Of a DNA stretch of 64,000 bases, positions 1 to 64,000 are shown piece after piece. The notes below the pieces were generated by a model. The model saw only the letters and a list, made by a program, of their open reading frames with translations. It was not told the origin of the DNA and made no database searches. The position numbers and the translations under genes were made by a program. The DNA is from Clostridiaceae bacterium (GTDB lineage Bacteria; Bacillota; Clostridia; Lachnospirales; Lachnospiraceae). Every line of letters starts with the position of its first letter. The first letter of the stretch is position 1. Location: contig CABJBA010000004.1 in assembly GCA_902363735.1 (NCBI GenBank), positions 420,255 through 484,254 of the forward strand, given 5' to 3'.

Positions 1-34
1 GACAGCGGATACAGGTCATTTCTCTTACTTCCAT
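1..34 (-). CDS. DUF1667 protein, N-terminal fragment
   Basis: Only the first 11 codons lie in the window (MEVREMTCIRC). The start ATG directly follows the TAA of the preceding oxidoreductase and has a GGAGGTGG site 6 bases upstream. The early Met-Thr-Cys-Ile-x-Cys is how the small Cys-rich DUF1667 proteins begin. In clostridia these travel with two FAD oxidoreductases as the third gene of a glycerol-3-phosphate dehydrogenase operon. Function is inferred from this context; the rest of the gene is outside the window. Confidence 0.7.
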   Translation of the reverse strand, partial: MEVREMTCIRC

Positions 35-1300
35 TTATTCCACCTCCGTACAGATAAGAATTCTTTTAAGGTCCGGATATTCTGAAAAGCTGTCTTTTTT
101 CAGAATCACCTGTTCCATCTCTCCAGGCGCCAGCACTCGTTTTTTCTTGTGGGATACCCTTACATCATCATAATAGACGTTGATGTAACGGTCCTTATAT
201 ACGTCTGCAACCCGGAAACGCACCGTCACCTGATCTGCCATATTAGACACATCAATGTTCTGAGGGACTGTGTAACGGACTCCGTTTTCAGCCTTTAACT
301 CTACACTGTGTGAAGCACTCTTATCTGTATCGTCTTTCACGTAAGCAGCCGCATTGGTACCTGCCATGGCAGACTCCTCGGACACATAATCTACCAGGTC
401 GTGAACATGGAGCACATTGCCGCAGGCAAATATGCCTTCTGCACTGGTTTCCAGCTTATCACCTACCATTGGCCCTGAGGTAACGGGATTCATATCTACT
501 CCTGCGCTTCTGGAGAGCTCATTTTCCGGAATCAGGCCTACTGAGAGAAGAAGTGTATCACAGCTATAGTATTCTTCAGTGCCTTTTATGGGCCTGCGTT
601 TTTCATCAACCTGGGCCAGAGTAACTCCCGTCAGGCGTTCCTTTCCCTCAATATCCACTACCGTATGGCTCAGTTTTAAGGGAATTCCGTAATCGTCCAG
701 GCACTGGACTATGTTCCTTTTTAACCCCCCGGAATAGGGCATCAGCTCTGCAACCACCTTTACATTGGCCCCCTCTAAGGTCATTCTCCTTGCCATAATG
801 AGTCCAATATCGCCGGAACCTAAAATCACAACTTCTTTTCCTACTGCAAAGCCATCCATGTTCATCAGTCTCTGGGCTGTTCCTGCAGAATATATTCCTG
901 CCGGACGGTATCCCGGTATGTTTAATGCTCCCCTGGGCCGTTCCCTGCATCCCATGGCTAATACCACTGCTTTGGCCTTTATCGTGGTCAGACCCTCTTC
1001 CCGGCTTATGACTGTCACTTCTTTATTCTCATTTATATCCAGAACCATGGTGTTTAAGCGGTAGGGAATCTGTTCCGCTTCCACCATGTCAATATAACGG
1101 GAGGCGTACTCCGGTCCGGTCAGTTCTTCTTTAAAGGTATGAAGTCCAAATCCATTGTGAATGCACTGGTTTAAAATTCCACCCAGCATATCATCACGTT
1201 CCAGGATCATTATATCCGTAATTCCCGCTTTTTTTGCAGCCACTGCGGCAGCGAGGCCGGCCGGACCTCCTCCGATTATTACAATGTCATGCTCTGTCAT
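35..1300 (-). CDS. NAD(P)/FAD-dependent oxidoreductase, second gene of glycerol-3-phosphate oxidation operon
   Basis: A 421-residue pyridine-nucleotide-disulphide-type flavoprotein. The N terminus carries the FAD dinucleotide fold (IIGGGPAGLAAA, residues 8-19), a second nucleotide fold follows (VILGSGDIGL, about 157-166), and a late FAD motif contains ACGN (about residue 291). It lacks the CxxC redox pair of thioredoxin reductases. It starts 13 bases after the GlpA-like gene and abuts the DUF1667 start, so the three form one operon. This trio is the clostridial equivalent of GlpABC, passing electrons from glycerol-3-phosphate to an acceptor; which subunit meets the acceptor cannot be read here. 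Confidence 0.85.
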   Translation of the reverse strand: MTEHDIVIIGGGPAGLAAAVAAKKAGITDIMILERDDMLGGILNQCIHNGFGLHTFKEELTGPEYASRYIDMVEAEQIPYRLNTMVLDINENKEVTVISREEGLTTIKAKAVVLAMGCRERPRGALNIPGYRPAGIYSAGTAQRLMNMDGFAVGKEVVILGSGDIGLIMARRMTLEGANVKVVAELMPYSGGLKRNIVQCLDDYGIPLKLSHTVVDIEGKERLTGVTLAQVDEKRRPIKGTEEYYSCDTLLLSVGLIPENELSRSAGVDMNPVTSGPMVGDKLETSAEGIFACGNVLHVHDLVDYVSEESAMAGTNAAAYVKDDTDKSASHSVELKAENGVRYTVPQNIDVSNMADQVTVRFRVADVYKDRYINVYYDDVRVSHKKKRVLAPGEMEQVILKKDSFSEYPDLKRILICTEVE

Positions 1301-1313
1301 GGTGCGCTCCTCC

Positions 1314-2750
1314 CTATTTACGTCCGGTTAAAACATTGGAACCGGGCCTGTTCTTGCAGATGTCTTCCATATTCCTTCCTGTTTCCCTTGCCAGAATCTC
1401 CATGGTCTTAGGTCCGCAAAAGCCCGCCTGACATCTTCCCATGCCTGCACGGACCCGGCGCTTGATTCCGTCTAAGGAAACAGCACCTAAGGTACGGTTG
1501 ATGGAATCCACGATTTCACCTTCGCTGACTTCCTCGCAGCGGCAGATGATGGTACCGTACCGGGGATTCTTTTTAATAAGTTCTGCCCGTTCCTCCCGTG
1601 ACAGCTTACGGGGATCAGTGATTCCATTCCGGGTTCCCTTAAAGTCTTCCTTCTTTGAAGCATGGGCCTTCCGGGCAATGAGCTGGGCAAGAAATACACC
1701 AATGGCAGGAGCACTTGTAAGTCCTGGGGACTCAATTCCTGCGGCATCAAAAAAGCCTTCCGCATCCTCTGCTTCCTTCACAATGAAGTCATTTCCTTTT
1801 TCATGGGCCCGGAGACCGGAAAAGGACGTGATTATCTGGCGGAAGGGAATGTCTTTCACTCCCCATGCAGCCTTTTCCATGACATCGGATAAATCTGCGG
1901 CATCCGTCCTGGTGTTCTCCTTATCCTTTACATCTGCTGCTGTCGGACCGGTGAGCAGGTTGCCGTGAACGGTAGGCGTCACCAGAACTCCCTTTCCCAT
2001 TTTGCCCGGAAGCTGAAAAATAGTGTGGGTGACATGGTTACCTGCTTCCTTATCAAGAAGCAGGTAATCTCCTTTTCTTGGTGTAATATGAATCTTCTTT
2101 TCGCTTACCATGTTATGAAATACATCGGCATAGACTCCTGCTGCGTTGACCACATAGGAAGCGTGTATGATACTATCGTTTGTCTTTAAGTCATAGCCAT
2201 CTGAGGTTTTTACTACTTCTATTACTTCAGTCTGCAACAAGAATTCCACTCCGTTGTCACAGGCGTTTTCTGCCAGGGCAATGGTAAGTCCAAAGGGACA
2301 TACAATTCCGCCGGTGGGGGCATAGAGGGCAGCCACCACCTGACCGGACACATTTGGCTCCATGGCACGGACTTCGTCTCCCGAAAGAACAGACAGATCT
2401 TCAACTCCATTTTTTTTCCCTTTTTCAAGTAGTTCTTCTAAGCCCTGCACCTCGTCCTCTGAAAAGCAGAGAACCAGAGAACCATTTTGAATGAACGAAA
2501 AATCCAGCTCCTGGGCCAGTTTTCCCATCATACGGTTTCCTTCCACATTGAATCTGGCCTTCCATGAGCCCAGTGTGGCATCGTAGCCTGCGTGGACAAT
2601 GGCACTGTTGGCCTTTGATGTGCCGGAACATACATCTTCCTCCCGCTCAATGACACTGATCTTAAGATCATATCGTGACAGCTCCCTTGCGACTGCACAT
2701 CCGATGACGCCCCCTCCAATAATTGCCACATCGTAATATAATTCCTTCAT
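1314..2750 (-). CDS. glpA: GlpA-like FAD-dependent glycerol-3-phosphate dehydrogenase with C-terminal BFD-type Fe-S domain
   Basis: A 478-residue protein if started at the ATG at 2750, which has GGAGGAGAA 6 bases upstream; longer in-frame starts lack such a site. Residues 5-360 form a DAO-type FAD domain beginning YDVAIIGGGVIG. The C terminus has a Cys-rich BFD-like [2Fe-2S] region (ICRCEEV, then GMGRCQAGFCGP). This matches clostridial anaerobic glycerol-3-phosphate dehydrogenases; L-2-hydroxyglutarate oxidases share the fold. The GlpP-type leader upstream and the glp genes downstream favour glycerol-3-phosphate as substrate. First gene of the operon. Confidence 0.82.
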   Translation of the reverse strand: MKELYYDVAIIGGGVIGCAVARELSRYDLKISVIEREEDVCSGTSKANSAIVHAGYDATLGSWKARFNVEGNRMMGKLAQELDFSFIQNGSLVLCFSEDEVQGLEELLEKGKKNGVEDLSVLSGDEVRAMEPNVSGQVVAALYAPTGGIVCPFGLTIALAENACDNGVEFLLQTEVIEVVKTSDGYDLKTNDSIIHASYVVNAAGVYADVFHNMVSEKKIHITPRKGDYLLLDKEAGNHVTHTIFQLPGKMGKGVLVTPTVHGNLLTGPTAADVKDKENTRTDAADLSDVMEKAAWGVKDIPFRQIITSFSGLRAHEKGNDFIVKEAEDAEGFFDAAGIESPGLTSAPAIGVFLAQLIARKAHASKKEDFKGTRNGITDPRKLSREERAELIKKNPRYGTIICRCEEVSEGEIVDSINRTLGAVSLDGIKRRVRAGMGRCQAGFCGPKTMEILARETGRNMEDICKNRPGSNVLTGRK

Positions 2751-2805
2751 GTTCTTCTCCTCCATATATAGATTCTCCCGGTATAATCTCCGGCTTAATA
2801 TGCAC

Positions 2806-2863
2806 AAAATAAAAAAGAGTAAAGTAAATATGCGAATCTCTCCGCAATATTACCCTTACTCTT
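2806..2863 (-). promoter_or_regulatory. glpA leader: Leader terminator hairpin, candidate GlpP antitermination target
   Basis: On the minus strand, AAGAGTAA (ending at 2863) pairs with TTACTCTT (ending at 2815). Inner pairing GTAATA/TATTTAC and a TGCG/CGCA tip extend the hairpin, and it is followed by TTTTTT. It lies between the promoter at 2896-2925 and the first gene start at 2750, so by default it would end transcription in the leader. A glpP gene lies 6.5 kb away and a comparable hairpin precedes it. Control by GlpP with glycerol-3-phosphate is inference from family knowledge. Confidence 0.72.
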
Positions 2864-2895
2864 TCATCTCAAAGGCTCTTTATTTAATTAAGTTA

Positions 2896-2925
2896 ATGCT
2901 AGCACAATCCTCACAGAGTTGTCAA
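2896..2925 (-). promoter_or_regulatory. Sigma-A promoter of glycerol-3-phosphate dehydrogenase operon
   Basis: TTGACA (2925-2920), an 18-base spacer, then TAGCAT (2901-2896) preceded by TGC, an extended -10. It lies 33 bases upstream of the leader hairpin. A second TTGACA and two TCACAAT words sit just upstream and may be regulator sites; that is not established. Confidence 0.7.
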
Positions 2926-3057
2926 GAAATTTCTCACTTGTTAAAGAATTGTCAAAACATTGTGATTTATTGTGAGATTTTAAAAATGGCAGAGGCATTT
3001 ACGGCTCCAGATCTTATGGCTTATATTTTTTGTTGTGCTGTAATTTCAACCACAAAT

Positions 3058-3804
3058 CTATTCACTGACCGCCACAACACTCTCCTGCTCTGCTAAGTGT
3101 GTAAGCAAAATTCCCCTGTCAAATCCCGGCGGATAAACCACCTCAAATTCCAGCTTGATCTCTTCTCTTTTCTTCACTACTTTTATAGAAGAGATCTCGA
3201 TTCCTTCTGCCTGTAAAAAATCCTCCATTTGATTAATTGCTCCCGGATTCCTGGCTATTGTCATGTGAAGGTATCCATAGGAGGCTTTCTGGGAAAAGTA
3301 GGTGATCCTGTGAGTTAAGGTCTGCATCGTTACAATCAAAACTGTGGTCAGAATTCCCACAATGTACTGTCCCGCCCCAAGAGCCAGCCCAACACCTGCC
3401 GTGGCCCACACTCCTGCTGCTGTAGTCAGTCCATTTACCAGATTGTTTCTGACAAATATTACGCCTGCGCCCAAGAATCCCACACCGCTGACTACCTGGG
3501 CGGCTATTCTGGTTCCGTCGCTGTTAGGAATGTCCGCAAAACCGTATTTGGAAACCACCATAATAAGAGCGGAGCCGATAGCAACAATGGCATGAGTTCT
3601 TATTCCAGCTGCTTTATTACGGTTTTTTCTCTCATATCCGATCATAAACCCCAAAAATCCAGCCGCCACAATACGCAGCATGTACTCAAGCTGTTCCAGT
3701 ATATAGGGCATTGTAAGAGTTCCAAATAATATGTTCTTTGCTTCCAAATATGATCTCTCCTGTCTGATTACTCTTATAATCAATATATTATGCTTATAAG
3801 CCAT
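3058..3804 (-). CDS. mgtC: MgtC/SapB family membrane protein
   Basis: A 248-residue protein with four to five hydrophobic segments in its first 160 residues. The family motif GFMIGYERKNRNKAAGIRTH lies near residues 52-71, followed by a soluble ACT-like C-terminal domain. MgtC proteins are linked to survival at low Mg2+ and to F-ATPase modulation in other bacteria; the role here is unknown. The ATG at 3804 has AAAGGAAA upstream. A TTG at 3747 (after AGGAGAG) or the ATG at 3711 would give the more usual 217-229 residues. It has its own promoter and a structured leader, and lies downstream of a P-type ATPase gene. Confidence 0.85.
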   Translation of the reverse strand: MAYKHNILIIRVIRQERSYLEAKNILFGTLTMPYILEQLEYMLRIVAAGFLGFMIGYERKNRNKAAGIRTHAIVAIGSALIMVVSKYGFADIPNSDGTRIAAQVVSGVGFLGAGVIFVRNNLVNGLTTAAGVWATAGVGLALGAGQYIVGILTTVLIVTMQTLTHRITYFSQKASYGYLHMTIARNPGAINQMEDFLQAEGIEISSIKVVKKREEIKLEFEVVYPPGFDRGILLTHLAEQESVVAVSE

Positions 3805-3849
3805 CTATTTCCTTTAATTTAATAAGCGCTTGTCAAAGTATAAAGAAAG

Positions 3850-3904
3850 AGCCTTGAGAATGAACGGCCTCCCGCACTGCCCCGGCTCTGTCATTTCTCA
3901 GGCT
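3850..3904 (-). promoter_or_regulatory. Structured 5' leader / possible attenuator of mgtC-like gene
   Basis: The transcript from the promoter at 3924-3952 would begin with a long stem: an arm ending at 3891 (AGCCTGAGAAATGA) against an arm at 3863-3850 (TCATTCTCAAGGCT). About 27 G/C-rich bases are enclosed and may fold further. CTTTCTTTA follows, as in a terminator. An alternative AGAGCC/GGCTCT pairing overlaps it. It does not match the M-box, yybP-ykoY or NiCo consensus as I remember them. Metal sensing is only a guess from the gene it controls. Confidence 0.5.
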
Positions 3905-3923
3905 ATCTGTTTTTATTTGCATT

Positions 3924-3952
3924 ATCGTATCATGGTATAGAAAGCCTGTCAA
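3924..3952 (-). promoter_or_regulatory. Sigma-A promoter of mgtC-like gene
   Basis: TTGACA (3952-3947), 17-base spacer, TACGAT (3929-3924) with an extended TGA before it. It sits downstream of the terminator of the P-type ATPase gene, so the mgtC-like gene is a separate unit. Confidence 0.75.
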
Positions 3953-3988
3953 GATTTCACAGGGTATTATCCCATTTACAATAAAGCA

Positions 3989-4009
3989 ACGCCCCCAAAG
4001 CGAGGGCGT
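3989..4009 (-). terminator. Terminator after P-type ATPase gene
   Basis: ACGCCC(TC) and GGGGGCGT arms form a GC-rich stem with a short loop. On the minus strand it is followed by TGCTTTATT, a weak U-rich tail. It starts about 50 bases after the ATPase stop codon. Confidence 0.55.
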
Positions 4010-4060
4010 CTGTATTTTCTTCTTAGAAAACTTTTTCTATGAGCTGATTTTTTTCTATTA

Positions 4061-6667
4061 TTAATGAAGACTCTCCCGTATGGTCTTAAACGCCTGAATT
4101 CCAAGGGTAGGAAGTACTGCAAATATGAAGATGGTAAGAAACTGTCTGGCAGTTAAATCTGCCACATAAAAAAATGCATGAAGTGTGGGCACGAACAGAA
4201 CTGCTGCCAATAATACCGCCCCTGCCTCAAAGGCCATAATGGTCCACAGATTGCTCATGAAGCCAATTTTTAATATTGAATGACTGCTTCGGCAGTTAAA
4301 ACCGTGAAAGAGCCTTGCCAGTGTCAGGGTGGAAAAGGCCATGGTACTGGCTGCCTGCTCGCTTCCCGTGACCAAACCCGTGTGGTAAGCCGCCATGGTG
4401 CAGAAGGCAATAAAGGTCCCCTGCAAAATAATCTGAAAGACAAATCTTTTTGTCAGTATTCCTTCCTTTGGATCTCTGGGAGGATGGGCCAGAAGATCTG
4501 CCTCCGCCTTTTCCATTCCAATAGCAATGGCGGGAAGAGAGTCCGTCAATAGATTGATAAACAGCAGATGAACCGGAACAAAAGGCGTGGGAAGGGCTAA
4601 AAAAGAAGTATATACAACACAGAGGATTCCAGCCATGTTTCCTGATAAAAGGAATTTAATGGCATTTCGGATGTTCCGGTAAACGTTACGGCCGTTGGCA
4701 ACAGCCTTTATAATGGTAGCGAAATTGTCATCCATAAGAATCATGGCGGAAGCATCCTTTGATACCTCAGTTCCCATCTTACCCATAGCAACACCAATAT
4801 CAGCCTGTTTTAAGGCCGGGGCATCGTTGACTCCGTCTCCTGTCATAGCCACAATACGTCCTTTTTTTTGCCAGGCCCGCACAATGCGGATTTTATGTTC
4901 CGGAGAAACTCTGGCATATACACTGATGCTCTCCAGTCTTAAATCCAACTCATCTTCCGTCATATCGTCAAGTTCCGGGCCGCTGACTGCGATCCCGTTT
5001 CCGTCTAAAATCCCAATTTTTTCCGCAATGGCAGAAGCGGTTACTTTATGGTCTCCTGTTATCATGACAGGCCGTATTCCTGCTCTGCGGGCACTTAAGA
5101 CCGCATTTCTTGTTTCCGGCCGCGGAGGGTCCATCATGGCTGCCATGCCTAAAAAAGTGAATCCAGCCTCTGATTTTTCCGTCAGTTGCTCCTCTTCTCC
5201 CATCTCCCGGCAGACAAAGGCCAGGACACGAAGACCTTGTCTGGAAAAATCCAGATTCTGCTCCGTCATGGCCCTGCAGTCCCCGTCTGTTATGGGTCTG
5301 ATCCCATCCCAGGTCCATATCTCAGTAATACGGGGAAGGAGTATATCCACCGCTCCCTTAGTAAAGAGAATCCGCTTTCCTTCAATCCGATGGAGAGTGC
5401 TCATCAGCTTTCTTCCTGAGTCAAAGGGAAGCTCACCAATTCTGGGATACCAGGACTTAACGGCCTCTTCCACCAGCCCAGTTCTTTCCGCCATCTGGAT
5501 TAAGGCTGCTTCCGTAGGATCTCCCAGCAGTTTTCCTTCTCCATAGACAGAATCATTGTTTAGCACTGCATCATACAGCAGATATTTATGTACGGAAATT
5601 TCGGTATTTAAAAGCTCCGGCACGTAAAGCCGGTTATTGGCATAAACCTGCTGGACAGTCATCCGGTTCTGGGTCAGAGTTCCTGTTTTATCGGAACAGA
5701 TGACAGAAACACATCCAAGGCTTTCCACTGCCTTTAAATCTTTTATAATTGCATTTTCCCGGACCATTTTCTGAGTGCCCATGGCCTGCACAATGGTAAC
5801 AATAGAGCTAAGCGCTTCCGGTATAGCGGCCACTGCAAGCGCTACGGCAAACATCAGGGAATCCAGAATAGCCATCCTGCGGTAAAGACTTAACCCAAAG
5901 ACTCCGGCACATATAACGAGAATTGCCGCCGCCAGCCTGCCGCCAAACTGATCCAGACTCACTTCGAGAGGAGTCTTTTTTTCTCCTGTATCATTCATGA
6001 GAGCAGCAATCCGGCCTATCTCCGTATTCATTCCAGTTCCTGATACCACCGCCATGGCTCTGCCTGAAGAAACAAGGGAACCGGAAAACACCATGTTGGT
6101 CTGTTCCGCTAAAGGAACCTTTTCCCCTCTTAACCGCCCTGTCTTTTTTTCAACCGGAACTGATTCCCCGGTTAAAGAGCTTTCATTGACCAGGAGAGAG
6201 TGATTTTCTAAAAGCCTGCCGTCAGCCGCCACCATATCTCCGGCCTCCAGCAGTAAAATATCTCCCGGTACGATTTCAGCAGATAAGACTTCCTGCTTTT
6301 TTCCCTCACGGATTACCTTTGCAACAGGGGCTGACAAAGCCATCAGGCTATCCAGGGACTTTTCAGCCTTCATATGTTGTACGGTGCCTAAAATTGCATT
6401 TAACAGAAGCACTGCAAATATAACTCCCGTACTTTCCACGTCACCGGAGATCATGGAAATGACCGCCGCTATAATCAAAATAATGACCAGTAAATCCTTA
6501 AACTGATTTAAAAATACTTCAAAAGCGCTTTTTCGTTCTGCCTTTTTCAGGATATTAGGTCCATAGTTTTTTCTGCGCCTTAAGATTTCTTCAGAGTTCA
6601 GACCACTCCGGCCAGCCTCCAGCCGTTTTAGGACCTCCTCCTCTGAGAAACGAAACCATTCTTCCAT
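4061..6667 (-). CDS. Cation-translocating P-type ATPase, Ca2+-type (type II)
   Basis: An 868-residue P2-type ATPase, near the usual family length. It has the N-terminal cation-ATPase domain (residues 1-70), the actuator loop TGES (166-169), the M4 ion-binding motif PEAL (283-286), the phosphorylated Asp326 in DKTGT, a hinge at TGDGVNDAPAL, and about six C-terminal membrane segments. The M4 motif and NPA-less C terminus fit bacterial Ca2+ (PMCA/SERCA-like) pumps, but Mn2+ or Na+/K+ cannot be excluded. It faces the MgtC-like gene downstream, a possible divalent-cation pairing. The ATG at 6667 is preceded by AGGAAGGAG. Confidence 0.88.
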   Translation of the reverse strand: MEEWFRFSEEEVLKRLEAGRSGLNSEEILRRRKNYGPNILKKAERKSAFEVFLNQFKDLLVIILIIAAVISMISGDVESTGVIFAVLLLNAILGTVQHMKAEKSLDSLMALSAPVAKVIREGKKQEVLSAEIVPGDILLLEAGDMVAADGRLLENHSLLVNESSLTGESVPVEKKTGRLRGEKVPLAEQTNMVFSGSLVSSGRAMAVVSGTGMNTEIGRIAALMNDTGEKKTPLEVSLDQFGGRLAAAILVICAGVFGLSLYRRMAILDSLMFAVALAVAAIPEALSSIVTIVQAMGTQKMVRENAIIKDLKAVESLGCVSVICSDKTGTLTQNRMTVQQVYANNRLYVPELLNTEISVHKYLLYDAVLNNDSVYGEGKLLGDPTEAALIQMAERTGLVEEAVKSWYPRIGELPFDSGRKLMSTLHRIEGKRILFTKGAVDILLPRITEIWTWDGIRPITDGDCRAMTEQNLDFSRQGLRVLAFVCREMGEEEQLTEKSEAGFTFLGMAAMMDPPRPETRNAVLSARRAGIRPVMITGDHKVTASAIAEKIGILDGNGIAVSGPELDDMTEDELDLRLESISVYARVSPEHKIRIVRAWQKKGRIVAMTGDGVNDAPALKQADIGVAMGKMGTEVSKDASAMILMDDNFATIIKAVANGRNVYRNIRNAIKFLLSGNMAGILCVVYTSFLALPTPFVPVHLLFINLLTDSLPAIAIGMEKAEADLLAHPPRDPKEGILTKRFVFQIILQGTFIAFCTMAAYHTGLVTGSEQAASTMAFSTLTLARLFHGFNCRSSHSILKIGFMSNLWTIMAFEAGAVLLAAVLFVPTLHAFFYVADLTARQFLTIFIFAVLPTLGIQAFKTIRESLH

Positions 6668-6857
6668 ACTGACGCTCCTTCCTGTTTCTCCTACTATGGT
6701 ATGAAGAGGGAAGGGGATTTCATGAATGATTTTACCAGACAGCCAATCGCAGGATAAATCTTTTTGCCTATTGCAGTAAGAAGAATTTTTTATTATAATT
6801 TCCCTATAATGTTAAAACTTCAAGCTGATACGATACAGCAGAAAGGAAATGATTCCT

Positions 6858-7340
6858 ATGGACAAAATTACAAGCTTTACCATAAACCATTTAGAACTGC
6901 TTCCGGGCATCTACGTTTCCCGCAAAGACCTGGCAGGAGATGCCGTAATTACCACCTTTGACTTAAGGATGACACGGCCTAACTTTGAACCGGTCATCAA
7001 TACCGGAGAGCTTCACACGATGGAGCACCTAGGGGCCACCTTCCTTAGAAACCATAAAACCTTTGGTTCTAAAATCCTCTATTTCGGTCCTATGGGCTGC
7101 CGTACCGGCTTTTATCTTCTCTTATCCGGGGATTACAGCTCCAGGGACATCATTTCCCTGGTTTCGGAACTTTATGAATTTATCCGTGATTTTGAAGGAG
7201 AAGTTCCAGGTGCTGCGGCAAGAGACTGCGGCAATTATCTGGACATGAACTTACCAATGGCTAAATATATGGCTGGAAAATTCTTAGATGAGGTTCTGTA
7301 CGGAATTGATGACAAACATCTCATTTATCCGGAAAATTAA
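6858..7340 (+). CDS. luxS: S-ribosylhomocysteine lyase LuxS
   Basis: A 160-residue LuxS cleaving S-ribosylhomocysteine to homocysteine and the AI-2 precursor DPD in the activated methyl cycle. The metal ligands His53 and His57 lie in HTMEHL with Glu56 between them; catalytic Cys81 is in GCRTGFY and the third metal ligand Cys124 is in DCGNYLDMNL. The ATG at 6858 is preferred over the one at 6849, which sits only one or two bases from the AAGGAA ribosome site. No pfs neighbour is present. A TATAAT lies at about 6805 but its -35 is poor. Confidence 0.95.
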   Translation: MDKITSFTINHLELLPGIYVSRKDLAGDAVITTFDLRMTRPNFEPVINTGELHTMEHLGATFLRNHKTFGSKILYFGPMGCRTGFYLLLSGDYSSRDIISLVSELYEFIRDFEGEVPGAAARDCGNYLDMNLPMAKYMAGKFLDEVLYGIDDKHLIYPEN

Positions 7341-7388
7341 TTTCCTTCCGGCTGTACCTTTTTAACATGAATCCAAAGGGAGGAAGAG

Positions 7389-8360
7389 ATGTATAAAGTA
7401 TTAATACCTAAAACTATTTCCAATACCGGGGCAGAATATCTTCTTGAAAAAGGCTGTGAGGTCATTATAGGAGCGCCCTCTTCCCCTGACGATCCCCGTT
7501 TAAAGGATTGTGATGCCATTTTACCCGGGGGGAAATCCAAGATTAAGTATGATAAAGACGTTCTGGACCGGTGCAAAAACTGCAAGGTCATAGCTAATTT
7601 CAGCGCTGGATATGAACATGTTGACATTGTGTATGCAGAACAGGCTGGAATTCAGGTCACCAATGCAGGAACTGCCAACTCCAACGCAGTAGCGGAGCAC
7701 ACCTTATATCTTTTGCTGGCCTGTGCCAAAAATCATGAAATCATGACAAAGGCGGCCTATACAGGCAGCTTTTCCATCAGAGCAAAGGTGTTTAATTTAG
7801 AACTTCAGGGAATGACACTGGGAATCATCGGCTTTGGCAATATCGGACAACGGGTTGCTCAAAAGGCCATTCATGGATTGGGGATGAACGTTCTTGTCTA
7901 TTCACCCAATCTGACCAGAGAACAGCTTCCCCAAGGCATCCAGCTTGCATATGACCGGGATGAGATTTACCAGAAAGCGGATTTCATCTCCCTTCACGTA
8001 CCTCTGACAGAAGAGACAAGGCATATGGTTTCCAAAGAGCAGTTTGATTTAATGAAGCCTTCTGCTTATATCATCAACGTTTCACGGGGTGGAATTATAA
8101 AAGAAGAGGATTTAATTAAAGCAATAGAAGAAAAGAAAATCAGCGGAGCAGGGCTTGATGTGTTTGAACAGGAACCTCTTCCTGTTGACAGCCCCCTGTT
8201 TCAGCATGAAAACATTATTATTTCTCCCCACTGCGCCGCCAATACAGTTCAGGCACTGGAAAATATGGAACTGTATGCGGCAAAAGACATCTGGCGGGTT
8301 TTAAATGGGGAGGCGCCGGAGTTTCCCGTAAATCATCCATGCAGAAATATACCCAGGTAA
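7389..8360 (+). CDS. D-2-hydroxyacid dehydrogenase family protein
   Basis: A 323-residue NAD-dependent dehydrogenase of the phosphoglycerate/D-lactate family. It has a Rossmann GFGNIG near residue 146, the substrate Arg in NVSRGGII, a Glu in the LDVFEQEPL segment and the catalytic His in SPHCAAN. GGGAGGAAGAG precedes the start. It follows luxS by 48 bases and precedes a thioredoxin-fold gene by 20 bases, so the three may be co-transcribed. Substrate unknown; three homologues in the window show the clade is expanded here. Confidence 0.85.
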   Translation: MYKVLIPKTISNTGAEYLLEKGCEVIIGAPSSPDDPRLKDCDAILPGGKSKIKYDKDVLDRCKNCKVIANFSAGYEHVDIVYAEQAGIQVTNAGTANSNAVAEHTLYLLLACAKNHEIMTKAAYTGSFSIRAKVFNLELQGMTLGIIGFGNIGQRVAQKAIHGLGMNVLVYSPNLTREQLPQGIQLAYDRDEIYQKADFISLHVPLTEETRHMVSKEQFDLMKPSAYIINVSRGGIIKEEDLIKAIEEKKISGAGLDVFEQEPLPVDSPLFQHENIIISPHCAANTVQALENMELYAAKDIWRVLNGEAPEFPVNHPCRNIPR

Positions 8361-8380
8361 ACCAGACAGGAGGTCTTCCA

Positions 8381-9043
8381 ATGATTGATTTGTCAGAAAT
8401 ACCAAAAACAAATAACCTGATTGATGAAGCATTAAAAGAGCAGCTGATCGGTATTTTTTCCAAAATGCCGGAATCGGTAGTGTTAAAGGCTGTAGTCGAC
8501 ATGAAACAGGAAAAGAGTTACGAAATGGCCTCATTTTTACATATTATTTCAGAGCTGAGTGAGCACTTAAGGGTGGAACTTTATACTCCGGAAGAGGCAG
8601 GCGCTCAGGTTCCTGATCTGGATATAACTTATCTCCCGGTAACCGGCTTTTACAAAAACGGAGAATACCGGCGGATAGCCTTTCACGGGGTTCCCGGAGG
8701 AAAGGAAATAAACTCCTTTATTCTTGCTGTCATAAATCTGTCGGGAGGCTGCCAGGACGTACCGGAAAAGTTAAAAAAACGCATTGGCAAATTGAATAAA
8801 GCAACGAATATCAAGATCTGTGTGTCCCTGTCATGCCATCACTGCCCCGGGGTGGTAACTGCGTGCCAGCAGATAGCCATTTTAAATCCTGGCATCGAAG
8901 CCGAGATGATTGACGCTGCGCTTTATCCTGAACTGGTGGAAAAATTTAACATCTCAAGAGTTCCCATGATAATTACTGATGACCACGACATTTATATGGG
9001 CAGTAAAACCATTGAGGAAATTGTGAATCTGTTAAAAATTTAA
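8381..9043 (+). CDS. Thioredoxin-fold protein resembling the AhpF N-terminal domain
   Basis: 220 residues, started at the ATG at 8381 behind AGGAGG. The C-terminal half has a redox CHHCP (about residue 154) within a thioredoxin fold ending in VPMIITDD (cis-Pro). The first half looks like a second, Cys-less thioredoxin fold, with HGVPGGKEINSFI matching the first fold of the AhpF N-terminal domain. AhpF uses this two-fold module to pass electrons to AhpC. Here it stands alone, without the flavoprotein part, ahpC or trxB beside it. Its partner is unknown. Confidence 0.72.
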   Translation: MIDLSEIPKTNNLIDEALKEQLIGIFSKMPESVVLKAVVDMKQEKSYEMASFLHIISELSEHLRVELYTPEEAGAQVPDLDITYLPVTGFYKNGEYRRIAFHGVPGGKEINSFILAVINLSGGCQDVPEKLKKRIGKLNKATNIKICVSLSCHHCPGVVTACQQIAILNPGIEAEMIDAALYPELVEKFNISRVPMIITDDHDIYMGSKTIEEIVNLLKI

Positions 9044-9148
9044 CCAGTCGTTTTTTTAAATTTTGTCTCTATTTTGTTAAAATCGAACAAACCCAAGCGG
9101 CAGTTACACCAATAATATGTACAAATCACAACAAATAAATTGAGCCTA

Positions 9149-9177
9149 TTGAAAATTTGTGTGCAATGTGCTATATT
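9149..9177 (+). promoter_or_regulatory. Promoter of glpP-led glycerol operon
   Basis: TTGAAA (9149-9154), 17-base spacer, TATATT (9172-9177) with TGC before the -10. Transcription would start near 9184, about 28 bases before the leader hairpin. The TGTGCTA around the -10 resembles the -10 area of the divergent-strand glpA promoter. Confidence 0.72.
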
Positions 9178-9211
9178 GATTAAAGGTAAATACATCGTGC
9201 AGAGACGACAG

Positions 9212-9264
9212 AGAGCATGGGATAACAACAGAAATGTTGATTATATTCCATGCTCTTTTTTTCT
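9212..9264 (+). promoter_or_regulatory. glpP leader: Leader terminator hairpin upstream of glpP, candidate GlpP target
   Basis: AGAGCATGG (9212-9220) pairs perfectly with CCATGCTCT (9248-9256), extended inside by ATAACAAC against GTTGATTAT, and followed by a run of T. It ends about 38 bases before the glpP start. The position and shape are those of the conditional terminators that GlpP opens when glycerol-3-phosphate is present. It would also make glpP autoregulated. The regulatory logic is inferred from the Bacillus model. Confidence 0.78.
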
Positions 9265-9301
9265 TAAAGAGGATGTATTATATTTCGGAGAGGGAGATTC
9301 C

Positions 9302-9871
9302 ATGGATCAGAAATTCTACGACCTTATTGAGGCCAGCCCGGTTATCGCAGCCGTCAAGGATATGAAGGGCTTAAAAGCCTGCTGCAAGACAGAGGAAGTA
9401 AAAGTAGTTTTTGTCCTGTTCGGGGATATCTGCAATATAGGGTCTATTGTAAAAGAGATCAAGCAGTCAGGAAAGACTACCATGGTACATATTGATCTGA
9501 TTACAGGGCTTGGCAACAAGGAGATCGCCGTAGATTTTATTAAACAGAACACCGAAGCCTATGGTATCATCTCCACCAAGCCGGGAATGATCAAGAGGGC
9601 CAAGGAGCTGTCGCTGTACACGATGCTGAGGATTTTTATCCTGGATTCCATGGCATTTGAAAATATTGAAAAACAGGTAAATCTGGTACGCCCGGATATG
9701 ATCGAGATTCTGCCGGGACTGATGCCTAAGATAATCCGCCGGGTCAGCCAGCTGGTGAAAGTTCCGGTGATTGCCGGCGGCCTGATTTCAGACAAGGAAG
9801 ATGTGATGGCCGCACTGTTGGCAGGAGCTATTTCCGTATCGTCTACAAATCAGGATGTGTGGAAGCTCTAA
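9302..9871 (+). CDS. glpP: Glycerol-3-phosphate-responsive antiterminator GlpP
   Basis: A 189-residue TIM-barrel-type GlpP, full length for the family. The core contains HIDLITGLGNKE and the phosphate-binding end VIAGGLISDKEDV with ALLAGAISVSST. GlpP binds glycerol-3-phosphate and the nascent leader RNA, preventing termination. The start at 9302 follows GGAGAGGGAG; earlier in-frame codons run through the leader hairpin and are not used. It heads the glpK-glpF-dhaKLM run, 93 bases before glpK. Confidence 0.93.
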   Translation: MDQKFYDLIEASPVIAAVKDMKGLKACCKTEEVKVVFVLFGDICNIGSIVKEIKQSGKTTMVHIDLITGLGNKEIAVDFIKQNTEAYGIISTKPGMIKRAKELSLYTMLRIFILDSMAFENIEKQVNLVRPDMIEILPGLMPKIIRRVSQLVKVPVIAGGLISDKEDVMAALLAGAISVSSTNQDVWKL

Positions 9872-9928
9872 CGCCAATACACCAGGTAGCAATACTGTTC
9901 TTTCCCAAAAGAACGGTTGGTACAATAG

Positions 9929-11461
<1,533 letters not shown>

Positions 11462-11517
11462 TTACCGCAACGAGAATGTTTCACATAAATCAATAATAGA
11501 AAGAGGGGACTACTATT

Positions 11518-12231
11518 ATGTTAGTTTATATTGCTGAATTTATTGGAACTTGTTTGCTGATATTGTTAGGTGACGGAGTTGTTGCCAATGTAACTTTGAA
11601 TAAATCGGGTATGAAAGGGGCAGGCTCTATTCAGATCACCTTTGCATGGGGGCTTGCTGTTATGCTTCCCGCGTTTATCTTCGGAGCTTCCTCAGGAGCA
11701 CATTTTAACCCGGCTATTACCATCGCTCTGGCGATGGATGGAAGCCTTGCCTGGAGCCTGGTTCCCGGTTATGTCATCGCACAGTTTGCAGGTGCATTTT
11801 TAGGTGCCTGCCTGGTTTACATCTTGTTTAAGGATCAGTTTGACGCTACGGAATCCGCAGGCACAAAGCTGGGCGTATTTTCAACCGGACCTTCTATTCC
11901 CAACATGGGCCGCAATATTTTAAGTGAAGCAATCGGAACATTTGTCCTGATGTTTGCCATTAAAGGCATTGCTCAGGCAGGCGCGGTTCCTCCCGGAGTG
12001 GGCAACTTTCTGGTCTTTGGAATTATCGTATCCATCGGTATGTCTTTAGGCGGTCTGACCGGTTATGCCATCAATCCGGCCCGTGACTTAGGACCCCGTC
12101 TGGCTCATGCGGTTCTGCCCATCAAGGATAAGGGTGATTCCAACTGGGGTTACGCACCAGTTGTTATTATCGGTCCCATTATCGGAGCAATTGCAGCAGT
12201 GCTTCTATATGGTGCAATTCCATGGCAGTAA
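11518..12231 (+). CDS. glpF: Glycerol uptake facilitator (aquaglyceroporin)
   Basis: 237 residues with six membrane helices and the two pore motifs: HFNPA (62-66) and INPARDLGPR (about residue 186). The Asp following the second NPAR is typical of glycerol-conducting rather than water-only channels. It starts 56 bases after glpK behind AAAGAGGGG and feeds GlpK. A small Cys-repeat gene follows. Confidence 0.94.
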   Translation: MLVYIAEFIGTCLLILLGDGVVANVTLNKSGMKGAGSIQITFAWGLAVMLPAFIFGASSGAHFNPAITIALAMDGSLAWSLVPGYVIAQFAGAFLGACLVYILFKDQFDATESAGTKLGVFSTGPSIPNMGRNILSEAIGTFVLMFAIKGIAQAGAVPPGVGNFLVFGIIVSIGMSLGGLTGYAINPARDLGPRLAHAVLPIKDKGDSNWGYAPVVIIGPIIGAIAAVLLYGAIPWQ

Positions 12232-12293
12232 CATGCAGCCGGTAAAACAAATATAATTTATAAAATCCGAAAAACAGGAAAGGAGGATAATGG

Positions 12294-12512
12294 GTGAAAA
12301 AAAAACAGCTGGATATTACCAATATGAACGGTGTGACAGAGGATGAAGACACAACCTGTGGGCTCAATGATATGAATTGCGTCGGCGAAGATGAGGTAAA
12401 CACCTGTGGATTAAATGACATGAATTGTCTCGGAGAAGATGATGATACCACCTGTGGACTCAATGATATGAACTGTCTGGATGAGGAAGAAAAAAAGGAA
12501 GAAAAAAAATAA
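12294..12512 (+). CDS. Small acidic protein with three CGLNDMNC repeats, function unknown
   Basis: 72 residues from a GTG start, with AGGAGG seven bases upstream. The earlier ATG at 12290 is out of frame and stops after 18 codons. The protein is three 16-residue repeats, each holding CGLNDMNC (Cys pairs 22/29, 38/45, 54/61) followed by an acidic stretch. A Cys-less degenerate copy (TNMNGVTEDED) precedes them, and an EEKKEEKK tail ends it. No signal peptide or membrane segment is visible. It lies between glpF and dhaK in the same direction. I do not recognise a family; metal binding or a modified-peptide precursor are possible, but no radical SAM gene is nearby. Confidence 0.75.
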   Translation: MKKKQLDITNMNGVTEDEDTTCGLNDMNCVGEDEVNTCGLNDMNCLGEDDDTTCGLNDMNCLDEEEKKEEKK

Positions 12513-12525
12513 AGAGATGCTGACA

Positions 12526-12557
12526 TTCAGAGACTTCTTATGATAGAAGTCTCTGAA
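12526..12557 (+). other. Perfect 13-bp hairpin between the repeat-protein gene and dhaK
   Basis: TTCAGAGACTTCT (12526-12538) and its exact complement (12545-12557) surround a 6-base loop. No T run follows, so it is not a normal terminator. It starts 13 bases after the small gene's stop and may stabilise the upstream mRNA end or set relative expression within the operon. Confidence 0.6.
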
Positions 12558-12593
12558 ACGTATATCAGGAAATTATGAAAAGGGGGTTTCACA

Positions 12594-13580
12594 ATGAAAA
12601 AATTCATCAATGATGCGGCACTGGTTGAGGAACAGATGATTTTGGGAATGGTAAAGGCATATCCTCAGTATCTGAAGAAACTGGATTGCGGCAATGTGGT
12701 AGTACGTGCCCATAAAAAGAAAGACAAGGTTGCCTTAATCAGCGGCGGCGGAAGCGGACATGAACCGGCTCACGGCGGCTTTGTGGGCATGGGTATGCTG
12801 GATGCGGCAGTAGCCGGTGCAGTCTTTACCTCACCCACTCCTGATCAGATTTATGAGGGTATCAAGGCAGTCGCCACAGATGCCGGTGTACTGATGGTAG
12901 TTAAAAACTATACCGGTGATATCATGAACTTCGAAATGGCAGCTGAGATGGCGGAGATGGAAGGCATTGAGGTAAAGTACGTGGTAACCAACGACGATGT
13001 GGCTGTCAAGGACAGTCTGTATACGGTTGGACGCCGGGGCGTAGCCGGTACTGTTTTTGTACATAAAATTGCCGGTGCCATGGCTGAACAGGGCGCTTCA
13101 TTAAGCGAAGTACAGGAAGCAGCACAGAAGGTGATTGACCAGGTCCGTACCATGGGTGCGGCAATTGAACCGTGTACTGTGCCCGCAGCAGGAAAACCTG
13201 GATTTGAACTGGCGGAGAATGAGATGGAAATCGGCATCGGCATCCATGGCGAGCCGGGAACCCACCGGGAATCGCTGAAACCGGCGGATGAGATTGTGGA
13301 TCTCCTTTTAGAACAAATTCTTGCCGATATTGATTACACCGGCAGCGAAGTGGCAGTCATGATCAACGGAGCCGGAGCGACACCGCTTATGGAGCTGTTT
13401 ATCATCAATAACCACGTTGCAGATGTCCTGAAAGAGAAGAATATTCATGTGCATAAAACCTTTGTGGGTGAATATATGACTTCCATCGAGATGCAGGGCT
13501 TTTCTATTTCGCTGCTCCGTCTGGATGATCAGCTAAAGGAGCTTTTAGATGCTCCGGCCGATACACCGGCATGGAGATAA
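12594..13580 (+). CDS. dhaK: Dihydroxyacetone kinase, substrate-binding subunit DhaK
   Basis: 328 residues, family length. It binds dihydroxyacetone covalently as a hemiaminal on His218 in GIHGEPG, with the GGGSGHEPAHGG loop (51-62) closing over the substrate. AAGGGGG precedes the ATG. With DhaL and DhaM it forms the PTS-type kinase making dihydroxyacetone phosphate from PEP-derived phosphate. Its presence with glpK gives two phosphorylated entry routes from C3 polyols into glycolysis. No glycerol dehydrogenase is seen in the window. Confidence 0.95.
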   Translation: MKKFINDAALVEEQMILGMVKAYPQYLKKLDCGNVVVRAHKKKDKVALISGGGSGHEPAHGGFVGMGMLDAAVAGAVFTSPTPDQIYEGIKAVATDAGVLMVVKNYTGDIMNFEMAAEMAEMEGIEVKYVVTNDDVAVKDSLYTVGRRGVAGTVFVHKIAGAMAEQGASLSEVQEAAQKVIDQVRTMGAAIEPCTVPAAGKPGFELAENEMEIGIGIHGEPGTHRESLKPADEIVDLLLEQILADIDYTGSEVAVMINGAGATPLMELFIINNHVADVLKEKNIHVHKTFVGEYMTSIEMQGFSISLLRLDDQLKELLDAPADTPAWR

Positions 13581-13603
13581 TATATACGGAGAGGTGATGC
13601 AGC

Positions 13604-14230
13604 ATGGCAGACAGCAGTAAAGTAATCGAAATTATCAAAGCAATCGGACATTGTATGGTGGAACACAAGGAGGAGCTGACGGCACTGGACCAGCCAATTG
13701 GCGACAGTGATCACGGTATTAACCTGGCCCGGGGCTTTGAAGCGGTTGAAAAGAAGCTTCCGGAGCTGGAGGGGAAAGATATCGGAACAATCTTAAAAAC
13801 AGTGGGAATGACCCTGGTTTCCACCGTGGGGGGAGCATCCGGCCCGCTTTACGGTTCAGCTTATATGAAGGCCGGTATGGCTTTGGAGGGAAAAAACGAA
13901 ATAGATCAGAAGGATTTTCTGGAGATGTTGAAAGCGGCCTCCAATGCCGTGATGCAGCGGGGCAAGGCGGTTGCCGGGGAGGCCACCATGCTGGATGCCA
14001 TGCTTCCGGCACTGAAAGCCATGGAGGAAGCTGACGCTGCCGGCGCTGCGCCTAAAGATATGCTGGATGCGGGTGTACAGGCTGCCTGGGCCGGTACGAA
14101 CCATACAAAAGATCTGATCGCCACCAAAGGACGGGCCAGCTATGTGGGCGAACGGGGGCTGGGGCATCAGGACCCCGGGGCAACGTCATTTTCCTATATG
14201 CTTGAAACGATTGCCCGGTGGAAAGGATAA
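13604..14230 (+). CDS. dhaL: Dihydroxyacetone kinase, ADP-binding subunit DhaL
   Basis: 208 residues. Mg-ADP is held as a cofactor by the aspartates in LDQPIGDSDHG (Asp29, Asp34, Asp36); Ser35 replaces the usual Gly between the last two. GGASGPLYGSA and GRASYVGERGLGHQDPGA follow as in other DhaL. GAGAGGTGATG provides the ribosome site. It transfers phosphate from DhaM to dihydroxyacetone in DhaK. The gene lies 23 bases after dhaK. Confidence 0.94.
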   Translation: MADSSKVIEIIKAIGHCMVEHKEELTALDQPIGDSDHGINLARGFEAVEKKLPELEGKDIGTILKTVGMTLVSTVGGASGPLYGSAYMKAGMALEGKNEIDQKDFLEMLKAASNAVMQRGKAVAGEATMLDAMLPALKAMEEADAAGAAPKDMLDAGVQAAWAGTNHTKDLIATKGRASYVGERGLGHQDPGATSFSYMLETIARWKG

Positions 14231-14235
14231 GAAAA

Positions 14236-14616
14236 ATGGTTGGAATTGTAATTGTTTCACACAGTGAGGATCTGGCAAGAAGCGTGGTGGGGCTGACTGC
14301 CATGATGGCGCCGAATGCGAAAATCACACCGGCCGGCGGTCTGGAGGACGGCAGTTTCGGCACAAGTTTTGAGAAGATTCAGACAGCCATCCAGTCGGTG
14401 TATTCCGATGAAGGAGTGCTGGTATTGATGGATATGGGCAGTGCGGTAATGACCACCGAGATGGTGATCGAGACCATGGAAGGCATGAAAGTGGCAATGG
14501 TGGATTGCCCGCTGGTTGAAGGAGCAGTCTTAGCAACCATTGATGCGGCCGCCGGAATGGATTTTGACAGTATCCGCCAGGCACTTTCTTCTGTTGGGAC
14601 ATCAAATAAGTTTTAA
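14236..14616 (+). CDS. dhaM: DhaM phosphotransferase subunit (EIIA-Man-like)
   Basis: 126 residues of a single EIIA-Man-like domain. His9 in IVIVSHS is the phosphorylated residue, which receives phosphate from HPr. GTSFEKIQ and VLMDMGSAVMTTE are family segments. It lacks the HPr and EI-like domains of the E. coli DhaM, as usual in Firmicutes. The ATG at 14236 follows GAAAGGA that overlaps the end of dhaL, suggesting coupled translation. Confidence 0.92.
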   Translation: MVGIVIVSHSEDLARSVVGLTAMMAPNAKITPAGGLEDGSFGTSFEKIQTAIQSVYSDEGVLVLMDMGSAVMTTEMVIETMEGMKVAMVDCPLVEGAVLATIDAAAGMDFDSIRQALSSVGTSNKF

Positions 14617-14644
14617 ATAGAAGAAGCTTCAATCGTTAGTTGTC

Positions 14645-14672
14645 AATAAGCCCGCCTGAAGGCGGGCTTATT
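14645..14672. terminator. Terminator between dhaM and the AEC transporter gene
   Basis: AATAAGCCCGCC and GGCGGGCTTATT form a perfect 12-bp stem with a 4-base loop between two converging genes. The symmetric AT ends allow use in both directions, though T runs are short. Confidence 0.7.
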
Positions 14673-14734
14673 AATTATGCTTGTTTTAGGATATCTCTGC
14701 ATAATGTTTTCAAGACAGTTTCTCTTCTTTACAC

Positions 14735-15652
14735 TTACAGATACATCATGATTACGCACAGGCCAGGCACAGTGATGAGAGACAATATGGTTGATAAAAA
14801 TATAATTTTTACTGCAAAATGTTCATCTTTGCCATATTTTGATGCCAGTATTGCTGTTGTGGTGGCAGCCGGCATTCCCGCAAGCACTACAGAAACCTCT
14901 GTAACCAGCTGATCCAGTACCAGCAGGCGGCAGACGATGAATACCAGCGCCGGGAAGATCACCAGACGAACAAAGCAATAACATAAATTGTCACGGTCAA
15001 TGATTTGGGAAGGTTTTACCTCTGCCAGTATATTTCCGATTACAATCATGGACAAAGCGGTTGTACAGCTGCTGGAATACCCAAGTGTTTTTACAATTCC
15101 CGCCGGCAGGCTGATCTGGCTGACCATAAGCAGAACACCAATTCCAACTGCCACAATACAAGGGTGTGTGGCTACCTTAAGTAATACCTTTTTTCCTCTG
15201 GTTCCGGTAAAACTGGAAATCCCCGCAGACCACATCATGATTCTCTGAGGAATTAAATAAATTGAGGCATATAAAAGTCCCTGACTTCCATATAAACCTT
15301 CCACAATTGGATTTCCCAGGAATCCGGCATTAGAAACAATGGTGGCATACTTTAATACAGGAATTCGGCTTTTATGCACTCCGGGATAGAAAAATCGCCC
15401 TCCCAATGCTGCAAAAACCTGTATTCCAACTGATATAAAAAATACCGTAAAGCAGGAAAGCAGAATTTGTCTGTTAAATTCAATTAAAAATGATACAATT
15501 ATATTGCAGGGAAGAATAAAATCAATAATAAGATCCGTCAAGGGAATTCTGGCGGAGGGTACCAGTATTCCCAGACGGGTCATTACATAACCTGCCATCA
15601 TCAGGCAAAACATAGCTGTCTGAAGGTCCAGCAGACTTTTCATATCAGCCAT
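14735..15652 (-). CDS. AEC family transporter
   Basis: 305 residues, about ten hydrophobic segments, with the membrane-transport (auxin efflux carrier) fold. AEC proteins in bacteria usually move small organic acids such as malate or lactate. The start overlaps the end of the upstream hydroxyacid dehydrogenase by 8 bases, making it the last gene of the 14-gene pyroglutamate-type operon. Export of a hydroxyacid product of that pathway is a reasonable inference; direction and substrate are not shown by the sequence. Confidence 0.82.
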   Translation of the reverse strand: MADMKSLLDLQTAMFCLMMAGYVMTRLGILVPSARIPLTDLIIDFILPCNIIVSFLIEFNRQILLSCFTVFFISVGIQVFAALGGRFFYPGVHKSRIPVLKYATIVSNAGFLGNPIVEGLYGSQGLLYASIYLIPQRIMMWSAGISSFTGTRGKKVLLKVATHPCIVAVGIGVLLMVSQISLPAGIVKTLGYSSSCTTALSMIVIGNILAEVKPSQIIDRDNLCYCFVRLVIFPALVFIVCRLLVLDQLVTEVSVVLAGMPAATTTAILASKYGKDEHFAVKIIFLSTILSLITVPGLCVIMMYL

Positions 15653-16613
15653 TGCACTCTACCTTATTTACCGGCCAGGTCAATGGTTTGTGGTACAGAA
15701 CTTCAAGAATGCCTGCAGCTCCTGTGTAGGACAGGTTTTCAGATGCCTCCACGGTCAATCCTGAACAGTGAGGAGTCACCGAAACATGATCCATGGCTAA
15801 CAGGGGATTATTCTTTTTCACCGGCTCGTCCTCAAACACATCAAGTCCGGCACCTGCAATTTCTCCCCTATTCAATGCATCTACCAGTTCCTCTTCCCGA
15901 ATTACATTTCCCCGGGCAGTATTAATCAAAAATGCAGTCTTCTTCATAATCCCGAACTCCTTCATGCCTATGCTATGAATCGTGTCCGGCAGTGCCGGCA
16001 GATGAACGCTCACAAAATCCGCCTCAGAAAACACACGGTTCCGGTCTTCAACCACCTCTATGCCGCATTCCATCATGCCCGGTTTTACAAACGGATCATA
16101 TCCGATGACTTTCATTCCCAAACCAGCAGATGCTTTCTCAGCTACCAGTCTGGCAATACGACCGCAGCCTATTAAAGCCAGGGTTTTTCCTTTAATTTCA
16201 TGGGTATTATTTAATGTAAAACGAATATTATAATTTCCATTAATTAATTCCTGCTGAGAGTACCGCATTCTTCTTGCGCAGCTTAATATATGCATTATAG
16301 CCATCTCTGCTACGGAATTGTTATTGCCCAAAGGAGCATAGACTACCTGAATTCCTTTTTTTGAAGCATATTCCACATCAATATTATCATATCCTACCCC
16401 ATGCTTGGCAATTACCTTTAAATTGGGTGCCATATCCATCATTTGGGGAGTCACAGGCTCATTTCTCACAAATATGGCATTGCAGCGCTCAAGCTGGTCC
16501 TGATAATCTAAAAGCGCCGGTCCTTCTGCAATCATCACTTCACAGTCATGTTCCTCCAGAAGTGTTTTTCCTGACGGATGAAGATCCCTCAATAAAAGCA
16601 CGCTATATTTCAT
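15645..16613 (-). CDS. D-2-hydroxyacid dehydrogenase (phosphoglycerate-dehydrogenase-like)
   Basis: 322 residues. The NAD fold motif is GCGRIA near residue 150, the substrate Arg lies in NTARGNVI, a Glu in LDVFEDEPV and the catalytic His in TPHCSG. It overlaps the aminotransferase stop by 4 bases and the AEC start by 8. Placed after an aminotransferase, it could reduce the 2-oxoacid formed to a D-2-hydroxyacid for export or fermentation. Exact substrate unknown. Confidence 0.86.
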   Translation of the reverse strand: MKYSVLLLRDLHPSGKTLLEEHDCEVMIAEGPALLDYQDQLERCNAIFVRNEPVTPQMMDMAPNLKVIAKHGVGYDNIDVEYASKKGIQVVYAPLGNNNSVAEMAIMHILSCARRMRYSQQELINGNYNIRFTLNNTHEIKGKTLALIGCGRIARLVAEKASAGLGMKVIGYDPFVKPGMMECGIEVVEDRNRVFSEADFVSVHLPALPDTIHSIGMKEFGIMKKTAFLINTARGNVIREEELVDALNRGEIAGAGLDVFEDEPVKKNNPLLAMDHVSVTPHCSGLTVEASENLSYTGAAGILEVLYHKPLTWPVNKVECNG

Positions 16614-17809
16614 TTTTCCTGTTCTCCCGTCTGCTTTCTCAGTTCCAAAATCCCCTCTGCCAGCCGCCTGCAGCCTTCCACAATATTATCGTAGCTATTT
16701 GCAAAAGACAGTCTTAAATAGCCCTCACCATTCTTTCCAAATACCTCCCCCGGCACCAGTGCAATCTTATGGTGCTCCAGCAGATATTCAGCTATCTCAG
16801 AGGCAGGAATGCCCAGGGATCTTACATTAATAAAGATATAAAATGCTCCTTTCGGATTCAGGCAGTATATTCCTGGTGTGCTGTTAATAGCCTCAACCGC
16901 ATAATCCCGGCGGCGCTGATACTCTTTTACCATGTTCTCAACCTCATTGCTTTCATCGCGAAGTGCCACAATACCGGCTTTCTGGACAAAAGAGGCTGCA
17001 CAGATGGTGATATGCTGATGCACCTTATTTAATTCCAGGATCAGTTCCCTGGGCGCTGCCACATATCCCAGTCTCCATCCGGTCATGGAATATGCCTTGG
17101 AAAAACCGTTGAAGGTAATGGTACGTTCCTTCATTCCCGGCAGGGAAGCAATACTTACATGCTCCGTATCATCATAAATAAGGCGCTCATATACCTCATC
17201 GGAAATCACTGTAAGGTCGTATTTCTCAACCAATGCAGCAATCTCTTTCAGTGTTTTTGTGCTAAGAATACTGCCTGTGGGATTTCCAGGAGTGTTAATC
17301 ACCAAAGTTTTTGTTTTATCTGTAATCAGCGCTTCCAGCTGTTTTATATCAGGCTGATAATCATTCTCTTCCAGCAGGTCATAGCAGACCGGTTCAGCCC
17401 CCAGCAGTCTGGGTACATTCAGATAATTAATCCACACCGGGTCGGGAACCAGAATCTCATCCCCTGGATTCAGCAGGACACAGAGAACATCGTATACAGC
17501 TTCTGAAAGACCTGCGGTAATAAGGATTTCTTCTGCTTTGTAAGAGATGTGATTGTGCCGTTCCAGGTATTCTGCCACCTGCTCCCGCAGCTTCATATCT
17601 CCGAAGTTAGAAGTATAGAATACCTCACTATTCTCAAGACTTTTCACACAAGCTTCCTTGATATACTCAGGAGTATCAAAATCCGGACGTCCTATCTCAA
17701 AATGAATAACCGTCTCACCGGCACGCTCCATAGCCAGTGCCTTTTCATTGACTTTACGAATTCCTGAGGGAGCCAGTCCCTTCATTCTGTCTGCAATTTT
17801 AAAACCCAT
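16610..17809 (-). CDS. Class I/II pyridoxal-phosphate aminotransferase
   Basis: 399 residues with the ATG at 17809 behind AAGGAGGA. The PLP lysine lies in FSKAYSMTGWRLGY, NTPGNPTG holds the cofactor-binding Asn, and the C terminus carries the carboxylate-binding Arg in YLRLSFANS. It resembles the aspartate/alanine/tyrosine aminotransferase group (fold type I, subgroup I). In the operon it sits between an M20 hydrolase and a hydroxyacid dehydrogenase, fitting release of an amino acid and then its deamination. The upstream extension of the frame lacks a ribosome site. Confidence 0.88.
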   Translation of the reverse strand: MGFKIADRMKGLAPSGIRKVNEKALAMERAGETVIHFEIGRPDFDTPEYIKEACVKSLENSEVFYTSNFGDMKLREQVAEYLERHNHISYKAEEILITAGLSEAVYDVLCVLLNPGDEILVPDPVWINYLNVPRLLGAEPVCYDLLEENDYQPDIKQLEALITDKTKTLVINTPGNPTGSILSTKTLKEIAALVEKYDLTVISDEVYERLIYDDTEHVSIASLPGMKERTITFNGFSKAYSMTGWRLGYVAAPRELILELNKVHQHITICAASFVQKAGIVALRDESNEVENMVKEYQRRRDYAVEAINSTPGIYCLNPKGAFYIFINVRSLGIPASEIAEYLLEHHKIALVPGEVFGKNGEGYLRLSFANSYDNIVEGCRRLAEGILELRKQTGEQEK

Positions 17810-17823
17810 TTCTTCAGTCCTCC

Positions 17824-18975
17824 TTAATCTTTTAACGCTTCCAGAATCGTCAGTGCATAGACCTTTGCCGCTTCTGAAAGTTCCGAAATCCATACATATT
17901 CATTTGGCATATGAGCCAGCCGCCCGCTGCCCGGACCATAGAGTACTGTGGGAATATGTCCCAGATTTGTGAGAAAATCTGCATCATCGTGCTGGGGGGT
18001 TCCCACCAGAGGACAGTTAATGCCCAGATACCCGTGCGCCGCCTCAATGGCTTTTACTACCTGTTCCTCTTTATCAACGATAGAAGGATTGGACTCATAA
18101 GTCATCACAACTGATGCTTTAAAATCAGGATCTTCCCGTTTAAGTTTATCCAGTATTTCATTGATCTGAGTTAAAAACAGTTCACCGGTTTCTCCCGGAA
18201 CCGTAAATCTTGAGCATTTCAGGGTGCAGGTATCCGGAACCACACTGGAACGGCTGCCCCCCTGAATAACGCCGGGATTAATGGAACCCTTTCCCGTGTA
18301 TGGATTGGTCCCTGGAACAATCCTGCATAGGTGCTCCACCACTTTTGTCATCATAACAATAGCATTTTTTCCTTCTTCCGGTGTAGCTCCATGAGCTCCT
18401 GTACCGTATGTAGTAATCAGCACTTCCAGCATGCCTTCACACGCAAGGCACACGCGAAGGTCCGTATCTTCACCGTTAACTGCCATATCTCCGGTAAAAC
18501 CATCCATCAGTGCTTTCCATGTGCCTTTCCGGCTGACGTCCTGAACCTCTTCCTCAACCGGATACATCAGGCAGACTTCTCCAGCAAAATCAGCGCCTTC
18601 CCTCAAAAGCACAAGAGCCGCGATAATCTGGGCTCCTATGGCTCCTTTGCAGTCTGTACTGCCTCTGCCCCAGATCCGGTCTTTATGGATTTTTCCTGAA
18701 TAAGGATCATCCTCCCAGCCCTCTCCTGCTTCTACCGTATCCAGATGGCTGTTGAATATCAAACGTTTTCCCGGCCTTTTTCCCCTGATCCATGCAAAGA
18801 AGTTTCCATGGCGGTCTATTTCGCATTCAAACCCTAACTCTGTACAGTAATTCAAAAGGAACGCAGCCAGCTCTGCTTCATTTCCGCTGACACTGGGGAT
18901 CTTCACCATATTTGATACTAATTTTATCATCCGTTCCTGCTCTGCTTCTATACGGTTTAACACTTGCGCTCTCAT
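17824..18975 (-). CDS. M20 family metallohydrolase (ArgE/DapE/YgeY-like)
   Basis: 383 residues. The first metal motif is FNSHLDTV (His near residue 78), the bridging Asp lies in GRGSTDCKGA, and the Glu pair is in PVEEEVQ. A dimerisation insert with GAHGATPEEGKNA follows. This clade hydrolyses amide bonds of N-acyl amino acids or dipeptides, and some members are linked to selenium or purine catabolism. Beside 5-oxoprolinase it may open an amide or peptide precursor. It overlaps the preceding gene by 4 bases. Confidence 0.83.
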   Translation of the reverse strand: MRAQVLNRIEAEQERMIKLVSNMVKIPSVSGNEAELAAFLLNYCTELGFECEIDRHGNFFAWIRGKRPGKRLIFNSHLDTVEAGEGWEDDPYSGKIHKDRIWGRGSTDCKGAIGAQIIAALVLLREGADFAGEVCLMYPVEEEVQDVSRKGTWKALMDGFTGDMAVNGEDTDLRVCLACEGMLEVLITTYGTGAHGATPEEGKNAIVMMTKVVEHLCRIVPGTNPYTGKGSINPGVIQGGSRSSVVPDTCTLKCSRFTVPGETGELFLTQINEILDKLKREDPDFKASVVMTYESNPSIVDKEEQVVKAIEAAHGYLGINCPLVGTPQHDDADFLTNLGHIPTVLYGPGSGRLAHMPNEYVWISELSEAAKVYALTILEALKD

Positions 18976-19613
18976 TGATGGTTCTCCTGCATATAAAATC
19001 GGTGTTTTACAATGGTCTTCAGCATCTCAATGCATTCTGCCTTCTCTACACGGCCTGTATTAATCACAAAATCATAATGATTCATGTTCGTCCAGTCAAG
19101 TCCGCCTGTATAATAATTGTAATAGTCCGAACGATATTTATCGATCCGGTGAATCAGGCGGTTGGCTTCCGCCTCATCTACCTTAAGCCTGTTCATAACT
19201 GTCTTTGTACACCACGCTCTGGGAGCATCAACATAAATGCTGATTACATTTTTTCTTTCTTTCAGAATATAATCAGCACATTTTCCTACGACTACACAGG
19301 ATTCCGTCTCTGCCTGGCTCCGGATAATCTCTGCCTGTATATTAAACAGGTTGTCATCTGATGTGAATTCCTTATCATGGGGAGTCAAAAGTGCGGAGGC
19401 GGGAACCCTGGTCAGCAGACCGCGGATTCTTTTTGCTCTCAGCTTTTCATCCACTTCAGAAAACAACTGCTCACTGATACCGCTGTAGTCAGAAGCCATC
19501 TTAAGAATCTGATGATCATAGCAGGGAATATCAAGCTCATTTGCCAGCATCAGTGCAATTTCCCTGCCTTTGCTGCCAAATCCTCTGGCTACGGTAATTA
19601 CATAATTTCCCAT
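18972..19613 (-). CDS. Cytidylate-kinase-like protein
   Basis: 213 residues from the ATG at 19613 (GGAGGA eight bases upstream). The N-terminal phosphate loop is degenerate (ARGFGSKGREIA). VVVGKCADYIL and IYVDAPRAW match the cytidylate_kin2 family, common in clostridia and distinct from essential Cmk. Real substrates of this family are unknown to me. Its place inside a transport and 5-oxoproline-degradation operon, overlapping the M20 gene by 4 bases, is odd and suggests phosphorylation of a pathway intermediate or a regulatory role. Confidence 0.72.
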   Translation of the reverse strand: MGNYVITVARGFGSKGREIALMLANELDIPCYDHQILKMASDYSGISEQLFSEVDEKLRAKRIRGLLTRVPASALLTPHDKEFTSDDNLFNIQAEIIRSQAETESCVVVGKCADYILKERKNVISIYVDAPRAWCTKTVMNRLKVDEAEANRLIHRIDKYRSDYYNYYTGGLDWTNMNHYDFVINTGRVEKAECIEMLKTIVKHRFYMQENHQ

Positions 19614-19632
19614 TCTAATTGTCCTCCTGTCT

Positions 19633-20397
19633 TTACTTACTAAAACAGCTGATCTCAATGCCTTCTCTATTGAACGCATCTTTCAGGGCAAGAACAAATT
19701 CCAGCGCATGGGCACCGTCTCCATGTACCAAAACTGTCTCAGCCTTAACTTCAATTTCCTTTCCGGTGATTGCCGTAACCGTTCCTTCTTTAATCATCCG
19801 GATCACACGTCCAATTGCTTCATCTTTATCCTCAATCATGGCACCCGGCTGACTTCTCGGCACCAGGTTTCCATCTTCCAGATATGCTCTGTCTGCAAAT
19901 ACCATACTTACGGTCGGAAGGCCTGCCCGATCCGCCTCTTTTTTTAATACGGAGTTTTTTCCGTAATATAAAATCTTCATATCCGGATCAAACTCACAAC
20001 ATGCCTGACATAGAGCATTTGCAGCAACAGCATCCTCCTGCACCAGATTTCCCAGAGCTCCATGAGCACTGATATGATTCACTGATTTACCGGCAGTCCT
20101 TGCAAATGCATAAACTGCTCCCAACTGGTATATTACCAAATTCTTTATCTCATCATAGGATAGGGACATCTTTCTCCGGCCAAACCCCTGAAGATCAGGA
20201 TATCCCGGATGAGCACCAATTCCTGTACCGTATTTAACAGCCATTTCCACTGTTCGTGCCATAACCATGGGATCTCCGGCATGAAAGCCGCATGCAATAT
20301 TGGCAGATGACACATGCTTGATGATCTCTTCGTTGGCCTCCAGTGTATAACAGCCAAAGCTCTCTCCCAGGTCACTGTTCAAATCAACTTTATACAT
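19633..20397 (-). CDS. pxpA: 5-oxoprolinase subunit A (LamB/YcsF family)
   Basis: 254 residues, full length. The family signature DLNSDLGESFG begins at residue 5, with IACGFHAGDP and VLVHGDGAHA following. PxpA with PxpB and PxpC forms the prokaryotic ATP-dependent 5-oxoprolinase, opening L-5-oxoproline (pyroglutamate) to L-glutamate. It follows pxpC by 23 bases. The order here is pxpB-pxpC-pxpA. Confidence 0.92.
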   Translation of the reverse strand: MYKVDLNSDLGESFGCYTLEANEEIIKHVSSANIACGFHAGDPMVMARTVEMAVKYGTGIGAHPGYPDLQGFGRRKMSLSYDEIKNLVIYQLGAVYAFARTAGKSVNHISAHGALGNLVQEDAVAANALCQACCEFDPDMKILYYGKNSVLKKEADRAGLPTVSMVFADRAYLEDGNLVPRSQPGAMIEDKDEAIGRVIRMIKEGTVTAITGKEIEVKAETVLVHGDGAHALEFVLALKDAFNREGIEISCFSK

Positions 20398-20420
20398 TCT
20401 GAACTTCCTCCTTTAACTGA

Positions 20421-21428
20421 TCATTGCTCCATCACACCGACATGATAAGTTCTGCCTCCAATGCTAAGGCGAAATGTCTGCTCATAAGGCCTGTGCATCT
20501 CTTCTTTTAATTCCTCCAGCTCCTTCAGTTCAGACAACCATAATTTCTGAGCTTCTTCCACCGTAACCTGCTTAAACCGTATCCTTGTGCCAGGCACTGA
20601 CTGGGCTATCAACGGAAGATCAACACTGATGACATTGGCAATTTTTGTGTATCCTCCCATGCTTTGGCGTTCACTGAGCATTATAATAGGCAGTCCTGAT
20701 GTAGGAACCTGAACCGCCCCCAGTGCAATTCCATCTGAAATAATATTGCCGTCTGTCTTATGTTCAATCTTCTCTCCTTCCAGTCGATATCCCATGCGGT
20801 CGCATTCCTGACTCACCTCGTAAGTCGTTTCGTAAAATGCCTCCAGCCCTGTCTGTGTAAAACGTTCTTCCTGGGGGCCTCCTATGACACGAAGCTGAAT
20901 TTCCTTTCCGCCAATCTTTTGAGGCACATGTCTGATATCATAATTTTCAAGAAATTCCACGGGGGCAGCAAAGCCAATTTTATCTCCTGCCTGAAGCTTT
21001 CTTCCGTTCCAGCCTCCTATGGCATTTCTCAGTAACGTGGATTTGCTCCCAGCTGTCTCCAGTACCTCCAGCCCTCCTCCAAAAGCAATACAGGAACGGC
21101 AGCCGGTACTGACCCCGCCGCACTGAAGAACGCTTCCTGCCGGCCCATAGAGAGCGGTATACATTGGAACTTCTCTTCCGTTTAAAGTAAGCTTCATAGG
21201 GGCTCCTGTAACTGCAAAGAAGTTTGTCTCTGTAAACAAAATCTCCGGCCCCATAAAAGTAGTCTCCAGTACTGCTTCGTCCATATCATTGTCTAGCAGA
21301 AGATTTGCCAGTCTCATGGAATGCAGATCCATGGCTCCTGATGGGGACACTCCATCTTTCTGGAGTCCAAATCTTCCCCGGTCCTGAACACTGGTCAGAA
21401 ATCCAGGATTCTGAATATAGATTCCCAT
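20421..21428 (-). CDS. pxpC: 5-oxoprolinase subunit C (biotin-dependent carboxyltransferase family)
   Basis: 335 residues of the allophanate-hydrolase subunit 2 / KipA fold. Typical segments are FLTSVQDRGRFGLQKDGVSP at the N terminus and PIIMLSERQSMGGYTKIANV near the C terminus. Works with PxpB. Only 3 bases separate it from the pxpB stop. Despite the family name, no biotin carboxylase is nearby, supporting the 5-oxoprolinase reading over a urea or pyruvate carboxylase role. Confidence 0.92.
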   Translation of the reverse strand: MGIYIQNPGFLTSVQDRGRFGLQKDGVSPSGAMDLHSMRLANLLLDNDMDEAVLETTFMGPEILFTETNFFAVTGAPMKLTLNGREVPMYTALYGPAGSVLQCGGVSTGCRSCIAFGGGLEVLETAGSKSTLLRNAIGGWNGRKLQAGDKIGFAAPVEFLENYDIRHVPQKIGGKEIQLRVIGGPQEERFTQTGLEAFYETTYEVSQECDRMGYRLEGEKIEHKTDGNIISDGIALGAVQVPTSGLPIIMLSERQSMGGYTKIANVISVDLPLIAQSVPGTRIRFKQVTVEEAQKLWLSELKELEELKEEMHRPYEQTFRLSIGGRTYHVGVMEQ

Positions 21429-21431
21429 AGC

Positions 21432-22163
21432 TTATTCCTCCCTGTATATGACTGGCCGGTAAGTCCCTTCTTCCGCCTGTTTCCGGATTCTCCCATATTC
21501 TTCTGACGAGACAGGTATAAATCTGACCCACTGGCCCGCCTTCAGATAGCTTCCCTGTTCCCGTCTGCCGTCATATAGATGAACAGGCGTCCCACCGATA
21601 ATATGCCAGCCGCAGGGCTGGTTAAAGGAAATAGTTGTGGTCTGGGATTCCCATACCACAATGCTGTCTTCCGGAATTCTTATTCTGGGAGATTTCAGCC
21701 TTGGTATGGTAAATGTAGGCTCAGGGCAGCCGATATAGGCCAACCCCGGAGAAAATCCTATTGCATACACAAAAGACAGATGCCCGCTGTGGCGGCTAAT
21801 GACCTCATCTTCTGTGATTCCATCATGCTCTGCTACAATTCCAATGTCAGGCCCCAGTTCCCCGCCATACCTTACCGGCAGCTCAATAATCTCTTTCACT
21901 GGTTCCTGCCCGCTGCTGCAGCGGTCCAGCCGTTTAAGAACAGCCTCCTTCAGAGGGCCATACAGGATCTGCTCAGGACGGTAGTAAACCATCACCGACC
22001 GGTAGGTTGGTACCATTTCAACAATACCGGGAATCGGATCCCCCTCCAGAACTTTTACAAGGGTATGTACCTTCTGATTTACAGAAATACTGATCCTGTT
22101 TTGAAACTCTACCGTAAGAGCGCTGTCTCCTGTTGGCCTGATTACAACCTCTTCCATATTCAT
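21432..22163 (-). CDS. pxpB: 5-oxoprolinase subunit B (KipI/allophanate hydrolase subunit 1 family)
   Basis: 243 residues. Core motifs GFSPGLAYIG and PCGWHIIGGTP mark the PxpB/KipI cyclophilin-like domain. AAGGAG precedes two in-frame ATGs (22163 and 22157). It pairs with PxpC. It follows the ABC importer genes by 26 bases, so import and ring opening are co-expressed. KipI-type kinase inhibition is known for the Bacillus homologue, but a 5-oxoprolinase role is better supported by the complete BCA set. Confidence 0.92.
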   Translation of the reverse strand: MNMEEVVIRPTGDSALTVEFQNRISISVNQKVHTLVKVLEGDPIPGIVEMVPTYRSVMVYYRPEQILYGPLKEAVLKRLDRCSSGQEPVKEIIELPVRYGGELGPDIGIVAEHDGITEDEVISRHSGHLSFVYAIGFSPGLAYIGCPEPTFTIPRLKSPRIRIPEDSIVVWESQTTTISFNQPCGWHIIGGTPVHLYDGRREQGSYLKAGQWVRFIPVSSEEYGRIRKQAEEGTYRPVIYREE

Positions 22164-22189
22164 ACATCTCCTTTTTCAGAGGGGGCTCC

Positions 22190-22903
22190 CTACAGACCCA
22201 GGTAAGCCTTTTTCACATCTTCATTGGCAAGCATTTCCTGTCCTGTTCCTCCAAATACAGTCTCACCGTTTTGAATGACATAGGCATAGTCTGAAATTTC
22301 CAGAGTCACATTCACATTCTGTTCTACAATAATGACCGTTATGCCCAACTCTTTGATTTTCTTGACAAACTCAAAAATTTCTCCTACCAATTTGGGGGAA
22401 AGACCCAGAGAGGGCTCATCCAGAATCAAAAGCTTGGGTTCTGCCATCAGACCGCGGGCAATGGCCACCATCTGCTGCTCACCTCCCGACAAAGTTGCGG
22501 CTGTCTGCTTCAGACGTTCCTTTACACGGGGGAACATCTCATACACCAGCTGAAGGCGTTTTTCTTTTCTTTCTTTATCCTTAATGAGATAAGCACCCAT
22601 CATAATATTATCTTTAACACTCATTTTCCCGAAAAGATGACGTCCCTCAGGCACCATACTGATTCCCAGCTTAACCACATCATTAGCCTTTTTTCCGCTG
22701 ATAACCTGGCCTTCATAGGTAATTGTGCCGCCCAGAGGTTTTGCAATTCCCGTAACTGCCTTTAATGCTGTGGTCTTGCCTGCTCCGTTGGAACCGATCA
22801 GTCCTACAATCTGTCCTTCCTTTACTTCGAAACAAGCATCATGTACTACCGGCATTCCACCATATCCTGCTTTTAAATGTTCAACTTTAAGCACTTTTAG
22901 CAC
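22190..22903 (-). CDS. livF: Branched-chain-amino-acid-type ABC transporter, ATP-binding protein LivF
   Basis: 237 residues. Walker A GSNGAGKTT, signature LSGGEQQMVAIARGLM, Walker B LLILDEP. This is the shorter, LivF-like ATPase that pairs with LivG. The start overlaps livG by 17 bases. The transporter class also includes urea, amide and dipeptide importers; the linked pxp genes suggest a pyroglutamyl or related substrate. Confidence 0.92.
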   Translation of the reverse strand: MLKVLKVEHLKAGYGGMPVVHDACFEVKEGQIVGLIGSNGAGKTTALKAVTGIAKPLGGTITYEGQVISGKKANDVVKLGISMVPEGRHLFGKMSVKDNIMMGAYLIKDKERKEKRLQLVYEMFPRVKERLKQTAATLSGGEQQMVAIARGLMAEPKLLILDEPSLGLSPKLVGEIFEFVKKIKELGITVIIVEQNVNVTLEISDYAYVIQNGETVFGGTGQEMLANEDVKKAYLGL

Positions 22904-23624
22904 CTCCTAAATAGGCAGAAATCACTTCCTCGTTGGAAGTAACCTCCTGGGGAGTCCCCTCCATAAGAAGATGCCCTGTATTAATAACTACTACACGGTC
23001 AGAAACAGTCATGATAACGTCCATTACATGTTCAATGGTGATAATGGAAATGTTCATTTTGTTAATCTTGCGAATCAGTTCCACTGCTTCCACACGCTCA
23101 GTATTGGTTAAGCCTGCCATAGTCTCATCCAGCAAAAGAAGCTTAGGCTCTGTTGCCAGCGCCCGTGCAATTTCAATTCTCTTCTTTTGAATTACATTCA
23201 TCATTCCTGTCATATCATTCTGATGTTTGCCCAGACCGCAAAGTTCAATAACCTCCATGGATTTTTCTCTGGCTTCTTTCATATTTTTGGCTTTTCCAAG
23301 AGCCCCTACAAGGACATTTTCAAATACAGTCATATTATTTAAAGACTGGGGAATCTGAAAGGTTCTGCCAATTCCCAGCATGGAGACACTGTGAGGCTCC
23401 ATTTTCGTAATATCAGTACCGTCAAAAATAATCTTTCCATAAGTCAGTTTATGGGCACCGGAAAGAGAATTAAACAATGTGGTTTTTCCAGCTCCATTTG
23501 GCCCAACCATGCCTACGATTTCACCGTATTTTACATTAAAGGATATATCTTCATTGGCTTTTAAGCCTCCAAAGATTTTGGTTGCATTCTGCACGTCCAG
23601 AATATATTTTTCATTCTCCATCAA
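22887..23624 (-). CDS. livG: Branched-chain-amino-acid-type ABC transporter, ATP-binding protein LivG
   Basis: 245 residues. Walker A GPNGAGKTT, a signature region that reads GMMNVIQKKRIEIARAL, Walker B LLLLDETMAGL. The canonical LSGGQ is replaced by a divergent sequence (GMMNVIQ) and the residue after LLLDE is Thr rather than Pro; LivG proteins often carry a LSYGxQ variant, so this copy is more diverged than usual. Overlaps livM by 4 bases. Confidence 0.9.
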   Translation of the reverse strand: MMENEKYILDVQNATKIFGGLKANEDISFNVKYGEIVGMVGPNGAGKTTLFNSLSGAHKLTYGKIIFDGTDITKMEPHSVSMLGIGRTFQIPQSLNNMTVFENVLVGALGKAKNMKEAREKSMEVIELCGLGKHQNDMTGMMNVIQKKRIEIARALATEPKLLLLDETMAGLTNTERVEAVELIRKINKMNISIITIEHVMDVIMTVSDRVVVINTGHLLMEGTPQEVTSNEEVISAYLGGAKSA

Positions 23625-24652
23625 TTCACCGCTCCTTTTTTCTGTACTTCCGGTATATCTGGTTCTTCCTTTTCCTGGGGTTTTTTCTTTAAAAACAGTA
23701 CTGCTGCAATTCGCTTTGCACCTTGTTTAAACAGAGGCAGTACCCCATGAGGGAGAAACAGAACAACAATAATTACAAGACCGCCATAAAGAATTAAATC
23801 AATTCCGGTTCCGGTTCCGCCGAAATAGATCCGCGTATACTGAGAAATCATTACAAGAACTGAAGCACCTATAATAGAGCCGTAAACAGTTCCCACACCT
23901 CCCATAACCACAACCAGAACAATCATCAGAGACACTGACATGGTACTGGATACATAAGGATCAATATAAAGAAGATATTGTGCATACAGGCTTCCTGCAA
24001 CACTGACAAACGCTGCACTGAGCATAAAGGCCAGTGATTTGTATTTTGTGGTATTAATTCCCACACTCTCTGCCGCCATCTCATTGCCGGATATGCATCT
24101 TAAATAATATCCGAATTTTGATTTGTCAACGTAAGAAGCAATTGCAAGTGCCACTACTAAAAAGGCCAGACCTACCCAATAATACTCTCTCTTATTAGGA
24201 AACTGCATATACAGATAAGGATTCACTTTTTTATTCAGAAAATCTATGCCTGCGGAACCTCCGATTACCTTTGCATTAATTAGAATGGTTCTCATACATT
24301 CCACTACAGCCATAGTGGCAATGGAAAACTGAGGGCCCCGAAGACGCAGCAGCGGGATTCCGATCAAACCGGCGCAGATTACAGACAGCACAACACCGAT
24401 GACAATACTGATCCATGGAACCACATGAAACAGGTTAAACAATGCTGCCGGTGTATAAATACCAATGGAGAAAAACAGCGCATGACCGATAGAAACCTGG
24501 CCTGCATAACCTCCGATAAAGTTCCAGCCAATTCCTGCAATAGACCAGATTACTATGAGAAACAGGATATGCTGCTCCAGGGTTGACTTAAAAACCAAGG
24601 GAAGCATAGTGGCAATCAAAAGCAGAATCAGTTTTGGAAGATACTTTTTCAT
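23621..24652 (-). CDS. livM: Branched-chain-amino-acid-type ABC transporter permease LivM
   Basis: 343 residues from the ATG at 24652, which has AGGAGG ten bases upstream; the in-frame GTG at 24661 is too close to that site. About nine hydrophobic helices. IGHALFFSIGIYT and RLRGPQFSIATMA match LivM, and a charged cytoplasmic tail ends it. Forms the channel with LivH. Confidence 0.9.
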   Translation of the reverse strand: MKKYLPKLILLLIATMLPLVFKSTLEQHILFLIVIWSIAGIGWNFIGGYAGQVSIGHALFFSIGIYTPAALFNLFHVVPWISIVIGVVLSVICAGLIGIPLLRLRGPQFSIATMAVVECMRTILINAKVIGGSAGIDFLNKKVNPYLYMQFPNKREYYWVGLAFLVVALAIASYVDKSKFGYYLRCISGNEMAAESVGINTTKYKSLAFMLSAAFVSVAGSLYAQYLLYIDPYVSSTMSVSLMIVLVVVMGGVGTVYGSIIGASVLVMISQYTRIYFGGTGTGIDLILYGGLVIIVVLFLPHGVLPLFKQGAKRIAAVLFLKKKPQEKEEPDIPEVQKKGAVN

Positions 24653-24666
24653 TGTTGTCACACCTC

Positions 24667-25524
24667 CTATTTCCCAAATAATCCCTTAGGTTTAAAAGTT
24701 ACAATCAGCACATACGCCACACAGACGAACAAATACTTAAATGCTGAGTTAAATACAAAACCTGCACCCGTATCTACAAGGCCCATAATTACCCCTCCAA
24801 AGAAGGCACCTACAATACTTCCAAAGCCTCCAAGTGCAACAGCTATAAATCCAAACAACTGGAAGGTCGTGCCGACAGACGGGAATACATAATAATAATA
24901 TGTAAGAATACATCCGGCAGCTCCTGTAATTCCGCAGGAAAGACCAAATGCCAGCGCATAACATCTGTCAGAATCAATTCCCATCAGGGAAGCCGCTTCT
25001 TTATCCATGGATACTGCCTGAATTGCTTTTCCAAATCTTGTCACATTCAGGATTAGGTAAAGAATCAAGGTCAGCAGAAGGCAGACACCCAGAGGAATCA
25101 GCTTATTAATAGCAATACTCAGTCCGCCAATGGAAACACTGCCGGAAAACAGCAGTTCCGTGTCACGAATAGTTCTGTAATCACCTTTGAAAAACATTAA
25201 TGCCAGGTTACAGAGCATCATGCTTAGGCCAAATGTCAAAAGTCTTTGGGAAAGCTGAGGGCCTGTCAGTACCCGCCTTACCATTACTTTGTAAACAGAA
25301 ATACCAAATACAAATAACACTGCTGCGCAGATTGGGAGAGAAAACAATGGATCAAATCCCAGATACTGATGCAGGAAAAACGCTGTATACATTCCAATCA
25401 TCAGAAATTCACCCTGTGCAAAGCAAAGAAGACCCATAACACCCCAGATCAGGGCAATTCCAATGGCTACCAGCGCAATAATGGAACCATTAATGATTCC
25501 TTCAACAATAATTTGTGTAAGCAT
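24667..25524 (-). CDS. livH: Branched-chain-amino-acid-type ABC transporter permease LivH
   Basis: 285 residues, eight or so hydrophobic helices. Typical LivH segments are GIINGSIIALVAIGIALIWG near the N terminus, LLCFAQGEFLMIG, and GGFGSIVGAFFGG. It is separated from the upstream binding-protein gene by a strong hairpin and from livM by 14 bases. Confidence 0.91.
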   Translation of the reverse strand: MLTQIIVEGIINGSIIALVAIGIALIWGVMGLLCFAQGEFLMIGMYTAFFLHQYLGFDPLFSLPICAAVLFVFGISVYKVMVRRVLTGPQLSQRLLTFGLSMMLCNLALMFFKGDYRTIRDTELLFSGSVSIGGLSIAINKLIPLGVCLLLTLILYLILNVTRFGKAIQAVSMDKEAASLMGIDSDRCYALAFGLSCGITGAAGCILTYYYYVFPSVGTTFQLFGFIAVALGGFGSIVGAFFGGVIMGLVDTGAGFVFNSAFKYLFVCVAYVLIVTFKPKGLFGK

Positions 25525-25547
25525 CAGTATTTCCCTTTCATAAAATA

Positions 25548-25575
25548 GGGACCTGCCGTTTTTTCAGCAGGCCCC
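25548..25575 (-). terminator. Intra-operon attenuating hairpin between binding-protein gene and livH
   Basis: GGGGCCTGC and GCAGGTCCC enclose a loop with TGAAAAAACG, followed by TATTTTATG. The weak U tail suggests partial termination or mRNA end protection. This would let the periplasmic-type binding protein be made in excess over the membrane parts, as in many ABC operons. Confidence 0.6.
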
Positions 25576-25594
25576 GTTGCCTTAAAGTAGTTAT

Positions 25595-26950
25595 TTAGTT
25601 ATTTCCCCATGCTGAAAATGGGTAGGCCAGTTCTTTAGCCGCATCAGCCTCAGGATAAACAGTGTAGAACATACCATCAAACATCTGAGTCAGAATGGAA
25701 TTGCATCGGATGTTCTGTCCGTTTTCATCAAACTTAATGCCATCCCAAGGAACAATCAGCTGTCCTTCGTTTGTAATATCCATGTTGATCAATGCATCTC
25801 TGATTGCTTCCGGCTCTGTGGAACCGGCTGCATTTACTGCTTCTGCTACCGTACAAAGTCCTACAAAGGAACGGCAGTAAGCATCTGTTAAATCCTCACC
25901 TGTAATTTCCTTAAACATGGTGTTGATTTTTCCAATTGTCGGATTGCTTTCCTGAAGGTCAGCCGCATACAGGTTAGTGGAAATTATACCTTCCACATTT
26001 TCAACTCCAATTGTCCCAACTGTCTCAGGAGCAGTAAAGCCAGATCTCTGCCCAACCAGCATCTTAGGAGCCCAGCCCTGTTCTTTCATTGTTTTAAAAA
26101 GAAGTATGGTGTCTGCAGTGTAAGAACCGCAAAGAAGTACATCTGCATTTGCTGCTTTCAGTTTCATAACCTCTGCACTTAAATTTGTTGCACTGGAGGA
26201 GTATGAAATATCTTCCAGAACATCAAACCCATATTCACCGATTTGTTTTTGGAACTGTTCTCTCAGCATGGCTCCCCACTCTGAATCTTCATGAATCATG
26301 GATACCGTCTTAATATCCTTACCATTCTTATCTCTTGCATCCTTCATGAATTTTAAAGTATCTTCCACAAATGTGGAATCGTTTGGAGTCGTTCTGAAAA
26401 ACCACTCATAGCCGCGGTCAGTCAAAGTAACAGAGGTACTGTCCGGGTTAATAAAGGGTATTCCATATTTTTCCGCCACGTTGCTGGCTGTCTTGGTTAC
26501 AGAACTGTGATAAGCTCCCAGCAGCACATCAACGCCTTCTTCCGTAATCAAACGCTCCGCCTCAGAAAGTCCTACCTCAGGTGAACCCTGGGAATCACTG
26601 ATGATCAACTCGATTTTGGCTCCGTTCAGATTTGGAAGTCCTTCTTCTTTTGCAAAAGGAATATTCAGATCATCATAGGAATTATTAATAATGTCAGCAG
26701 CCAGCTTGATAGCTTCCAATGACTCCTGGCCAATTTTAGCCACATTGCCGCTGGTGGGATAAATAACACCTACCTTTACGATATTGTCACCGCCGGAGTC
26801 TGCTGTTTTTCCTCCGGTCGCGGAACTGCTTTCTGTTCCTCCGGCCGGAGCAGAATTTGCTGATGCACCGCTTCCTCCACACCCCACCAGGGAGCCTGCC
26901 ATGACAGCTGTCATAGTCAACGCACACAATCTTCTCATCATATTTTTCAT
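25595..26950 (-). CDS. ABC transporter substrate-binding lipoprotein (LivJ/amide-binding type)
   Basis: 451 residues. A lipoprotein signal peptide (MKNMMRRLC start, lipobox SLVGC near residue 24) is followed by a Ser/Gly/Thr-rich linker and a type I periplasmic-binding fold (VGVIYPTSGNVAKIG near residue 61). ISDSQGSPEVGLSEAERLI and ADVLLCGSY are family features. It supplies the ligand to LivHMGF. The ligand cannot be read, but amino-acid, amide or pyroglutamyl compounds are candidates from context. Confidence 0.9.
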   Translation of the reverse strand: MKNMMRRLCALTMTAVMAGSLVGCGGSGASANSAPAGGTESSSATGGKTADSGGDNIVKVGVIYPTSGNVAKIGQESLEAIKLAADIINNSYDDLNIPFAKEEGLPNLNGAKIELIISDSQGSPEVGLSEAERLITEEGVDVLLGAYHSSVTKTASNVAEKYGIPFINPDSTSVTLTDRGYEWFFRTTPNDSTFVEDTLKFMKDARDKNGKDIKTVSMIHEDSEWGAMLREQFQKQIGEYGFDVLEDISYSSSATNLSAEVMKLKAANADVLLCGSYTADTILLFKTMKEQGWAPKMLVGQRSGFTAPETVGTIGVENVEGIISTNLYAADLQESNPTIGKINTMFKEITGEDLTDAYCRSFVGLCTVAEAVNAAGSTEPEAIRDALINMDITNEGQLIVPWDGIKFDENGQNIRCNSILTQMFDGMFYTVYPEADAAKELAYPFSAWGNN

Positions 26951-27025
26951 AATCTTCTCTCCTTCTTATATGTGTTTATAAGTTCCGTAAAATGCAGAAC
27001 TCGAGTTATCTGAGCATATACCCTT

Positions 27026-27994
27026 CTAAACAATTCGATTGAGGGGAACGCCTTCCAGAAATGACCGGATATTTTTAATGGTCTCATCAATTGCTCTCTG
27101 CCTGGACTCTTTTGCTCCCCAGGCAATATGGGGGGTCAGTATCAGCTTTCTGTATGTATCCTGATCCAGTTTCTCACTCAGATAAGGGCTGTCGGGAGAA
27201 ATAGGTTCCATTTCATAAACATCAATACAGGCCCCTGCAATTACTCCTTCAGATAAGGCTGTAACCAAATCGGTTTCCCGGATAATACCTCCCCGTCCTA
27301 CATTAATAATGCAGGCAGTTGATTTCATCTGTCTCAGTTCCGTTATTGTAATCAGATTTTTTACCTTTTCATTCATGGGTGCATGAATGGAAATAACGTC
27401 TGATTGTTCCAAAAGCTCTTTAAGTCCTGTTCTTATATAAGCTTCCTCTCTGTCAATACCGGATGCGGAGAAATAAATAACTCTGCATCCAAAGGCGGAA
27501 GCAACTGCTGCCACCTGACGTCCGATATTCCCAAGTCCGATAATTCCCCATGTCTTTCCCCGAAGTTCAAAAAAACGGGTATCAACCATATTGTATAAAT
27601 CTTTTCCTACAAAACTTCTCTCTCTTGTGATCGTTTCATACTCGCTGATTCGTTCCATAAAACGGAACAAGAGTGCAAATGTATGTTGTACCACGCTGTC
27701 TGTAGAATAGGCAGGTATATTGCAGAGGCCAATTCCCCGCTCTTTAAGAAATTCAAGATCTACGTTGTTGTATCCGGTTCCGGTCACACAGACCAGTTTC
27801 AGATTTTTTGCCCCTTCCAGCTGCTGCCGGTTAAAGGAGATCTTATTTCCAATAAGGATATTCATGTCTTTCACACGCTCCCTCATGTTACCGGCTTCCG
27901 TATTCTGGTAAAATTTCACATCTCCCAGCTTACTTAATTCTGTATAATCCAGGTCATTTCCAATGGTGATCTGATCTAAAAGCCCGATCTGCAT
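27026..27994 (-). CDS. D-2-hydroxyacid dehydrogenase, first gene of the pyroglutamate-type operon
   Basis: 322 residues. NAD fold GLGNIG at about residue 151, substrate Arg in NVGRGGII, Glu in CIDVYEMEP and the catalytic His in TPHIAWG. It resembles glycerate/hydroxypyruvate-type members. GGAAGGAGAA precedes the ATG. The leader upstream holds a terminator hairpin. Seventy-five bases separate it from the binding-protein gene, and no terminator is seen between them. Confidence 0.86.
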   Translation of the reverse strand: MQIGLLDQITIGNDLDYTELSKLGDVKFYQNTEAGNMRERVKDMNILIGNKISFNRQQLEGAKNLKLVCVTGTGYNNVDLEFLKERGIGLCNIPAYSTDSVVQHTFALLFRFMERISEYETITRERSFVGKDLYNMVDTRFFELRGKTWGIIGLGNIGRQVAAVASAFGCRVIYFSASGIDREEAYIRTGLKELLEQSDVISIHAPMNEKVKNLITITELRQMKSTACIINVGRGGIIRETDLVTALSEGVIAGACIDVYEMEPISPDSPYLSEKLDQDTYRKLILTPHIAWGAKESRQRAIDETIKNIRSFLEGVPLNRIV

Positions 27995-28013
27995 AACATT
28001 CTCCTTCCTAAAT

Positions 28014-28055
28014 AAATTAAAAAACGCAGGCGTATCACTTGGGATACGCCTGCGT
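28014..28055 (-). promoter_or_regulatory. Terminator hairpin in the leader of the 14-gene operon
   Basis: ACGCAGGCGTATC (28055-28043) and its exact complement (28036-28024) form a 13-bp stem with a 6-base loop, followed by TTTTTT on the minus strand. It lies between the promoter at 28114-28142 and the ATG at 27994. A smaller CCCGGT/ACCGGG hairpin precedes it. No competing antiterminator arm is evident. Attenuation by an unidentified factor or simple dampening is inferred. Confidence 0.65.
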
Positions 28056-28113
28056 ACACTTTATAAATCAATATGTTTTGCCCGGTCGGGTGAACCGGGA
28101 ATGATTGTGCTTG

Positions 28114-28142
28114 ATTTTAACAAAAGGAATGACTATAATCAA
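28114..28142 (-). promoter_or_regulatory. Promoter of the pyroglutamate-type operon
   Basis: TTGATT (28142-28137), 17-base spacer, TAAAAT (28119-28114) with an extended TGT. The AT-rich block at 28140-28190 between this promoter and the divergent lysR gene (TATATATAAT and related words) is the likely LysR-binding area. Confidence 0.62.
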
Positions 28143-28232
28143 ATATATATTTTTGTATAATACTTATATATAATTTATTATAATGCCAACCCCCCTTCTT
28201 ATGGATCAGCTTATGCAAAGAGGAGAACGCCT

Positions 28233-29177
28233 ATGCTCAAAGAAATGCATTATGCCTACGAAGTATATAAAGAAAAGAGTTTCTCAAAAGCCGCAAAAAA
28301 CCTTTATATCTCTCAGCCGGCGCTCAGTACTATAATCAAACGTCTGGAGGCAGAGATTCACCAGCCTCTCTTTGACCGCAGTACCAACCCCATTCAGCTG
28401 ACTTCTGCCGGAGCATATTACATTCAAAACATTGAACAAATCATGACAATTGAACATAATCTGCAGGCATATTTTAATGATCTGTCCGATTTAAGGCGAG
28501 GTTCACTTCGTATAGGAGGTGCAACATTTTTCTGTACTTATATCATTCCTCCTCTTATCTCCCTCTTTTCTGAACAATATCCGGGAATCACAATAGAACT
28601 GATCGAAGCCTCCACCAATGAAATTTTAAACATGCTTCAGCAAGGGCTGATCGATGTTGCTTTTGATAGTACTCCTCTGGATAACACACTTTTTGATGTA
28701 ACCCGTATTTATGAAGAAGAAATATTGCTGGCTGTACCCGCCTCCTGGCCCGTCAATGAGCAGCTTGAATCCTGCCGCCTTACATTTTCCCAGGCAAGGA
28801 AAAAAAAACACCGTACAAACTCTGCCGGTGTTCCCCTTCATCTGTTTGCCAACCTTCCATTTCTTTTTCTGCACGAAGGAAATGATTTATATACACGAAG
28901 TATTGCCATGTGCAAAGCCGCTGGCTTCTTTCCTCAAATTCAAATGTACCTGGACCAGATGATGACTTTATATCATATGAGTAAATCTCAGATGGGCGCC
29001 ACATTCCTGAGAAATTCCATTCTGAATTATGAAGTACCCACAGATAAGCTTTACTTTTATACACTGGACTCTTCATTAAACATTCGCCATGTCAGTATCA
29101 GCTGCAAAAAAAATCGCTATGTCTCCCATGCAATGACAACTTTTATTGATTTTTGTAAATTACAATATAAAATCTGA
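28233..29177 (+). CDS. LysR family transcriptional regulator
   Basis: 314 residues. The winged-helix HTH is at residues 3-60 (KSFSKAAKNLYISQPALSTI), followed by a periplasmic-binding-type effector domain from about 90. It is divergent from the 14-gene operon and upstream of the DUF1445 gene, so it probably controls both, responding to a pathway intermediate. An insert with KKKHRTNS near residue 190 is unusual but in frame. AGAGGAGAA precedes the ATG. Confidence 0.9.
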   Translation: MLKEMHYAYEVYKEKSFSKAAKNLYISQPALSTIIKRLEAEIHQPLFDRSTNPIQLTSAGAYYIQNIEQIMTIEHNLQAYFNDLSDLRRGSLRIGGATFFCTYIIPPLISLFSEQYPGITIELIEASTNEILNMLQQGLIDVAFDSTPLDNTLFDVTRIYEEEILLAVPASWPVNEQLESCRLTFSQARKKKHRTNSAGVPLHLFANLPFLFLHEGNDLYTRSIAMCKAAGFFPQIQMYLDQMMTLYHMSKSQMGATFLRNSILNYEVPTDKLYFYTLDSSLNIRHVSISCKKNRYVSHAMTTFIDFCKLQYKI

Positions 29178-29225
29178 GCATTAACAGGTTTTAAGTAAAT
29201 AATCTCAAGTCTTTAAGAAATACAA

Positions 29226-29254
29226 TTGACAACTTGGTTTTTTTTATATATTAT
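29226..29254 (+). promoter_or_regulatory. Promoter of DUF1445 gene
   Basis: TTGACA (29226-29231), 17-base spacer rich in T, TATTAT (29249-29254). It lies 42 bases before the gene start and after the lysR stop, giving the gene its own transcription. Confidence 0.7.
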
Positions 29255-29295
29255 AACCAACAAAACTTATACGACTGGCAAAGGAGAGAATATAT

Positions 29296-30099
29296 ATGGC
29301 GAATCTATTAAAACAAGATCTGGCATCCATGTCACCAAAAGAAGTCCGGGCTCTGATTGGCGAAGGAAAGATCACAACCTCTACTGCAGGCATGTGCAAC
29401 GGCTATGCACAGGCAAATCTGGTCATACTGCCCAAAAAACTGGCTTATGATTTTCTTTTGTATGCACAGCGGAATCCTAAACCATGCCCCATTCTGGAAG
29501 TTTCTGATGCAGGCAGCCGCAATCTTCCCATTATTGCAGACGGATGTGATATTGCCAATGATTTTCCAAAATACTGGGTCTATGAACACGGAGAAAAAGT
29601 TGGAGAATTTACCAGTGTGGAGCAATTTTGGCGGGATGATCTGGTCAGCTTTTTAATCGGATGCAGCTACTCTTTTGAAGCCGATCTTATGGAAGCCGGT
29701 ATAGAAATGCGCCACCAGACAGAAGATCATGCGGTTCCTATGTACATCAGCAATATTGCCTGCAGACCAGCCGGTATCTTCCACGGTAATACTGTAGTCA
29801 GTATGCGCCCCATGTCACCTAAGGATGCAGTCCGTGCTTCCATTATTACCTCTGCCATGCCCAATGTCCATGGCTCACCCATCCATATCGGTGATCCTTC
29901 CCAGATTGGAATTAAAGATGTCCAAAAACCTGATTTTGGTATTGCCGACACAATCAAAGAGGGAGAAGTACCCGTATTCTGGTGCTGCGGCGTCACTCCC
30001 CAGGATGCCGTTATGCAGGCAAAACCGGACTTCTGCATCACACATGCACCTGGCCATATGCTGGTTACTGATATGAAAAATTCCATGCTGAAAAATTAG
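29296..30099 (+). CDS. ycsI: Putative hydro-lyase / D-glutamate cyclase-like protein (YcsI/DUF1445)
   Basis: 267 residues, family length. Conserved segments include CNGYAQANLVILP near residue 38, FLIGCSYSFEADL, and the C-terminal WCCGVTPQDAV with FCITHAPGHMLVTD. The mammalian homologue domain converts D-glutamate to 5-oxo-D-proline; bacterial YcsI usually sits with pxpABC and KipI-type genes. Here the pxp genes are on the opposite strand in the adjacent operon. A role feeding or using 5-oxoproline is likely; the stereochemistry would still need an epimerase or a D-specific oxoprolinase. AAAGGAGAG precedes the start. Confidence 0.85.
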   Translation: MANLLKQDLASMSPKEVRALIGEGKITTSTAGMCNGYAQANLVILPKKLAYDFLLYAQRNPKPCPILEVSDAGSRNLPIIADGCDIANDFPKYWVYEHGEKVGEFTSVEQFWRDDLVSFLIGCSYSFEADLMEAGIEMRHQTEDHAVPMYISNIACRPAGIFHGNTVVSMRPMSPKDAVRASIITSAMPNVHGSPIHIGDPSQIGIKDVQKPDFGIADTIKEGEVPVFWCCGVTPQDAVMQAKPDFCITHAPGHMLVTDMKNSMLKN

Positions 30100-30119
30100 G
30101 CATAATTTCCTGTCAGATG

Positions 30120-30190
30120 AAAAAAAGGCAAACGATACCCTGATAGTTAAGCACATCATCTTTTTCGGTGCCTAACTATCAGGGTACCGT
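30120..30190. terminator. Long terminator hairpin between converging DUF1445 and glgX-like genes
   Basis: TACCCTGATAGTTAAGCAC (30136-30154) pairs with 30168-30186 with one G-U, a 19-bp stem. On the minus strand it is followed by a run of seven T (30126-30120), ending the GH13-like gene. Its use in the plus direction is less certain. Confidence 0.8.
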
Positions 30191-32026
30191 TTACCCCATA
30201 AATACAACAATTGTCCTTGATGATACCATAAACCGCCTTACCTCAACAGCCGGCCCCGTAATTTCTTCATACATGCCGTTGACCTCATTCCTACCCGTAT
30301 GAAAAACCACATGCCACCGCTCTCCCTGGGGAACCGTGGGAAGGTCAAATTCATGAGGTTCCCAATGCATGTTATAAACCACATAAAAGTGGTTGTCCCT
30401 CTCCCCGTCAGCCTTTTTTCCGTAGCTTCCGCAATAGAAAACCCCTAGCTGTCTTCGGAAATTCTCAAATTCCGGACGCCATGCCTGTACACCGTGATAA
30501 GACATATCAGGAAGCCCGCAAGATAGATAATCCATTATTTGGGGTTCCTTAGGCATGTGAAACACCGGATGTGCCTTTCGGAAAGCAATCACTGCCTTTA
30601 CAAAGTCTAAGATATCCTTATTACTCTTCTTTAAATTCCAGTTAATCCAGGATACCTCATTGTCCTGACAGTATGCATTGTTATTTCCTCCCTGGGAATT
30701 GCCAAACTCATCTCCTGCCATCATAAGGGGTGTTCCCTGACTTAAATACAGGAGCAAAAATGCATTGCGAAGCTGCTTTTTCCGAAGTTCCAGTACCTTT
30801 TTCCGCCTGGTTGGACCTTCTACCCCGCAATTCCAGGAATAATTCAAGTCACTTCCGTCTCTGTTGTTCTCACCATTGGACTCATTGTGCTTTATATCAT
30901 GGGAAACCATGTCCATCATGGTAAATCCATTGGTATTAGCCATATAATTTATAACGCCGAAATCAGCAGGATTTCTCCGGATCCGATAGGCCAAAGCCTT
31001 CATCTGGTCCTCATCTCCCTTAAGAACCCGCCTCATATCAACCATGAATCCGTGATTATATTCCCCTAAGTGCTTCACTTTTCCACCGGAAATCTCCCCC
31101 CAATTATCCGCCAGAAGCTTGATTCTGCTTAAATAAGGGTCTCTGCCCAGCAGTTCCAGGGGATATGCCCCTGTAAGCCGCAGTCCATCTACGTGGAATT
31201 CCTCAGCCCAGAACCGGACCGCATCAAGAACAAAGGCAGGAGATTCATTTCCTGTGAAATAAAGCTCTGGAATCACTTCAATCCCTTCTTTGTGAAGAGC
31301 TTTTACAAGACTTTTGAACTCCAGATCAGAGGTTTTTTCCTTACCAGAACCATAGGAGGCCTTAGTTGCAAAATAAAATCCTGGTCCATATCCCCAATAA
31401 TTTATTTTCCCAGCAGACTTATCCACATGATAAGGAGTCCCAAGTGTGGGCATCTGCATAACAACCTCAGAAAATTCATTAACCGGCATTAGCTCCACCG
31501 CTGTAATTCCCAATTCTTTTAGGTAGGGAATCTTTTCCTCTATGCCTTGAAATGTCCCTTTATTCCTTACCCCGGAAGAAGAATGCTTTGTAAATCCTCT
31601 TACATGAAGACGGTAAATCACGCTGTCTTCATAAGGAATCTGAGGAAGCTTATCATCCCCCCAGTCAAATTCCAAAAATTCCACCGGAGTCTTTAATATC
31701 CTGGAAACATGCTCCAGATCTCCCCAGACCTCCCGCCCGGTAAACCTTTTACCATAAGGGTCTGAAAACGGTGTTCCATCAATTTCAAAGCAGTATTCCA
31801 AGCCTTCAAAATCTTCTCCCAAAACGGTCATGCTCCACACATCACCTTTTCTGTACTCCTGGGGAAACAAAAGAGTCTGAGCCGGTTTATCCTCTCCCTT
31901 TTTAAATAAAAGGACCCGGCACACTTCTCCCTCTGCGGCCACACAGAAACGAATTCCTCCCTGAATTTCAGAAAGTCCCATAGGATACCCCCGTACCTCA
32001 TGTTTTGCTATCTTGTACTGTTCCAT
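30191..32026 (-). CDS. GlgX/isoamylase-like GH13 protein lacking catalytic residues
   Basis: 611 residues with an N-terminal CBM48-like sandwich (1-110), a GH13 barrel (about 130-480) and a C-terminal beta domain. Overall it matches glycogen-debranching enzymes (YWGYGPGFYF, KHNESNGENNRDG, GTPLMMAGDEFG). The catalytic sites are altered. The nucleophile position in VDGLRLT is Thr285 rather than Asp, the acid/base motif reads ADNWG (Asp307 for Glu) instead of AEPW, and the HD of the third site is Thr365-Asn366. Region I reads PELYFTG for DVVYNH. It is probably a glycan-binding pseudoenzyme. GGAGGAG precedes the ATG. Confidence 0.82.
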   Translation of the reverse strand: MEQYKIAKHEVRGYPMGLSEIQGGIRFCVAAEGEVCRVLLFKKGEDKPAQTLLFPQEYRKGDVWSMTVLGEDFEGLEYCFEIDGTPFSDPYGKRFTGREVWGDLEHVSRILKTPVEFLEFDWGDDKLPQIPYEDSVIYRLHVRGFTKHSSSGVRNKGTFQGIEEKIPYLKELGITAVELMPVNEFSEVVMQMPTLGTPYHVDKSAGKINYWGYGPGFYFATKASYGSGKEKTSDLEFKSLVKALHKEGIEVIPELYFTGNESPAFVLDAVRFWAEEFHVDGLRLTGAYPLELLGRDPYLSRIKLLADNWGEISGGKVKHLGEYNHGFMVDMRRVLKGDEDQMKALAYRIRRNPADFGVINYMANTNGFTMMDMVSHDIKHNESNGENNRDGSDLNYSWNCGVEGPTRRKKVLELRKKQLRNAFLLLYLSQGTPLMMAGDEFGNSQGGNNNAYCQDNEVSWINWNLKKSNKDILDFVKAVIAFRKAHPVFHMPKEPQIMDYLSCGLPDMSYHGVQAWRPEFENFRRQLGVFYCGSYGKKADGERDNHFYVVYNMHWEPHEFDLPTVPQGERWHVVFHTGRNEVNGMYEEITGPAVEVRRFMVSSRTIVVFMG

Positions 32027-32078
32027 ATTTCCTATCTCCTCCGTTTTGGTCCAATCCAGAGAATGTCTTTTTCATCAG

Positions 32079-33935
32079 TTACTGGTTTTCAATCTGTTCC
32101 GCCAGATCATTTAAATACATCCAGCGCTCCATCTTCTCCTCCAGAATCCGCTCCTGCTCCGTCTTTTCTTCCATCAGGGCATTCAGCTTACTGTAATCAG
32201 AGGCAGCTTCTGCCATCTGTCCATCCAGCGTCTGAATTCTTCCCTCCAGAGCAGCCAGGTCTTCCTCAATCGTGTCCCATTCCTTCTGTTCTTTATAGGA
32301 AAATTTAAGCTTCCGCTCTCCTCTGGGCTTTTCCCGGTTCTTTTTTACCTCTGTTTCAGCATTTTTCTCCTCTTCCTCCTGGCCTGGAAGTCCATCCGGA
32401 TATTTAGTCTGAAAGGCTGCCTGATAGTCTGTATATCCGCCTTCATACTGAGTCACTTCTCCCTGCCCCTCAAAGGCAAATATCCGCCTGACCACCCGGT
32501 CTAAGAAATAACGGTCATGGGAAACAGTAACCACAATTCCCGGAAAGCTGTCCAGATAATCTTCTAAAATAGCCAGGGTCTGGATATCAAGGTCATTGGT
32601 AGGCTCGTCCAGCAACAGCACATTAGGGGCCTCCATTAAAATCCGAAGAAGGTAAAGCCTTCTCTTTTCCCCTCCCGACAGTTTTTCTACCAAAGTATAC
32701 TGAACCTCCGGGGAAAATAAAAACCGTTCCAGCATCTGGGAGGCGCTGATGCTTCCGTCCTTTGTCTTTACATATTCAGCCGCATTTTTAATATAGTCAA
32801 TGACTCTCAGGCTGCCATCCATATCTTCGCTCTCCTGAGAAAAATATCCCATTTTTACCGTCTGCCCCACAGTGACAGTTCCGGAATCCGGCTCCAGCCA
32901 TCCTGCAGTAATTTTCATTAAGGTGGACTTTCCCGTTCCATTTGGCCCTATGATGCCAATTCGGTCATTTTTGAGGAATATATAGGTAAAATCTTTCATC
33001 AACAACTTTTCCCCATAAGCCTTTGAGATCCCCTCCAGCTCTACAGTAGTCCGACCCAGACGGCTTGCAATGGAATCCAGCTCAATGGTTTGGTCAAACT
33101 CCTGCCCCTTCTGATCCCGGAGAGCTTCGTACCTTTGGATGTGAGCTTTCTGCTTGGTGGATCTGGCTCTGGCTCCCCTCTGCATCCATTCCAGCTCTAC
33201 CCTGAGAATAGACTGGCGCTTCCGCTCCGCCGCAGCCGCCATATCCAGACGTTCTGCCTTCAGCTTTAAATATCCCTCGTAGCATCCCAGGGTGCCCTCT
33301 CTGTCAGCTTCTCCTCCATTTGCCTTGTTGGCCTGATAGCTGTAAAGCTTCCCCTTATCCAGCTCCACAATCCTGTTGGTAACACTGTTAAGAAAATACC
33401 GGTCATGGGTTACCATTAAAAGAGCACCCTTAAAACGGCGCAGATAATCCTCCAGCCAGTCCGCCATGGTACTGTCCAAATGGTTGGTAGGCTCGTCAAG
33501 AATTAATATATCCGCAGTAGACAGCAGAACACTGACTAACGCCACCCTCTTTTTCTGGCCGCCGGAAAGGGTTTCCACTTTGGAATCAAAGTCTGTAAAC
33601 CCCAGTCTGGTCAGCATGGACTTGGCCTGGCTTTCCATGTCCCAAACATGGCCGTGGCCTTCATTTTCCCGGACAATGCTCTGAAGTATGGTATCTCCCG
33701 CCTGAAATTCCGGGTTCTGAGTAAGGAAACGGATATCCAGATTCCTGCCCTTTACTACTTTTCCCTCATCAGGCACTTCCAGTCCCGCCACAATCCGCAG
33801 AAGAGTGGATTTCCCCGTTCCGTTAATGCCGATTAAGCCGATTTTTTCTCCCTCGTTGATGCTGAAGCTTGTATCGTCAAACAGCAGCCGCTCTGTATAT
33901 GATTTTGTCAAATGGTCAATGGTCAGTAAATTCAT
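32079..33935 (-). CDS. ABC-F family ATPase, Uup/YdiF-like, with C-terminal coiled coil
   Basis: 618 residues: two ABC domains (Walker A GINGTGKST near residue 36 and GPNGTGKST near 332), both with LSGGQKKR or LSGGEKRR signatures and DEPTNHLD / DEPTNDLD Walker B. A charged linker lies between them, and a C-terminal coiled coil follows residue 540. No membrane segments. ABC-F proteins act on the ribosome or in DNA/translation control. The tail and spacing fit the Uup/YdiF group rather than antibiotic resistance ABC-Fs, though this is not certain. Confidence 0.9.
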   Translation of the reverse strand: MNLLTIDHLTKSYTERLLFDDTSFSINEGEKIGLIGINGTGKSTLLRIVAGLEVPDEGKVVKGRNLDIRFLTQNPEFQAGDTILQSIVRENEGHGHVWDMESQAKSMLTRLGFTDFDSKVETLSGGQKKRVALVSVLLSTADILILDEPTNHLDSTMADWLEDYLRRFKGALLMVTHDRYFLNSVTNRIVELDKGKLYSYQANKANGGEADREGTLGCYEGYLKLKAERLDMAAAAERKRQSILRVELEWMQRGARARSTKQKAHIQRYEALRDQKGQEFDQTIELDSIASRLGRTTVELEGISKAYGEKLLMKDFTYIFLKNDRIGIIGPNGTGKSTLMKITAGWLEPDSGTVTVGQTVKMGYFSQESEDMDGSLRVIDYIKNAAEYVKTKDGSISASQMLERFLFSPEVQYTLVEKLSGGEKRRLYLLRILMEAPNVLLLDEPTNDLDIQTLAILEDYLDSFPGIVVTVSHDRYFLDRVVRRIFAFEGQGEVTQYEGGYTDYQAAFQTKYPDGLPGQEEEEKNAETEVKKNREKPRGERKLKFSYKEQKEWDTIEEDLAALEGRIQTLDGQMAEAASDYSKLNALMEEKTEQERILEEKMERWMYLNDLAEQIENQ

Positions 33936-33978
33936 TGCTAATTATTCTCTCCTGTCTCTTTCTGCCGGATCACCAGTT

Positions 33979-34734
33979 CTACCGGATTACCAGCTCCACC
34001 GGGCAATGGTCTGAGCCCAGCACATCTGTATGAATGGACGCGCTTTCCAGCCTGTCCTTTAAGCTTTCTGAAACGCAGAAATAGTCAATACGCCACCCTG
34101 CATTTTTCTGTCTGGCACTGAACCGGTAAGACCACCAGGAATAAGTCCCTTCCTGATCCGGATAGAAGTGGCGGAAAGTGTCAATAAATCCATGTTCCAG
34201 AAGATTTGTAAACTTTTGCCTCTCCTCATCGGTAAAGCCTGCATTTTTCCGGTTAGTCTTTGGGTTTTTCAAATCAATTTCCTTGTGGGCAACGTTTAAA
34301 TCGCCGCAGATAATCACCGGCTTTTTCTCCTCCAGCCCCTTTAAATAAGCAAGAAATGCCTCTTCCCATGTCATCCTGTAAGGAAGGCGGGCAAGCTCAT
34401 TCTGGGAATTAGGAGTATAGCAGGTAATCACATAATACTCGGGAAACTCTGCTGTAATAACTCTCCCCTCTTTATCATGCTCCTCCACGCCAAATCCATT
34501 AGTCACCGATATCGGTTTTTCCTTAGTGAATATGGCTGTTCCCGAATAGCCTTTTTTCAGAGCATAGTTCCAATACTGGTGATAGTCCGGCAGGTCAAGG
34601 CTGATCTGTCCTTCCTGCAGCTTGCTTTCCTGAATACAGAAAACATCTGCATCCATTTCTTTAAAGTAATCCAAAAAGCCTTTCTCCACGCATGCCCGAA
34701 GGCCATTCACATTCCAGGAAATCATTTTTTTCAT
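33979..34734 (-). CDS. exoA: Exodeoxyribonuclease III
   Basis: 251 residues of the exonuclease-endonuclease-phosphatase fold: SWNVNGLRA at the N terminus, Glu in [18 protein letters not shown], and the catalytic Asp-His in GSDHCPVEL. It cuts at abasic sites and trims DNA 3' ends in base-excision repair. The ATG at 34734 is used because GAGG lies 8 bases upstream; the in-frame GTG at 34743 overlaps that site. Confidence 0.94.
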
Positions 34735-34820
34735 TGTCGTCACCTCAAAATTAATGATAGAAATAGTATACCATTTTCCTGTAGATTAGAAAAGGAAAGA
34801 ATTTTCTTGCTATCTTGCTA

Positions 34821-34849
34821 TTGACATTTTTTCTAAATAATGATATTTT
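34821..34849 (+). promoter_or_regulatory. Promoter of purine deaminase-permease operon
   Basis: TTGACA (34821-34826), 17-base spacer, TATTTT (34844-34849) with an extended TGA. The predicted transcription start falls just before the 21-nt palindrome, so a bound repressor would block initiation or early elongation. Confidence 0.72.
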
Positions 34850-34860
34850 TTATTTATAAA

Positions 34861-34881
34861 GTAATAGGTATTACCTATTAC
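34861..34881. promoter_or_regulatory. 21-nt palindromic operator
   Basis: GTAATAGGTA and TACCTATTAC flank one central T, a perfect dyad. It sits between the promoter and the ribosome site of the deaminase gene. A GntR/HutC-type regulator is the third gene of the locus and is the obvious ligand. An ACCTAT half-site recurs in the regulator's own promoter (36771-36776). Confidence 0.72.
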
Positions 34882-34907
34882 CAAATTAAAAGATGGAGGA
34901 AATAAAT

Positions 34908-35390
34908 ATGGCGTACAAAAATCACATTGATTACTTAAAAAGGGCTGTTGACATTTCAAAAGAAGCCAGAGCAAAAGGAAATACCCCATTCGGAGCACTT
35001 TTAGTGGATAAGGCTGGAAACATCATCATGGAACAGGGCAATATCGAAATTACAGATAAGATCTGTACCGGTCATGCAGAAGCCACACTGGCCGCCCGGG
35101 CATCTCACCAATACTCCAAGGACTTCTTATGGGACTGCACCCTTTACACAACAGCTGAGCCATGTGCCATGTGTGCAGGAGCTGTATACTGGGCCAACAT
35201 CGGCTGCTTAGTCTACGGAATGACAGAGCGCAGATTACTGCAGCTTACAGGAAGCAATGAGCAGAATCCTACCTTTGACCTCCCATGCAGGGATGTGTTT
35301 TCAAAGGGACAGAAGGAAATCACTGTTCTTGGTCCTTTCCCTGAGATTGAAGAAGAAGCCGCCAAAGTACACGAAGGTTATTGGGACTAA
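34908..35390 (+). CDS. Nucleoside/nucleobase deaminase (guanine deaminase-like)
   Basis: 160 residues of the cytidine-deaminase fold. The zinc site is HAEATLAAR (His/Glu) with PCAMCAGAVYW. The C terminus has the TFDLPCRDVF segment, more like guanine deaminase (GuaD) than tRNA deaminase TadA. GGAGGA lies 7 bases before the ATG at 34908. It is followed 32 bases later by an NCS2 permease, fitting purine-base salvage or breakdown (guanine to xanthine). Confidence 0.83.
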   Translation: MAYKNHIDYLKRAVDISKEARAKGNTPFGALLVDKAGNIIMEQGNIEITDKICTGHAEATLAARASHQYSKDFLWDCTLYTTAEPCAMCAGAVYWANIGCLVYGMTERRLLQLTGSNEQNPTFDLPCRDVFSKGQKEITVLGPFPEIEEEAAKVHEGYWD

Positions 35391-35422
35391 ACAGATTGAC
35401 ATTCAAATGGAGGAGGATAAAA

Positions 35423-36754
35423 ATGAAATCAGATCATACACCAGCCGGTGATGCGTTCGGGGAAAAGATCAGTCTTGGAAAAAATATAATATTAGGTCTT
35501 CAGCATCTTTTGGTTATGTGCCCGGGAACCATTGCAGTTCCTCTCATTATGGCTTCTGCACTGGAACTGGATGCGGAAACAACTGCATTTTTAATATCCG
35601 CAAATTTCTTAACAAGCGGAATCCTGACACTTATTCACGTTTTGGGAATCGGAAGTCATGTTGGGGCCAAACTGCCTATTATATTAGGTTCATCCTTTGC
35701 GCCTCTGGCTCCCATGATCGTCATTGGACAAAATTACGGTCTGGCTGCATTATTTGGTTCCATTATTGCATCAGCCATTGCTATTTTTATCCTGACCTTT
35801 TTTATGGACAAAGTTCTGGTACTCTTTCCCAGAAATGTAATTGGCTGCTTTGTTGCTTTAATGGGAATCAGCCTTGCTCCCACCGCTATCCGGGACCTTG
35901 CAGGAGGACCTGGATCCTCTGACTTTGGTTCTGTAGCAAATATTATTCTTGGAACGCTGGTCATGGTTTCAATTTTACTGATGCAGCGCTTTGGAAACAG
36001 CTTTATCAGCGCCTTTTCACTGCTTATCGGTATTGTGGCAGGTACTGTCATCGGTTCTTTTTTCGGCATGGTGAACTTTGCCTCCGTAGAGCAGGCAAAA
36101 TGGTTTCAGATGGTGACTCCCTTCCGGTTTGGTGCTCCTGAATTTAAGCTGGTCCCCATTGCCCTTATGACCGTTTTTTGCATCATCAATATCATTCAGT
36201 GCATTGGCGTATATTCTGTACTTGATGAAATTTCAGGAACAGTAACTCCTAATGAACAGCGCATAAAGGGAATCCGGGCTCAGTCCATAGGGCAGATGAT
36301 TTCAGGAGCTTTTAACTCCGTCCCCTCTACCATGTTTAATGAAAACATCAGTCTTCTTGACCTTACAAGGGTAAAAAGCAGATCGGTCATCGTAACATCA
36401 GGAATCATGATGATTGCCCTGGGAATATTCCCCAAGTTTTCGGCCGTTGTTACCATGGTACCAAAAAGCGTATTAGGAGGAGTTACCCTGGTATTATTTG
36501 GAATCATCACAGCTTCCGGAATATCTATGCTGTCTGGGCTGGACTTTTCAAAGGATAATAACTTTACCATTGTAGGCACAAGTCTGGCCATTGGAGTGGG
36601 AGGAAACTTTGCATCAGAAATATTCACCCAGCTCCCTTCCACCTTGAGCATGATACTGAGCAACGGGCTTTTTATGGTCAGCATGTCTGCAATTCTTTTG
36701 AACTTGCTGTTTAACGGAAAAAAAGGTCTTTCCGGGAAAAGCCTTAGCGATTGA
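35423..36754 (+). CDS. NCS2 family nucleobase:cation symporter
   Basis: 443 residues with about 12-14 membrane helices. It has the NCS2 QH motif (LGLQHLLVMCPGTIAVP near residue 30), a Pro-Thr-Ala rich region at ISLAPTAIRDLAGGPGS and the substrate region IGVYSVLDE. The clade covers xanthine, uric acid and uracil carriers. The ATG at 35423 follows GGAGGAGGA. Pairing with a guanine deaminase-like protein suggests purine-base uptake. Its TGA stop lies inside the -35 of the regulator's promoter. Confidence 0.88.
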   Translation: MKSDHTPAGDAFGEKISLGKNIILGLQHLLVMCPGTIAVPLIMASALELDAETTAFLISANFLTSGILTLIHVLGIGSHVGAKLPIILGSSFAPLAPMIVIGQNYGLAALFGSIIASAIAIFILTFFMDKVLVLFPRNVIGCFVALMGISLAPTAIRDLAGGPGSSDFGSVANIILGTLVMVSILLMQRFGNSFISAFSLLIGIVAGTVIGSFFGMVNFASVEQAKWFQMVTPFRFGAPEFKLVPIALMTVFCIINIIQCIGVYSVLDEISGTVTPNEQRIKGIRAQSIGQMISGAFNSVPSTMFNENISLLDLTRVKSRSVIVTSGIMMIALGIFPKFSAVVTMVPKSVLGGVTLVLFGIITASGISMLSGLDFSKDNNFTIVGTSLAIGVGGNFASEIFTQLPSTLSMILSNGLFMVSMSAILLNLLFNGKKGLSGKSLSD

Positions 36755-36779
36755 CATTTATTTTAAAATCACCTATACT
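36751..36779 (+). promoter_or_regulatory. Promoter of gntR-type gene, overlapping the permease stop codon
   Basis: TTGACA (36751-36756), 17-base spacer, TATACT (36774-36779). The TGA at 36752-36754 within the -35 is the permease stop codon. The ACCTAT around the -10 resembles half of the upstream operator, consistent with autoregulation. Confidence 0.7.
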
Positions 36780-36784
36780 AATGT

Positions 36785-36821
36785 CACCAGTCACCCTGTT
36801 ACGGGACTGGTGGCATTTTTT
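36785..36821 (+). terminator. Terminator after NCS2 permease gene
   Basis: CACCAGTC (36785-36792) and GACTGGTG (36805-36812) form the stem, with CCCTGTTACGGG inside, followed by GCATTTTTT. It starts almost at the predicted start site of the regulator transcript, so it can end the permease mRNA while leaving the regulator mRNA with an incomplete stem. Confidence 0.75.
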
Positions 36822-36861
36822 CAGGGCTTTTAAGGCCTGATATTTTAAGGAGGCCAGAACT

Positions 36862-37635
36862 TTGGAAGATCTCCATATTAATGTTACATCACTTTCTGAA
36901 CAGGCAAAAAATAAAATAAGACAGTACATTTCTGCCATGGATCTTGAAAAAAGTAATAAGCTGCCCAGAGAAGAGGTTTTTGCAAGCCTGATCGGGGTCA
37001 GCCGTATTACTCTGCGAAGTGCATTAAATGACCTGGCCTGTGAAGGCATTATTTTCCGGCGTCAGGGAAAGGGCACCTTTGTAAACGTAGATTCCCTGAA
37101 TATCAGTGTGACCTTTAACCCTGTCATGGAATTTACCAATATGATCTCTAACAGCGGATATACTCCTTCCGTACAGCTTTTAGGAATCCAGATTGTACCT
37201 CCTTCCAAGTCTATTGAAAACATATTGCAGCTTTCTGAGAATGATAAGCTGGTCATGTGTGATAAGATTTTTTTTGCCGATGAGCATCTTTGTGCTTACT
37301 GCATTGATTACTTCCCTCTGGCTGCAATTGGCGGGGAAGAGGCTTTTGATGATTTTTCCAATTATCAAAACTCCGTCTTTACCTACATTCACAGCCATTC
37401 CGGGCGCAAAATCATCTGGGATAAGGTGAATATTAAAACAGCCATCGGAAACGAAATTCCAAACCTGTCCAGCCATGTATCAGATAAGAATATAAGAAAT
37501 AAGCCCTTCCTGCTGCTGGAAGGCGTCAATTACGATGGCAATGACAATCCCCTTTTATATGCAAGGGAATATATTGATTCAGAACTGATTCAGTTCAGCA
37601 TGATACGTCAAAGAAACATTAATTATTCTAAATAA
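36862..37635 (+). CDS. GntR family regulator with UTRA effector domain
   Basis: 257 residues from a TTG start at 36862, eight bases after AAGGAGG. The N-terminal winged helix (about 5-75) includes SRITLRSALNDLACEG and RRQGKGTFV. The UTRA domain follows from about residue 95. HutC-subfamily regulators bind short dyads and are released by a small ligand. The adjacent genes make a purine or related nucleobase the likely ligand. Confidence 0.87.
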   Translation: MEDLHINVTSLSEQAKNKIRQYISAMDLEKSNKLPREEVFASLIGVSRITLRSALNDLACEGIIFRRQGKGTFVNVDSLNISVTFNPVMEFTNMISNSGYTPSVQLLGIQIVPPSKSIENILQLSENDKLVMCDKIFFADEHLCAYCIDYFPLAAIGGEEAFDDFSNYQNSVFTYIHSHSGRKIIWDKVNIKTAIGNEIPNLSSHVSDKNIRNKPFLLLEGVNYDGNDNPLLYAREYIDSELIQFSMIRQRNINYSK

Positions 37636-37640
37636 AAAAC

Positions 37641-37678
37641 GTGCTTTGATCAGGTTACTTAAAACCCTTTCAAAGCAC
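37641..37678. terminator. Bidirectional terminator between gntR-type gene and cbiN
   Basis: GTGCTTTGA (37641-37649) and TCAAAGCAC (37670-37678) pair perfectly. On the minus strand GTTTTTTATTT follows; on the plus strand ATTTTAATTT follows. It separates two converging genes. Confidence 0.75.
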
Positions 37679-37697
37679 ATTTTAATTTAAAGTTCTT

Positions 37698-38009
37698 TTA
37701 TTTTTCCTGCCACTTTTTTCGTTCCACAAACCTTCCCATAAAAAATGCCAGAATACCTGTTCCGATTCCAGTCTGGATACAGAAGATCAGACTTTCCACC
37801 TCTCCAGGAATCTCCCCGCCAATCCAGGTTTCCATAACAGGAGTAAACCAGGGCTCATGCTCTTCTCCCTTGATTTCTGATATCATCTGGCTTCCCGCAT
37901 CGTCGGAGCCGCCAAATTCAGCCCCTTTCAAGACAAAAACAGGAATTACTGCAATTAAACATACTAAAATCAACAGCATGGCTGCAATCTGTTTATTTTT
38001 TTTACTCAT
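37698..38009 (-). CDS. cbiN: Cobalt ECF transporter component CbiN
   Basis: 103 residues with two membrane helices (about 8-28 and 75-95) separated by an extracytoplasmic loop containing FGGSDDAG, the CbiN signature. CbiN loads Co2+ into CbiM. The start is 3 bases after the cbiM stop, so translation is coupled. Last gene of the riboswitch-controlled unit. Confidence 0.9.
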   Translation of the reverse strand: MSKKNKQIAAMLLILVCLIAVIPVFVLKGAEFGGSDDAGSQMISEIKGEEHEPWFTPVMETWIGGEIPGEVESLIFCIQTGIGTGILAFFMGRFVERKKWQEK

Positions 38010-38012
38010 TTT

Positions 38013-38759
38013 TTAAACCTCCTTTGAAAATCCAATGGCCTTAAGCTCTGGAAGAGCGTAGGTCTCAAGGGTCATAATAATTACGACAGTTAAGATTCCC
38101 TCGATGACCGCAAGAGGAAGCTGCGTAGGAGCAAAAACCCCTAAAAATTTAACCACCGAAGCCCCGATACCTCCGACCTCGGACGGATAAGCCAGGGCTA
38201 GCTGAAGACTGGTCACGCAGTATGTAAGCAAGTCTCCCAGCATGGCTGCCAGGAAAACACTGACCATTTTATTCACATTCAGCTTTCTGCATAATTTATA
38301 GATACCAAATGACAGAAAAGGGCCTGCAATCGCCATGGAAAACGTATTGGCTCCCAAAGTCGTAAGACCTCCGTGTGCCAGCAGAATAGCCTGGAAAATC
38401 AGCACAATCAGCCCCAGAATGCTGACCGCAGACGGCCCGAACAAAATCGCCCCCAGCCCGGTTCCCGTCATATGGGAACAGCTTCCTGTAACAGACGGAA
38501 TCTTTAAGGACGAGATGACAAAGATAAACGCCCCGGACATAGCCAGTATGGTAATAGCCCGGCCGTCCTTTTGAAGAGATTTCCTTATGGAGAAAAATCC
38601 TGCTGTCAAAAACGGAATACAGACAGCCCCCCATGCAATGCAGTATGCCGCCGGGAGATACCCCTCCATAATGTGCATTCCATAGGCGCTGGGCACAATA
38701 GCGAAGGCCATGGCAAATGCAACTGCCAGTTTCATGATACTTGTTTCTTTCTTACTCAT
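38013..38759 (-). CDS. cbiM: Cobalt ECF transporter substrate-binding component CbiM
   Basis: 248 residues from the ATG at 38759, which has AAAGGAG seven bases upstream. After a signal-like N-terminal helix comes MHIMEGYLP, the metal-binding N-terminal loop of CbiM, whose His/Met ligands hold Co2+. Six further hydrophobic segments follow, with [20 protein letters not shown] conserved. It imports cobalt for corrin synthesis and lies directly under the B12 riboswitch. Confidence 0.93.
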
Positions 38760-38825
38760 GTTCATTCTCCTTTCATTTTTTCCCACCCGGCTTTTAGGTA
38801 TAAAGGTATACCCCAAGGGTGTTTC

Positions 38826-38875
38826 AAAAAAATAAGCACCTATAATCCGATGATTCCCACTCATCAGACAGGCGC
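38826..38875 (-). terminator. Expression-platform terminator of the cobalamin riboswitch
   Basis: GCGCCT (38875-38870) and AGGTGC (38841-38836) enclose an inner TGATGA/TCATC stem, followed by TTATTTTTTT. It lies between the B12 aptamer and cbiM. Cobalamin binding would favour this terminator. An upstream ATTCGGT/ACCGAAT hairpin may be the alternative fold. Confidence 0.75.
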
Positions 38876-38954
38876 TCTCTGGGTAAATCTTTGCACAGCA
38901 AAAAGACTTCCCGGCATTCGGTCATCGCTCGTAACCGAATACATCGCAACATGA

Positions 38955-39110
38955 AAGGCAGGTCTTCTGACTTTGGCTTCCTCACAGCAGTTCCTCTTCC
39001 CGGTTTCCCAGTGATCTATAGAACCCTGCTCCACACTTACAGCGGCGGGACCGTAAGGGATTTTCACCCTTTTCCCTATTATCCTGCGGAGAATTTTCAC
39101 AGGCACCTTC
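38955..39110 (-). promoter_or_regulatory. Cobalamin riboswitch (AdoCbl aptamer)
   Basis: On the minus strand the order of conserved blocks is GGTGCCTGTGAAAA at the 5' side, AGGGAAAAGGGTGAAAATCC, GCCGCTGTAAG, then CTGGGAA, ending in the B12 box AGTCAGAAGACCTGCC (38973-38958). These are the standard cobalamin riboswitch elements. It controls cbiMN only, because cbiQO lies upstream of it. Confidence 0.95.
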
Positions 39111-39126
39111 CAAATAATACCATTGT

Positions 39127-39155
39127 ATTGTAACTTTTCAGAACTTTTCTGTCAA
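39127..39155 (-). promoter_or_regulatory. Promoter of riboswitch-cbiMN unit
   Basis: TTGACA (39155-39150), 17-base spacer, TACAAT (39132-39127). The TGA stop of cbiO (39154-39152) is inside the -35. So cbiMN starts its own transcript from within the end of cbiO. Confidence 0.8.
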
Positions 39156-40000
39156 CTTTTTTCCCCTGACCTTGCTCTCTCCAGAAGATTATCCAATTCT
39201 CTGGCACTTTTGGGACAATTTTCTCTTTCATCTAAAATATTATGCTTTACCAGACTGCTCCATACCTCCAAAAGTACGGGCTCTCTCAAATTAGCTTCCT
39301 TCAGCACTTCTTCTCTTCTGAAAATCTCTGAAATGGGGCCATCTGCAATAATCCTTCCGTGGGCAAAAACGATTGCCCTGTCCGCCCACTCATAGGCAAA
39401 ATCCACATCATGGGTAGAAATCAAAAGGGTTTTCCCCATAACAGCCATTTTATCCAGAATTGCTTTCAGTATTTCCACATTAACCGGGTCTAAGGACGCA
39501 GTCGGCTCGTCAAATATTACTACCTCTGATTCCATCGCCAGAATATCAGCAATGCTGACCCGCTTTTTCTCTCCTCCACTTAAATAGTGGGGCGGACGGT
39601 CCTTCATGCCTGTTAAATTCATTTCAAATAATGCCTGTTCCACGCGCCTTGCTACCTCTTCCTTTGGAAGCCTTAAATTCATTGGGCCAAAGGATACCTC
39701 AGCAAAAACCGTGGATGCAATGATCTGATGATCCGCATCCTGAAATACGATCCCCACCCGCTTTCTCAATTCATTGAAATCCTTTTTCTTCATTTCCTTC
39801 CCGTTATAGAAAATCCGCCCTGAATCCGGCTCCAGGACTCCATTTAAATTAAGAAAACAAGTGGATTTTCCTGCTCCGTTGGAACCCAGGAATGCAATCT
39901 TCTCCCCTTTTCTCACAGTTAAATCAATTCCTTTTAATACCTGAACTCCTTCTTCATAGGAATAGCTCAGATTTTCTGCCTGTAAAAGAATATTTTCCAT
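39152..40000 (-). CDS. cbiO: ECF transporter ATP-binding protein CbiO
   Basis: 282 residues. Walker A GSNGAGKST (38-46), Q-loop VFQDADHQI, signature YLSGGEKKRVSIADILAM, Walker B VVIFDEPT. The cobalt/nickel ECF ATPase that drives CbiMNQ. It follows cbiQ by 32 bases. The tail (WSSLVKHNILDERENCP) is somewhat longer than minimal ECF ATPases. Confidence 0.9.
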   Translation of the reverse strand: MENILLQAENLSYSYEEGVQVLKGIDLTVRKGEKIAFLGSNGAGKSTCFLNLNGVLEPDSGRIFYNGKEMKKKDFNELRKRVGIVFQDADHQIIASTVFAEVSFGPMNLRLPKEEVARRVEQALFEMNLTGMKDRPPHYLSGGEKKRVSIADILAMESEVVIFDEPTASLDPVNVEILKAILDKMAVMGKTLLISTHDVDFAYEWADRAIVFAHGRIIADGPISEIFRREEVLKEANLREPVLLEVWSSLVKHNILDERENCPKSARELDNLLERARSGEKS

Positions 40001-40032
40001 TTTTTCACCTTATCCAGTCTTTATTCCAGCTA

Positions 40033-40809
40033 TCATTTTACCCGCCAGATCAACAGCCACACCAGAACCAAAGTCCCCACATAACCCGCCGCCGCTCCTA
40101 GCTGCCACCCTTTGACCGGCCTTTCTTCTTCCAGAAACATAAGTTCTCCATCATAACACCTGGCAGTCATTGCATTGTAATAAATTCCGGCTTTTTTCAG
40201 GGACACTACAAACAAATTCCCCCCTATGCGTCCAAAGGTGCGGCAGGATGTCTGAAAATCCATATATCCAAGACGTGACTCAGCTGCCTGTTTCATCTGA
40301 CGCTGGGAATCTGTCATTACAAAAATAAAACGGTAGATCAGGTTCATCAATTCCACAATCAGTTTAGGGGTCCGGATGCTTTTTAAAACACCGATTACCT
40401 CACTGGCAGTGGTGGAAAGCACCAACATATACATAGCGCTCAAAGAAGCGGAAGCCTTTAAGACAAGTCCGGCAGCCAGCCTTACCCCCGCTTCCGTCAC
40501 ATAAAGGTAAAACCCTGCTCCCGAAATAAGTACCTGTCCATAGGGCTCTCTGGATATACCTATGGCAATAGCCGCAGTACCTAAAACCATGAATCCAAAT
40601 GGAATTCTAAAAAGAGCCAGATATTTTCTCCTGGAAAGCCCTCCAGCTAAAACAGTAATGGCTGACATGGATAAAAGCACCAGGCAGGATACCCTCTCAT
40701 CATTTGCTGCAATACAGATTAAAAGTCCGCAGACAGCTACTGCAGCTTTCAGCCGGGGATTCCAGCTTCTCAGCCGGGAGACACAGGCATAATAATCAAT
40801 GGTATTCAA
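40033..40809 (-). CDS. cbiQ: ECF transporter transmembrane component CbiQ
   Basis: 258 residues, taking the TTG at 40809 because GGGGGTGAG lies just before it and NTIDYYACVSRLRSWNP then matches the usual CbiQ start. The ATG at 40824 lacks a ribosome site. About five membrane helices, and coupling-helix Ala-Arg-Gly type regions at QAAESRLGYM and TARCYDGEL. Upstream of cbiO in the same unit. No riboswitch precedes it. Confidence 0.85.
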   Translation of the reverse strand: MNTIDYYACVSRLRSWNPRLKAAVAVCGLLICIAANDERVSCLVLLSMSAITVLAGGLSRRKYLALFRIPFGFMVLGTAAIAIGISREPYGQVLISGAGFYLYVTEAGVRLAAGLVLKASASLSAMYMLVLSTTASEVIGVLKSIRTPKLIVELMNLIYRFIFVMTDSQRQMKQAAESRLGYMDFQTSCRTFGRIGGNLFVVSLKKAGIYYNAMTARCYDGELMFLEEERPVKGWQLGAAAGYVGTLVLVWLLIWRVK

Positions 40810-40865
40810 TATTCTCACCCCCATTCATACCACTTAAGGCTGATATTTGTTACAGCAATTAAAAA

Positions 40866-40902
40866 AACGGGCAAGCAGGCGTTTTAGCGGCTGACTTTCC
40901 CG
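40866..40902 (-). terminator. Terminator after the YkpA-like ABC-F gene
   Basis: ACGGG (40902-40898) and CCCGT (40870-40866) with further pairing of GTCAGC against GCTTGC-side bases, followed on the minus strand by TTTTTTT. It ends the ABC-F transcript before cbiQ. Confidence 0.6.
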
Positions 40903-40917
40903 TCGTTTTTATTTTAT

Positions 40918-42564
40918 TTAACCCTCGCCGTTCTCGGCAGCCTGTTCTTCAGTCAGAGTAAACACCTGTCTCTTACGGGCCATATCATCGCTTGCCAGGT
41001 ACTCATCGTAGGTAGTGATCTTATCAATCAACTGACCATTTACGATTTCCATAATCCGGTTTGACGTAGTCTCTACAATCTGATGGTCACGGGAAGAGAA
41101 AAGCAGAACTCCCTGAAATTTTACAAGGCCGTTATTTAAAGCAGTGATAGACTCCATATCCAGGTGATCCGTAGGCTCGTCAAGCATCAGCACATTGGAG
41201 CCGGAAATCATCATCTTGGAAAGCATACAGCGTACCTTTTCACCACCGGAAAGCACACGAACCTTCTTCACGCCGTCTTCTCCTGCAAAAAGCATACGTC
41301 CCAGGAAGCCGCGTACATAAGTAACATCCTTTTCCGGGGAATACTGAGTCAGCCAGTCTACAATGATATCATCATTGTTAAATTCCACAGAGTTATCCTT
41401 AGGAAAATAACTATGGCTTGTGGTGATTCCCCATTTGTAATCACCTTCATCCGGCTCCATTTCTCCTGAAAGAATCTTAAACAGAACCGTCTTGGCAAGC
41501 TCATTTGGTCCCACTAAAGCCACCTTATCCTCACGGTTTAAGGTGAAGGAGATGTTATCCAGAATCTTTACGCCGTCAATGGTTTTAGACAAATTGGTAA
41601 CGGTCAGCACTTCATTGCCAATCTCACGTGCAGGACGGAAATCAATATAGGGATATTTCCGGCTGGAAGGCTTAATGTCATCCAGTTCGATTTTCTCCAA
41701 AGCTTTCTTTCTGGAGGTTGCCTGTTTGGATTTGGAAGCATTGGCAGAGAAGCGCTGGATAAACTCCTGCAATTCCTTGATCTTTTCTTCCTTCTTCCTG
41801 TTGGCTTCCTTCATCTGCTTTACGATTAACTGGCTGGACTCATACCAGAAATCATAGTTTCCTGCATAAAGCTGGATCTTGCTGTAATCAATATCTGCGA
41901 TCTGTGTGCAGACTTTATTTAAGAAATAACGGTCATGAGATACCACGATTACTGTATTTTCAAAATTAATAAGGAATTCCTCAAGCCATGCTATAGCATC
42001 CAAATCTAAATGGTTGGTAGGCTCGTCAAGAAGCAGTATGTCCGGATTTCCGAACAACGCCTGGGCAAGAAGCACCTTAACCTTTGATCCGCCGGTTAAA
42101 TCCTTCACCAGTTTATAGTGAAGATCTGTCTCAACTCCCAGTCCGTTTAATAAGTTGGCTGCATCAGATTCAGCCTCCCATCCGTTCATAGAAGCAAACT
42201 CACCTTCTAAATCAGCTGCTTTGATGCCGTCTGCTTCAGTGAAGTCCTCCTTCATGTAGATGGCATCTTTTTCTTTCATGATCTCATAAAGCCTGGTGTT
42301 TCCCATAATAACTGTATCCAGTACCTGAAACTCGTCATATCTAAAGTGGTCCTGCTTTAAGAAGGAAAGTCTTTGTCCAGGAGTTATAACGATATCGCCG
42401 CTTGTAGGCTCCAGTTCGCCGGAAAGAATCTTTAGAAATGTTGACTTTCCCGCACCATTGGCGCCAATCATGCCGTAACAGTTACCCTCTGTAAATTTGA
42501 TATTTACATCTTCAAACAATGCTTTTTTTCCAATTCTTAATGTTACATTACTTGCACTGATCAT
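40918..42564 (-). CDS. ABC-F family ATPase, YkpA/YbiT-like, with degenerate second nucleotide site
   Basis: 548 residues from the ATG at 42564 (AAAGGGA upstream). Domain 1 is intact: Walker A GANGAGKST (33-41), signature LTGGSKVK, Walker B LLLLDEPTNHLD, switch SHDRYF. Domain 2 is altered: Walker A reads GPNELAKT (352-359) and the switch His region reads SRDHQ (491-495), while the signature LSGGEKVR and LDEPTDHLD remain. A Lys-rich linker joins them. The group is YkpA/YbiT, ribosome-associated; I am not sure how common the second-site change is in it. Confidence 0.88.
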   Translation of the reverse strand: MISASNVTLRIGKKALFEDVNIKFTEGNCYGMIGANGAGKSTFLKILSGELEPTSGDIVITPGQRLSFLKQDHFRYDEFQVLDTVIMGNTRLYEIMKEKDAIYMKEDFTEADGIKAADLEGEFASMNGWEAESDAANLLNGLGVETDLHYKLVKDLTGGSKVKVLLAQALFGNPDILLLDEPTNHLDLDAIAWLEEFLINFENTVIVVSHDRYFLNKVCTQIADIDYSKIQLYAGNYDFWYESSQLIVKQMKEANRKKEEKIKELQEFIQRFSANASKSKQATSRKKALEKIELDDIKPSSRKYPYIDFRPAREIGNEVLTVTNLSKTIDGVKILDNISFTLNREDKVALVGPNELAKTVLFKILSGEMEPDEGDYKWGITTSHSYFPKDNSVEFNNDDIIVDWLTQYSPEKDVTYVRGFLGRMLFAGEDGVKKVRVLSGGEKVRCMLSKMMISGSNVLMLDEPTDHLDMESITALNNGLVKFQGVLLFSSRDHQIVETTSNRIMEIVNGQLIDKITTYDEYLASDDMARKRQVFTLTEEQAAENGEG

Positions 42565-42712
42565 CTTAACTTTAATTCCCTTTCTGTAATCTGCTTTTAT
42601 CCGCCTTCTCTGTCCATGACTCTTCGGCAGAGCCTGCGTCTTTTCATTGTCTCTACTCAACAAAACAGGGGTCAATTGGCCCCCTTTCTTGTCATCTCTT
42701 TTATTGTACCTG

Positions 42713-42778
42713 AAAATCCCGAATTTGCAAGCCTTTTATATAGAAAAAGGAAGTTCTGCCTGCATGATCCGGGATTTT
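42713..42778 (-). terminator. Possible terminator after the lipoprotein gene
   Basis: AAAATCCCG and CGGGATTTT (outer arms at 42778 and 42713) with an inner CCTTTTTCTATATAAAAGG hairpin. The T run is short. It starts 8 bases after the lipoprotein stop. Confidence 0.45.
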
Positions 42779-42786
42779 AAGCGTCT

Positions 42787-43434
42787 TTACTTTGCTGCTT
42801 CTACCTTTAATGGAAAATTCGTCTTACTTCCTGCATCGTAATTGACAGTCACATATGTTACCTTTACCATGGCACCGCTTCCATTTCCTCCATCTGCTGC
42901 TGTCCCCAGCACACCGCTGTCCAGGCCTTCGCCGCTTCCCTTGATAAAGCTAAGTTCTTCTCCTGAATCCGTCTTAATGGTAAAGGTGCTCATAGCCTGA
43001 TCGACCACACTGCCAGTTACAGTCTGAACCTTCATATCCTTCTGTCCGTCCAGTACAAGAATAAGTTTTGCGTTGGAAGTATCGGAACCGGATATCTCCC
43101 CCTTATAAACAATGGAAACCTCTACTTCAGGCCCAAGTGCATAGGAAGTCTCCACTGCCACATCCTTTAAGTCAAAATCAGTCTCCGCCTCACCATTTAA
43201 CACAGTCATGTGTTCCAGGTTGTCGTCCACCTTTGTGACTTTAGCGGTCAGTATCTTAAATCCTACTCCATTGCCGGGGGCCTCCTGGCTTGCGCCGTCA
43301 GCGCTTTCTGTTAAAGCTTCGGAAGAAACAACTGTCGACTCTGTGCTGCTTTCCGTATTGCCGGCCGGTTTTCCACAAGCAGTAAATAAAACAGCACCGC
43401 AGACGGCTAATGCTAAAATCCATATTCTTTTCAT
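42787..43434 (-). CDS. Lipoprotein of unknown function
   Basis: 215 residues from the ATG at 43434 (AAGGGG six bases upstream). The signal peptide ends in the lipobox LFTAC, followed by a Ser/Thr/Glu-rich linker to about residue 58. The rest is predicted beta-rich, with two similar halves: TAKVTKVDDNLEHMTVLNGE and TVTGSVVDQAMSTFTIKTD both resemble small OB-type strands. No family recognised. It is probably surface-anchored; no operon partner is seen. Confidence 0.75.
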   Translation of the reverse strand: MKRIWILALAVCGAVLFTACGKPAGNTESSTESTVVSSEALTESADGASQEAPGNGVGFKILTAKVTKVDDNLEHMTVLNGEAETDFDLKDVAVETSYALGPEVEVSIVYKGEISGSDTSNAKLILVLDGQKDMKVQTVTGSVVDQAMSTFTIKTDSGEELSFIKGSGEGLDSGVLGTAADGGNGSGAMVKVTYVTVNYDAGSKTNFPLKVEAAK

Positions 43435-43711
43435 GAGCATCCCCTTCTTTCTTTTCTGCTTTATTTGTTATCTCAAATTCAGTATATCATCCGATTGTGA
43501 AAAATCTTTTTCTTTTTTCTTAAGTAATTTTAAGAATTAGCTAAAATTGGTATTTTTTCGCTTAGAATCGTGGTTTTATCCATTTCTGGTTTACCATTTG
43601 TTTCCATGTGCCATCGTTCCTTCAATTAATTTGACATATATTTTTACATTTCTCATATAATTAATTTACAGGCTCTCTCCAGAACTGAGTATAGATGAAA
43701 GGAGACGTTTC

Positions 43712-44002
43712 ATGAAAAAAGCTAATCATTTTTCTGACTTATCTCTTTCTGATCAGGATACTCTGATCGATCACATTTTTTTTAACTATAAGATGATTCC
43801 AAGTATTAACTATCAGCAGACTGCTTATGGTCTGAAAATGCGGTTTAACCGCTTAACGGGGGCTGATATGGGGCACCAAATCACTTCCCAATGTTTCATG
43901 GAAGCCATGGTCAAAGCCGGTTATAAAGCATTTCCAGCTCAAAAAGACGTTATGCCTAATTGGTATTTTAATGTTGGTAAAGTTCAAATTATAACCCTTT
44001 AG
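43712..44002 (+). CDS. Small protein of unknown function
   Basis: 96 residues with a good GGAGA site upstream, a plausible promoter (TTGACA 43631, TATAAT 43656, 19-base spacer) and a terminator 10 bases downstream, so likely a real gene. The composition is ordinary, with no membrane segment. The middle (GLKMRFNRLTGADMGHQITSQ) could be a helical DNA-binding-like unit, but I recognise no domain. Stands alone between a lipoprotein gene and the decayed region. Confidence 0.62.
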   Translation: MKKANHFSDLSLSDQDTLIDHIFFNYKMIPSINYQQTAYGLKMRFNRLTGADMGHQITSQCFMEAMVKAGYKAFPAQKDVMPNWYFNVGKVQIITL

Positions 44003-44011
44003 CTATTTTTT

Positions 44012-44040
44012 GCACTCCATAACTCTTGGAGTGCCTTTTA
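44012..44040 (+). terminator. Terminator of the 96-residue protein gene
   Basis: GCACTCC (44012-44018) and GGAGTGC (44028-44034) with a 9-base loop, followed by CTTTTA. Confidence 0.7.
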
Positions 44041-44108
44041 CGTAAAAGCAATGATATCGTTCAATCTGCTGTGTTTCCGGCAAATCTCAGTTTTACAGAG
44101 CAACGATT

Positions 44109-44145
44109 AAAAACTACCAGCATAATACTAATAGTTAGTAGTTTT
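44109..44145 (-). terminator. Terminator after vat-like gene; copy of a repeated element
   Basis: AAAACTAC at one end pairs with GTAGTTTT at the other, and on the minus strand T residues follow. The sequence CTACCAGCATAATACT recurs at 47040-47055 with similar flanks, so the element is present twice 2.9 kb apart in the same orientation. Confidence 0.6.
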
Positions 44146-44181
44146 CTTTACATATTCGATCTTATTGGCTTTTCATTATGC

Positions 44182-44829
44182 TTATTCGAGGAATGTTTCA
44201 AGCTCTGTGATTTTTTTAAGATCTGCGCTGCACAGGATTTCAAGATGGTCAAATATTTTTTTAATCGGCCAATCCCACCATTTCATCATGAGAAGGTGCT
44301 CAATAAGGTCATCATCAAATCTTTTCTTGATCACTTTACAAGGATTTCCCCCAGCAATATGGTAGGCAGGGACATCCTTTACAACTACAGAATTGGCGGC
44401 GATAATGGCTCCGTCTTCAATATGAACACCAGGCATCACAGTAACATTTTGACCGATCCACACGTCATTACCAATAACAGTATCACCTTTCAGAGGTAAA
44501 TCCGCCAACGCTGGTGTCGCTTTTTCCCAGCCGTTCCCCATGATATTAAAAGGATAGGTGGTTACGCTATGCATCCTATGATTGGCACCGTTCATTATAA
44601 ATTCAATGCCTTTTGCTATGGCGCAGAATTTTCCGATTATAAGCTTGTCTCCGATAAATTCATAATGGTGTGTGACGTGTTCTTCAAACCTTTCAGCACC
44701 ATTGATATCGTCATAATAAGTGTAATCTCCAACAATAATATTGGGGCGTGTGATAACGTTTTTAATATAACATACACTCTTAATTTTCTCATTTGGGTAA
44801 ATTGCATTAGGGTTTGGTCCATATTGCAT
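44182..44829 (-). CDS. Vat/CatB family xenobiotic O-acetyltransferase
   Basis: 215 residues of a left-handed beta-helix hexapeptide protein. It has the catalytic His in MNGANHRM (about residue 86), TYPFNIMGNGWEK, IGNDVWIGQNV, ANSVVVKDVPAYHIAGGNP and WWDWPI, all shared with streptogramin A acetyltransferases such as VatD. The start follows GAAGGAGGG. It lies in an accessory region with mobile-element debris. Whether it confers streptogramin resistance or acts on another acceptor cannot be told from sequence. Confidence 0.85.
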   Translation of the reverse strand: MQYGPNPNAIYPNEKIKSVCYIKNVITRPNIIVGDYTYYDDINGAERFEEHVTHHYEFIGDKLIIGKFCAIAKGIEFIMNGANHRMHSVTTYPFNIMGNGWEKATPALADLPLKGDTVIGNDVWIGQNVTVMPGVHIEDGAIIAANSVVVKDVPAYHIAGGNPCKVIKKRFDDDLIEHLLMMKWWDWPIKKIFDHLEILCSADLKKITELETFLE

Positions 44830-45135
44830 ATATAATCCCTCCTTCGCTTTATATAAATAATCCTAACCTTTTTTTATTGCCCTACATATACAGGAAACAG
44901 TGGAGGAGGCTTCATATGCTCCATCTTACCGCAAGCACACAAGTAAAACCTAGTGATATGTCCTATTTTTTCTTTCACAGAAACATAGTAGTATCCTGCG
45001 TTTCCTCACATTATTATAGCATATGCTGCGGCGAACTGTTAAGTATTGTTCATCTAAATCGATGTATCCCTGCCGATATCTATATAAGTGGCATTTTTTT
45101 ATTTCCGTTGTGGCGGAGCTTAGATCTTATTATAA
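44830..45135. other. Gene-free stretch between vat-like and DUF2461 genes
   Basis: 306 bases with low coding signal. It holds the vat-like gene's upstream region and a minus-strand open stretch of about 40 codons (around 45000-44880) whose start resembles the YxSVKE beginning of small HTH proteins but then diverges. I see no convincing gene. Confidence 0.4.
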
Positions 45136-45816
45136 TTATCGCTTGGGCATAGAAAAACCAACTAATGCTCTGTTAAGAAAATCATTAAATGGCTTCATAC
45201 GGGCATATTTTTCTGCGGCGAAACTGACAAAGGTTTTCCTGTCTGCCATTTGGCAAGCGGCGAACGAATATTCAATATACCAACTTTTATACTTCAAATA
45301 TTCTGCCAATGAGCAATCTGTTGGATATTCTTTAGGCACATTTTTCAAGGCTGTTCCCATGACCTTAAACACATTGCAGAAATCTGGATTATTAATAATA
45401 TTTAAAAATTCATCTGCATTTTTGAAGATGTATTCTCTGACTTGCTGCGTTGCGTCTTTAAATACATCTGCGAATAAACCACCTCCCAGAAATGACTGGT
45501 TGTTTGGTTGAATAGACAGAAAATATCCAGTCGGTACAGGGAGCTTTCCCGCAGATGCAATGTGACATCGAAAAGCAGGGTTGTATGGCGATTTATCATG
45601 GCTAAAACGTGTATCTCTTACCAGTTTGAAAGTAAGGTCTTTAGGGTCATTATGAAGTATTGTGCTATCAAATTTTCCTATTTCATAAATGAACGCTTGA
45701 ATAAGGTCTTCAAAGTCATTTTGTGCCGCCTTATTTTGCTCTTTATGTGCATGATACCAGTCACGATTGTTGTTGTTTTCTAAATCTGTTAAATACGAAA
45801 GAATTATATCGCTCAT
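45136..45816 (-). CDS. DUF2461 family protein
   Basis: 226 residues, the length of TIGR02453/DUF2461 proteins. NNNRDWYHAHKEQ at the N terminus, FKLVRDTRFSHDKSPYNP, and GYFLSIQPNNQSFLGGGLF are the family landmarks. Function is unknown. It is 9 bases downstream of the ECF sigma gene and shares its AGGAGG-type start, so the two are probably co-transcribed and functionally linked. Confidence 0.85.
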   Translation of the reverse strand: MSDIILSYLTDLENNNNRDWYHAHKEQNKAAQNDFEDLIQAFIYEIGKFDSTILHNDPKDLTFKLVRDTRFSHDKSPYNPAFRCHIASAGKLPVPTGYFLSIQPNNQSFLGGGLFADVFKDATQQVREYIFKNADEFLNIINNPDFCNVFKVMGTALKNVPKEYPTDCSLAEYLKYKSWYIEYSFAACQMADRKTFVSFAAEKYARMKPFNDFLNRALVGFSMPKR

Positions 45817-45825
45817 TGTTTCCTC

Positions 45826-46674
45826 CTAGAAGCTTTGTATCATGTTAAATGGTGTTGATTGTAAAAGTGTCTGAATTACCGAATACGCCTTTATGGGAGA
45901 TTTATATTCGGGAAGTTGCTCAAATGTATCTGACAATGCTTCCAACTTTTCCATTTCTTCTGTGTAAGTATTCAGTGTCTGTTGGTCGAGTGTTTCTAAC
46001 TGCAAATACTCTAACTTTTTAGGGTCAATTCTTTTTTGTGATATGGCATAATCAACCCGTTTAGAACAGCAGCAAAATCCTGTTTCCGTTAAGCCGCAAT
46101 GATACGAAAGAAAGCCCGCAACCTTTTTTCGTATTCGGGATAGTTTTTGACGATAATTTTCTGGTGATATGTTCAATATTCCGCTTGCGATGCGACTGTC
46201 AACCTTAAACATAGTACCTAAGATAAAAATACATCGGCTGTCCGTATCTAAGCATTGTAACATTACATTGGTACAAGACATTTTGAGCTCAGTCGCAAAT
46301 TGCTCCCTGCTTAATTCGTCTATCAATTCCTCTGCGTTGTCAGCTTGTGCATAGCGTATATCATTACCGTAAAACTCAAAGTCTAAAGGGTAGTGCGAAA
46401 ACATGGACTTCTTGTAGTTGATTAAAAAGTTAATTGCCAGTCGGTACACCCATGTTGAAAAGCTGCTTTCCATGTGAAAAGAGGATAGGTTAGTCATGAT
46501 TCTAATGAGTATGTCTTGTGTTGCGTCCTCTGCGTCGGTCACCGTTCCCAACATTCTTAATGACAAATTAAACACAGTATCTTGAACTTCTGCCAGCAAA
46601 ACTTCAAGAGATTTTTTATCGCCCAAAATTGCTTTCTCTATCAAATCCTTTAATTCAGCTTTATTATCCTGCAT
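45826..46674 (-). CDS. ECF-type sigma factor with Cys-rich C-terminal extension
   Basis: 282 residues. Region 2 lies at about 25-95 (GTVTDAEDATQDILIRI, FSTWVYRLAIN), region 4 at about 125-185. After region 4 comes a 95-residue tail starting with YHCGLTETGFCCCSKRVDYA, a possible metal-binding element, and then helices. No anti-sigma gene is adjacent; the tail may take that role. GGAGGTGG precedes the ATG. Region 4 is divergent, so promoter choice cannot be predicted. Confidence 0.82.
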   Translation of the reverse strand: MQDNKAELKDLIEKAILGDKKSLEVLLAEVQDTVFNLSLRMLGTVTDAEDATQDILIRIMTNLSSFHMESSFSTWVYRLAINFLINYKKSMFSHYPLDFEFYGNDIRYAQADNAEELIDELSREQFATELKMSCTNVMLQCLDTDSRCIFILGTMFKVDSRIASGILNISPENYRQKLSRIRKKVAGFLSYHCGLTETGFCCCSKRVDYAISQKRIDPKKLEYLQLETLDQQTLNTYTEEMEKLEALSDTFEQLPEYKSPIKAYSVIQTLLQSTPFNMIQSF

Positions 46675-46723
46675 TTTTCCACCTCCATATAATTAGACAG
46701 GCATATTTATTCTGTGTGACAGT

Positions 46724-46870
46724 TTATTTTAATTTTTTTCTTCTATCCGCAGGTTTTTCTGCATCTTTGGGTATCATCACCCTCAATGCGGTTTTCTTCA
46801 CATAATTTTTGTATCCTCCGTTCCGATATGCCCCATTTTTCCGAGGCGGCTTTCACAGAAATGTATCCAT
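46724..46870 (-). pseudogene. Eroded small helix-turn-helix protein gene
   Basis: On the minus strand, one frame reads GYISVKAASEKWGISERR then IQKLCEENRIEG, typical of the small excisionase/MerR-like HTH proteins common in clostridial mobile elements. It then shifts to another frame reading MIPKDAEKPADRRKK, the usual end. About ten residues in between are missing, and the start codon is out of frame. A TTGTTA-17-TATAAT promoter lies upstream (about 46905-46935). Confidence 0.65.
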
Positions 46871-47035
46871 ATAATCAACATCTTTTTACCAAAATAATAT
46901 ACTTCAATTATATACGGTTTGGCGAACAATAACAATCTTATACGAATCTAAGAGTGGTTTTTGGCAAAGCCCCAAGTTTCAGCTTTTCTTTCCATTCTGT
47001 TTTGTCACCTTAATCTCCTCTCTTTCTGGCAACAA

Positions 47036-47080
47036 AAAAACTACCAGCATAATACTGATAGTTAGTCCTTTTTTTGCATA
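47036..47080 (-). repeat. Second copy of the CTACCAGCATAATACT terminator element
   Basis: Matches 44109-44155 apart from a few changes, including the downstream CATATTC. On the minus strand CTATCAG pairs with CTGGTAG, followed by TTTTTTT, a working terminator shape. No intact gene now precedes it on that strand. Confidence 0.6.
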
Positions 47081-47181
47081 TTCCGAATTTCGTTCTGCCA
47101 CTGCTAAAATTTCTCCTTCAATATCAAGCTCTGAATGAAAAAATGTTCCATCTTCATGAATAGATTACCATTATACTTACT

Positions 47182-47199
47182 GACTATCAATATTAAGTT
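47182..47199 (+). repeat. 18-bp direct repeat, left copy
   Basis: GACTATCAATATTAAGTT, identical to 50755-50772 in the same orientation, bracketing 3.5 kb of mobile-element fragments. A related ACTATGAATATTAAG lies near 53998. This copy overlaps the 3' end of the IS3-like fragment. Confidence 0.6.
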
Positions 47200-47327
47200 A
47201 TGAATGCACCATCTTTCTTCCATAAACTCATTATATTTATATATATTAAATTGTCAGAACCAAGTCCATCAAGATATTCCTGTGAAACTTTCATACGGAA
47301 TTCAGGAGTCTGTGGTGATTTGGGCAT
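47193..47327 (-). pseudogene. Truncated IS3-type transposase OrfA fragment
   Basis: 44 codons from an ATG at 47327 behind AGGAGG. The beginning (MPKSPQTPEFRMKVSQEYLD) is that of IS3-family OrfA helix-turn-helix proteins. The reading frame then leaves the family and stops. No OrfB and no terminal inverted repeats were found, so this is a relic. Confidence 0.6.
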
Positions 47328-47382
47328 AAAAATACCTCCTAAAGGTAGTCCTGCATAAGACAGTATAAAAACTTAAACTGTT

Positions 47383-47640
47383 ATGGGCTACTGCCAAGTA
47401 AAATGTCGTCAGATTGTTGCATCAAAAAGGGTAAAAAAGTCAGCAGGGGAAATCAAAGCTGCTATTGAAAACCTGACCGAAGCACAGAAACGTCGTTTAA
47501 GACAGCGGTATTTTGAAGGCATGAAAATCAAGCAGATTGCAGACATGGAGGGAGTGAACCACTCGATCATATACTATTCGCTCCGGGCTTCACTCAAGAG
47601 CCTGAAAAAACAAACACAGATAAAGCGTTTTAGGGAATAG
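47383..47640 (+). pseudogene. Truncated sigma-70 region 4-like protein of a conjugative element
   Basis: 85 codons. Residues 22-77 (IKAAIENLTEAQKRRLRQRY, then GMKIKQIADMEGVNHSIIYY) match the C-terminal region 4-like domain of the small sigma-like proteins carried by Tn916/Tn1549-type elements. The N-terminal part of that family is missing and no ribosome site precedes the ATG. It is therefore probably a fragment, perhaps still translated. Confidence 0.6.
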
Positions 47641-47774
47641 CACCTTGCCCAGTGCCGCCGTTTTCGCGCATAGCGGATCAGCGGTGTAACATGAAAAAGC
47701 GAAGTGTGGTCGCAGGCGGCGTTCCCCCTCGGAGAGCCCACGGGACACTTTGTCGCTAAGCGGAAAGCGTCAGA

Positions 47775-47809
47775 GTGGGTCATATACTTCAAAGAAGTAT
47801 ATGACCCAC
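47775..47809. other. 16-bp perfect hairpin next to mobile-element genes
   Basis: GTGGGTCATATACTTC and its exact complement flank AAA. It lies downstream of the sigma-like fragment and upstream of the relaxase remnant, where a transfer origin would be expected, but no nick-site consensus is recognised. A short AT tail follows, so it could also be a terminator. Confidence 0.45.
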
Positions 47810-47875
47810 CTCTACTATCGCTGATTGTATATACATTCTACTATCATCACTATTGGTTCAAAAATCAATTTATAC

Positions 47876-48082
47876 TTATGCTGCTAATTCAGCAATCGCA
47901 AACACATACTTTTTGCTCCAAAACCATTTGTTCTGAAAGTACAACATATCTTCATCTTTCCAGACGTAATACGAATTACCTTTAAAAACTATTACTGTCG
48001 AACCCTTACTAACTCCCAGCGCATTAATTTTAACAATTCCATTTTTGATAATTTTATCAACATCAACTTTACTCAAATTCAT
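47876..48082 (-). CDS. Hypothetical 68-residue protein
   Basis: Starts behind AAGGGG (9 bases). The sequence has alternating hydrophobic strands (GIVKINALGVSKGSTVIVF) and an aromatic, charged C terminus (YYVWKDEDMLYFQNKWFW). It has no known domain. It may be real, as the codon pattern and composition look protein-like, but nothing else supports it. Confidence 0.4.
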   Translation of the reverse strand: MNLSKVDVDKIIKNGIVKINALGVSKGSTVIVFKGNSYYVWKDEDMLYFQNKWFWSKKYVFAIAELAA

Positions 48083-48251
48083 TGTGTGACCCCTTATCCT
48101 ATGGTTTATGGTTATGCAATATACACTTTTTATTTATTATTATACAACATTTTCTCCAACTTCACAAGCCTAATTCACTTCGGGCCAACTTGCCCCGAAT
48201 TTCCTTTTTTGCCCTGGCCACTACTAAAAAGTATCAGAATTATCACGGTAA

Positions 48252-48962
48252 TTGAAAGGAGGCCGTGCCGCGCAGAAAATAGACCGTTCCCACCTCAACG
48301 CACATTTCAAAACCTGTGAGGGCAGTTATGCCGAAGCTTTTGACAAAATGCTGGAAGCCGGCGGCGAACAATTCATTTTGTCGGCGGTCATGCACGCTGA
48401 CGAGCGTAACCGCGCTCTTTCCGAACAACTTGGGCGTGATGTATTCCATTACCATCTACACGTTGTTTATGTACCCGTGGTGGATAAGGAAATCAAGTGG
48501 TCGAAACGCTGTAAAGCCCCGGCCTTAGTCGATACGACAAAGGAAGTTATTAAACAGGTCAGTCAGTCTAAAAAATGTCCAAAGCTGAAACAGTTAGACA
48601 GGAACGGTAAGCCTGTTTTGAGTAAGAATGGGAAACCCGTTCTTGTTAATTCCTACTCACTGTTACAGGACAGATTTTTTGAACATATGCAGACGGCGGG
48701 CTACACAGATTTTGAGCGCGGGGAACGTGGAAGCACCGCTGCTATGCTGGATAGTGTGACCAAAGAAACCGCCGCCACCTTTTCAGATATTGAGGGCATG
48801 ACGAAAAAGACCATCCGCGGCAATGTTCAGCTTTCCCCGGCAGATTGGAAACCCCTATCAGGTATTGCGAAAAAAGGAGTGACCGCCGAGGGCGATATTG
48901 CCGACTTGAAGAAACAGCTTACCTTCGGAAAAACAGGAGCCGGAGCGAAAACAGTCCTATAA
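48252..48962 (+). pseudogene. Truncated Pre/MobV-type plasmid recombination relaxase
   Basis: 236 codons. HYHLHVVYVPVVDKEIKWSK (residues 65-84) is the metal-binding His core of Pre/Mob relaxases, and NSYSLLQDRFFEHMQTAGYT with DFERGERGST follows as in clostridial homologues. The N-terminal domain with the catalytic Tyr is absent, residues 25-40 look compressed, and the C terminus runs into recombinase sequence near 48930. It is non-functional in all likelihood. Confidence 0.75.
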
Positions 48963-49722
48963 ATCCAAGAAAAAGCTCTGGAACCCGGAAGAAAAACAGT
49001 TAGTATTCGAGAATACCCATGAAGCTATCATATCCGCTGATGTATGGGAAAATGTACAAGCTTTGCGAAAAAACAAGCGTAGACCGACAAGGACAGGTAA
49101 GACTAATTTGTTCTCGGGCGTTGCCTATTGTGCAGATTGCGGAGCGAAGCTCTACTACTGCACCAGTAAGAGCTTTGAAACAAGACAAGACCATTTTGTT
49201 TGCTACACTTCGAGAAAAAAAGGTAAAGAAGTTTGTGCCACGCATTTTATCCGTGCTGTTGTTTTGGAAGAAATGGTTCTCTGGCATTTGCAGTATGTCA
49301 CCAGCTTTGTAACAGCATATGAGGATATTTTTCGTAAGAAAATGAACGCCAAGCATAACGCTGACCTAAAAAAGCAAACCGCCCTGCGACGCAAGCAAAT
49401 TGCACAGGCAGAACGGCGTATTACCGAATTATCCAGGCTGTTTAAGCGTATGTATGAGGATAACATAAGCAGGAAACTCAATGATATTCGCTTTGAGGAA
49501 TTGTCCAACGATTACGAAATGGAACAGTCCGATTTGGAAAGTGAGTTGGAACAATGGCAATCGGAATTGACTGAGCAAGAACAACACGCCGATGATGTGG
49601 AACGGTTTTTCAGTAAGTGCAGGCAGTATACGAATTTGACGGAACTCACACCCACCATCTTGAATTATTTGGTTAGCAAAGTCTTTGTAGAAGCACCCGA
49701 TAAATCTGCCGGAACTGAATAA
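48931..49722 (+). pseudogene. N-terminally truncated large serine recombinase
   Basis: In frame 1, from about 48931, KQEPERKQSYKSKKKLWNPE then FENTHEAIISADVWENVQ belongs to the recombinase domain. It is followed by the zinc ribbon (GVAYCADCGAKLYYC), HFIRAVVLEEMVLWHL and a long coiled coil ending at 49722 (TnpX/TndX-like, DUF4368-type). The catalytic resolvase domain is gone and the frame overlaps the relaxase remnant, so two element modules were joined by a deletion. An ATG at 49063 could express only the DNA-binding part. Confidence 0.75.
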
Positions 49723-49814
49723 CGCCATACTTCATTCAAATACTGTTTTACTAAGGACTACCTAAGTAGGGTTGGGTTATTTCCCTTGTCTACTTAAGAG
49801 GTATCATATCATGC

Positions 49815-49967
49815 TTAACCTGGTTTTCTTTTTGTGTTTGGCCCCATGCCTTCACGAATAGAATTGTGGGTTTGATTCTGGTTCTCTGGCTTGATTTTTT
49901 CCGTAATGCTGTTAAATGATTTGTTTGATTTCTTCTGTTCCTGCTTTTCCAGATTATATTTATCCAT
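49815..49967 (-). CDS. Small basic protein of unknown function
   Basis: 50 residues from the ATG at 49967 with GAGGTGATAAT upstream. It is polar and Lys/Asn/Gln-rich, and ends HNSIREGMGPNTKRKPG; GPNTKR-type endings occur in tiny clostridial proteins, possibly spore-associated, but I cannot name the family firmly. The frame stays open 48 codons upstream without a good start. Confidence 0.5.
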   Translation of the reverse strand: MDKYNLEKQEQKKSNKSFNSITEKIKPENQNQTHNSIREGMGPNTKRKPG

Positions 49968-50107
49968 ATTATCACCTCGTGCATAGTGTAATCCGGAACG
50001 GTATGTTTTATCCTCAAAAAGAGTTGCAGTTACCTCAACTTCCAATCTAGTTTGTGTATAAATAGGCTGTAACAATTTGTGATTTCCTGTCGCTTTTTCA
50101 GACATTA

Positions 50108-50150
50108 ACACTTAATCCACAATTGTTTCCACATTATTGTGGATAAGTGT
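50108..50150. repeat. Inverted repeat with a perfect DnaA box
   Basis: ACACTTAATCCACAAT (50108-50123) and ATTGTGGATAAGTGT (50136-50150) are complementary except for one extra A. The right arm contains TGTGGATAA, the complement of the DnaA consensus; the left arm is one insertion away. It is adjacent to the mobile-element debris and could be a replication-origin relic, or a dyad operator for the small minus-strand gene. Confidence 0.45.
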
Positions 50151-50259
50151 CGTTTAGGGGTATAAAAGAAAACAACTCTCGGCTAATATTGGAAGATTAA
50201 AGAAGGCAGGATGAAGAAGACTTTTACATACTCCATTTTAATTACTTGATATTTACTCA

Positions 50260-50697
50260 TTATCTGTAACGCAAACAGTACACAATCTCACCCTCAATGA
50301 TTCTTCCATCAGCAGCAAAGCCAAGTTCCTCGTATAATTTCTTTGCTGTTAAGTTCTCCGGCTCGAAACTTAAATAAACTTTGTCATGATCCAGATCCTG
50401 CTGCAATAATGACAATACGCACTGAATAGTTGCACGGCCATAACCCATTCTCTGATACTTCTTATCTATCATGATACGACCTATCCAATACTCTTTATCT
50501 TCAAAATCCATACCATACATCACAAATCCCACTAAATTGCCGTCATTATAAACAGCTAGCGGAATACATTCAGGCTGCGCTTTTGCCTGTGCTAATGAAA
50601 ATACATTGCTCGCAACAAAATCCTTTTGTTCATAAAAAACTGAAAGTTTGATAACGTCGTGAAAATTATCACGTGTGATATCATTTAATGTTACCAT
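50260..50697 (-). CDS. GNAT family acetyltransferase, BltD/spermidine-acetyltransferase-like
   Basis: 145 residues. The acetyl-CoA loop is QRMGYGRATI (about 80-89), preceded by WIGRIMIDKKY and followed by AKKLYEELGF. The N-terminal TRDNFHDVIKLSV is typical of the BltD/Paia-like polyamine acetyltransferase group. Substrate unproven. GGGAAGGGAAA precedes the ATG. Single gene. Confidence 0.82.
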   Translation of the reverse strand: MVTLNDITRDNFHDVIKLSVFYEQKDFVASNVFSLAQAKAQPECIPLAVYNDGNLVGFVMYGMDFEDKEYWIGRIMIDKKYQRMGYGRATIQCVLSLLQQDLDHDKVYLSFEPENLTAKKLYEELGFAADGRIIEGEIVYCLRYR

Positions 50698-50754
50698 ACC
50701 ATTTCCCTTCCCTATTATACAAATTTACACTAATAGAATAACATCAAGCTAACC

Positions 50755-50772
50755 GACTATCAATATTAAGTT
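50755..50772 (+). repeat. 18-bp direct repeat, right copy
   Basis: Identical to 47182-47199. It marks the right edge of the decayed mobile region, just upstream of the GNAT gene. Confidence 0.6.
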
Positions 50773-50932
50773 TACAATGTACAACTTTCCGGTATTTCCT
50801 GCTTTTATTACATGAAAACATCAATTCGTTACATCGTTCATGGTGTCTTACGATAAATAGGATATTATTAGTGCAGAGAAAAAATAAGTATATCATCGGA
50901 TTTCTCCTACTTATTTTTCCCAAATAACTTTT

Positions 50933-50965
50933 ATACTCAGCCGGCAGGATTCATTCTTGCCGGCT
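50933..50965 (+). repeat. Repeated GCCGGCA hairpin, copy 1
   Basis: ATACTCAGCCGGCAGGAT (50933-50950) is identical to 57595-57612. AGCCGGCA pairs with TGCCGGCT (50958-50965 region), followed by CCCTCATTTTTC. Terminator-like on the plus strand but with no obvious gene before it. Confidence 0.5.
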
Positions 50966-51168
50966 CCCTCATTTTTCAGAGGCTTAATCTTTTTTGTCTT
51001 TGGGCTATCTTCTCTCAGCCGGTCAGACCGGCGTGGTTTTTTCTCCAGGTGAATTTCAAATCCACATTTATCCCATTCCGTATTAAATGCTGCCATTTTT
51101 CATCAGCACACCTGCAACACAAATCATCTCCAATCAATTTAATCTTTCACTTTTCCTATTACTTCCTA

Positions 51169-51197
51169 TTGACCCCAGAACATACGTTTGTTAAAAT
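51169..51197 (+). promoter_or_regulatory. Promoter with LexA (SOS) box in the spacer
   Basis: TTGACC (51169-51174), 17-base spacer, TAAAAT (51192-51197). Within the spacer GAACATACGTTTG (51178-51190) fits the Gram-positive LexA box CGAACnnnnGTTYG except at the first base. LexA bound there would block the promoter. The match is by eye; binding is inferred. Confidence 0.65.
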
Positions 51198-51216
51198 CTA
51201 TTTTGAGGTGATAAAA

Positions 51217-51510
51217 ATGTCTTTTAACACAGTCAAATCCATTCCGAAAGAATACATTGATTTATCTTATAACCGCACGTTACCGGTAATTGCCAGTTTT
51301 AATGTCCGGGGCGATTGTGTGCCGGTTTATTTCAGGTACACTTTTGCTGACGGCACTTACACGGATATTGCTATTGATCGTGTTTCCATAATGGACAAAC
51401 GCTTTCGCCAGACTATTTATGAATGCATCATTACTGCAAACGATATTCGTCAAAAGGTAACACTAACATATTTTCGGGAGGATGGACTGTGGGTGCTTAA
51501 AACCAATTAA
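51217..51510 (+). CDS. Small protein of unknown function, predicted SOS-regulated
   Basis: 97 residues from the ATG at 51217 behind GAGGTGATAA. The pattern is beta-rich (LPVIASFNVRGDCVPVYFRY, then TFADGTYTDIAIDRV), ending DGLWVLKTN, with no signal peptide or membrane helix. I recognise no named family; comparable small proteins accompany DNA-damage genes in Firmicutes, but none is adjacent. The LexA-box promoter is the only functional clue. Confidence 0.7.
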   Translation: MSFNTVKSIPKEYIDLSYNRTLPVIASFNVRGDCVPVYFRYTFADGTYTDIAIDRVSIMDKRFRQTIYECIITANDIRQKVTLTYFREDGLWVLKTN

Positions 51511-51558
51511 ACCTCAGGTTTCATATACTGCAGCATTTTTAAATGTGAGTTTATTAAC

Positions 51559-51616
51559 TTGACATACTTAGATAATCTATGTATAATTTCGAGTATACAT
51601 AGATTATCTAAGTATG
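51559..51616 (+). promoter_or_regulatory. padR promoter embedded in a 23-bp-arm palindrome
   Basis: TTGACA (51559-51564), 17-base spacer, TATAAT (51582-51587). The arms 51563-51585 and 51594-51616 are exact inverted complements separated by 8 bases. Each arm itself contains the smaller dyad TAGATwATCTA. Bound PadR dimers at the two sites would cover the promoter, giving autorepression. Confidence 0.82.
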
Positions 51617-51653
51617 TTAGGAATAATAAAAGACAGAGAAAGGAGTCAATTCT

Positions 51654-51986
51654 ATGGACAAACGGTATATGGCCCTGGGAACTTCCATGCTAGTGCTGAA
51701 GCTTTTAAAACACCAAAGTATGTACGGATACCAAATAATTCGTGAGTTGGAACAGCAAAGCAAGAGCGTATTTCAGCTTCAGGAAGGCACACTTTATCCA
51801 ATCCTTCACACTTTGGAACAGCAAGGAGCGGTTACCAGTTACAAACAGACTGCAGACAATGGCCGCTTACGTAAATATTACGCCATAACCACTCACGGGC
51901 AAAAGCTATTGGACGAGAAATCAAATGAGTGGAAGGTTTACCAGACCGCCATCAACCAGGTGATGGGAGGTGTTCTGTTTGAATAA
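51654..51986 (+). CDS. PadR family transcriptional regulator
   Basis: 110 residues, the short PadR-s2 type. The winged helix covers MLVLKLLKHQSMYGYQIIRE and EGTLYPILHTLEQQGAVTS, followed by YYAITTHGQKLLDE and one C-terminal helix for dimerisation. AAAGGAG precedes the ATG. Its stop overlaps the start of the next gene by 8 bases, a coupled pair. Confidence 0.92.
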   Translation: MDKRYMALGTSMLVLKLLKHQSMYGYQIIRELEQQSKSVFQLQEGTLYPILHTLEQQGAVTSYKQTADNGRLRKYYAITTHGQKLLDEKSNEWKVYQTAINQVMGGVLFE

Positions 51987-53481
51987 AAACACTTCGGATT
52001 CAGCAGTTTCCCATTTTCTTAATGAGGTCACTGACCAGATATCTTATCATCCGCTGCGTCCTTCTATCCGTCAAGAGCTGGAATCCCATATCCAGGACCG
52101 CATGGAAGAACTGGAATCTAAGGGACTTTCCTCTTCCGACGCAGAACGTCAGGCTCTTCTTGGCATGGGAGATTCAGTTGTCATTGGTATGGAGTTAAAT
52201 GAAGCCCACAAGGTTCAGAAATCCCCTCAACTTGCATTTATTTCAGCATTGCTCCTTCTTATAGGCTTTATTCTCTCCGGCTTTATACAATGGACTCCAG
52301 AGCAAATGGCAAACGGCTTTCTTTACTACATCCCAGGAGGAATTATCCTTATATTTACGGTGGTAAAGGGGTATCCTCTTCTGATTAAGTACAGAAAGAT
52401 GCTGGCGATATTTGTTTGCTTTTTGTATATGGCTCAGATATCCCTATTCAGCCTGACGCTCTATAGCGGAATGCGGTACAGCATACCCGGCACGGCCTAC
52501 TTTGCTACATTGTTGTTCGTTCCTGTGATTACGGTTCTGCTGTATTGTTCCCGCCTTAACAGAAGGAGATTCCTGACAGCTGCTTTTTGTGGTGCCGTAG
52601 TATGGATGCTTTTTGTGTATTCGTCAGACCTGTTTACTACTGATACTGCAGAACTCATTTTTCTCCTTAGCACATTTGGAACCATTTGTTTTATGATTCA
52701 TCGAGGAATACTTTCCGGAAGAAAGAACTATCTTTATTCCATTGCACTGGCTTTTCTTGTATTTCTTGGAACACCACTTATTTTGACAGCTTCCGGTCGC
52801 GCAAATGGGAAAGCATTTCTATTTCCGCAGTCTTCTGTTCATAACATCTGGGATAATACATACAATGCACTGCTGATTCAGGAGCTGCTTTCAAAAACAC
52901 CGCTTACTAACGGTCTTGATATTACCTCTGAGGAAATGATGAGTTATGGTAGCGGTGCATGGTATTTTGCATCCCGTGATTCCCAGAATATTGGAATAAA
53001 CACAAACGATCAGGAATTTCAGAAAAAAGTAGATACCTTATGGGAACAGGGATACCGGCCCCGATATATTCATTATCAGGTGGATGATGTGACACTTTGG
53101 GATATCCTTCCCCAACACTATCACAATGATTACCTGATTGCCCTATGCATCTTCCTGTTTGGCTGGATTCCAGGGCTGTTGCTGATAAGCACCATAGGTC
53201 TGTTTTATTTGCTCCTTTTTAAATATATCACCAGGATACATGGACATTTGGCCTCATCTCTGGCCTTTAGCTGCGGTCAATGCCTGCTCTGGCAGGGAGT
53301 GCTTTACATTCTGGGAAATTTCGGTTATCAATATTCAGTCTTTCCCAATCTTCCTTTGATTTCAGAGGGACGCTTAAGCATTATCGTTAATATGCTGCTT
53401 CTTGGGCTGATTTTTTCAGCTTACCGTTATGACCAGGTAATAGAAGACCCCGGAAACTACAAGCACGTGACCTCTGGATAA
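51979..53481 (+). CDS. Membrane protein with HAAS/permease-prefix N-terminal domain
   Basis: 500 residues from a TTG at 51979 (GGGAGG eight bases upstream), overlapping padR. Residues 15-75 form the helical HAAS/permease-prefix domain (RQELESHIQDRMEELESKG, then DAERQALLGMGD). About eleven hydrophobic segments follow, with a soluble extracytoplasmic loop at about 290-380. PadR-HAAS pairs are common in Firmicutes and respond to membrane or drug stress; this role is inferred. The membrane part matches no transporter I recognise. Confidence 0.82.
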   Translation: MNKNTSDSAVSHFLNEVTDQISYHPLRPSIRQELESHIQDRMEELESKGLSSSDAERQALLGMGDSVVIGMELNEAHKVQKSPQLAFISALLLLIGFILSGFIQWTPEQMANGFLYYIPGGIILIFTVVKGYPLLIKYRKMLAIFVCFLYMAQISLFSLTLYSGMRYSIPGTAYFATLLFVPVITVLLYCSRLNRRRFLTAAFCGAVVWMLFVYSSDLFTTDTAELIFLLSTFGTICFMIHRGILSGRKNYLYSIALAFLVFLGTPLILTASGRANGKAFLFPQSSVHNIWDNTYNALLIQELLSKTPLTNGLDITSEEMMSYGSGAWYFASRDSQNIGINTNDQEFQKKVDTLWEQGYRPRYIHYQVDDVTLWDILPQHYHNDYLIALCIFLFGWIPGLLLISTIGLFYLLLFKYITRIHGHLASSLAFSCGQCLLWQGVLYILGNFGYQYSVFPNLPLISEGRLSIIVNMLLLGLIFSAYRYDQVIEDPGNYKHVTSG

Positions 53482-53496
53482 TGGGTTCATAATTCA

Positions 53497-53534
53497 ACAG
53501 TACTGGAAAACAGCTTTCTGGTACTGTTTTTTTT
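53497..53534 (+). terminator. Terminator of padR-membrane protein operon
   Basis: ACAGTAC (53497-53503) and GTACTGT (53521-53527) with inner GGAAA/TTTC pairing, followed by eight T. Strong, 15 bases after the stop codon. Confidence 0.85.
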
Positions 53535-53756
53535 GTTGACTTAATCCGTCTGTCTGCACATAATATCTGCAATGTAAACTTTTTTTCGAATTAGAATTTA
53601 ACGGAGTACCGGCATAAAATGACGTAATAAAATATGAAATAGGCACGAAAATACCGGCGGAATATCCACCGGTATTCAGCAACCGCCCTTTCAGCATCCA
53701 GATACTTCCTGTATTATTATTTTTCGTTCGACACACCCTATTTTTGAGGTGATTTA

Positions 53757-53939
53757 ATGAAAAATAATCTATCCAATCTACTCTTTAAAAGTACCAGCAC
53801 CAGGCTTTACTTTATAACACTTCCAGTATGGTTACAGATCATACTGCACGAAAATCATTCATACATTAATACCGCTGCACAATTACACCATGTTGCAGGG
53901 ATATTATTGCAGCAAAAAAATCTAGGGTCTATTGTCTAA
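53757..53939 (+). CDS. Hypothetical 60-residue protein
   Basis: Starts behind GAGGTGATTTA. It is hydrophobic in the middle (YFITLPVWLQIILH) and ends in a polar Gln/Lys tail. No domain recognised. The promoter is not clear. The good ribosome site is the main support; it may be a degenerate start of something longer. Confidence 0.4.
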   Translation: MKNNLSNLLFKSTSTRLYFITLPVWLQIILHENHSYINTAAQLHHVAGILLQQKNLGSIV

Positions 53940-54017
53940 ACCCTGGAAGGAAATTTTCATATTTGTCCTTATTTTATTAATATAAATTTACAGCTAACTA
54001 TGAATATTAAGATATCA

Positions 54018-54049
54018 ACGCAACGTCGGAAAAGGCCTTGCGTTTTTTT
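54018..54049 (+). terminator. Terminator upstream of the cytidylyltransferase gene
   Basis: ACGCAA (54018-54023) and TTGCGT (54038-54043) with an inner GGCC region, followed by TTTTTTTATTTTT. It lies before the promoter at 54063, so it closes the small upstream gene. Confidence 0.7.
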
Positions 54050-54062
54050 ATTTTTAAATTCA

Positions 54063-54091
54063 TTGACAGATTACTAATAACCTGCTATTAT
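54063..54091 (+). promoter_or_regulatory. Promoter of the cytidylyltransferase-aminotransferase gene
   Basis: TTGACA (54063-54068), 17-base spacer, TATTAT (54086-54091) with TGC before the -10. The gene starts 47 bases downstream. Confidence 0.78.
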
Positions 54092-54138
54092 GTTCATTAA
54101 TTAGTTAAATATTATATTTTTGAACAAAGGAGTGTGAT

Positions 54139-55947
54139 ATGCAGGCAATTATCTTGGCCGCCGGAATGGGACGGCGTTTAAAAAAACTAACGGAAAATCA
54201 ACCAAAATGTATGGTCACTATAAATGGCATTCCCATGATTGAGCGCATGCTGAAACAACTGGATCAATACCATTTAAACCGGATTATCCTTGTAACCGGA
54301 CACATGGGTAAAGAGCTGCAAGCCTTTGTATCCTCTCTCCCCCTTTCCACTCCGGTCACATACATTGACAATCCAGTTTATAAAACTACAAATAATATTT
54401 ACTCTCTTTATCTTGCAAAGGACCAGCTACTGATGGATGACACCATACTGCTGGAATCCGATCTGATTTTCGAGCAGGAGGTACTGACCCAGATTATAAG
54501 CGATCCTTATCCCAATCTGGCTCTTGTGGCTCACTTCGAAAGCTGGATGGATGGAACTGTGGTTCTGTTGGATAAGCAGGACAATATTATGAAATTCCTT
54601 ACCCGGAAGGATTTTCGGTTTGAAGATATTCATTCTTATTATAAGACCGTCAACATTTATAAATTCAGCCGGAGTTTTTCCTCAACTCACTATGTTCCTT
54701 TTCTGGAAGCCTATAGCAAAGCCTTGGGGAACAATGAATATTACGAGCAGGTACTGAAGGTTATTTCACTTTTAGATGACCACGATTTAAAAGCCACCAA
54801 GCTGGAAAACGGCTTCTGGTATGAGATTGACGATGAACAGGACTTGGATATTGCTGAATCCATTTTTACGGATTCCCAGAGCAGACTGGCCCGGTTATCC
54901 AGTCGTTTCGGCGGCTATTGGCGGTATCCCGGCCTTCTGGACTTCTGTTACCTGGTCAATCCCTATTTCCCAAACAGCCGTTTTATGGGGGAAATTAAGG
55001 CTAGTTTTGAGGTTCTTGCAACCAGCTACCCCTCAGGCCTTGATATTAACAATCTACTGGCCGCAAAATCCCTGGGTCTGGACAGAAACCAGATACTTAC
55101 AGGTAATGGGGCGGCGGAATTAATCAAACCCCTGATCCGCAGCTTCAAAAATGGTGTGGGCGTTCTTCGTCCATCCTTTGAAGAATACGGACACTGTGCA
55201 CAGAATGCTGTCTATTTCCCTGTTTCATCTCCTGATTTTACTTATACCGCCCAGGATATCATGGATTTTTATAAGGATAAAGAGCTGGATGCCATGGTTC
55301 TTGTAAACCCGGATAATCCCACGGGAAATTACATACAAAAAAAAGATGTCCTTTCTCTCGCCCAATACTGCAAAGCCAGAAACATCACATTAATTTTGGA
55401 TGAATCTTTTATTGACTTCTCCTCCGCCGAGGAGTTGCCGTCTCTTATGTGCCAGGAGATCCTGGAGGAATATAAGAATGTGGTACTTATTAAAAGCATT
55501 TCCAAGTCATATGGGGTTCCCGGACTGCGGCTGGGGCTTCTCACCTGTAGCGATCCGGAAATTATAAACCTGGTGAAGAAAGAGCTGCCTATATGGAACA
55601 TTAACTCTTTGGCAGAATACTTTCTTCAGATATTTGAAAAATACCAGGCGGACTACCATGAGGCCCTGGAACATTTTAAAAATACAAGGGAAAAACTATA
55701 CCGGTCGCTCCACTCCATACGGCAGTTAAAGCTTTATCCCTCCCAGGCCAACTTCATCATGTGTGAAATCACCGACGGCTGTTCCGCTTCTCAGATTTCG
55801 GAGCTGCTGTTAAACCGCTACAATATTCTGGTAAAGGATTTATCCCATAAACCGGGAATGGAAGGCAGAGAGTTTATCCGCATTGCAGTCAGAACAGAAG
55901 CAGACAACGAACGTCTGGCGGATGCGCTGAAACATATATTACGTTAA
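54139..55947 (+). CDS. Bifunctional sugar/alcohol-phosphate cytidylyltransferase (LicC/PntC-like) and class I/II aminotransferase
   Basis: 602 residues. Residues 1-240 are an NTP transferase: LAAGMGRRL (6-14) with Lys23, NPVYKTTNNIYSLYLAKD (78-95) as in LicC/PntC choline- or aminoethylphosphonate-phosphate cytidylyltransferases, ESDLIF (106-111) and a metal Asp pair at 231-232. Residues 250-602 are a PLP enzyme of the HisC/CobD group: NPDNPTGN (390-397), Asp421 in LDESF, Lys456 in SISKSYGVPGLR. A CobD-like enzyme could decarboxylate phosphoserine to phosphoethanolamine, which the first domain could activate with CTP. This is inference; no pepM, licA or licD is nearby. AAAGGAG precedes the ATG. 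Confidence 0.82.
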   Translation: MQAIILAAGMGRRLKKLTENQPKCMVTINGIPMIERMLKQLDQYHLNRIILVTGHMGKELQAFVSSLPLSTPVTYIDNPVYKTTNNIYSLYLAKDQLLMDDTILLESDLIFEQEVLTQIISDPYPNLALVAHFESWMDGTVVLLDKQDNIMKFLTRKDFRFEDIHSYYKTVNIYKFSRSFSSTHYVPFLEAYSKALGNNEYYEQVLKVISLLDDHDLKATKLENGFWYEIDDEQDLDIAESIFTDSQSRLARLSSRFGGYWRYPGLLDFCYLVNPYFPNSRFMGEIKASFEVLATSYPSGLDINNLLAAKSLGLDRNQILTGNGAAELIKPLIRSFKNGVGVLRPSFEEYGHCAQNAVYFPVSSPDFTYTAQDIMDFYKDKELDAMVLVNPDNPTGNYIQKKDVLSLAQYCKARNITLILDESFIDFSSAEELPSLMCQEILEEYKNVVLIKSISKSYGVPGLRLGLLTCSDPEIINLVKKELPIWNINSLAEYFLQIFEKYQADYHEALEHFKNTREKLYRSLHSIRQLKLYPSQANFIMCEITDGCSASQISELLLNRYNILVKDLSHKPGMEGREFIRIAVRTEADNERLADALKHILR

Positions 55948-55960
55948 GGAGGCAGCAATT

Positions 55961-56545
55961 ATGAATACGCAAAATGAAACAAAGGAAACCTGGAAACAGA
56001 TCTGGACACGAAAGGGACGGGCGGACAGTTCGGTCACAGATCTCCTGGCATACGACGGCTATGAAGCCACCAAGGTTGATATGGAAGAAGTGGCCCGCCA
56101 AATTACTGAACGGCTGGATATTCAAAAAGGCGACAAAGTCCTTGAAGTGGGATGCGGTGCAGGAGCCCTGGCTCAATATCTGGACTGTGATTACGTGGGT
56201 ATTGACTATTCTCCTACTCTGGTACAAAAGCATATTGAGTTTTTGAACCATTCTGTCCTCACCGGTGAAGCCGCAGATCTTCCGTTTAAGGATAAATCCT
56301 TTGACAAAGTCATATGCTATGGTGTTTATCTTTATTTTGACAATAAGGAATATGCAGAAAGAGCAACAAAAGAGCTGCTGAGAGTTGCAAAAAAAGGCGT
56401 GCTGATCGGAGAAATTCCCATGCGCTCCCACCGAGAAGAGCATCTGCTGTTTTCCACTGAAGAGTTTCAGGGCTGGAACATCAGCGACGGTTTTTATGAC
56501 CCTTACAGAAAAGACCGGTTCAATGCCGTTTATATTTTCTCCTGA
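55961..56545 (+). CDS. Class I SAM-dependent methyltransferase
   Basis: 194 residues. SAM motif I is VLEVGCGAGALAQYL (about residue 61), an acidic loop YVGIDYSPTL and DLPFKDKSFDKVICYGVY follow. AAGGAGG precedes the ATG, 13 bases after the bifunctional gene, so they form an operon. It could methylate the product, for instance the amine of an activated phosphoethanolamine; that is speculation from context. Confidence 0.85.
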   Translation: MNTQNETKETWKQIWTRKGRADSSVTDLLAYDGYEATKVDMEEVARQITERLDIQKGDKVLEVGCGAGALAQYLDCDYVGIDYSPTLVQKHIEFLNHSVLTGEAADLPFKDKSFDKVICYGVYLYFDNKEYAERATKELLRVAKKGVLIGEIPMRSHREEHLLFSTEEFQGWNISDGFYDPYRKDRFNAVYIFS

Positions 56546-56551
56546 CATAGT

Positions 56552-56591
56552 AAGAAGTAGGGAAAATCAAATAAAATCTTCCCTACTTCTT
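56552..56591 (+). terminator. Terminator after methyltransferase gene
   Basis: AAGAAGTAGGGAA (56552-56564) and its exact complement (56579-56591) form a 13-bp stem with a 14-base loop; only a few T follow. Confidence 0.65.
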
Positions 56592-56790
56592 TCATTAGCT
56601 GATAAAATACAAAAATCGAAAAAGCACTGCTTTATATGTCATTGTTTTATGATTGCTGATTTTTTTATTGTCAATGGATAAATCAACTACTAATTTTTTA
56701 TTTTCGCGACAATGTGTAATAAATTAGTCAATTTTTAAATTATTACAGATTAATCGGAGATATAAGTGTGAATTTTGGTAGAAATTCCCG

Positions 56791-56820
56791 TTTACATTTC
56801 ACTTCAAACTATGCTATAAT
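56791..56820 (+). promoter_or_regulatory. Promoter of carD-like gene
   Basis: TTTACA (56791-56796), 18-base spacer, TATAAT (56815-56820) with an extended TGC. A terminator-like hairpin follows in the leader. Confidence 0.68.
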
Positions 56821-56856
56821 AAAAACTATAAATATGAAGTTTACTTTACAAGACGC

Positions 56857-56887
56857 AAGTACGGTTTAAGTGGGCCGCACTTTTTTT
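56857..56887 (+). promoter_or_regulatory. Leader hairpin of carD-like gene
   Basis: AAGTACGG (56857-56864) and CCGCACTT (56875-56882) with one mismatch, followed by seven T. It is placed between the promoter and the ATG at 56914, so it may act as an attenuator. Confidence 0.5.
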
Positions 56888-56913
56888 ATTTTATCAGAAA
56901 GCGAGGAGATATT

Positions 56914-57420
56914 ATGAACATAGGTGATGTCATTATATACGGCAGTCATGGTATTTGTAAGGTCACAGGGTTACAGGATATGTGCATGGAGGAAAAAATC
57001 CGCTCATATTATGTCCTCAAACCTGTTTTTCATAGTACTTCGACAGTGTATGTCTCAGTTACGAGTGACAAAAGAAAAACAGAACTTCGCCGTATTCTCA
57101 CTGCTGAAGAAATTTACACTCTGGTCCAGAAAGTGTCAGGCAAAGATTTCATTTGGATTAAGGATAATAATAAGCGGAAAGAATCATACAGGCAGATTCT
57201 TGCAGATGGCAATCGTTCCGAACTCGTGAAGCTAATAAAAACATTGTATTTGCACCAGCAAGAACTGAAAAATATAAATAAAAACAAAAGATTACTCATC
57301 TCTGACGAATGTTTTCTCAAAGATGCCGAAAAAACGCTTTGTGAGGAATTTGCATATGTTCTGAATATCAAGCGTGAAGAAGTTATTCCTTTTATCTGTA
57401 AGCAGGCAGAAATAACCTAA
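56914..57420 (+). CDS. CarD family transcription regulator
   Basis: 168 residues. The N-terminal CarD/CdnL/TRCF beta domain begins GDVIIYGSHGICKVTGLQD and binds the RNA polymerase beta subunit in characterised members. The C-terminal helical part contains KLIKTLYLHQQELKN and DEKTLCEEFAYVLN-like sequence. Such proteins tune initiation at weak promoters. Single gene with a strong GCGAGGAG site. Confidence 0.86.
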   Translation: MNIGDVIIYGSHGICKVTGLQDMCMEEKIRSYYVLKPVFHSTSTVYVSVTSDKRKTELRRILTAEEIYTLVQKVSGKDFIWIKDNNKRKESYRQILADGNRSELVKLIKTLYLHQQELKNINKNKRLLISDECFLKDAEKTLCEEFAYVLNIKREEVIPFICKQAEIT

Positions 57421-57594
57421 CATGAATGTCTGAAATAACATCATTATTGCATTGTGAACCCTATCTTTCAACCCGCCTGCCAGGTTGTAATCTTTTCACA
57501 GATTCTTCACGGTTCCATCAAATTCCCATCACAATTTCCAGGTATAGTAATAACTGTAAACAAGGTTAGGCCTTTTTAATATATACTTTTTTTC

Positions 57595-57628
57595 ATACTC
57601 AGCCGGCAGGATCTCCCTCTTGCCGGCT
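57595..57628 (+). terminator. Repeated GCCGGCA hairpin, copy 2
   Basis: Shares an identical 18 bases (57595-57612) with 50933-50950. AGCCGGCA (57601-57608) pairs with TGCCGGCT (57621-57628), followed by TTCTCCATTTTATC. It could end the carD-like transcript, 180 bases after its stop. The rest of the 324-base gap (57421-57744) shows only a weak TACCC/GGGTA hairpin near 57710-57730. Confidence 0.5.
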
Positions 57629-57744
57629 TTCTCCATTTTATCGGGACTGTACAGATTTATTGTCGCCTGCCATCTGATGCAGTCAGTCAGTTCTATGCAA
57701 AACTGTGATACCCATACCCACTTTGGGTATAAGAAATCCTGATC

Positions 57745-58506
57745 TTAATTTTCTCCATATCTTCCCAGAAAGCTCTGAGTTCTTATGTTGTTGGAGGCAA
57801 AGACCTCTTCCGGCCTGCCCTCTTCCACGATCACTCCGCCGTCCATGAAGATAATCCTGTCTGAAATATCCCTGGCAAAAGCCATCTCATGAGTCACAAT
57901 GACCATGGTGATCTGCATGTCCGCCAAAGATTTAATGACCTTTAACACCTCTCCCGTAAGCTCCGGATCCAGAGCCGAGGTTGGTTCGTCAAAAAATAAA
58001 ATTCTGGGATTTAAAGCCAAAGCCCTTGCAATAGCAACTCTCTGACACTGACCTCCGGAAAGCTGGCAAGGGTATGCTCCTGCTTTTTCCTCCAGGCCCA
58101 TTTTCCGCAGCAGCTCTGTAGCTGCGGCCTCCGCCTCTTCCTTTTTCCGTTTCTGCACGTGGATAGGCGCATCGGTTACATTTTTTAATACGGTCATATG
58201 AGGAAATAAATGAAAGTTCTGAAATACCAGACCGTAATTTTCCTGTATCTTCTTAACCTTTTCCTTTTGGGCGTAAACGGATTTTCCATCCCTGCCTTCC
58301 CAGGCGGCTTTTTCACCTATATAAGCCAGTTCTCCTCCATCCATCTGTTCCAGCATAGTAGCGCAGCGGAGCAAGGTTGACTTGCCTGAACCAGAGGGGC
58401 CTATGATAGATACAATCTCCCCTTCTCTCACCGACAGGGAAATATCCCGAAGCACCTCCTGGCCGTCAAACTGCTTGCGGACATGGTTCATTTCCAGTAA
58501 ATACAT
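57745..58506 (-). CDS. Polar amino acid ABC transporter, ATP-binding protein
   Basis: 253 residues of the GlnQ type: Walker [11 protein letters not shown]-loop [13 protein letters not shown], signature [15 protein letters not shown], Walker [16 protein letters not shown]. Last gene of a three-gene binding protein-permease-ATPase operon, 12 bases after the permease. Confidence 0.94.
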
Positions 58507-58518
58507 CTCTCTTTCCTC

Positions 58519-59169
58519 CTATTGATAATAGTTCAAACGATGTTCCACGTGCTCCATTCCCACTGCCACGATCAGGTTAAAGACATAATAGAACAATCCT
58601 GCTGCCACAAAAGGAATAAGACTGGTCTGGGAAGAAGCCAGGGCCTTGGCAACGGCAAACATTTCTAACACGCTGATGGTAAAGGCCAGGGAAGTATCCT
58701 TGACAAGGGTGATGACCTCATTGGTCACTGAAGGCAAAATCCGCTTTATCACCTGAGGAAATATAATCCGGAAAAAGGTCTGTCCTTTGGAGTAGCCCAG
58801 AAGCTTTGAAGCCTCGTACTGCCCCACTGGCATAGACTGGATTCCGCTGCGGTAAATCTCTGCAAAATAGGCGGCATAATTGATAATAAATCCAATGAAA
58901 GCAGCCATAAGCCGATATCCATTTCCCACTTTTAAGCCAAATAAGTAATAGGGGCCGAAGTACACCACCATAAGCTGAAGCATCAGAGGCGTTCCCCTCA
59001 TGACTGATATGTAGAATTTGACAATGGCTCTTATGACAGAGTTCTTCGACATCCTTCCAAAGGATACCAAAAGCCCCAGGGGCAGAGAAAAGACCAGCGT
59101 CACAATAAATATCTGGATGCTGACCCACATACCCCCTGCCAGTTGTAAAAGTATCTTATCTAAAGTCAT
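58519..59169 (-). CDS. Polar amino acid ABC transporter permease
   Basis: 216 residues from the ATG at 59169 (GGAGGAG seven bases upstream). Five hydrophobic helices and the EAA-type loop EASKLLGYSKGQTFFRIIFP. HisM/GlnP family. It works as a homodimer in most such systems, as only one permease gene is present. Confidence 0.93.
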   Translation of the reverse strand: MTLDKILLQLAGGMWVSIQIFIVTLVFSLPLGLLVSFGRMSKNSVIRAIVKFYISVMRGTPLMLQLMVVYFGPYYLFGLKVGNGYRLMAAFIGFIINYAAYFAEIYRSGIQSMPVGQYEASKLLGYSKGQTFFRIIFPQVIKRILPSVTNEVITLVKDTSLAFTISVLEMFAVAKALASSQTSLIPFVAAGLFYYVFNLIVAVGMEHVEHRLNYYQ

Positions 59170-59245
59170 GATTTCTCCTCCATGTTCTCCCAAAAATGGG
59201 TTCCGGCCTCTGATGAAAAGGGCCGGAACCCATGTGGTTTATCTT

Positions 59246-60112
59246 TTATTTTCCGATGGTTGTTACATCCTTGCCGAACCATTTTTCAGAAACTGTTTTC
59301 AAGGTTCGGTCAGCGGCCATTGCCTCTAACTGCTCCTGAACCTGATCTCTTAAAGTTTCATTTCCTTTCTTAAAGCCTACTCCATATTCTTCGGCAGCCA
59401 GGGCTTCTTCCAATATGATAAAATCTGCTTTTCTCTGTTCGATCTGATAGCCTGCCACAATGACATCCATGGCAATGGCATCAACAGCGCCCATTTCCAG
59501 ATCCATAAATGCGGTGTTGTAATCCGGTGTTGTCTGCAAAGTACCGAAGGTTCCTGCCAGCTCCGCATCTGCCTGCAATGCCTTTTCTGCAGAGGAATCA
59601 GCCTGGACCTCTACCACCTTTCCTGCAAGATCAGCAAGAGTCTTGATGCCGGAATCTCCCTTTACTACAAATACCTGGCTGTTTTCCATATAAGGGGTTG
59701 TCCATGTATAGCCATCTTCCCGTCCTGTTATAGTAAAGCCGTTCCAGATGCAGTCCACATTTCCGGAAGCCAGTTCCATATCCTTGGAATCCCAGGCAAT
59801 CGGTTGGGGAACGTAGGTCTTTCCAAGACGTTTTGCAACTTCCTGTGCCAGTTCTAAGTCAAATCCTGTATATTCTCCGTCGTCTCCCACAAATCCCATA
59901 GGCGGGAAGTCCTGATCAAATCCAACGGTAAATGTATCTGTTCCCTCTGCCGCTGCTTTGCTGTCTTCTCCTGATGCTGCAGTCTCTTCAGCTTTTGTCT
60001 GCGGGGCAGTTTCTGCTGCAGTCGTGGGAGCCGCCTCCTTCTGTCCGGAACATCCTCCAAGAATCAATGCTGTTCCCAGCAGTGCCGCTGCTTTCCAAAT
60101 CTTCTTTTTCAT
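59246..60112 (-). CDS. Polar amino acid ABC transporter substrate-binding lipoprotein
   Basis: 288 residues from the ATG at 60112 (GAGGAGG upstream). Lipobox LILGGC, Ala/Thr/Glu-rich linker to about residue 55, then a type II binding fold (SBP_bac_3): FTVGFDQDFPPMGFVGDDG, FDLELAQEVAKRLG, and YTWTTPYMENSQVFVV. Ligand probably a polar amino acid such as glutamine, cystine or arginine; not determinable from sequence. Confidence 0.93.
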   Translation of the reverse strand: MKKKIWKAAALLGTALILGGCSGQKEAAPTTAAETAPQTKAEETAASGEDSKAAAEGTDTFTVGFDQDFPPMGFVGDDGEYTGFDLELAQEVAKRLGKTYVPQPIAWDSKDMELASGNVDCIWNGFTITGREDGYTWTTPYMENSQVFVVKGDSGIKTLADLAGKVVEVQADSSAEKALQADAELAGTFGTLQTTPDYNTAFMDLEMGAVDAIAMDVIVAGYQIEQRKADFIILEEALAAEEYGVGFKKGNETLRDQVQEQLEAMAADRTLKTVSEKWFGKDVTTIGK

Positions 60113-60196
60113 AATTACTTCCTCCTCTTTGTTTTCATGTGTTACCATGGTAGCACACTAAAGTGTTTCTGTAAAGAAGAAACTTATTATTTCATC

Positions 60197-61750
60197 TTAT
60201 CTTCCCAAAAAAGTAAGAATAATTATTAAAAAAAGCAAGCCCCCAAACACTCCAAAAGCGGCAGCCGGATTTACAGCCCTTTCTCCATTGGGCTTTTCCG
60301 GCTCTGCAAACATCCCCCACGGACTCAGTTCCAAGAATCCGGGCAAAGTACGCCCAAAACCCTCCCCTTCCAAGAAGTTTAAAAACTCCCTCCAGTCCCG
60401 CTCTAAAATACGTTTTCCATCCTTCCAGTCCTCCAGGGCTTCGCTCCTTTCATTCGAAAAAAAGAAGCCCTCTGTCTCATCCTCTCCCGCGCTTTCCCTT
60501 TTCTTTAAATACTGGCGGTAAGCCTGACGAAGCCCCTTATTGATGGCTTCCTGTAAATCTTCTGTAGTATGGTAAAGATTCATCATATAATAGTAGGTCT
60601 TATAGGCGGCTCTTGGTTCAAAATTGGTTTTTCTGATATCCTGCCTGTCAGTTTTATCCTGAATGTATAAATCGATCATCTTGTCAACCGCACTGCGCAG
60701 ATCCGTAGACAGCTTCTTTTCCACCGCTGAAACAGAGGCATAGGTATGGGACTTGATGGCCATGACTGCAGCCAGAAAGCCATACAGTTCTCCGCTGCCG
60801 CCGCTGATTCCCTTTGCCGAAAACAAATTTCCCCGGCGGCTTATGTATTCGGCAAACTTCTCTCCTGTCTCTAAATCTCCCGGAGAATAGACCCTGTTTC
60901 TTCCCATGGGAGAAATGGAGGCCGCCACCCCCCAAACTCTCTCCTTCCCAGCCTTCATGGGCAGAGGAAATTCCATTTCCATCCGTTCCGTATACCGATC
61001 ATTTCTTATGACCCGTCCCTGTCCATCCGGCTGATAAATGATTCCCCTGCTTAAACTTCCCTGGTTTACAGGATTGCGGATGCCTCCCTGATCCGGGAAA
61101 CCTTTTCCCTCAGCTTCAAAAACCGACTTTCCTTTAAACATACGTTCCAACTCCGCCTGATCCGGAGAACGGCCTGTCACGCCGCGATAAAGAACAGTCT
61201 GAAGCGATCTTACACAGTCCTGGGTTCCATAAGCATTAAAAAGATCGTTCAATCCTGCCAGACGGACGTTTAAAATTTTTGTCAAGACATCCTGCAGAAT
61301 CTGGTCAAGGGCGCCGGACTGTCCCTCTGTTGTTTCCTGGATTCCGCAAAAAAGCATCTGTTCAAGAAGTTTTTCATATATAGCCCTTAGATTTAAGAGC
61401 TCTGTCTCCAGAGAGATATCCGGAGAAACAGACCAGTTTTGCAGACTCTTCCAGGTAAGTTCCAGCATTTCCCTGCCCTGATTTTCTTCTGAAAGGCCTG
61501 ATTGGCTCCTAATCTGGCGGTAGGGCCTGCTTTCCCTGGACAGAACAGCCTGATCCTTACTGACTCCTTCGTCACTCTCTGGATTGCTTTTACGTTCTTC
61601 ATCCTTTTGCACCATGGCTTCAATCAGCTTGCCGTCGGTCTGGATTTTCCCCATTTCCAGCGCTGCTTCCACTCCCTGGGAGAACCCCTGGTTTACCGGT
61701 TCTCCTCTGCCCATTCCGGCGGAAGATAAGTCCTGGGCCTTGATTTCCAT
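60197..61750 (-). CDS. Tail-anchored protein of unknown function
   Basis: 517 residues. No signal peptide; a single C-terminal membrane helix (FGVFGGLLFLIIILTFLG, last 20 residues) suggests a cytoplasmic protein anchored by its tail. Residues 1-100 are low-complexity and Glu/Ser/Gln-rich; 100-220 and 330-440 are helix-rich. No domain or catalytic motif recognised. It starts 9 bases after the dihydroorotase stop, so it is co-transcribed with pyrC, though a pyrimidine role is not evident. Confidence 0.75.
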   Translation of the reverse strand: MEIKAQDLSSAGMGRGEPVNQGFSQGVEAALEMGKIQTDGKLIEAMVQKDEERKSNPESDEGVSKDQAVLSRESRPYRQIRSQSGLSEENQGREMLELTWKSLQNWSVSPDISLETELLNLRAIYEKLLEQMLFCGIQETTEGQSGALDQILQDVLTKILNVRLAGLNDLFNAYGTQDCVRSLQTVLYRGVTGRSPDQAELERMFKGKSVFEAEGKGFPDQGGIRNPVNQGSLSRGIIYQPDGQGRVIRNDRYTERMEMEFPLPMKAGKERVWGVAASISPMGRNRVYSPGDLETGEKFAEYISRRGNLFSAKGISGGSGELYGFLAAVMAIKSHTYASVSAVEKKLSTDLRSAVDKMIDLYIQDKTDRQDIRKTNFEPRAAYKTYYYMMNLYHTTEDLQEAINKGLRQAYRQYLKKRESAGEDETEGFFFSNERSEALEDWKDGKRILERDWREFLNFLEGEGFGRTLPGFLELSPWGMFAEPEKPNGERAVNPAAAFGVFGGLLFLIIILTFLGR

Positions 61751-61759
61751 ATTATCTCC

Positions 61760-63049
61760 TTAATCGTTTTCATCCTGATAAACGATCCGTCCGCAGCAGA
61801 TGGTGTATTTTACCTTTCCAAACAGTCTCTCTCCTGTAAAGGGAGTGTTAGATGATTTTGACACATATTCCCCTGCAATCCATTCCTCATTGGGATCAAA
61901 AATTACCAGATCTGCCTCTGCTCCTTCTTTTATAAATCCGGAATCCAGCCGGTATAATCTGGCAGGATTGAGGCTCATCTTTTCCATAAGCTCCATCATG
62001 GTCAGGTGTCCGGGCCTTACCAGATTGGTTACTGCCAGACCCAGTGCCGTTTCAAGTCCTGTAATTCCGCTGGGTGCTTCGGTTATAGGCTTTGCCTTTT
62101 CCTCTTTGCTGTGGGGGGCATGGTCTGTGGCAATAATATCAATGCTTCCATCCTTTAACCCCTGTATAATGGCCTGTCGGTCCTTTTCCGTCCTGAGAGG
62201 GGGGTTCATCTTTGCCATAGTGCCATACTTTAACACAGCATCTTCCGTCAGAGTAAAGTGGTGAGGAGTCACTTCCGCATACACATCAGCTCCCAGCTCC
62301 TTTGCAAGCTTTACCATTTTTACAGAAGCGGCAGAGCTGATGTGCTGGATGTCTATGGTTGCGCCTGTGTGAAGGGCGATCATGCAATCCCTGGCCACAA
62401 GGCTGTCCTCTGCCAAAGCCGGGGAACCGTAGATACCAAGCTGCTCGGACACTTTTCCGTGATTAATTCCATTATTTTTAATATATGCCGGCACCTCTTC
62501 ATGAAAGCTTAAAGGAAGGTTCAGTTCTGCGGCCCGTTCCATTGCTTCTTTGACCAGGGCTTCGTCCAGAAGGGGAATTCCATCATCTGTAAATCCTACA
62601 GCTCCTTTGGCTTTTAACGAAGCCATATCGGTCAGTTCCTGACCCCTCAGCCCCTTTGATACTGCTGCGGCCTGGAGCACATGGATTCCGGTCTTTTTTC
62701 CTTCTTCTATTATATACTGCAGAGTTTCTTCATTATCTACAGGCGGCTTTGTATTGGCCATGCAGACTACGGTAGTAAATCCACCCTTTGCCGCGGCCCT
62801 GGACCCTGTATAAATATCTTCCTTGTAGGTAAATCCGGGGTCACGAAAATGAACGTGAACATCGATCAATCCCGGTGCTGCCACAAGACCCGTTCCATCG
62901 ATTACCACATCCTCCCTGGAAACCGAATCCCGGCTGATCGGAAGAGACTCGCCTATGGAAACAATCTTCCCGTTTTCTATGCAGATATCTCCATCCCGTT
63001 CTATCCCGCTTCCAGGGTCCACCAGATGGGCATTTTTAATCCATATCAT
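61760..63049 (-). CDS. pyrC: Dihydroorotase
   Basis: 429 residues, class I amidohydrolase type. Metal motif DVHVHFRDPG (about 61-70), the carboxylated Lys region in GGFTTVVCMANTKPP context, His ligands in SFHEE and IQHISSA, and the catalytic Asp in ATDHAPH. It closes carbamoyl aspartate to dihydroorotate in pyrimidine synthesis. No other pyr genes are in the window; it is followed by the tail-anchored protein gene and preceded by an MBL-fold gene. Confidence 0.93.
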   Translation of the reverse strand: MIWIKNAHLVDPGSGIERDGDICIENGKIVSIGESLPISRDSVSREDVVIDGTGLVAAPGLIDVHVHFRDPGFTYKEDIYTGSRAAAKGGFTTVVCMANTKPPVDNEETLQYIIEEGKKTGIHVLQAAAVSKGLRGQELTDMASLKAKGAVGFTDDGIPLLDEALVKEAMERAAELNLPLSFHEEVPAYIKNNGINHGKVSEQLGIYGSPALAEDSLVARDCMIALHTGATIDIQHISSAASVKMVKLAKELGADVYAEVTPHHFTLTEDAVLKYGTMAKMNPPLRTEKDRQAIIQGLKDGSIDIIATDHAPHSKEEKAKPITEAPSGITGLETALGLAVTNLVRPGHLTMMELMEKMSLNPARLYRLDSGFIKEGAEADLVIFDPNEEWIAGEYVSKSSNTPFTGERLFGKVKYTICCGRIVYQDEND

Positions 63050-63096
63050 CCTTTTTTTCCTCTCTTCTTTGTCTTATGGTCTTATGCTGCTGTTTT

Positions 63097-63813
63097 TTAA
63101 CTGATATCAAATCTGTCTCCATTTTTTTGGATTACAGCAATCCTGTCCCGGTAAGGGGCGGAGACTTCCATTTCTTTAAGCCTTCCGATTACGGAAAAAT
63201 CTCCCCAGCAGTGCATGGGAAATGCATGAGCAGCAAAAGCTTTTTTCATAAATTCATCAAAGCCCAAGTAAAAGTTTTTCTCCTGCCTTGGATCTAAGGG
63301 AAGAAATGCTGCGTCCATATGTACGCCTGCCAGCTTGTCCATTTCCGCAGAAAACTGCTTTGCCATGTTCTCATTCCAACTCTCCGGTTCTCCTTCCCAT
63401 CTCCAGTTGTTTAAATCTCCAGCATGGTAAATGATTTTCCCTTGGGCCTTTATAAGAAAAGCAACGCCTTCGTCTGTGGAACGGAAGGTCTGCATCTGTA
63501 CTTCTTCTCCAACCTCAGAAAGGTTTATTTGATATGTTTCTCCCGGCCTTACAGCGGTGACCTCCTCTGAAAGTTCTTTGGAGAATTGCTTTGTTTCTAT
63601 ATCATCTGACAAGATATAACGGGTATTTTCATGATTTTTCTGAAATTCCAGTATCTTCGATGAATAATGATCCCCATGGCGGTGACTGGCAAAGACCAGA
63701 AGAGGCTTATGTGCCGGAAATTCCGGCAGTATTCCCTCTGTATAATCAAACAGAAGGCACATAGTATCAAGTTCTACCAGGAAAGAGCTGTGATGGATAA
63801 ATATAATCTTCAT
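63097..63813 (-). CDS. MBL-fold metallo-hydrolase
   Basis: 238 residues. The first metal motif is SHRHGDHY (about 43-50, the HxHxDH pattern), a second His lies in YHAGDLNNW, and the C-terminal His in FPMHCWGDF. It resembles the UlaG/YycJ-like or beta-lactamase_2 group of small hydrolases. Substrate unknown. It lies 47 bases upstream of pyrC in the same direction. GGAGGT precedes the ATG. Confidence 0.85.
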   Translation of the reverse strand: MKIIFIHHSSFLVELDTMCLLFDYTEGILPEFPAHKPLLVFASHRHGDHYSSKILEFQKNHENTRYILSDDIETKQFSKELSEEVTAVRPGETYQINLSEVGEEVQMQTFRSTDEGVAFLIKAQGKIIYHAGDLNNWRWEGEPESWNENMAKQFSAEMDKLAGVHMDAAFLPLDPRQEKNFYLGFDEFMKKAFAAHAFPMHCWGDFSVIGRLKEMEVSAPYRDRIAVIQKNGDRFDIS

Positions 63814-64000
63814 CTGAAATGACCTCCTTTTCTAAGTTTCTTTAGAAAATTATATCACAGAAGCTGCTGCTCTGCATAGGATTGTAAACAAAATCCCTTT
63901 TGTTTGAAAATTGAAAAAGTAAATTCCATCACCACTTACCCAGGTAGAGTTTACCTCTGCACAGTTTATATTTACTCTTTCATACATACATGATATCTTT
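63814..64000. other. Upstream region of the MBL-fold gene
   Basis: 187 bases with the TACCCAGGTA short dyad near 63938-63947 and AT-rich flanks. No gene and no clear promoter pair is seen within the window edge. Confidence 0.4.

Follow-up and report, generated by a model that had tools for sequence, protein, structure and literature searches.

Several described systems stand close to the locus considered here. In AhpF and its homologue TIGR03143, a double-thioredoxin part is fused to a flavin/NAD(P)H half, while the protein disulfide oxidoreductases (TIGR02187) are stand-alone chains. Short, repeated, Cys-containing proteins are known from metallothioneins, for which clustered CxC or CxxC motifs and metal binding are the criterion, and from the Cys-rich precursors of ribosomally made, modified peptides (RiPPs), where the TldD/PmbA family has members known from peptide maturation.

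The locus described here lies in a stretch of 64,000 nucleotides from a Lachnospiraceae genome, hereafter the window. Its genes stand in the order AhpF-N-like enzyme, GlpP, GlpK, GlpF, a Cys-repeat microprotein, DhaK, DhaL and DhaM (Table 1).

Table 1. Features of the window and of two related arsenic operons
Feature	Location	Strand	Remarks
Pyr_redox_2 flavoprotein	35..1300	minus	adjoins the DAO protein
DAO + Fer2_BFD flavoprotein	1314..2807	minus	G3P-dehydrogenase-like
Stand-alone AhpF-N-like thiol-disulfide oxidoreductase	8339..9043	plus	PF13192 (Thioredoxin_3), active site CHHC, 234 aa
GlpP-type glycerol-3-phosphate responsive antiterminator	9140..9871	plus	PF04309
Glycerol kinase GlpK	9965..11461	plus	
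Glycerol facilitator GlpF	11518..12231	plus	MIP family
Shine-Dalgarno AAGGAGG	12280..12286	plus	read from sequence; RBS score 6/6
Cys-repeat microprotein CDS	12294..12512	plus	72 codons/72 aa, GTG start, TAA stop
N-terminal Cys-less unit LDITNMNG	12309..12332	plus	
Unit 1 CGLNDMNC	12357..12380	plus	
Unit 2 CGLNDMNC	12405..12428	plus	
Unit 3 CGLNDMNC	12453..12476	plus	
13-bp perfect inverted repeat	12526..12557; stem 12526-12538 / 12545-12557	plus	gap between microprotein gene and dhaK; by eye
DhaK	12594..13580	plus	
DhaL	13604..14230	plus	
DhaM	14236..14616	plus	ORF listed from 14218
Cys-poor NMN-repeat peptide	L085:3998-4234	minus	arsenic operon
Cys-poor NMN-repeat peptide	L084:1501-1698	plus	arsenic operon

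A conserved Cys-repeat microprotein

The microprotein gene lies between the end of glpF at 12231 and the start of dhaK at 12594. Its product contains TCGLNDMNC three times with a period of exactly 16 residues, together with a Cys-less unit at the N-terminus and a Lys/Glu-rich tail after the repeats. The protein is acidic, shows by eye no hydrophobic stretch at its N-terminus, and holds its Cys in CX6C pairs only, with no CxC or CxxC. Compared pairwise, the three repeats differ strongly at synonymous sites (ps 0.51, 0.78 and 1.0) and little in changes to the amino acid (pn 0.10 to 0.16). A 115-aa ORF runs opposite (12179-12526, minus), yet an explanation as a chance frame or antisense artefact was rejected, as the plus frame has a start, a ribosome site, signs of selection and homologues. 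In the 79 genes checked, no repeats continue beyond the stop codon by read-through. The inverted repeat ahead of dhaK has by eye no T run downstream, and a similar one with a single G-U change is seen, also by eye, in the nearest relative (L194); it is possibly an mRNA processing or stability element.

A single-sequence search with the microprotein (threshold E 10) returned 111 homologues, of which 106 have an E-value below 1e-6, and a profile of the family gave 349 matches at E up to 1, of which the sequences of the best 120 were usable. In a scan of genome contigs, 89 stretches encode a relative, and the 80 that were kept form 79 loci, whose titles for the most part name Lachnospiraceae, Oscillospiraceae or genera of these families; with the window, these make the set of 80 loci used for counts. 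The start codon is ATG in 78 of the 80 genes examined, the exceptions being the GTG of the window and the gene of L037. A GGAGGA-like site (at least 5 of 6 bases) stands upstream of 73 of the 80, a count biased upward because the start-picking script preferred starts with such a site. The nearest relative found, in genome G293 (locus L194), has an ATG start and a gene order identical to that of the window, and its GlpK and DhaK share 96% and 95% identity, respectively, with those of the window. Pairs of microprotein genes limited to dS 0.1-1.2 have a median dN/dS of 0.20 when 28 disjoint pairs are taken and of 0.35 when all 274 are, 83% of the latter lying below 0.5; the genes are under purifying selection.

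These results bear out several claims of an earlier, sequence-only reading of this DNA, namely a 72-codon gene with a ribosome site, a 16-residue period with an additional Cys-less copy, a position between glpF and dhaK, and repeats kept by selection instead of chance. The two outcomes that it had named as fatal were looked for as well: homologues are plentiful in the single-sequence search, and across the 80 genes examined, with the dN/dS given above, conservation of the frame was not refuted.

The family has no Pfam or NCBIfam match at the curated cut-offs, and the window microprotein has none at E 1e-3. Among 50 members scanned at E up to 1, 26 match CFEM, a Cys-rich domain, weakly (best E 0.037; window microprotein 11.2 bits against a cut-off of 22), and 14 other families match one or two members each. 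Where sources name the members at all, it is only as "hypothetical protein". In the opening parts of the abstracts searched, no mention of the microprotein was found, and the exact motif strings occur in none of the papers searched. A viral origin was also considered, and no relative was confirmed among 16 candidate viral stretches. The microprotein is thus a real, conserved gene of an undescribed family.

The Cys come and go in pairs. In 178 distinct database sequences, both Cys are present in 403 units, neither in 243 and only one in 3, a tally that keeps frameshifted or truncated entries, counts related sequences instead of independent events, and misses units without [DN][MLV]N. Cys-less middle units (YGITDMNA, HGLNNMNG, SSITNMNS) occur in several distinct sequence groups. 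Because the Cys are present or lost together, each unit looks like an autonomous two-thiol site. In an alignment of 50 sequences, the N-x-N of the Cys-less first unit is invariant, and in the glycerol/AhpC type units 1 and 3 keep their Cys almost without exception. AlphaFold2, run with 50 sequences, gave the window microprotein a mean pLDDT of 55.6 and a pTM of 0.16, and thus predicts no fold for it; the protein is probably disordered and cytoplasmic. By sequence, no structural relative was found below E 0.36, with three PDB chains at E 0.36 to 0.64.

The stand-alone oxidoreductase

The window enzyme aligns with positions 342-554 of the 555 in TIGR03143 at E 4.8e-60. Homology begins at about residue 15, so its true start may be downstream of 8339. 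Stand-alone and fused forms were separated by the length of the open frame. Among 67 stand-alone copies examined, 63 of the 65 with a readable active site carry CxHC, and 48 other homologues that were fetched carry CTMC (37), CHNC (7), CHFC (2), CAFC (1) and CTNC (1). In PMC4395160, a His at the third active-site position is reported to have moved the potential of one thioredoxin from -287 to -221 mV, yet overall the authors find CxHC and potential to be little correlated. The direction of electron flow therefore cannot be read from CxHC.

Gene neighbourhood

The neighbourhood was surveyed by tblastn of fourteen reference proteins over the 79 loci and the window, and the counts are lower bounds because many loci end at contig ends. 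The stand-alone enzyme is found in 67 of the 80 loci, AhpC in 59 (in L076 only as a 192-base piece), GlpK and GlpF in 56 each, the DAO/BFD protein in 55, Pyr_redox_2 in 54, GlpP in 46, DUF1667 in 41 and DhaK in 37. In 79 of the 80, the enzyme, AhpC or some glycerol/dha gene is found. Glycerol or dha genes occur in 61 loci, and in most glycerol-type loci a DAO/Fer2_BFD homologue stands within the glp gene row. In 16 loci the microprotein is accompanied by the enzyme and AhpC with no glycerol or dha gene in the fetched stretch, 10 of these being full stretches of about 16 kb. The sequence-only reading had offered DhaK or GlpF as a partner; with dhaK and glpF in fewer loci than the enzyme, which rises to 73 of 80 when whole genomes are included, and with 16 loci that carry the enzyme and AhpC but no glycerol or dha gene in the fetched stretch, this is not supported as the main link, and such a partnership was set aside.

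The microprotein gene is divergent from ahpC in 36 loci. A PerR box was found upstream at the 5% level (60 shuffles) in 1 of these 36 divergent regions and in none of the 44 others, and control of the microprotein gene by PerR was rejected. A Pfam scan covered 82 of 228 candidate neighbouring ORFs, mostly the nearest, with near-duplicates removed by hand and some ORFs probably spurious; the commonest families, among the best 25 of 97, occur in at most 4 of the 82.

Several further features were observed around these genes. The window has luxS (6849-7340) close to its AhpF-N-like enzyme, and in three related loci (L072-L074) this gene is found about 3 kb from ahpC. In Lachnospiraceae bacterium A2, a 619-aa ORF that looks by inspection like a transposase (L086:3904-5763) sits between ahpC and the microprotein gene, flanked on each side by some 200 bases that resemble one another. 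Elsewhere in the window, a cobalamin riboswitch (RF00174, 115 bits) is found at 38940-39125 on the minus strand.

Co-occurrence across genomes

The enzyme count of 73 comprises the 67 loci with a copy nearby and six more (L004, L010, L032, L036, L065 and L072) for which it was found by whole-genome search. The genomes of L015, L019, L023 and L066 have only a fused homologue of about 550-580 aa (CTMC/CGMC), and those of L021, L076 and L078 have no enzyme match at E 1e-12. AhpC was found in 18 of 19 microprotein genomes searched whole, most of which show none in the stretch fetched with the microprotein gene.

G002, titled Lacrimispora celerecrescens, is the genome that carries L002, and its genus group comprises 25 genomes. 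The Cys-type microprotein occurs in five of them (G002, G281, G293, G295 and G296), and the stand-alone enzyme occurs in exactly these five and in none of the other 20 (one-sided p 1.9e-5 if the genomes were independent, an overstatement, as are all p-values and permutations given here, because the genomes are related). The fused AhpF homologue of about 550 aa shows the reverse pattern, in none of the five and 14 of the 20. As for the remaining six of the 20, G300 has a CTMC homologue in a 267-aa frame that was counted as fused-type, two have only a 513-aa form and three have none. All five microprotein genomes also have a 513-aa AhpF (CHNC), and the sole AhpC found in each lies beside that 513-aa form, not beside the stand-alone enzyme. 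This looks like replacement of a fused by a split AhpF system within the group.

Two wider groups were searched in the same terms. Among the 250 genomes of the G001 family group, the microprotein profile matches five, four of the Cys type and G243 of the arsenic type described below. The stand-alone enzyme is present in all four Cys-type genomes and in one other, G027, where it carries CAFC; G198 has a split fused homologue, and G001 carries both the stand-alone and the fused form. Among the 300 genomes of the G276 family group, G276 alone has the stand-alone enzyme, leaving aside an ambiguous 312-aa match in G555; the microprotein is found there and also in G492, which gives no enzyme match. 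G492 has two tandem microprotein genes (L212, on G492:C137), the second with degenerate units.

The sequences of the two proteins also diverge together. Over loci with all four genes (39 in one run, 38 in the other), distances between microproteins correlate with those between enzymes at r 0.83. Given GlpK, the partial r is 0.58, with none of 2000 permutations as high, and the corresponding value for AhpC is only 0.12. The microprotein is therefore coupled to the enzyme at the level of both genomes and distances, and its closest companion is the stand-alone AhpF-N-like enzyme, not glpF or dhaK.

Cys-poor relatives in arsenic operons

The microprotein profile has further matches in G002 and G243, where a peptide is encoded between acr3 and arsD. 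This arsenic-type peptide, MTEKLSINNMNGVS... in L084 with a similar one in L085, has no CX6C pairs in the copies seen. By hhalign, the Cys and arsenic types are related with 97.2% probability (E 3.6e-11). The neighbours in L084 and L085 match HTH_5 (ArsR), the SBF family and ArsD, and in L085 also ArsA; the SBF-family neighbour is read as Acr3. Used as the query, the arsenic type turned up in four members of the G002 genus group, in one of which (G284) the operon is decayed. Cys-poor NMN-repeat peptides also occur in the arsenic operons of L190, L191 and L189, the last of them decayed; L190 was read by eye, and in L191 a single ORF holds DUF2703 and ArsD. ArsD itself matches PF13192 weakly (E 7.4e-4, 7.9e-4 and 5.6e-7). 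These relationships suggest docking of the NMN repeat on proteins of the thioredoxin fold, with gain, or loss, of the Cys pairs in one branch. Another repeat peptide, of a third type (MLIYPIYPDYQNQNGLTY...DLNHMNG...SLNDMNG), is seen in L087 (about 3980-4130, minus) and in P0182-P0185, P0187 and P0193.

Possible functions

The best explanation, to which we would give an even chance of being correct, is that the microprotein is a redox partner of the stand-alone AhpF-N-like enzyme; it is probably not part of glycerol breakdown itself. It would present autonomous dithiol units of the CX6C type, two to three in number and in rare cases four, and would serve, presumably by direct contact, as the dedicated partner of a CxHC enzyme that lacks the NAD(P)H-flavin half. 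Because that half is absent, something else must exchange electrons with the enzyme, and the microprotein is the obvious candidate, as it carries thiols and its gene comes and goes with that of the enzyme. The Cys pairs of the units may cycle between dithiol and disulfide by exchange with the enzyme, making the microprotein a mobile redox carrier or buffer, and the enzyme would in turn exchange with AhpC in a peroxide-linked relay or buffer. Electrons might pass from the microprotein through the enzyme to AhpC and peroxide, or else the microprotein might take up oxidising equivalents generated by AhpC. In glycerol-type loci, the DAO/BFD, Pyr_redox_2 and DUF1667 proteins are candidate sources of electrons from glycerol-3-phosphate. 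The AhpC step is weaker in the relatives of the window, as no AhpC stands beside their enzyme. Exceptions to the partnership are the 7 of 80 microprotein genomes with no detected stand-alone enzyme, plus one of the two in the G276 family group. When the sequence-only reading had proposed a metal or redox sensor, it was the redox option that became the better supported, and the metal option fared worse, as set out below.

As the arsenic-operon relatives are Cys-poor, the repeat must have some role that needs no Cys pairs. Such a role is at the centre of a docking scaffold, in which a linear motif x-phi-x-N-M-N-G/C would bind a thioredoxin-fold partner and the Cys pairs would be a secondary lock or a redox switch on binding. 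The invariant N-x-N of the first unit and the predicted disorder fit this account, as do the profile relationship of the two peptide types, the position of the Cys-poor relatives after acr3 and before ArsD, and the shared Thioredoxin_3 match of ArsD and the window enzyme. The ArsD matches are weak, however, and the near-invariant Cys of units 1 and 3 suggest chemistry; we consider a scaffold unlikely, if worth keeping in view. Somewhat less likely again is a binder of metals or metalloids, in which each CX6C unit would hold Zn, Cu(I), Fe or As(III) as a bidentate thiolate ligand. An even number of Cys with paired loss, an acidic protein with no predicted fold, a relative in arsenic operons and a ZIP zinc transporter in 2 of the 82 neighbouring ORFs tested speak for it, but it is precisely the arsenic-operon copies that are Cys-poor, the window microprotein has neither CxC nor CxxC, and with no Pfam family in more than 4 of the 82 neighbours, no metal gene is constant there.

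Glycerol or dha genes accompany the microprotein at 61 of the 80 loci, which invites the idea of a sink whose thiols would trap electrophiles or aldehydes arising from glycerol and dihydroxyacetone, such as methylglyoxal or 3-hydroxypropionaldehyde. A sink would have no need of strictly paired Cys in a fixed motif, however, and the 16 loci where microprotein, oxidoreductase and AhpC occur with no glycerol or dha gene in the stretch make it very improbable. More doubtful than any of these is a multi-core RiPP precursor, as which the protein would be read from its Cys-containing cores repeated after a conserved N-terminal segment and from TldD/PmbA in 2 of the 82 ORFs. The N-terminal segment has the same repeat as the cores, and no maturation-enzyme family recurs among the best 25 of 97 families from the 82 of 228 ORFs scanned; the suggestion of a peptide-natural-product precursor made in the sequence-only reading accordingly finds no backing there.

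The redox-partner reading can be extended, tentatively and with poor prospects of holding in all its parts, into a broader proposal, that of a new class of redox protein: a multivalent CX6C dithiol carrier with no fold of its own would replace the fused reductase of AhpF and link a split AhpF to a different source of electrons, e.g., glycerol-3-phosphate oxidation, and the NMN repeat would be a general docking element for PF13192 proteins, reused with no Cys pairs beside ArsD. If the redox-partner reading holds, strict gut anaerobes have an undescribed thiol system with a split AhpF, some of whose work falls to a disordered microprotein. This would be a novel way of connecting protein disulfides with metabolism in cells exposed to oxygen for short times only. 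It also provides a first lead to function for a family of at least 349 database sequences.

Comparison with described systems

The microprotein resembles metallothioneins and Cys-rich RiPP precursors in being short, repeated and Cys-containing. It departs from the former in having CX6C pairs, no CxC and no Pfam match at cut-off, and from the latter in having no recurring maturase among the neighbours tested (82 of 228 ORFs). In the ArsD arsenic operons, a homologous NMN-repeat peptide stands between acr3 and arsD, and ArsD, like the window enzyme, matches PF13192, if weakly; their peptide is Cys-poor with no CX6C pairs in the copies seen, unlike the window microprotein. With the protein disulfide oxidoreductases (TIGR02187; PDB 1a8l and 1j08), the window enzyme shares homology, a stand-alone chain and a similar length, scoring 124.3 bits, below the curated cut-off of 185. 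With AhpF and TIGR03143 it shares the double-thioredoxin part, its solved relatives (5h29, 6il7, 1zyn and 1hyu) being led by 5h29 and 6il7, with AhpF and disulfide oxidoreductases next, and AhpC is near the stand-alone enzyme in many loci. It nevertheless scores far under the curated cut-offs of both models, TIGR03140 and TIGR03143 (203.7 against 687.65 bits for the latter), and is without the fused flavin/NAD(P)H half. Ultimately, the stand-alone enzyme differs from AhpF in carrying CxHC, not CTMC or CHNC, and in having a Cys-repeat microprotein as its companion.
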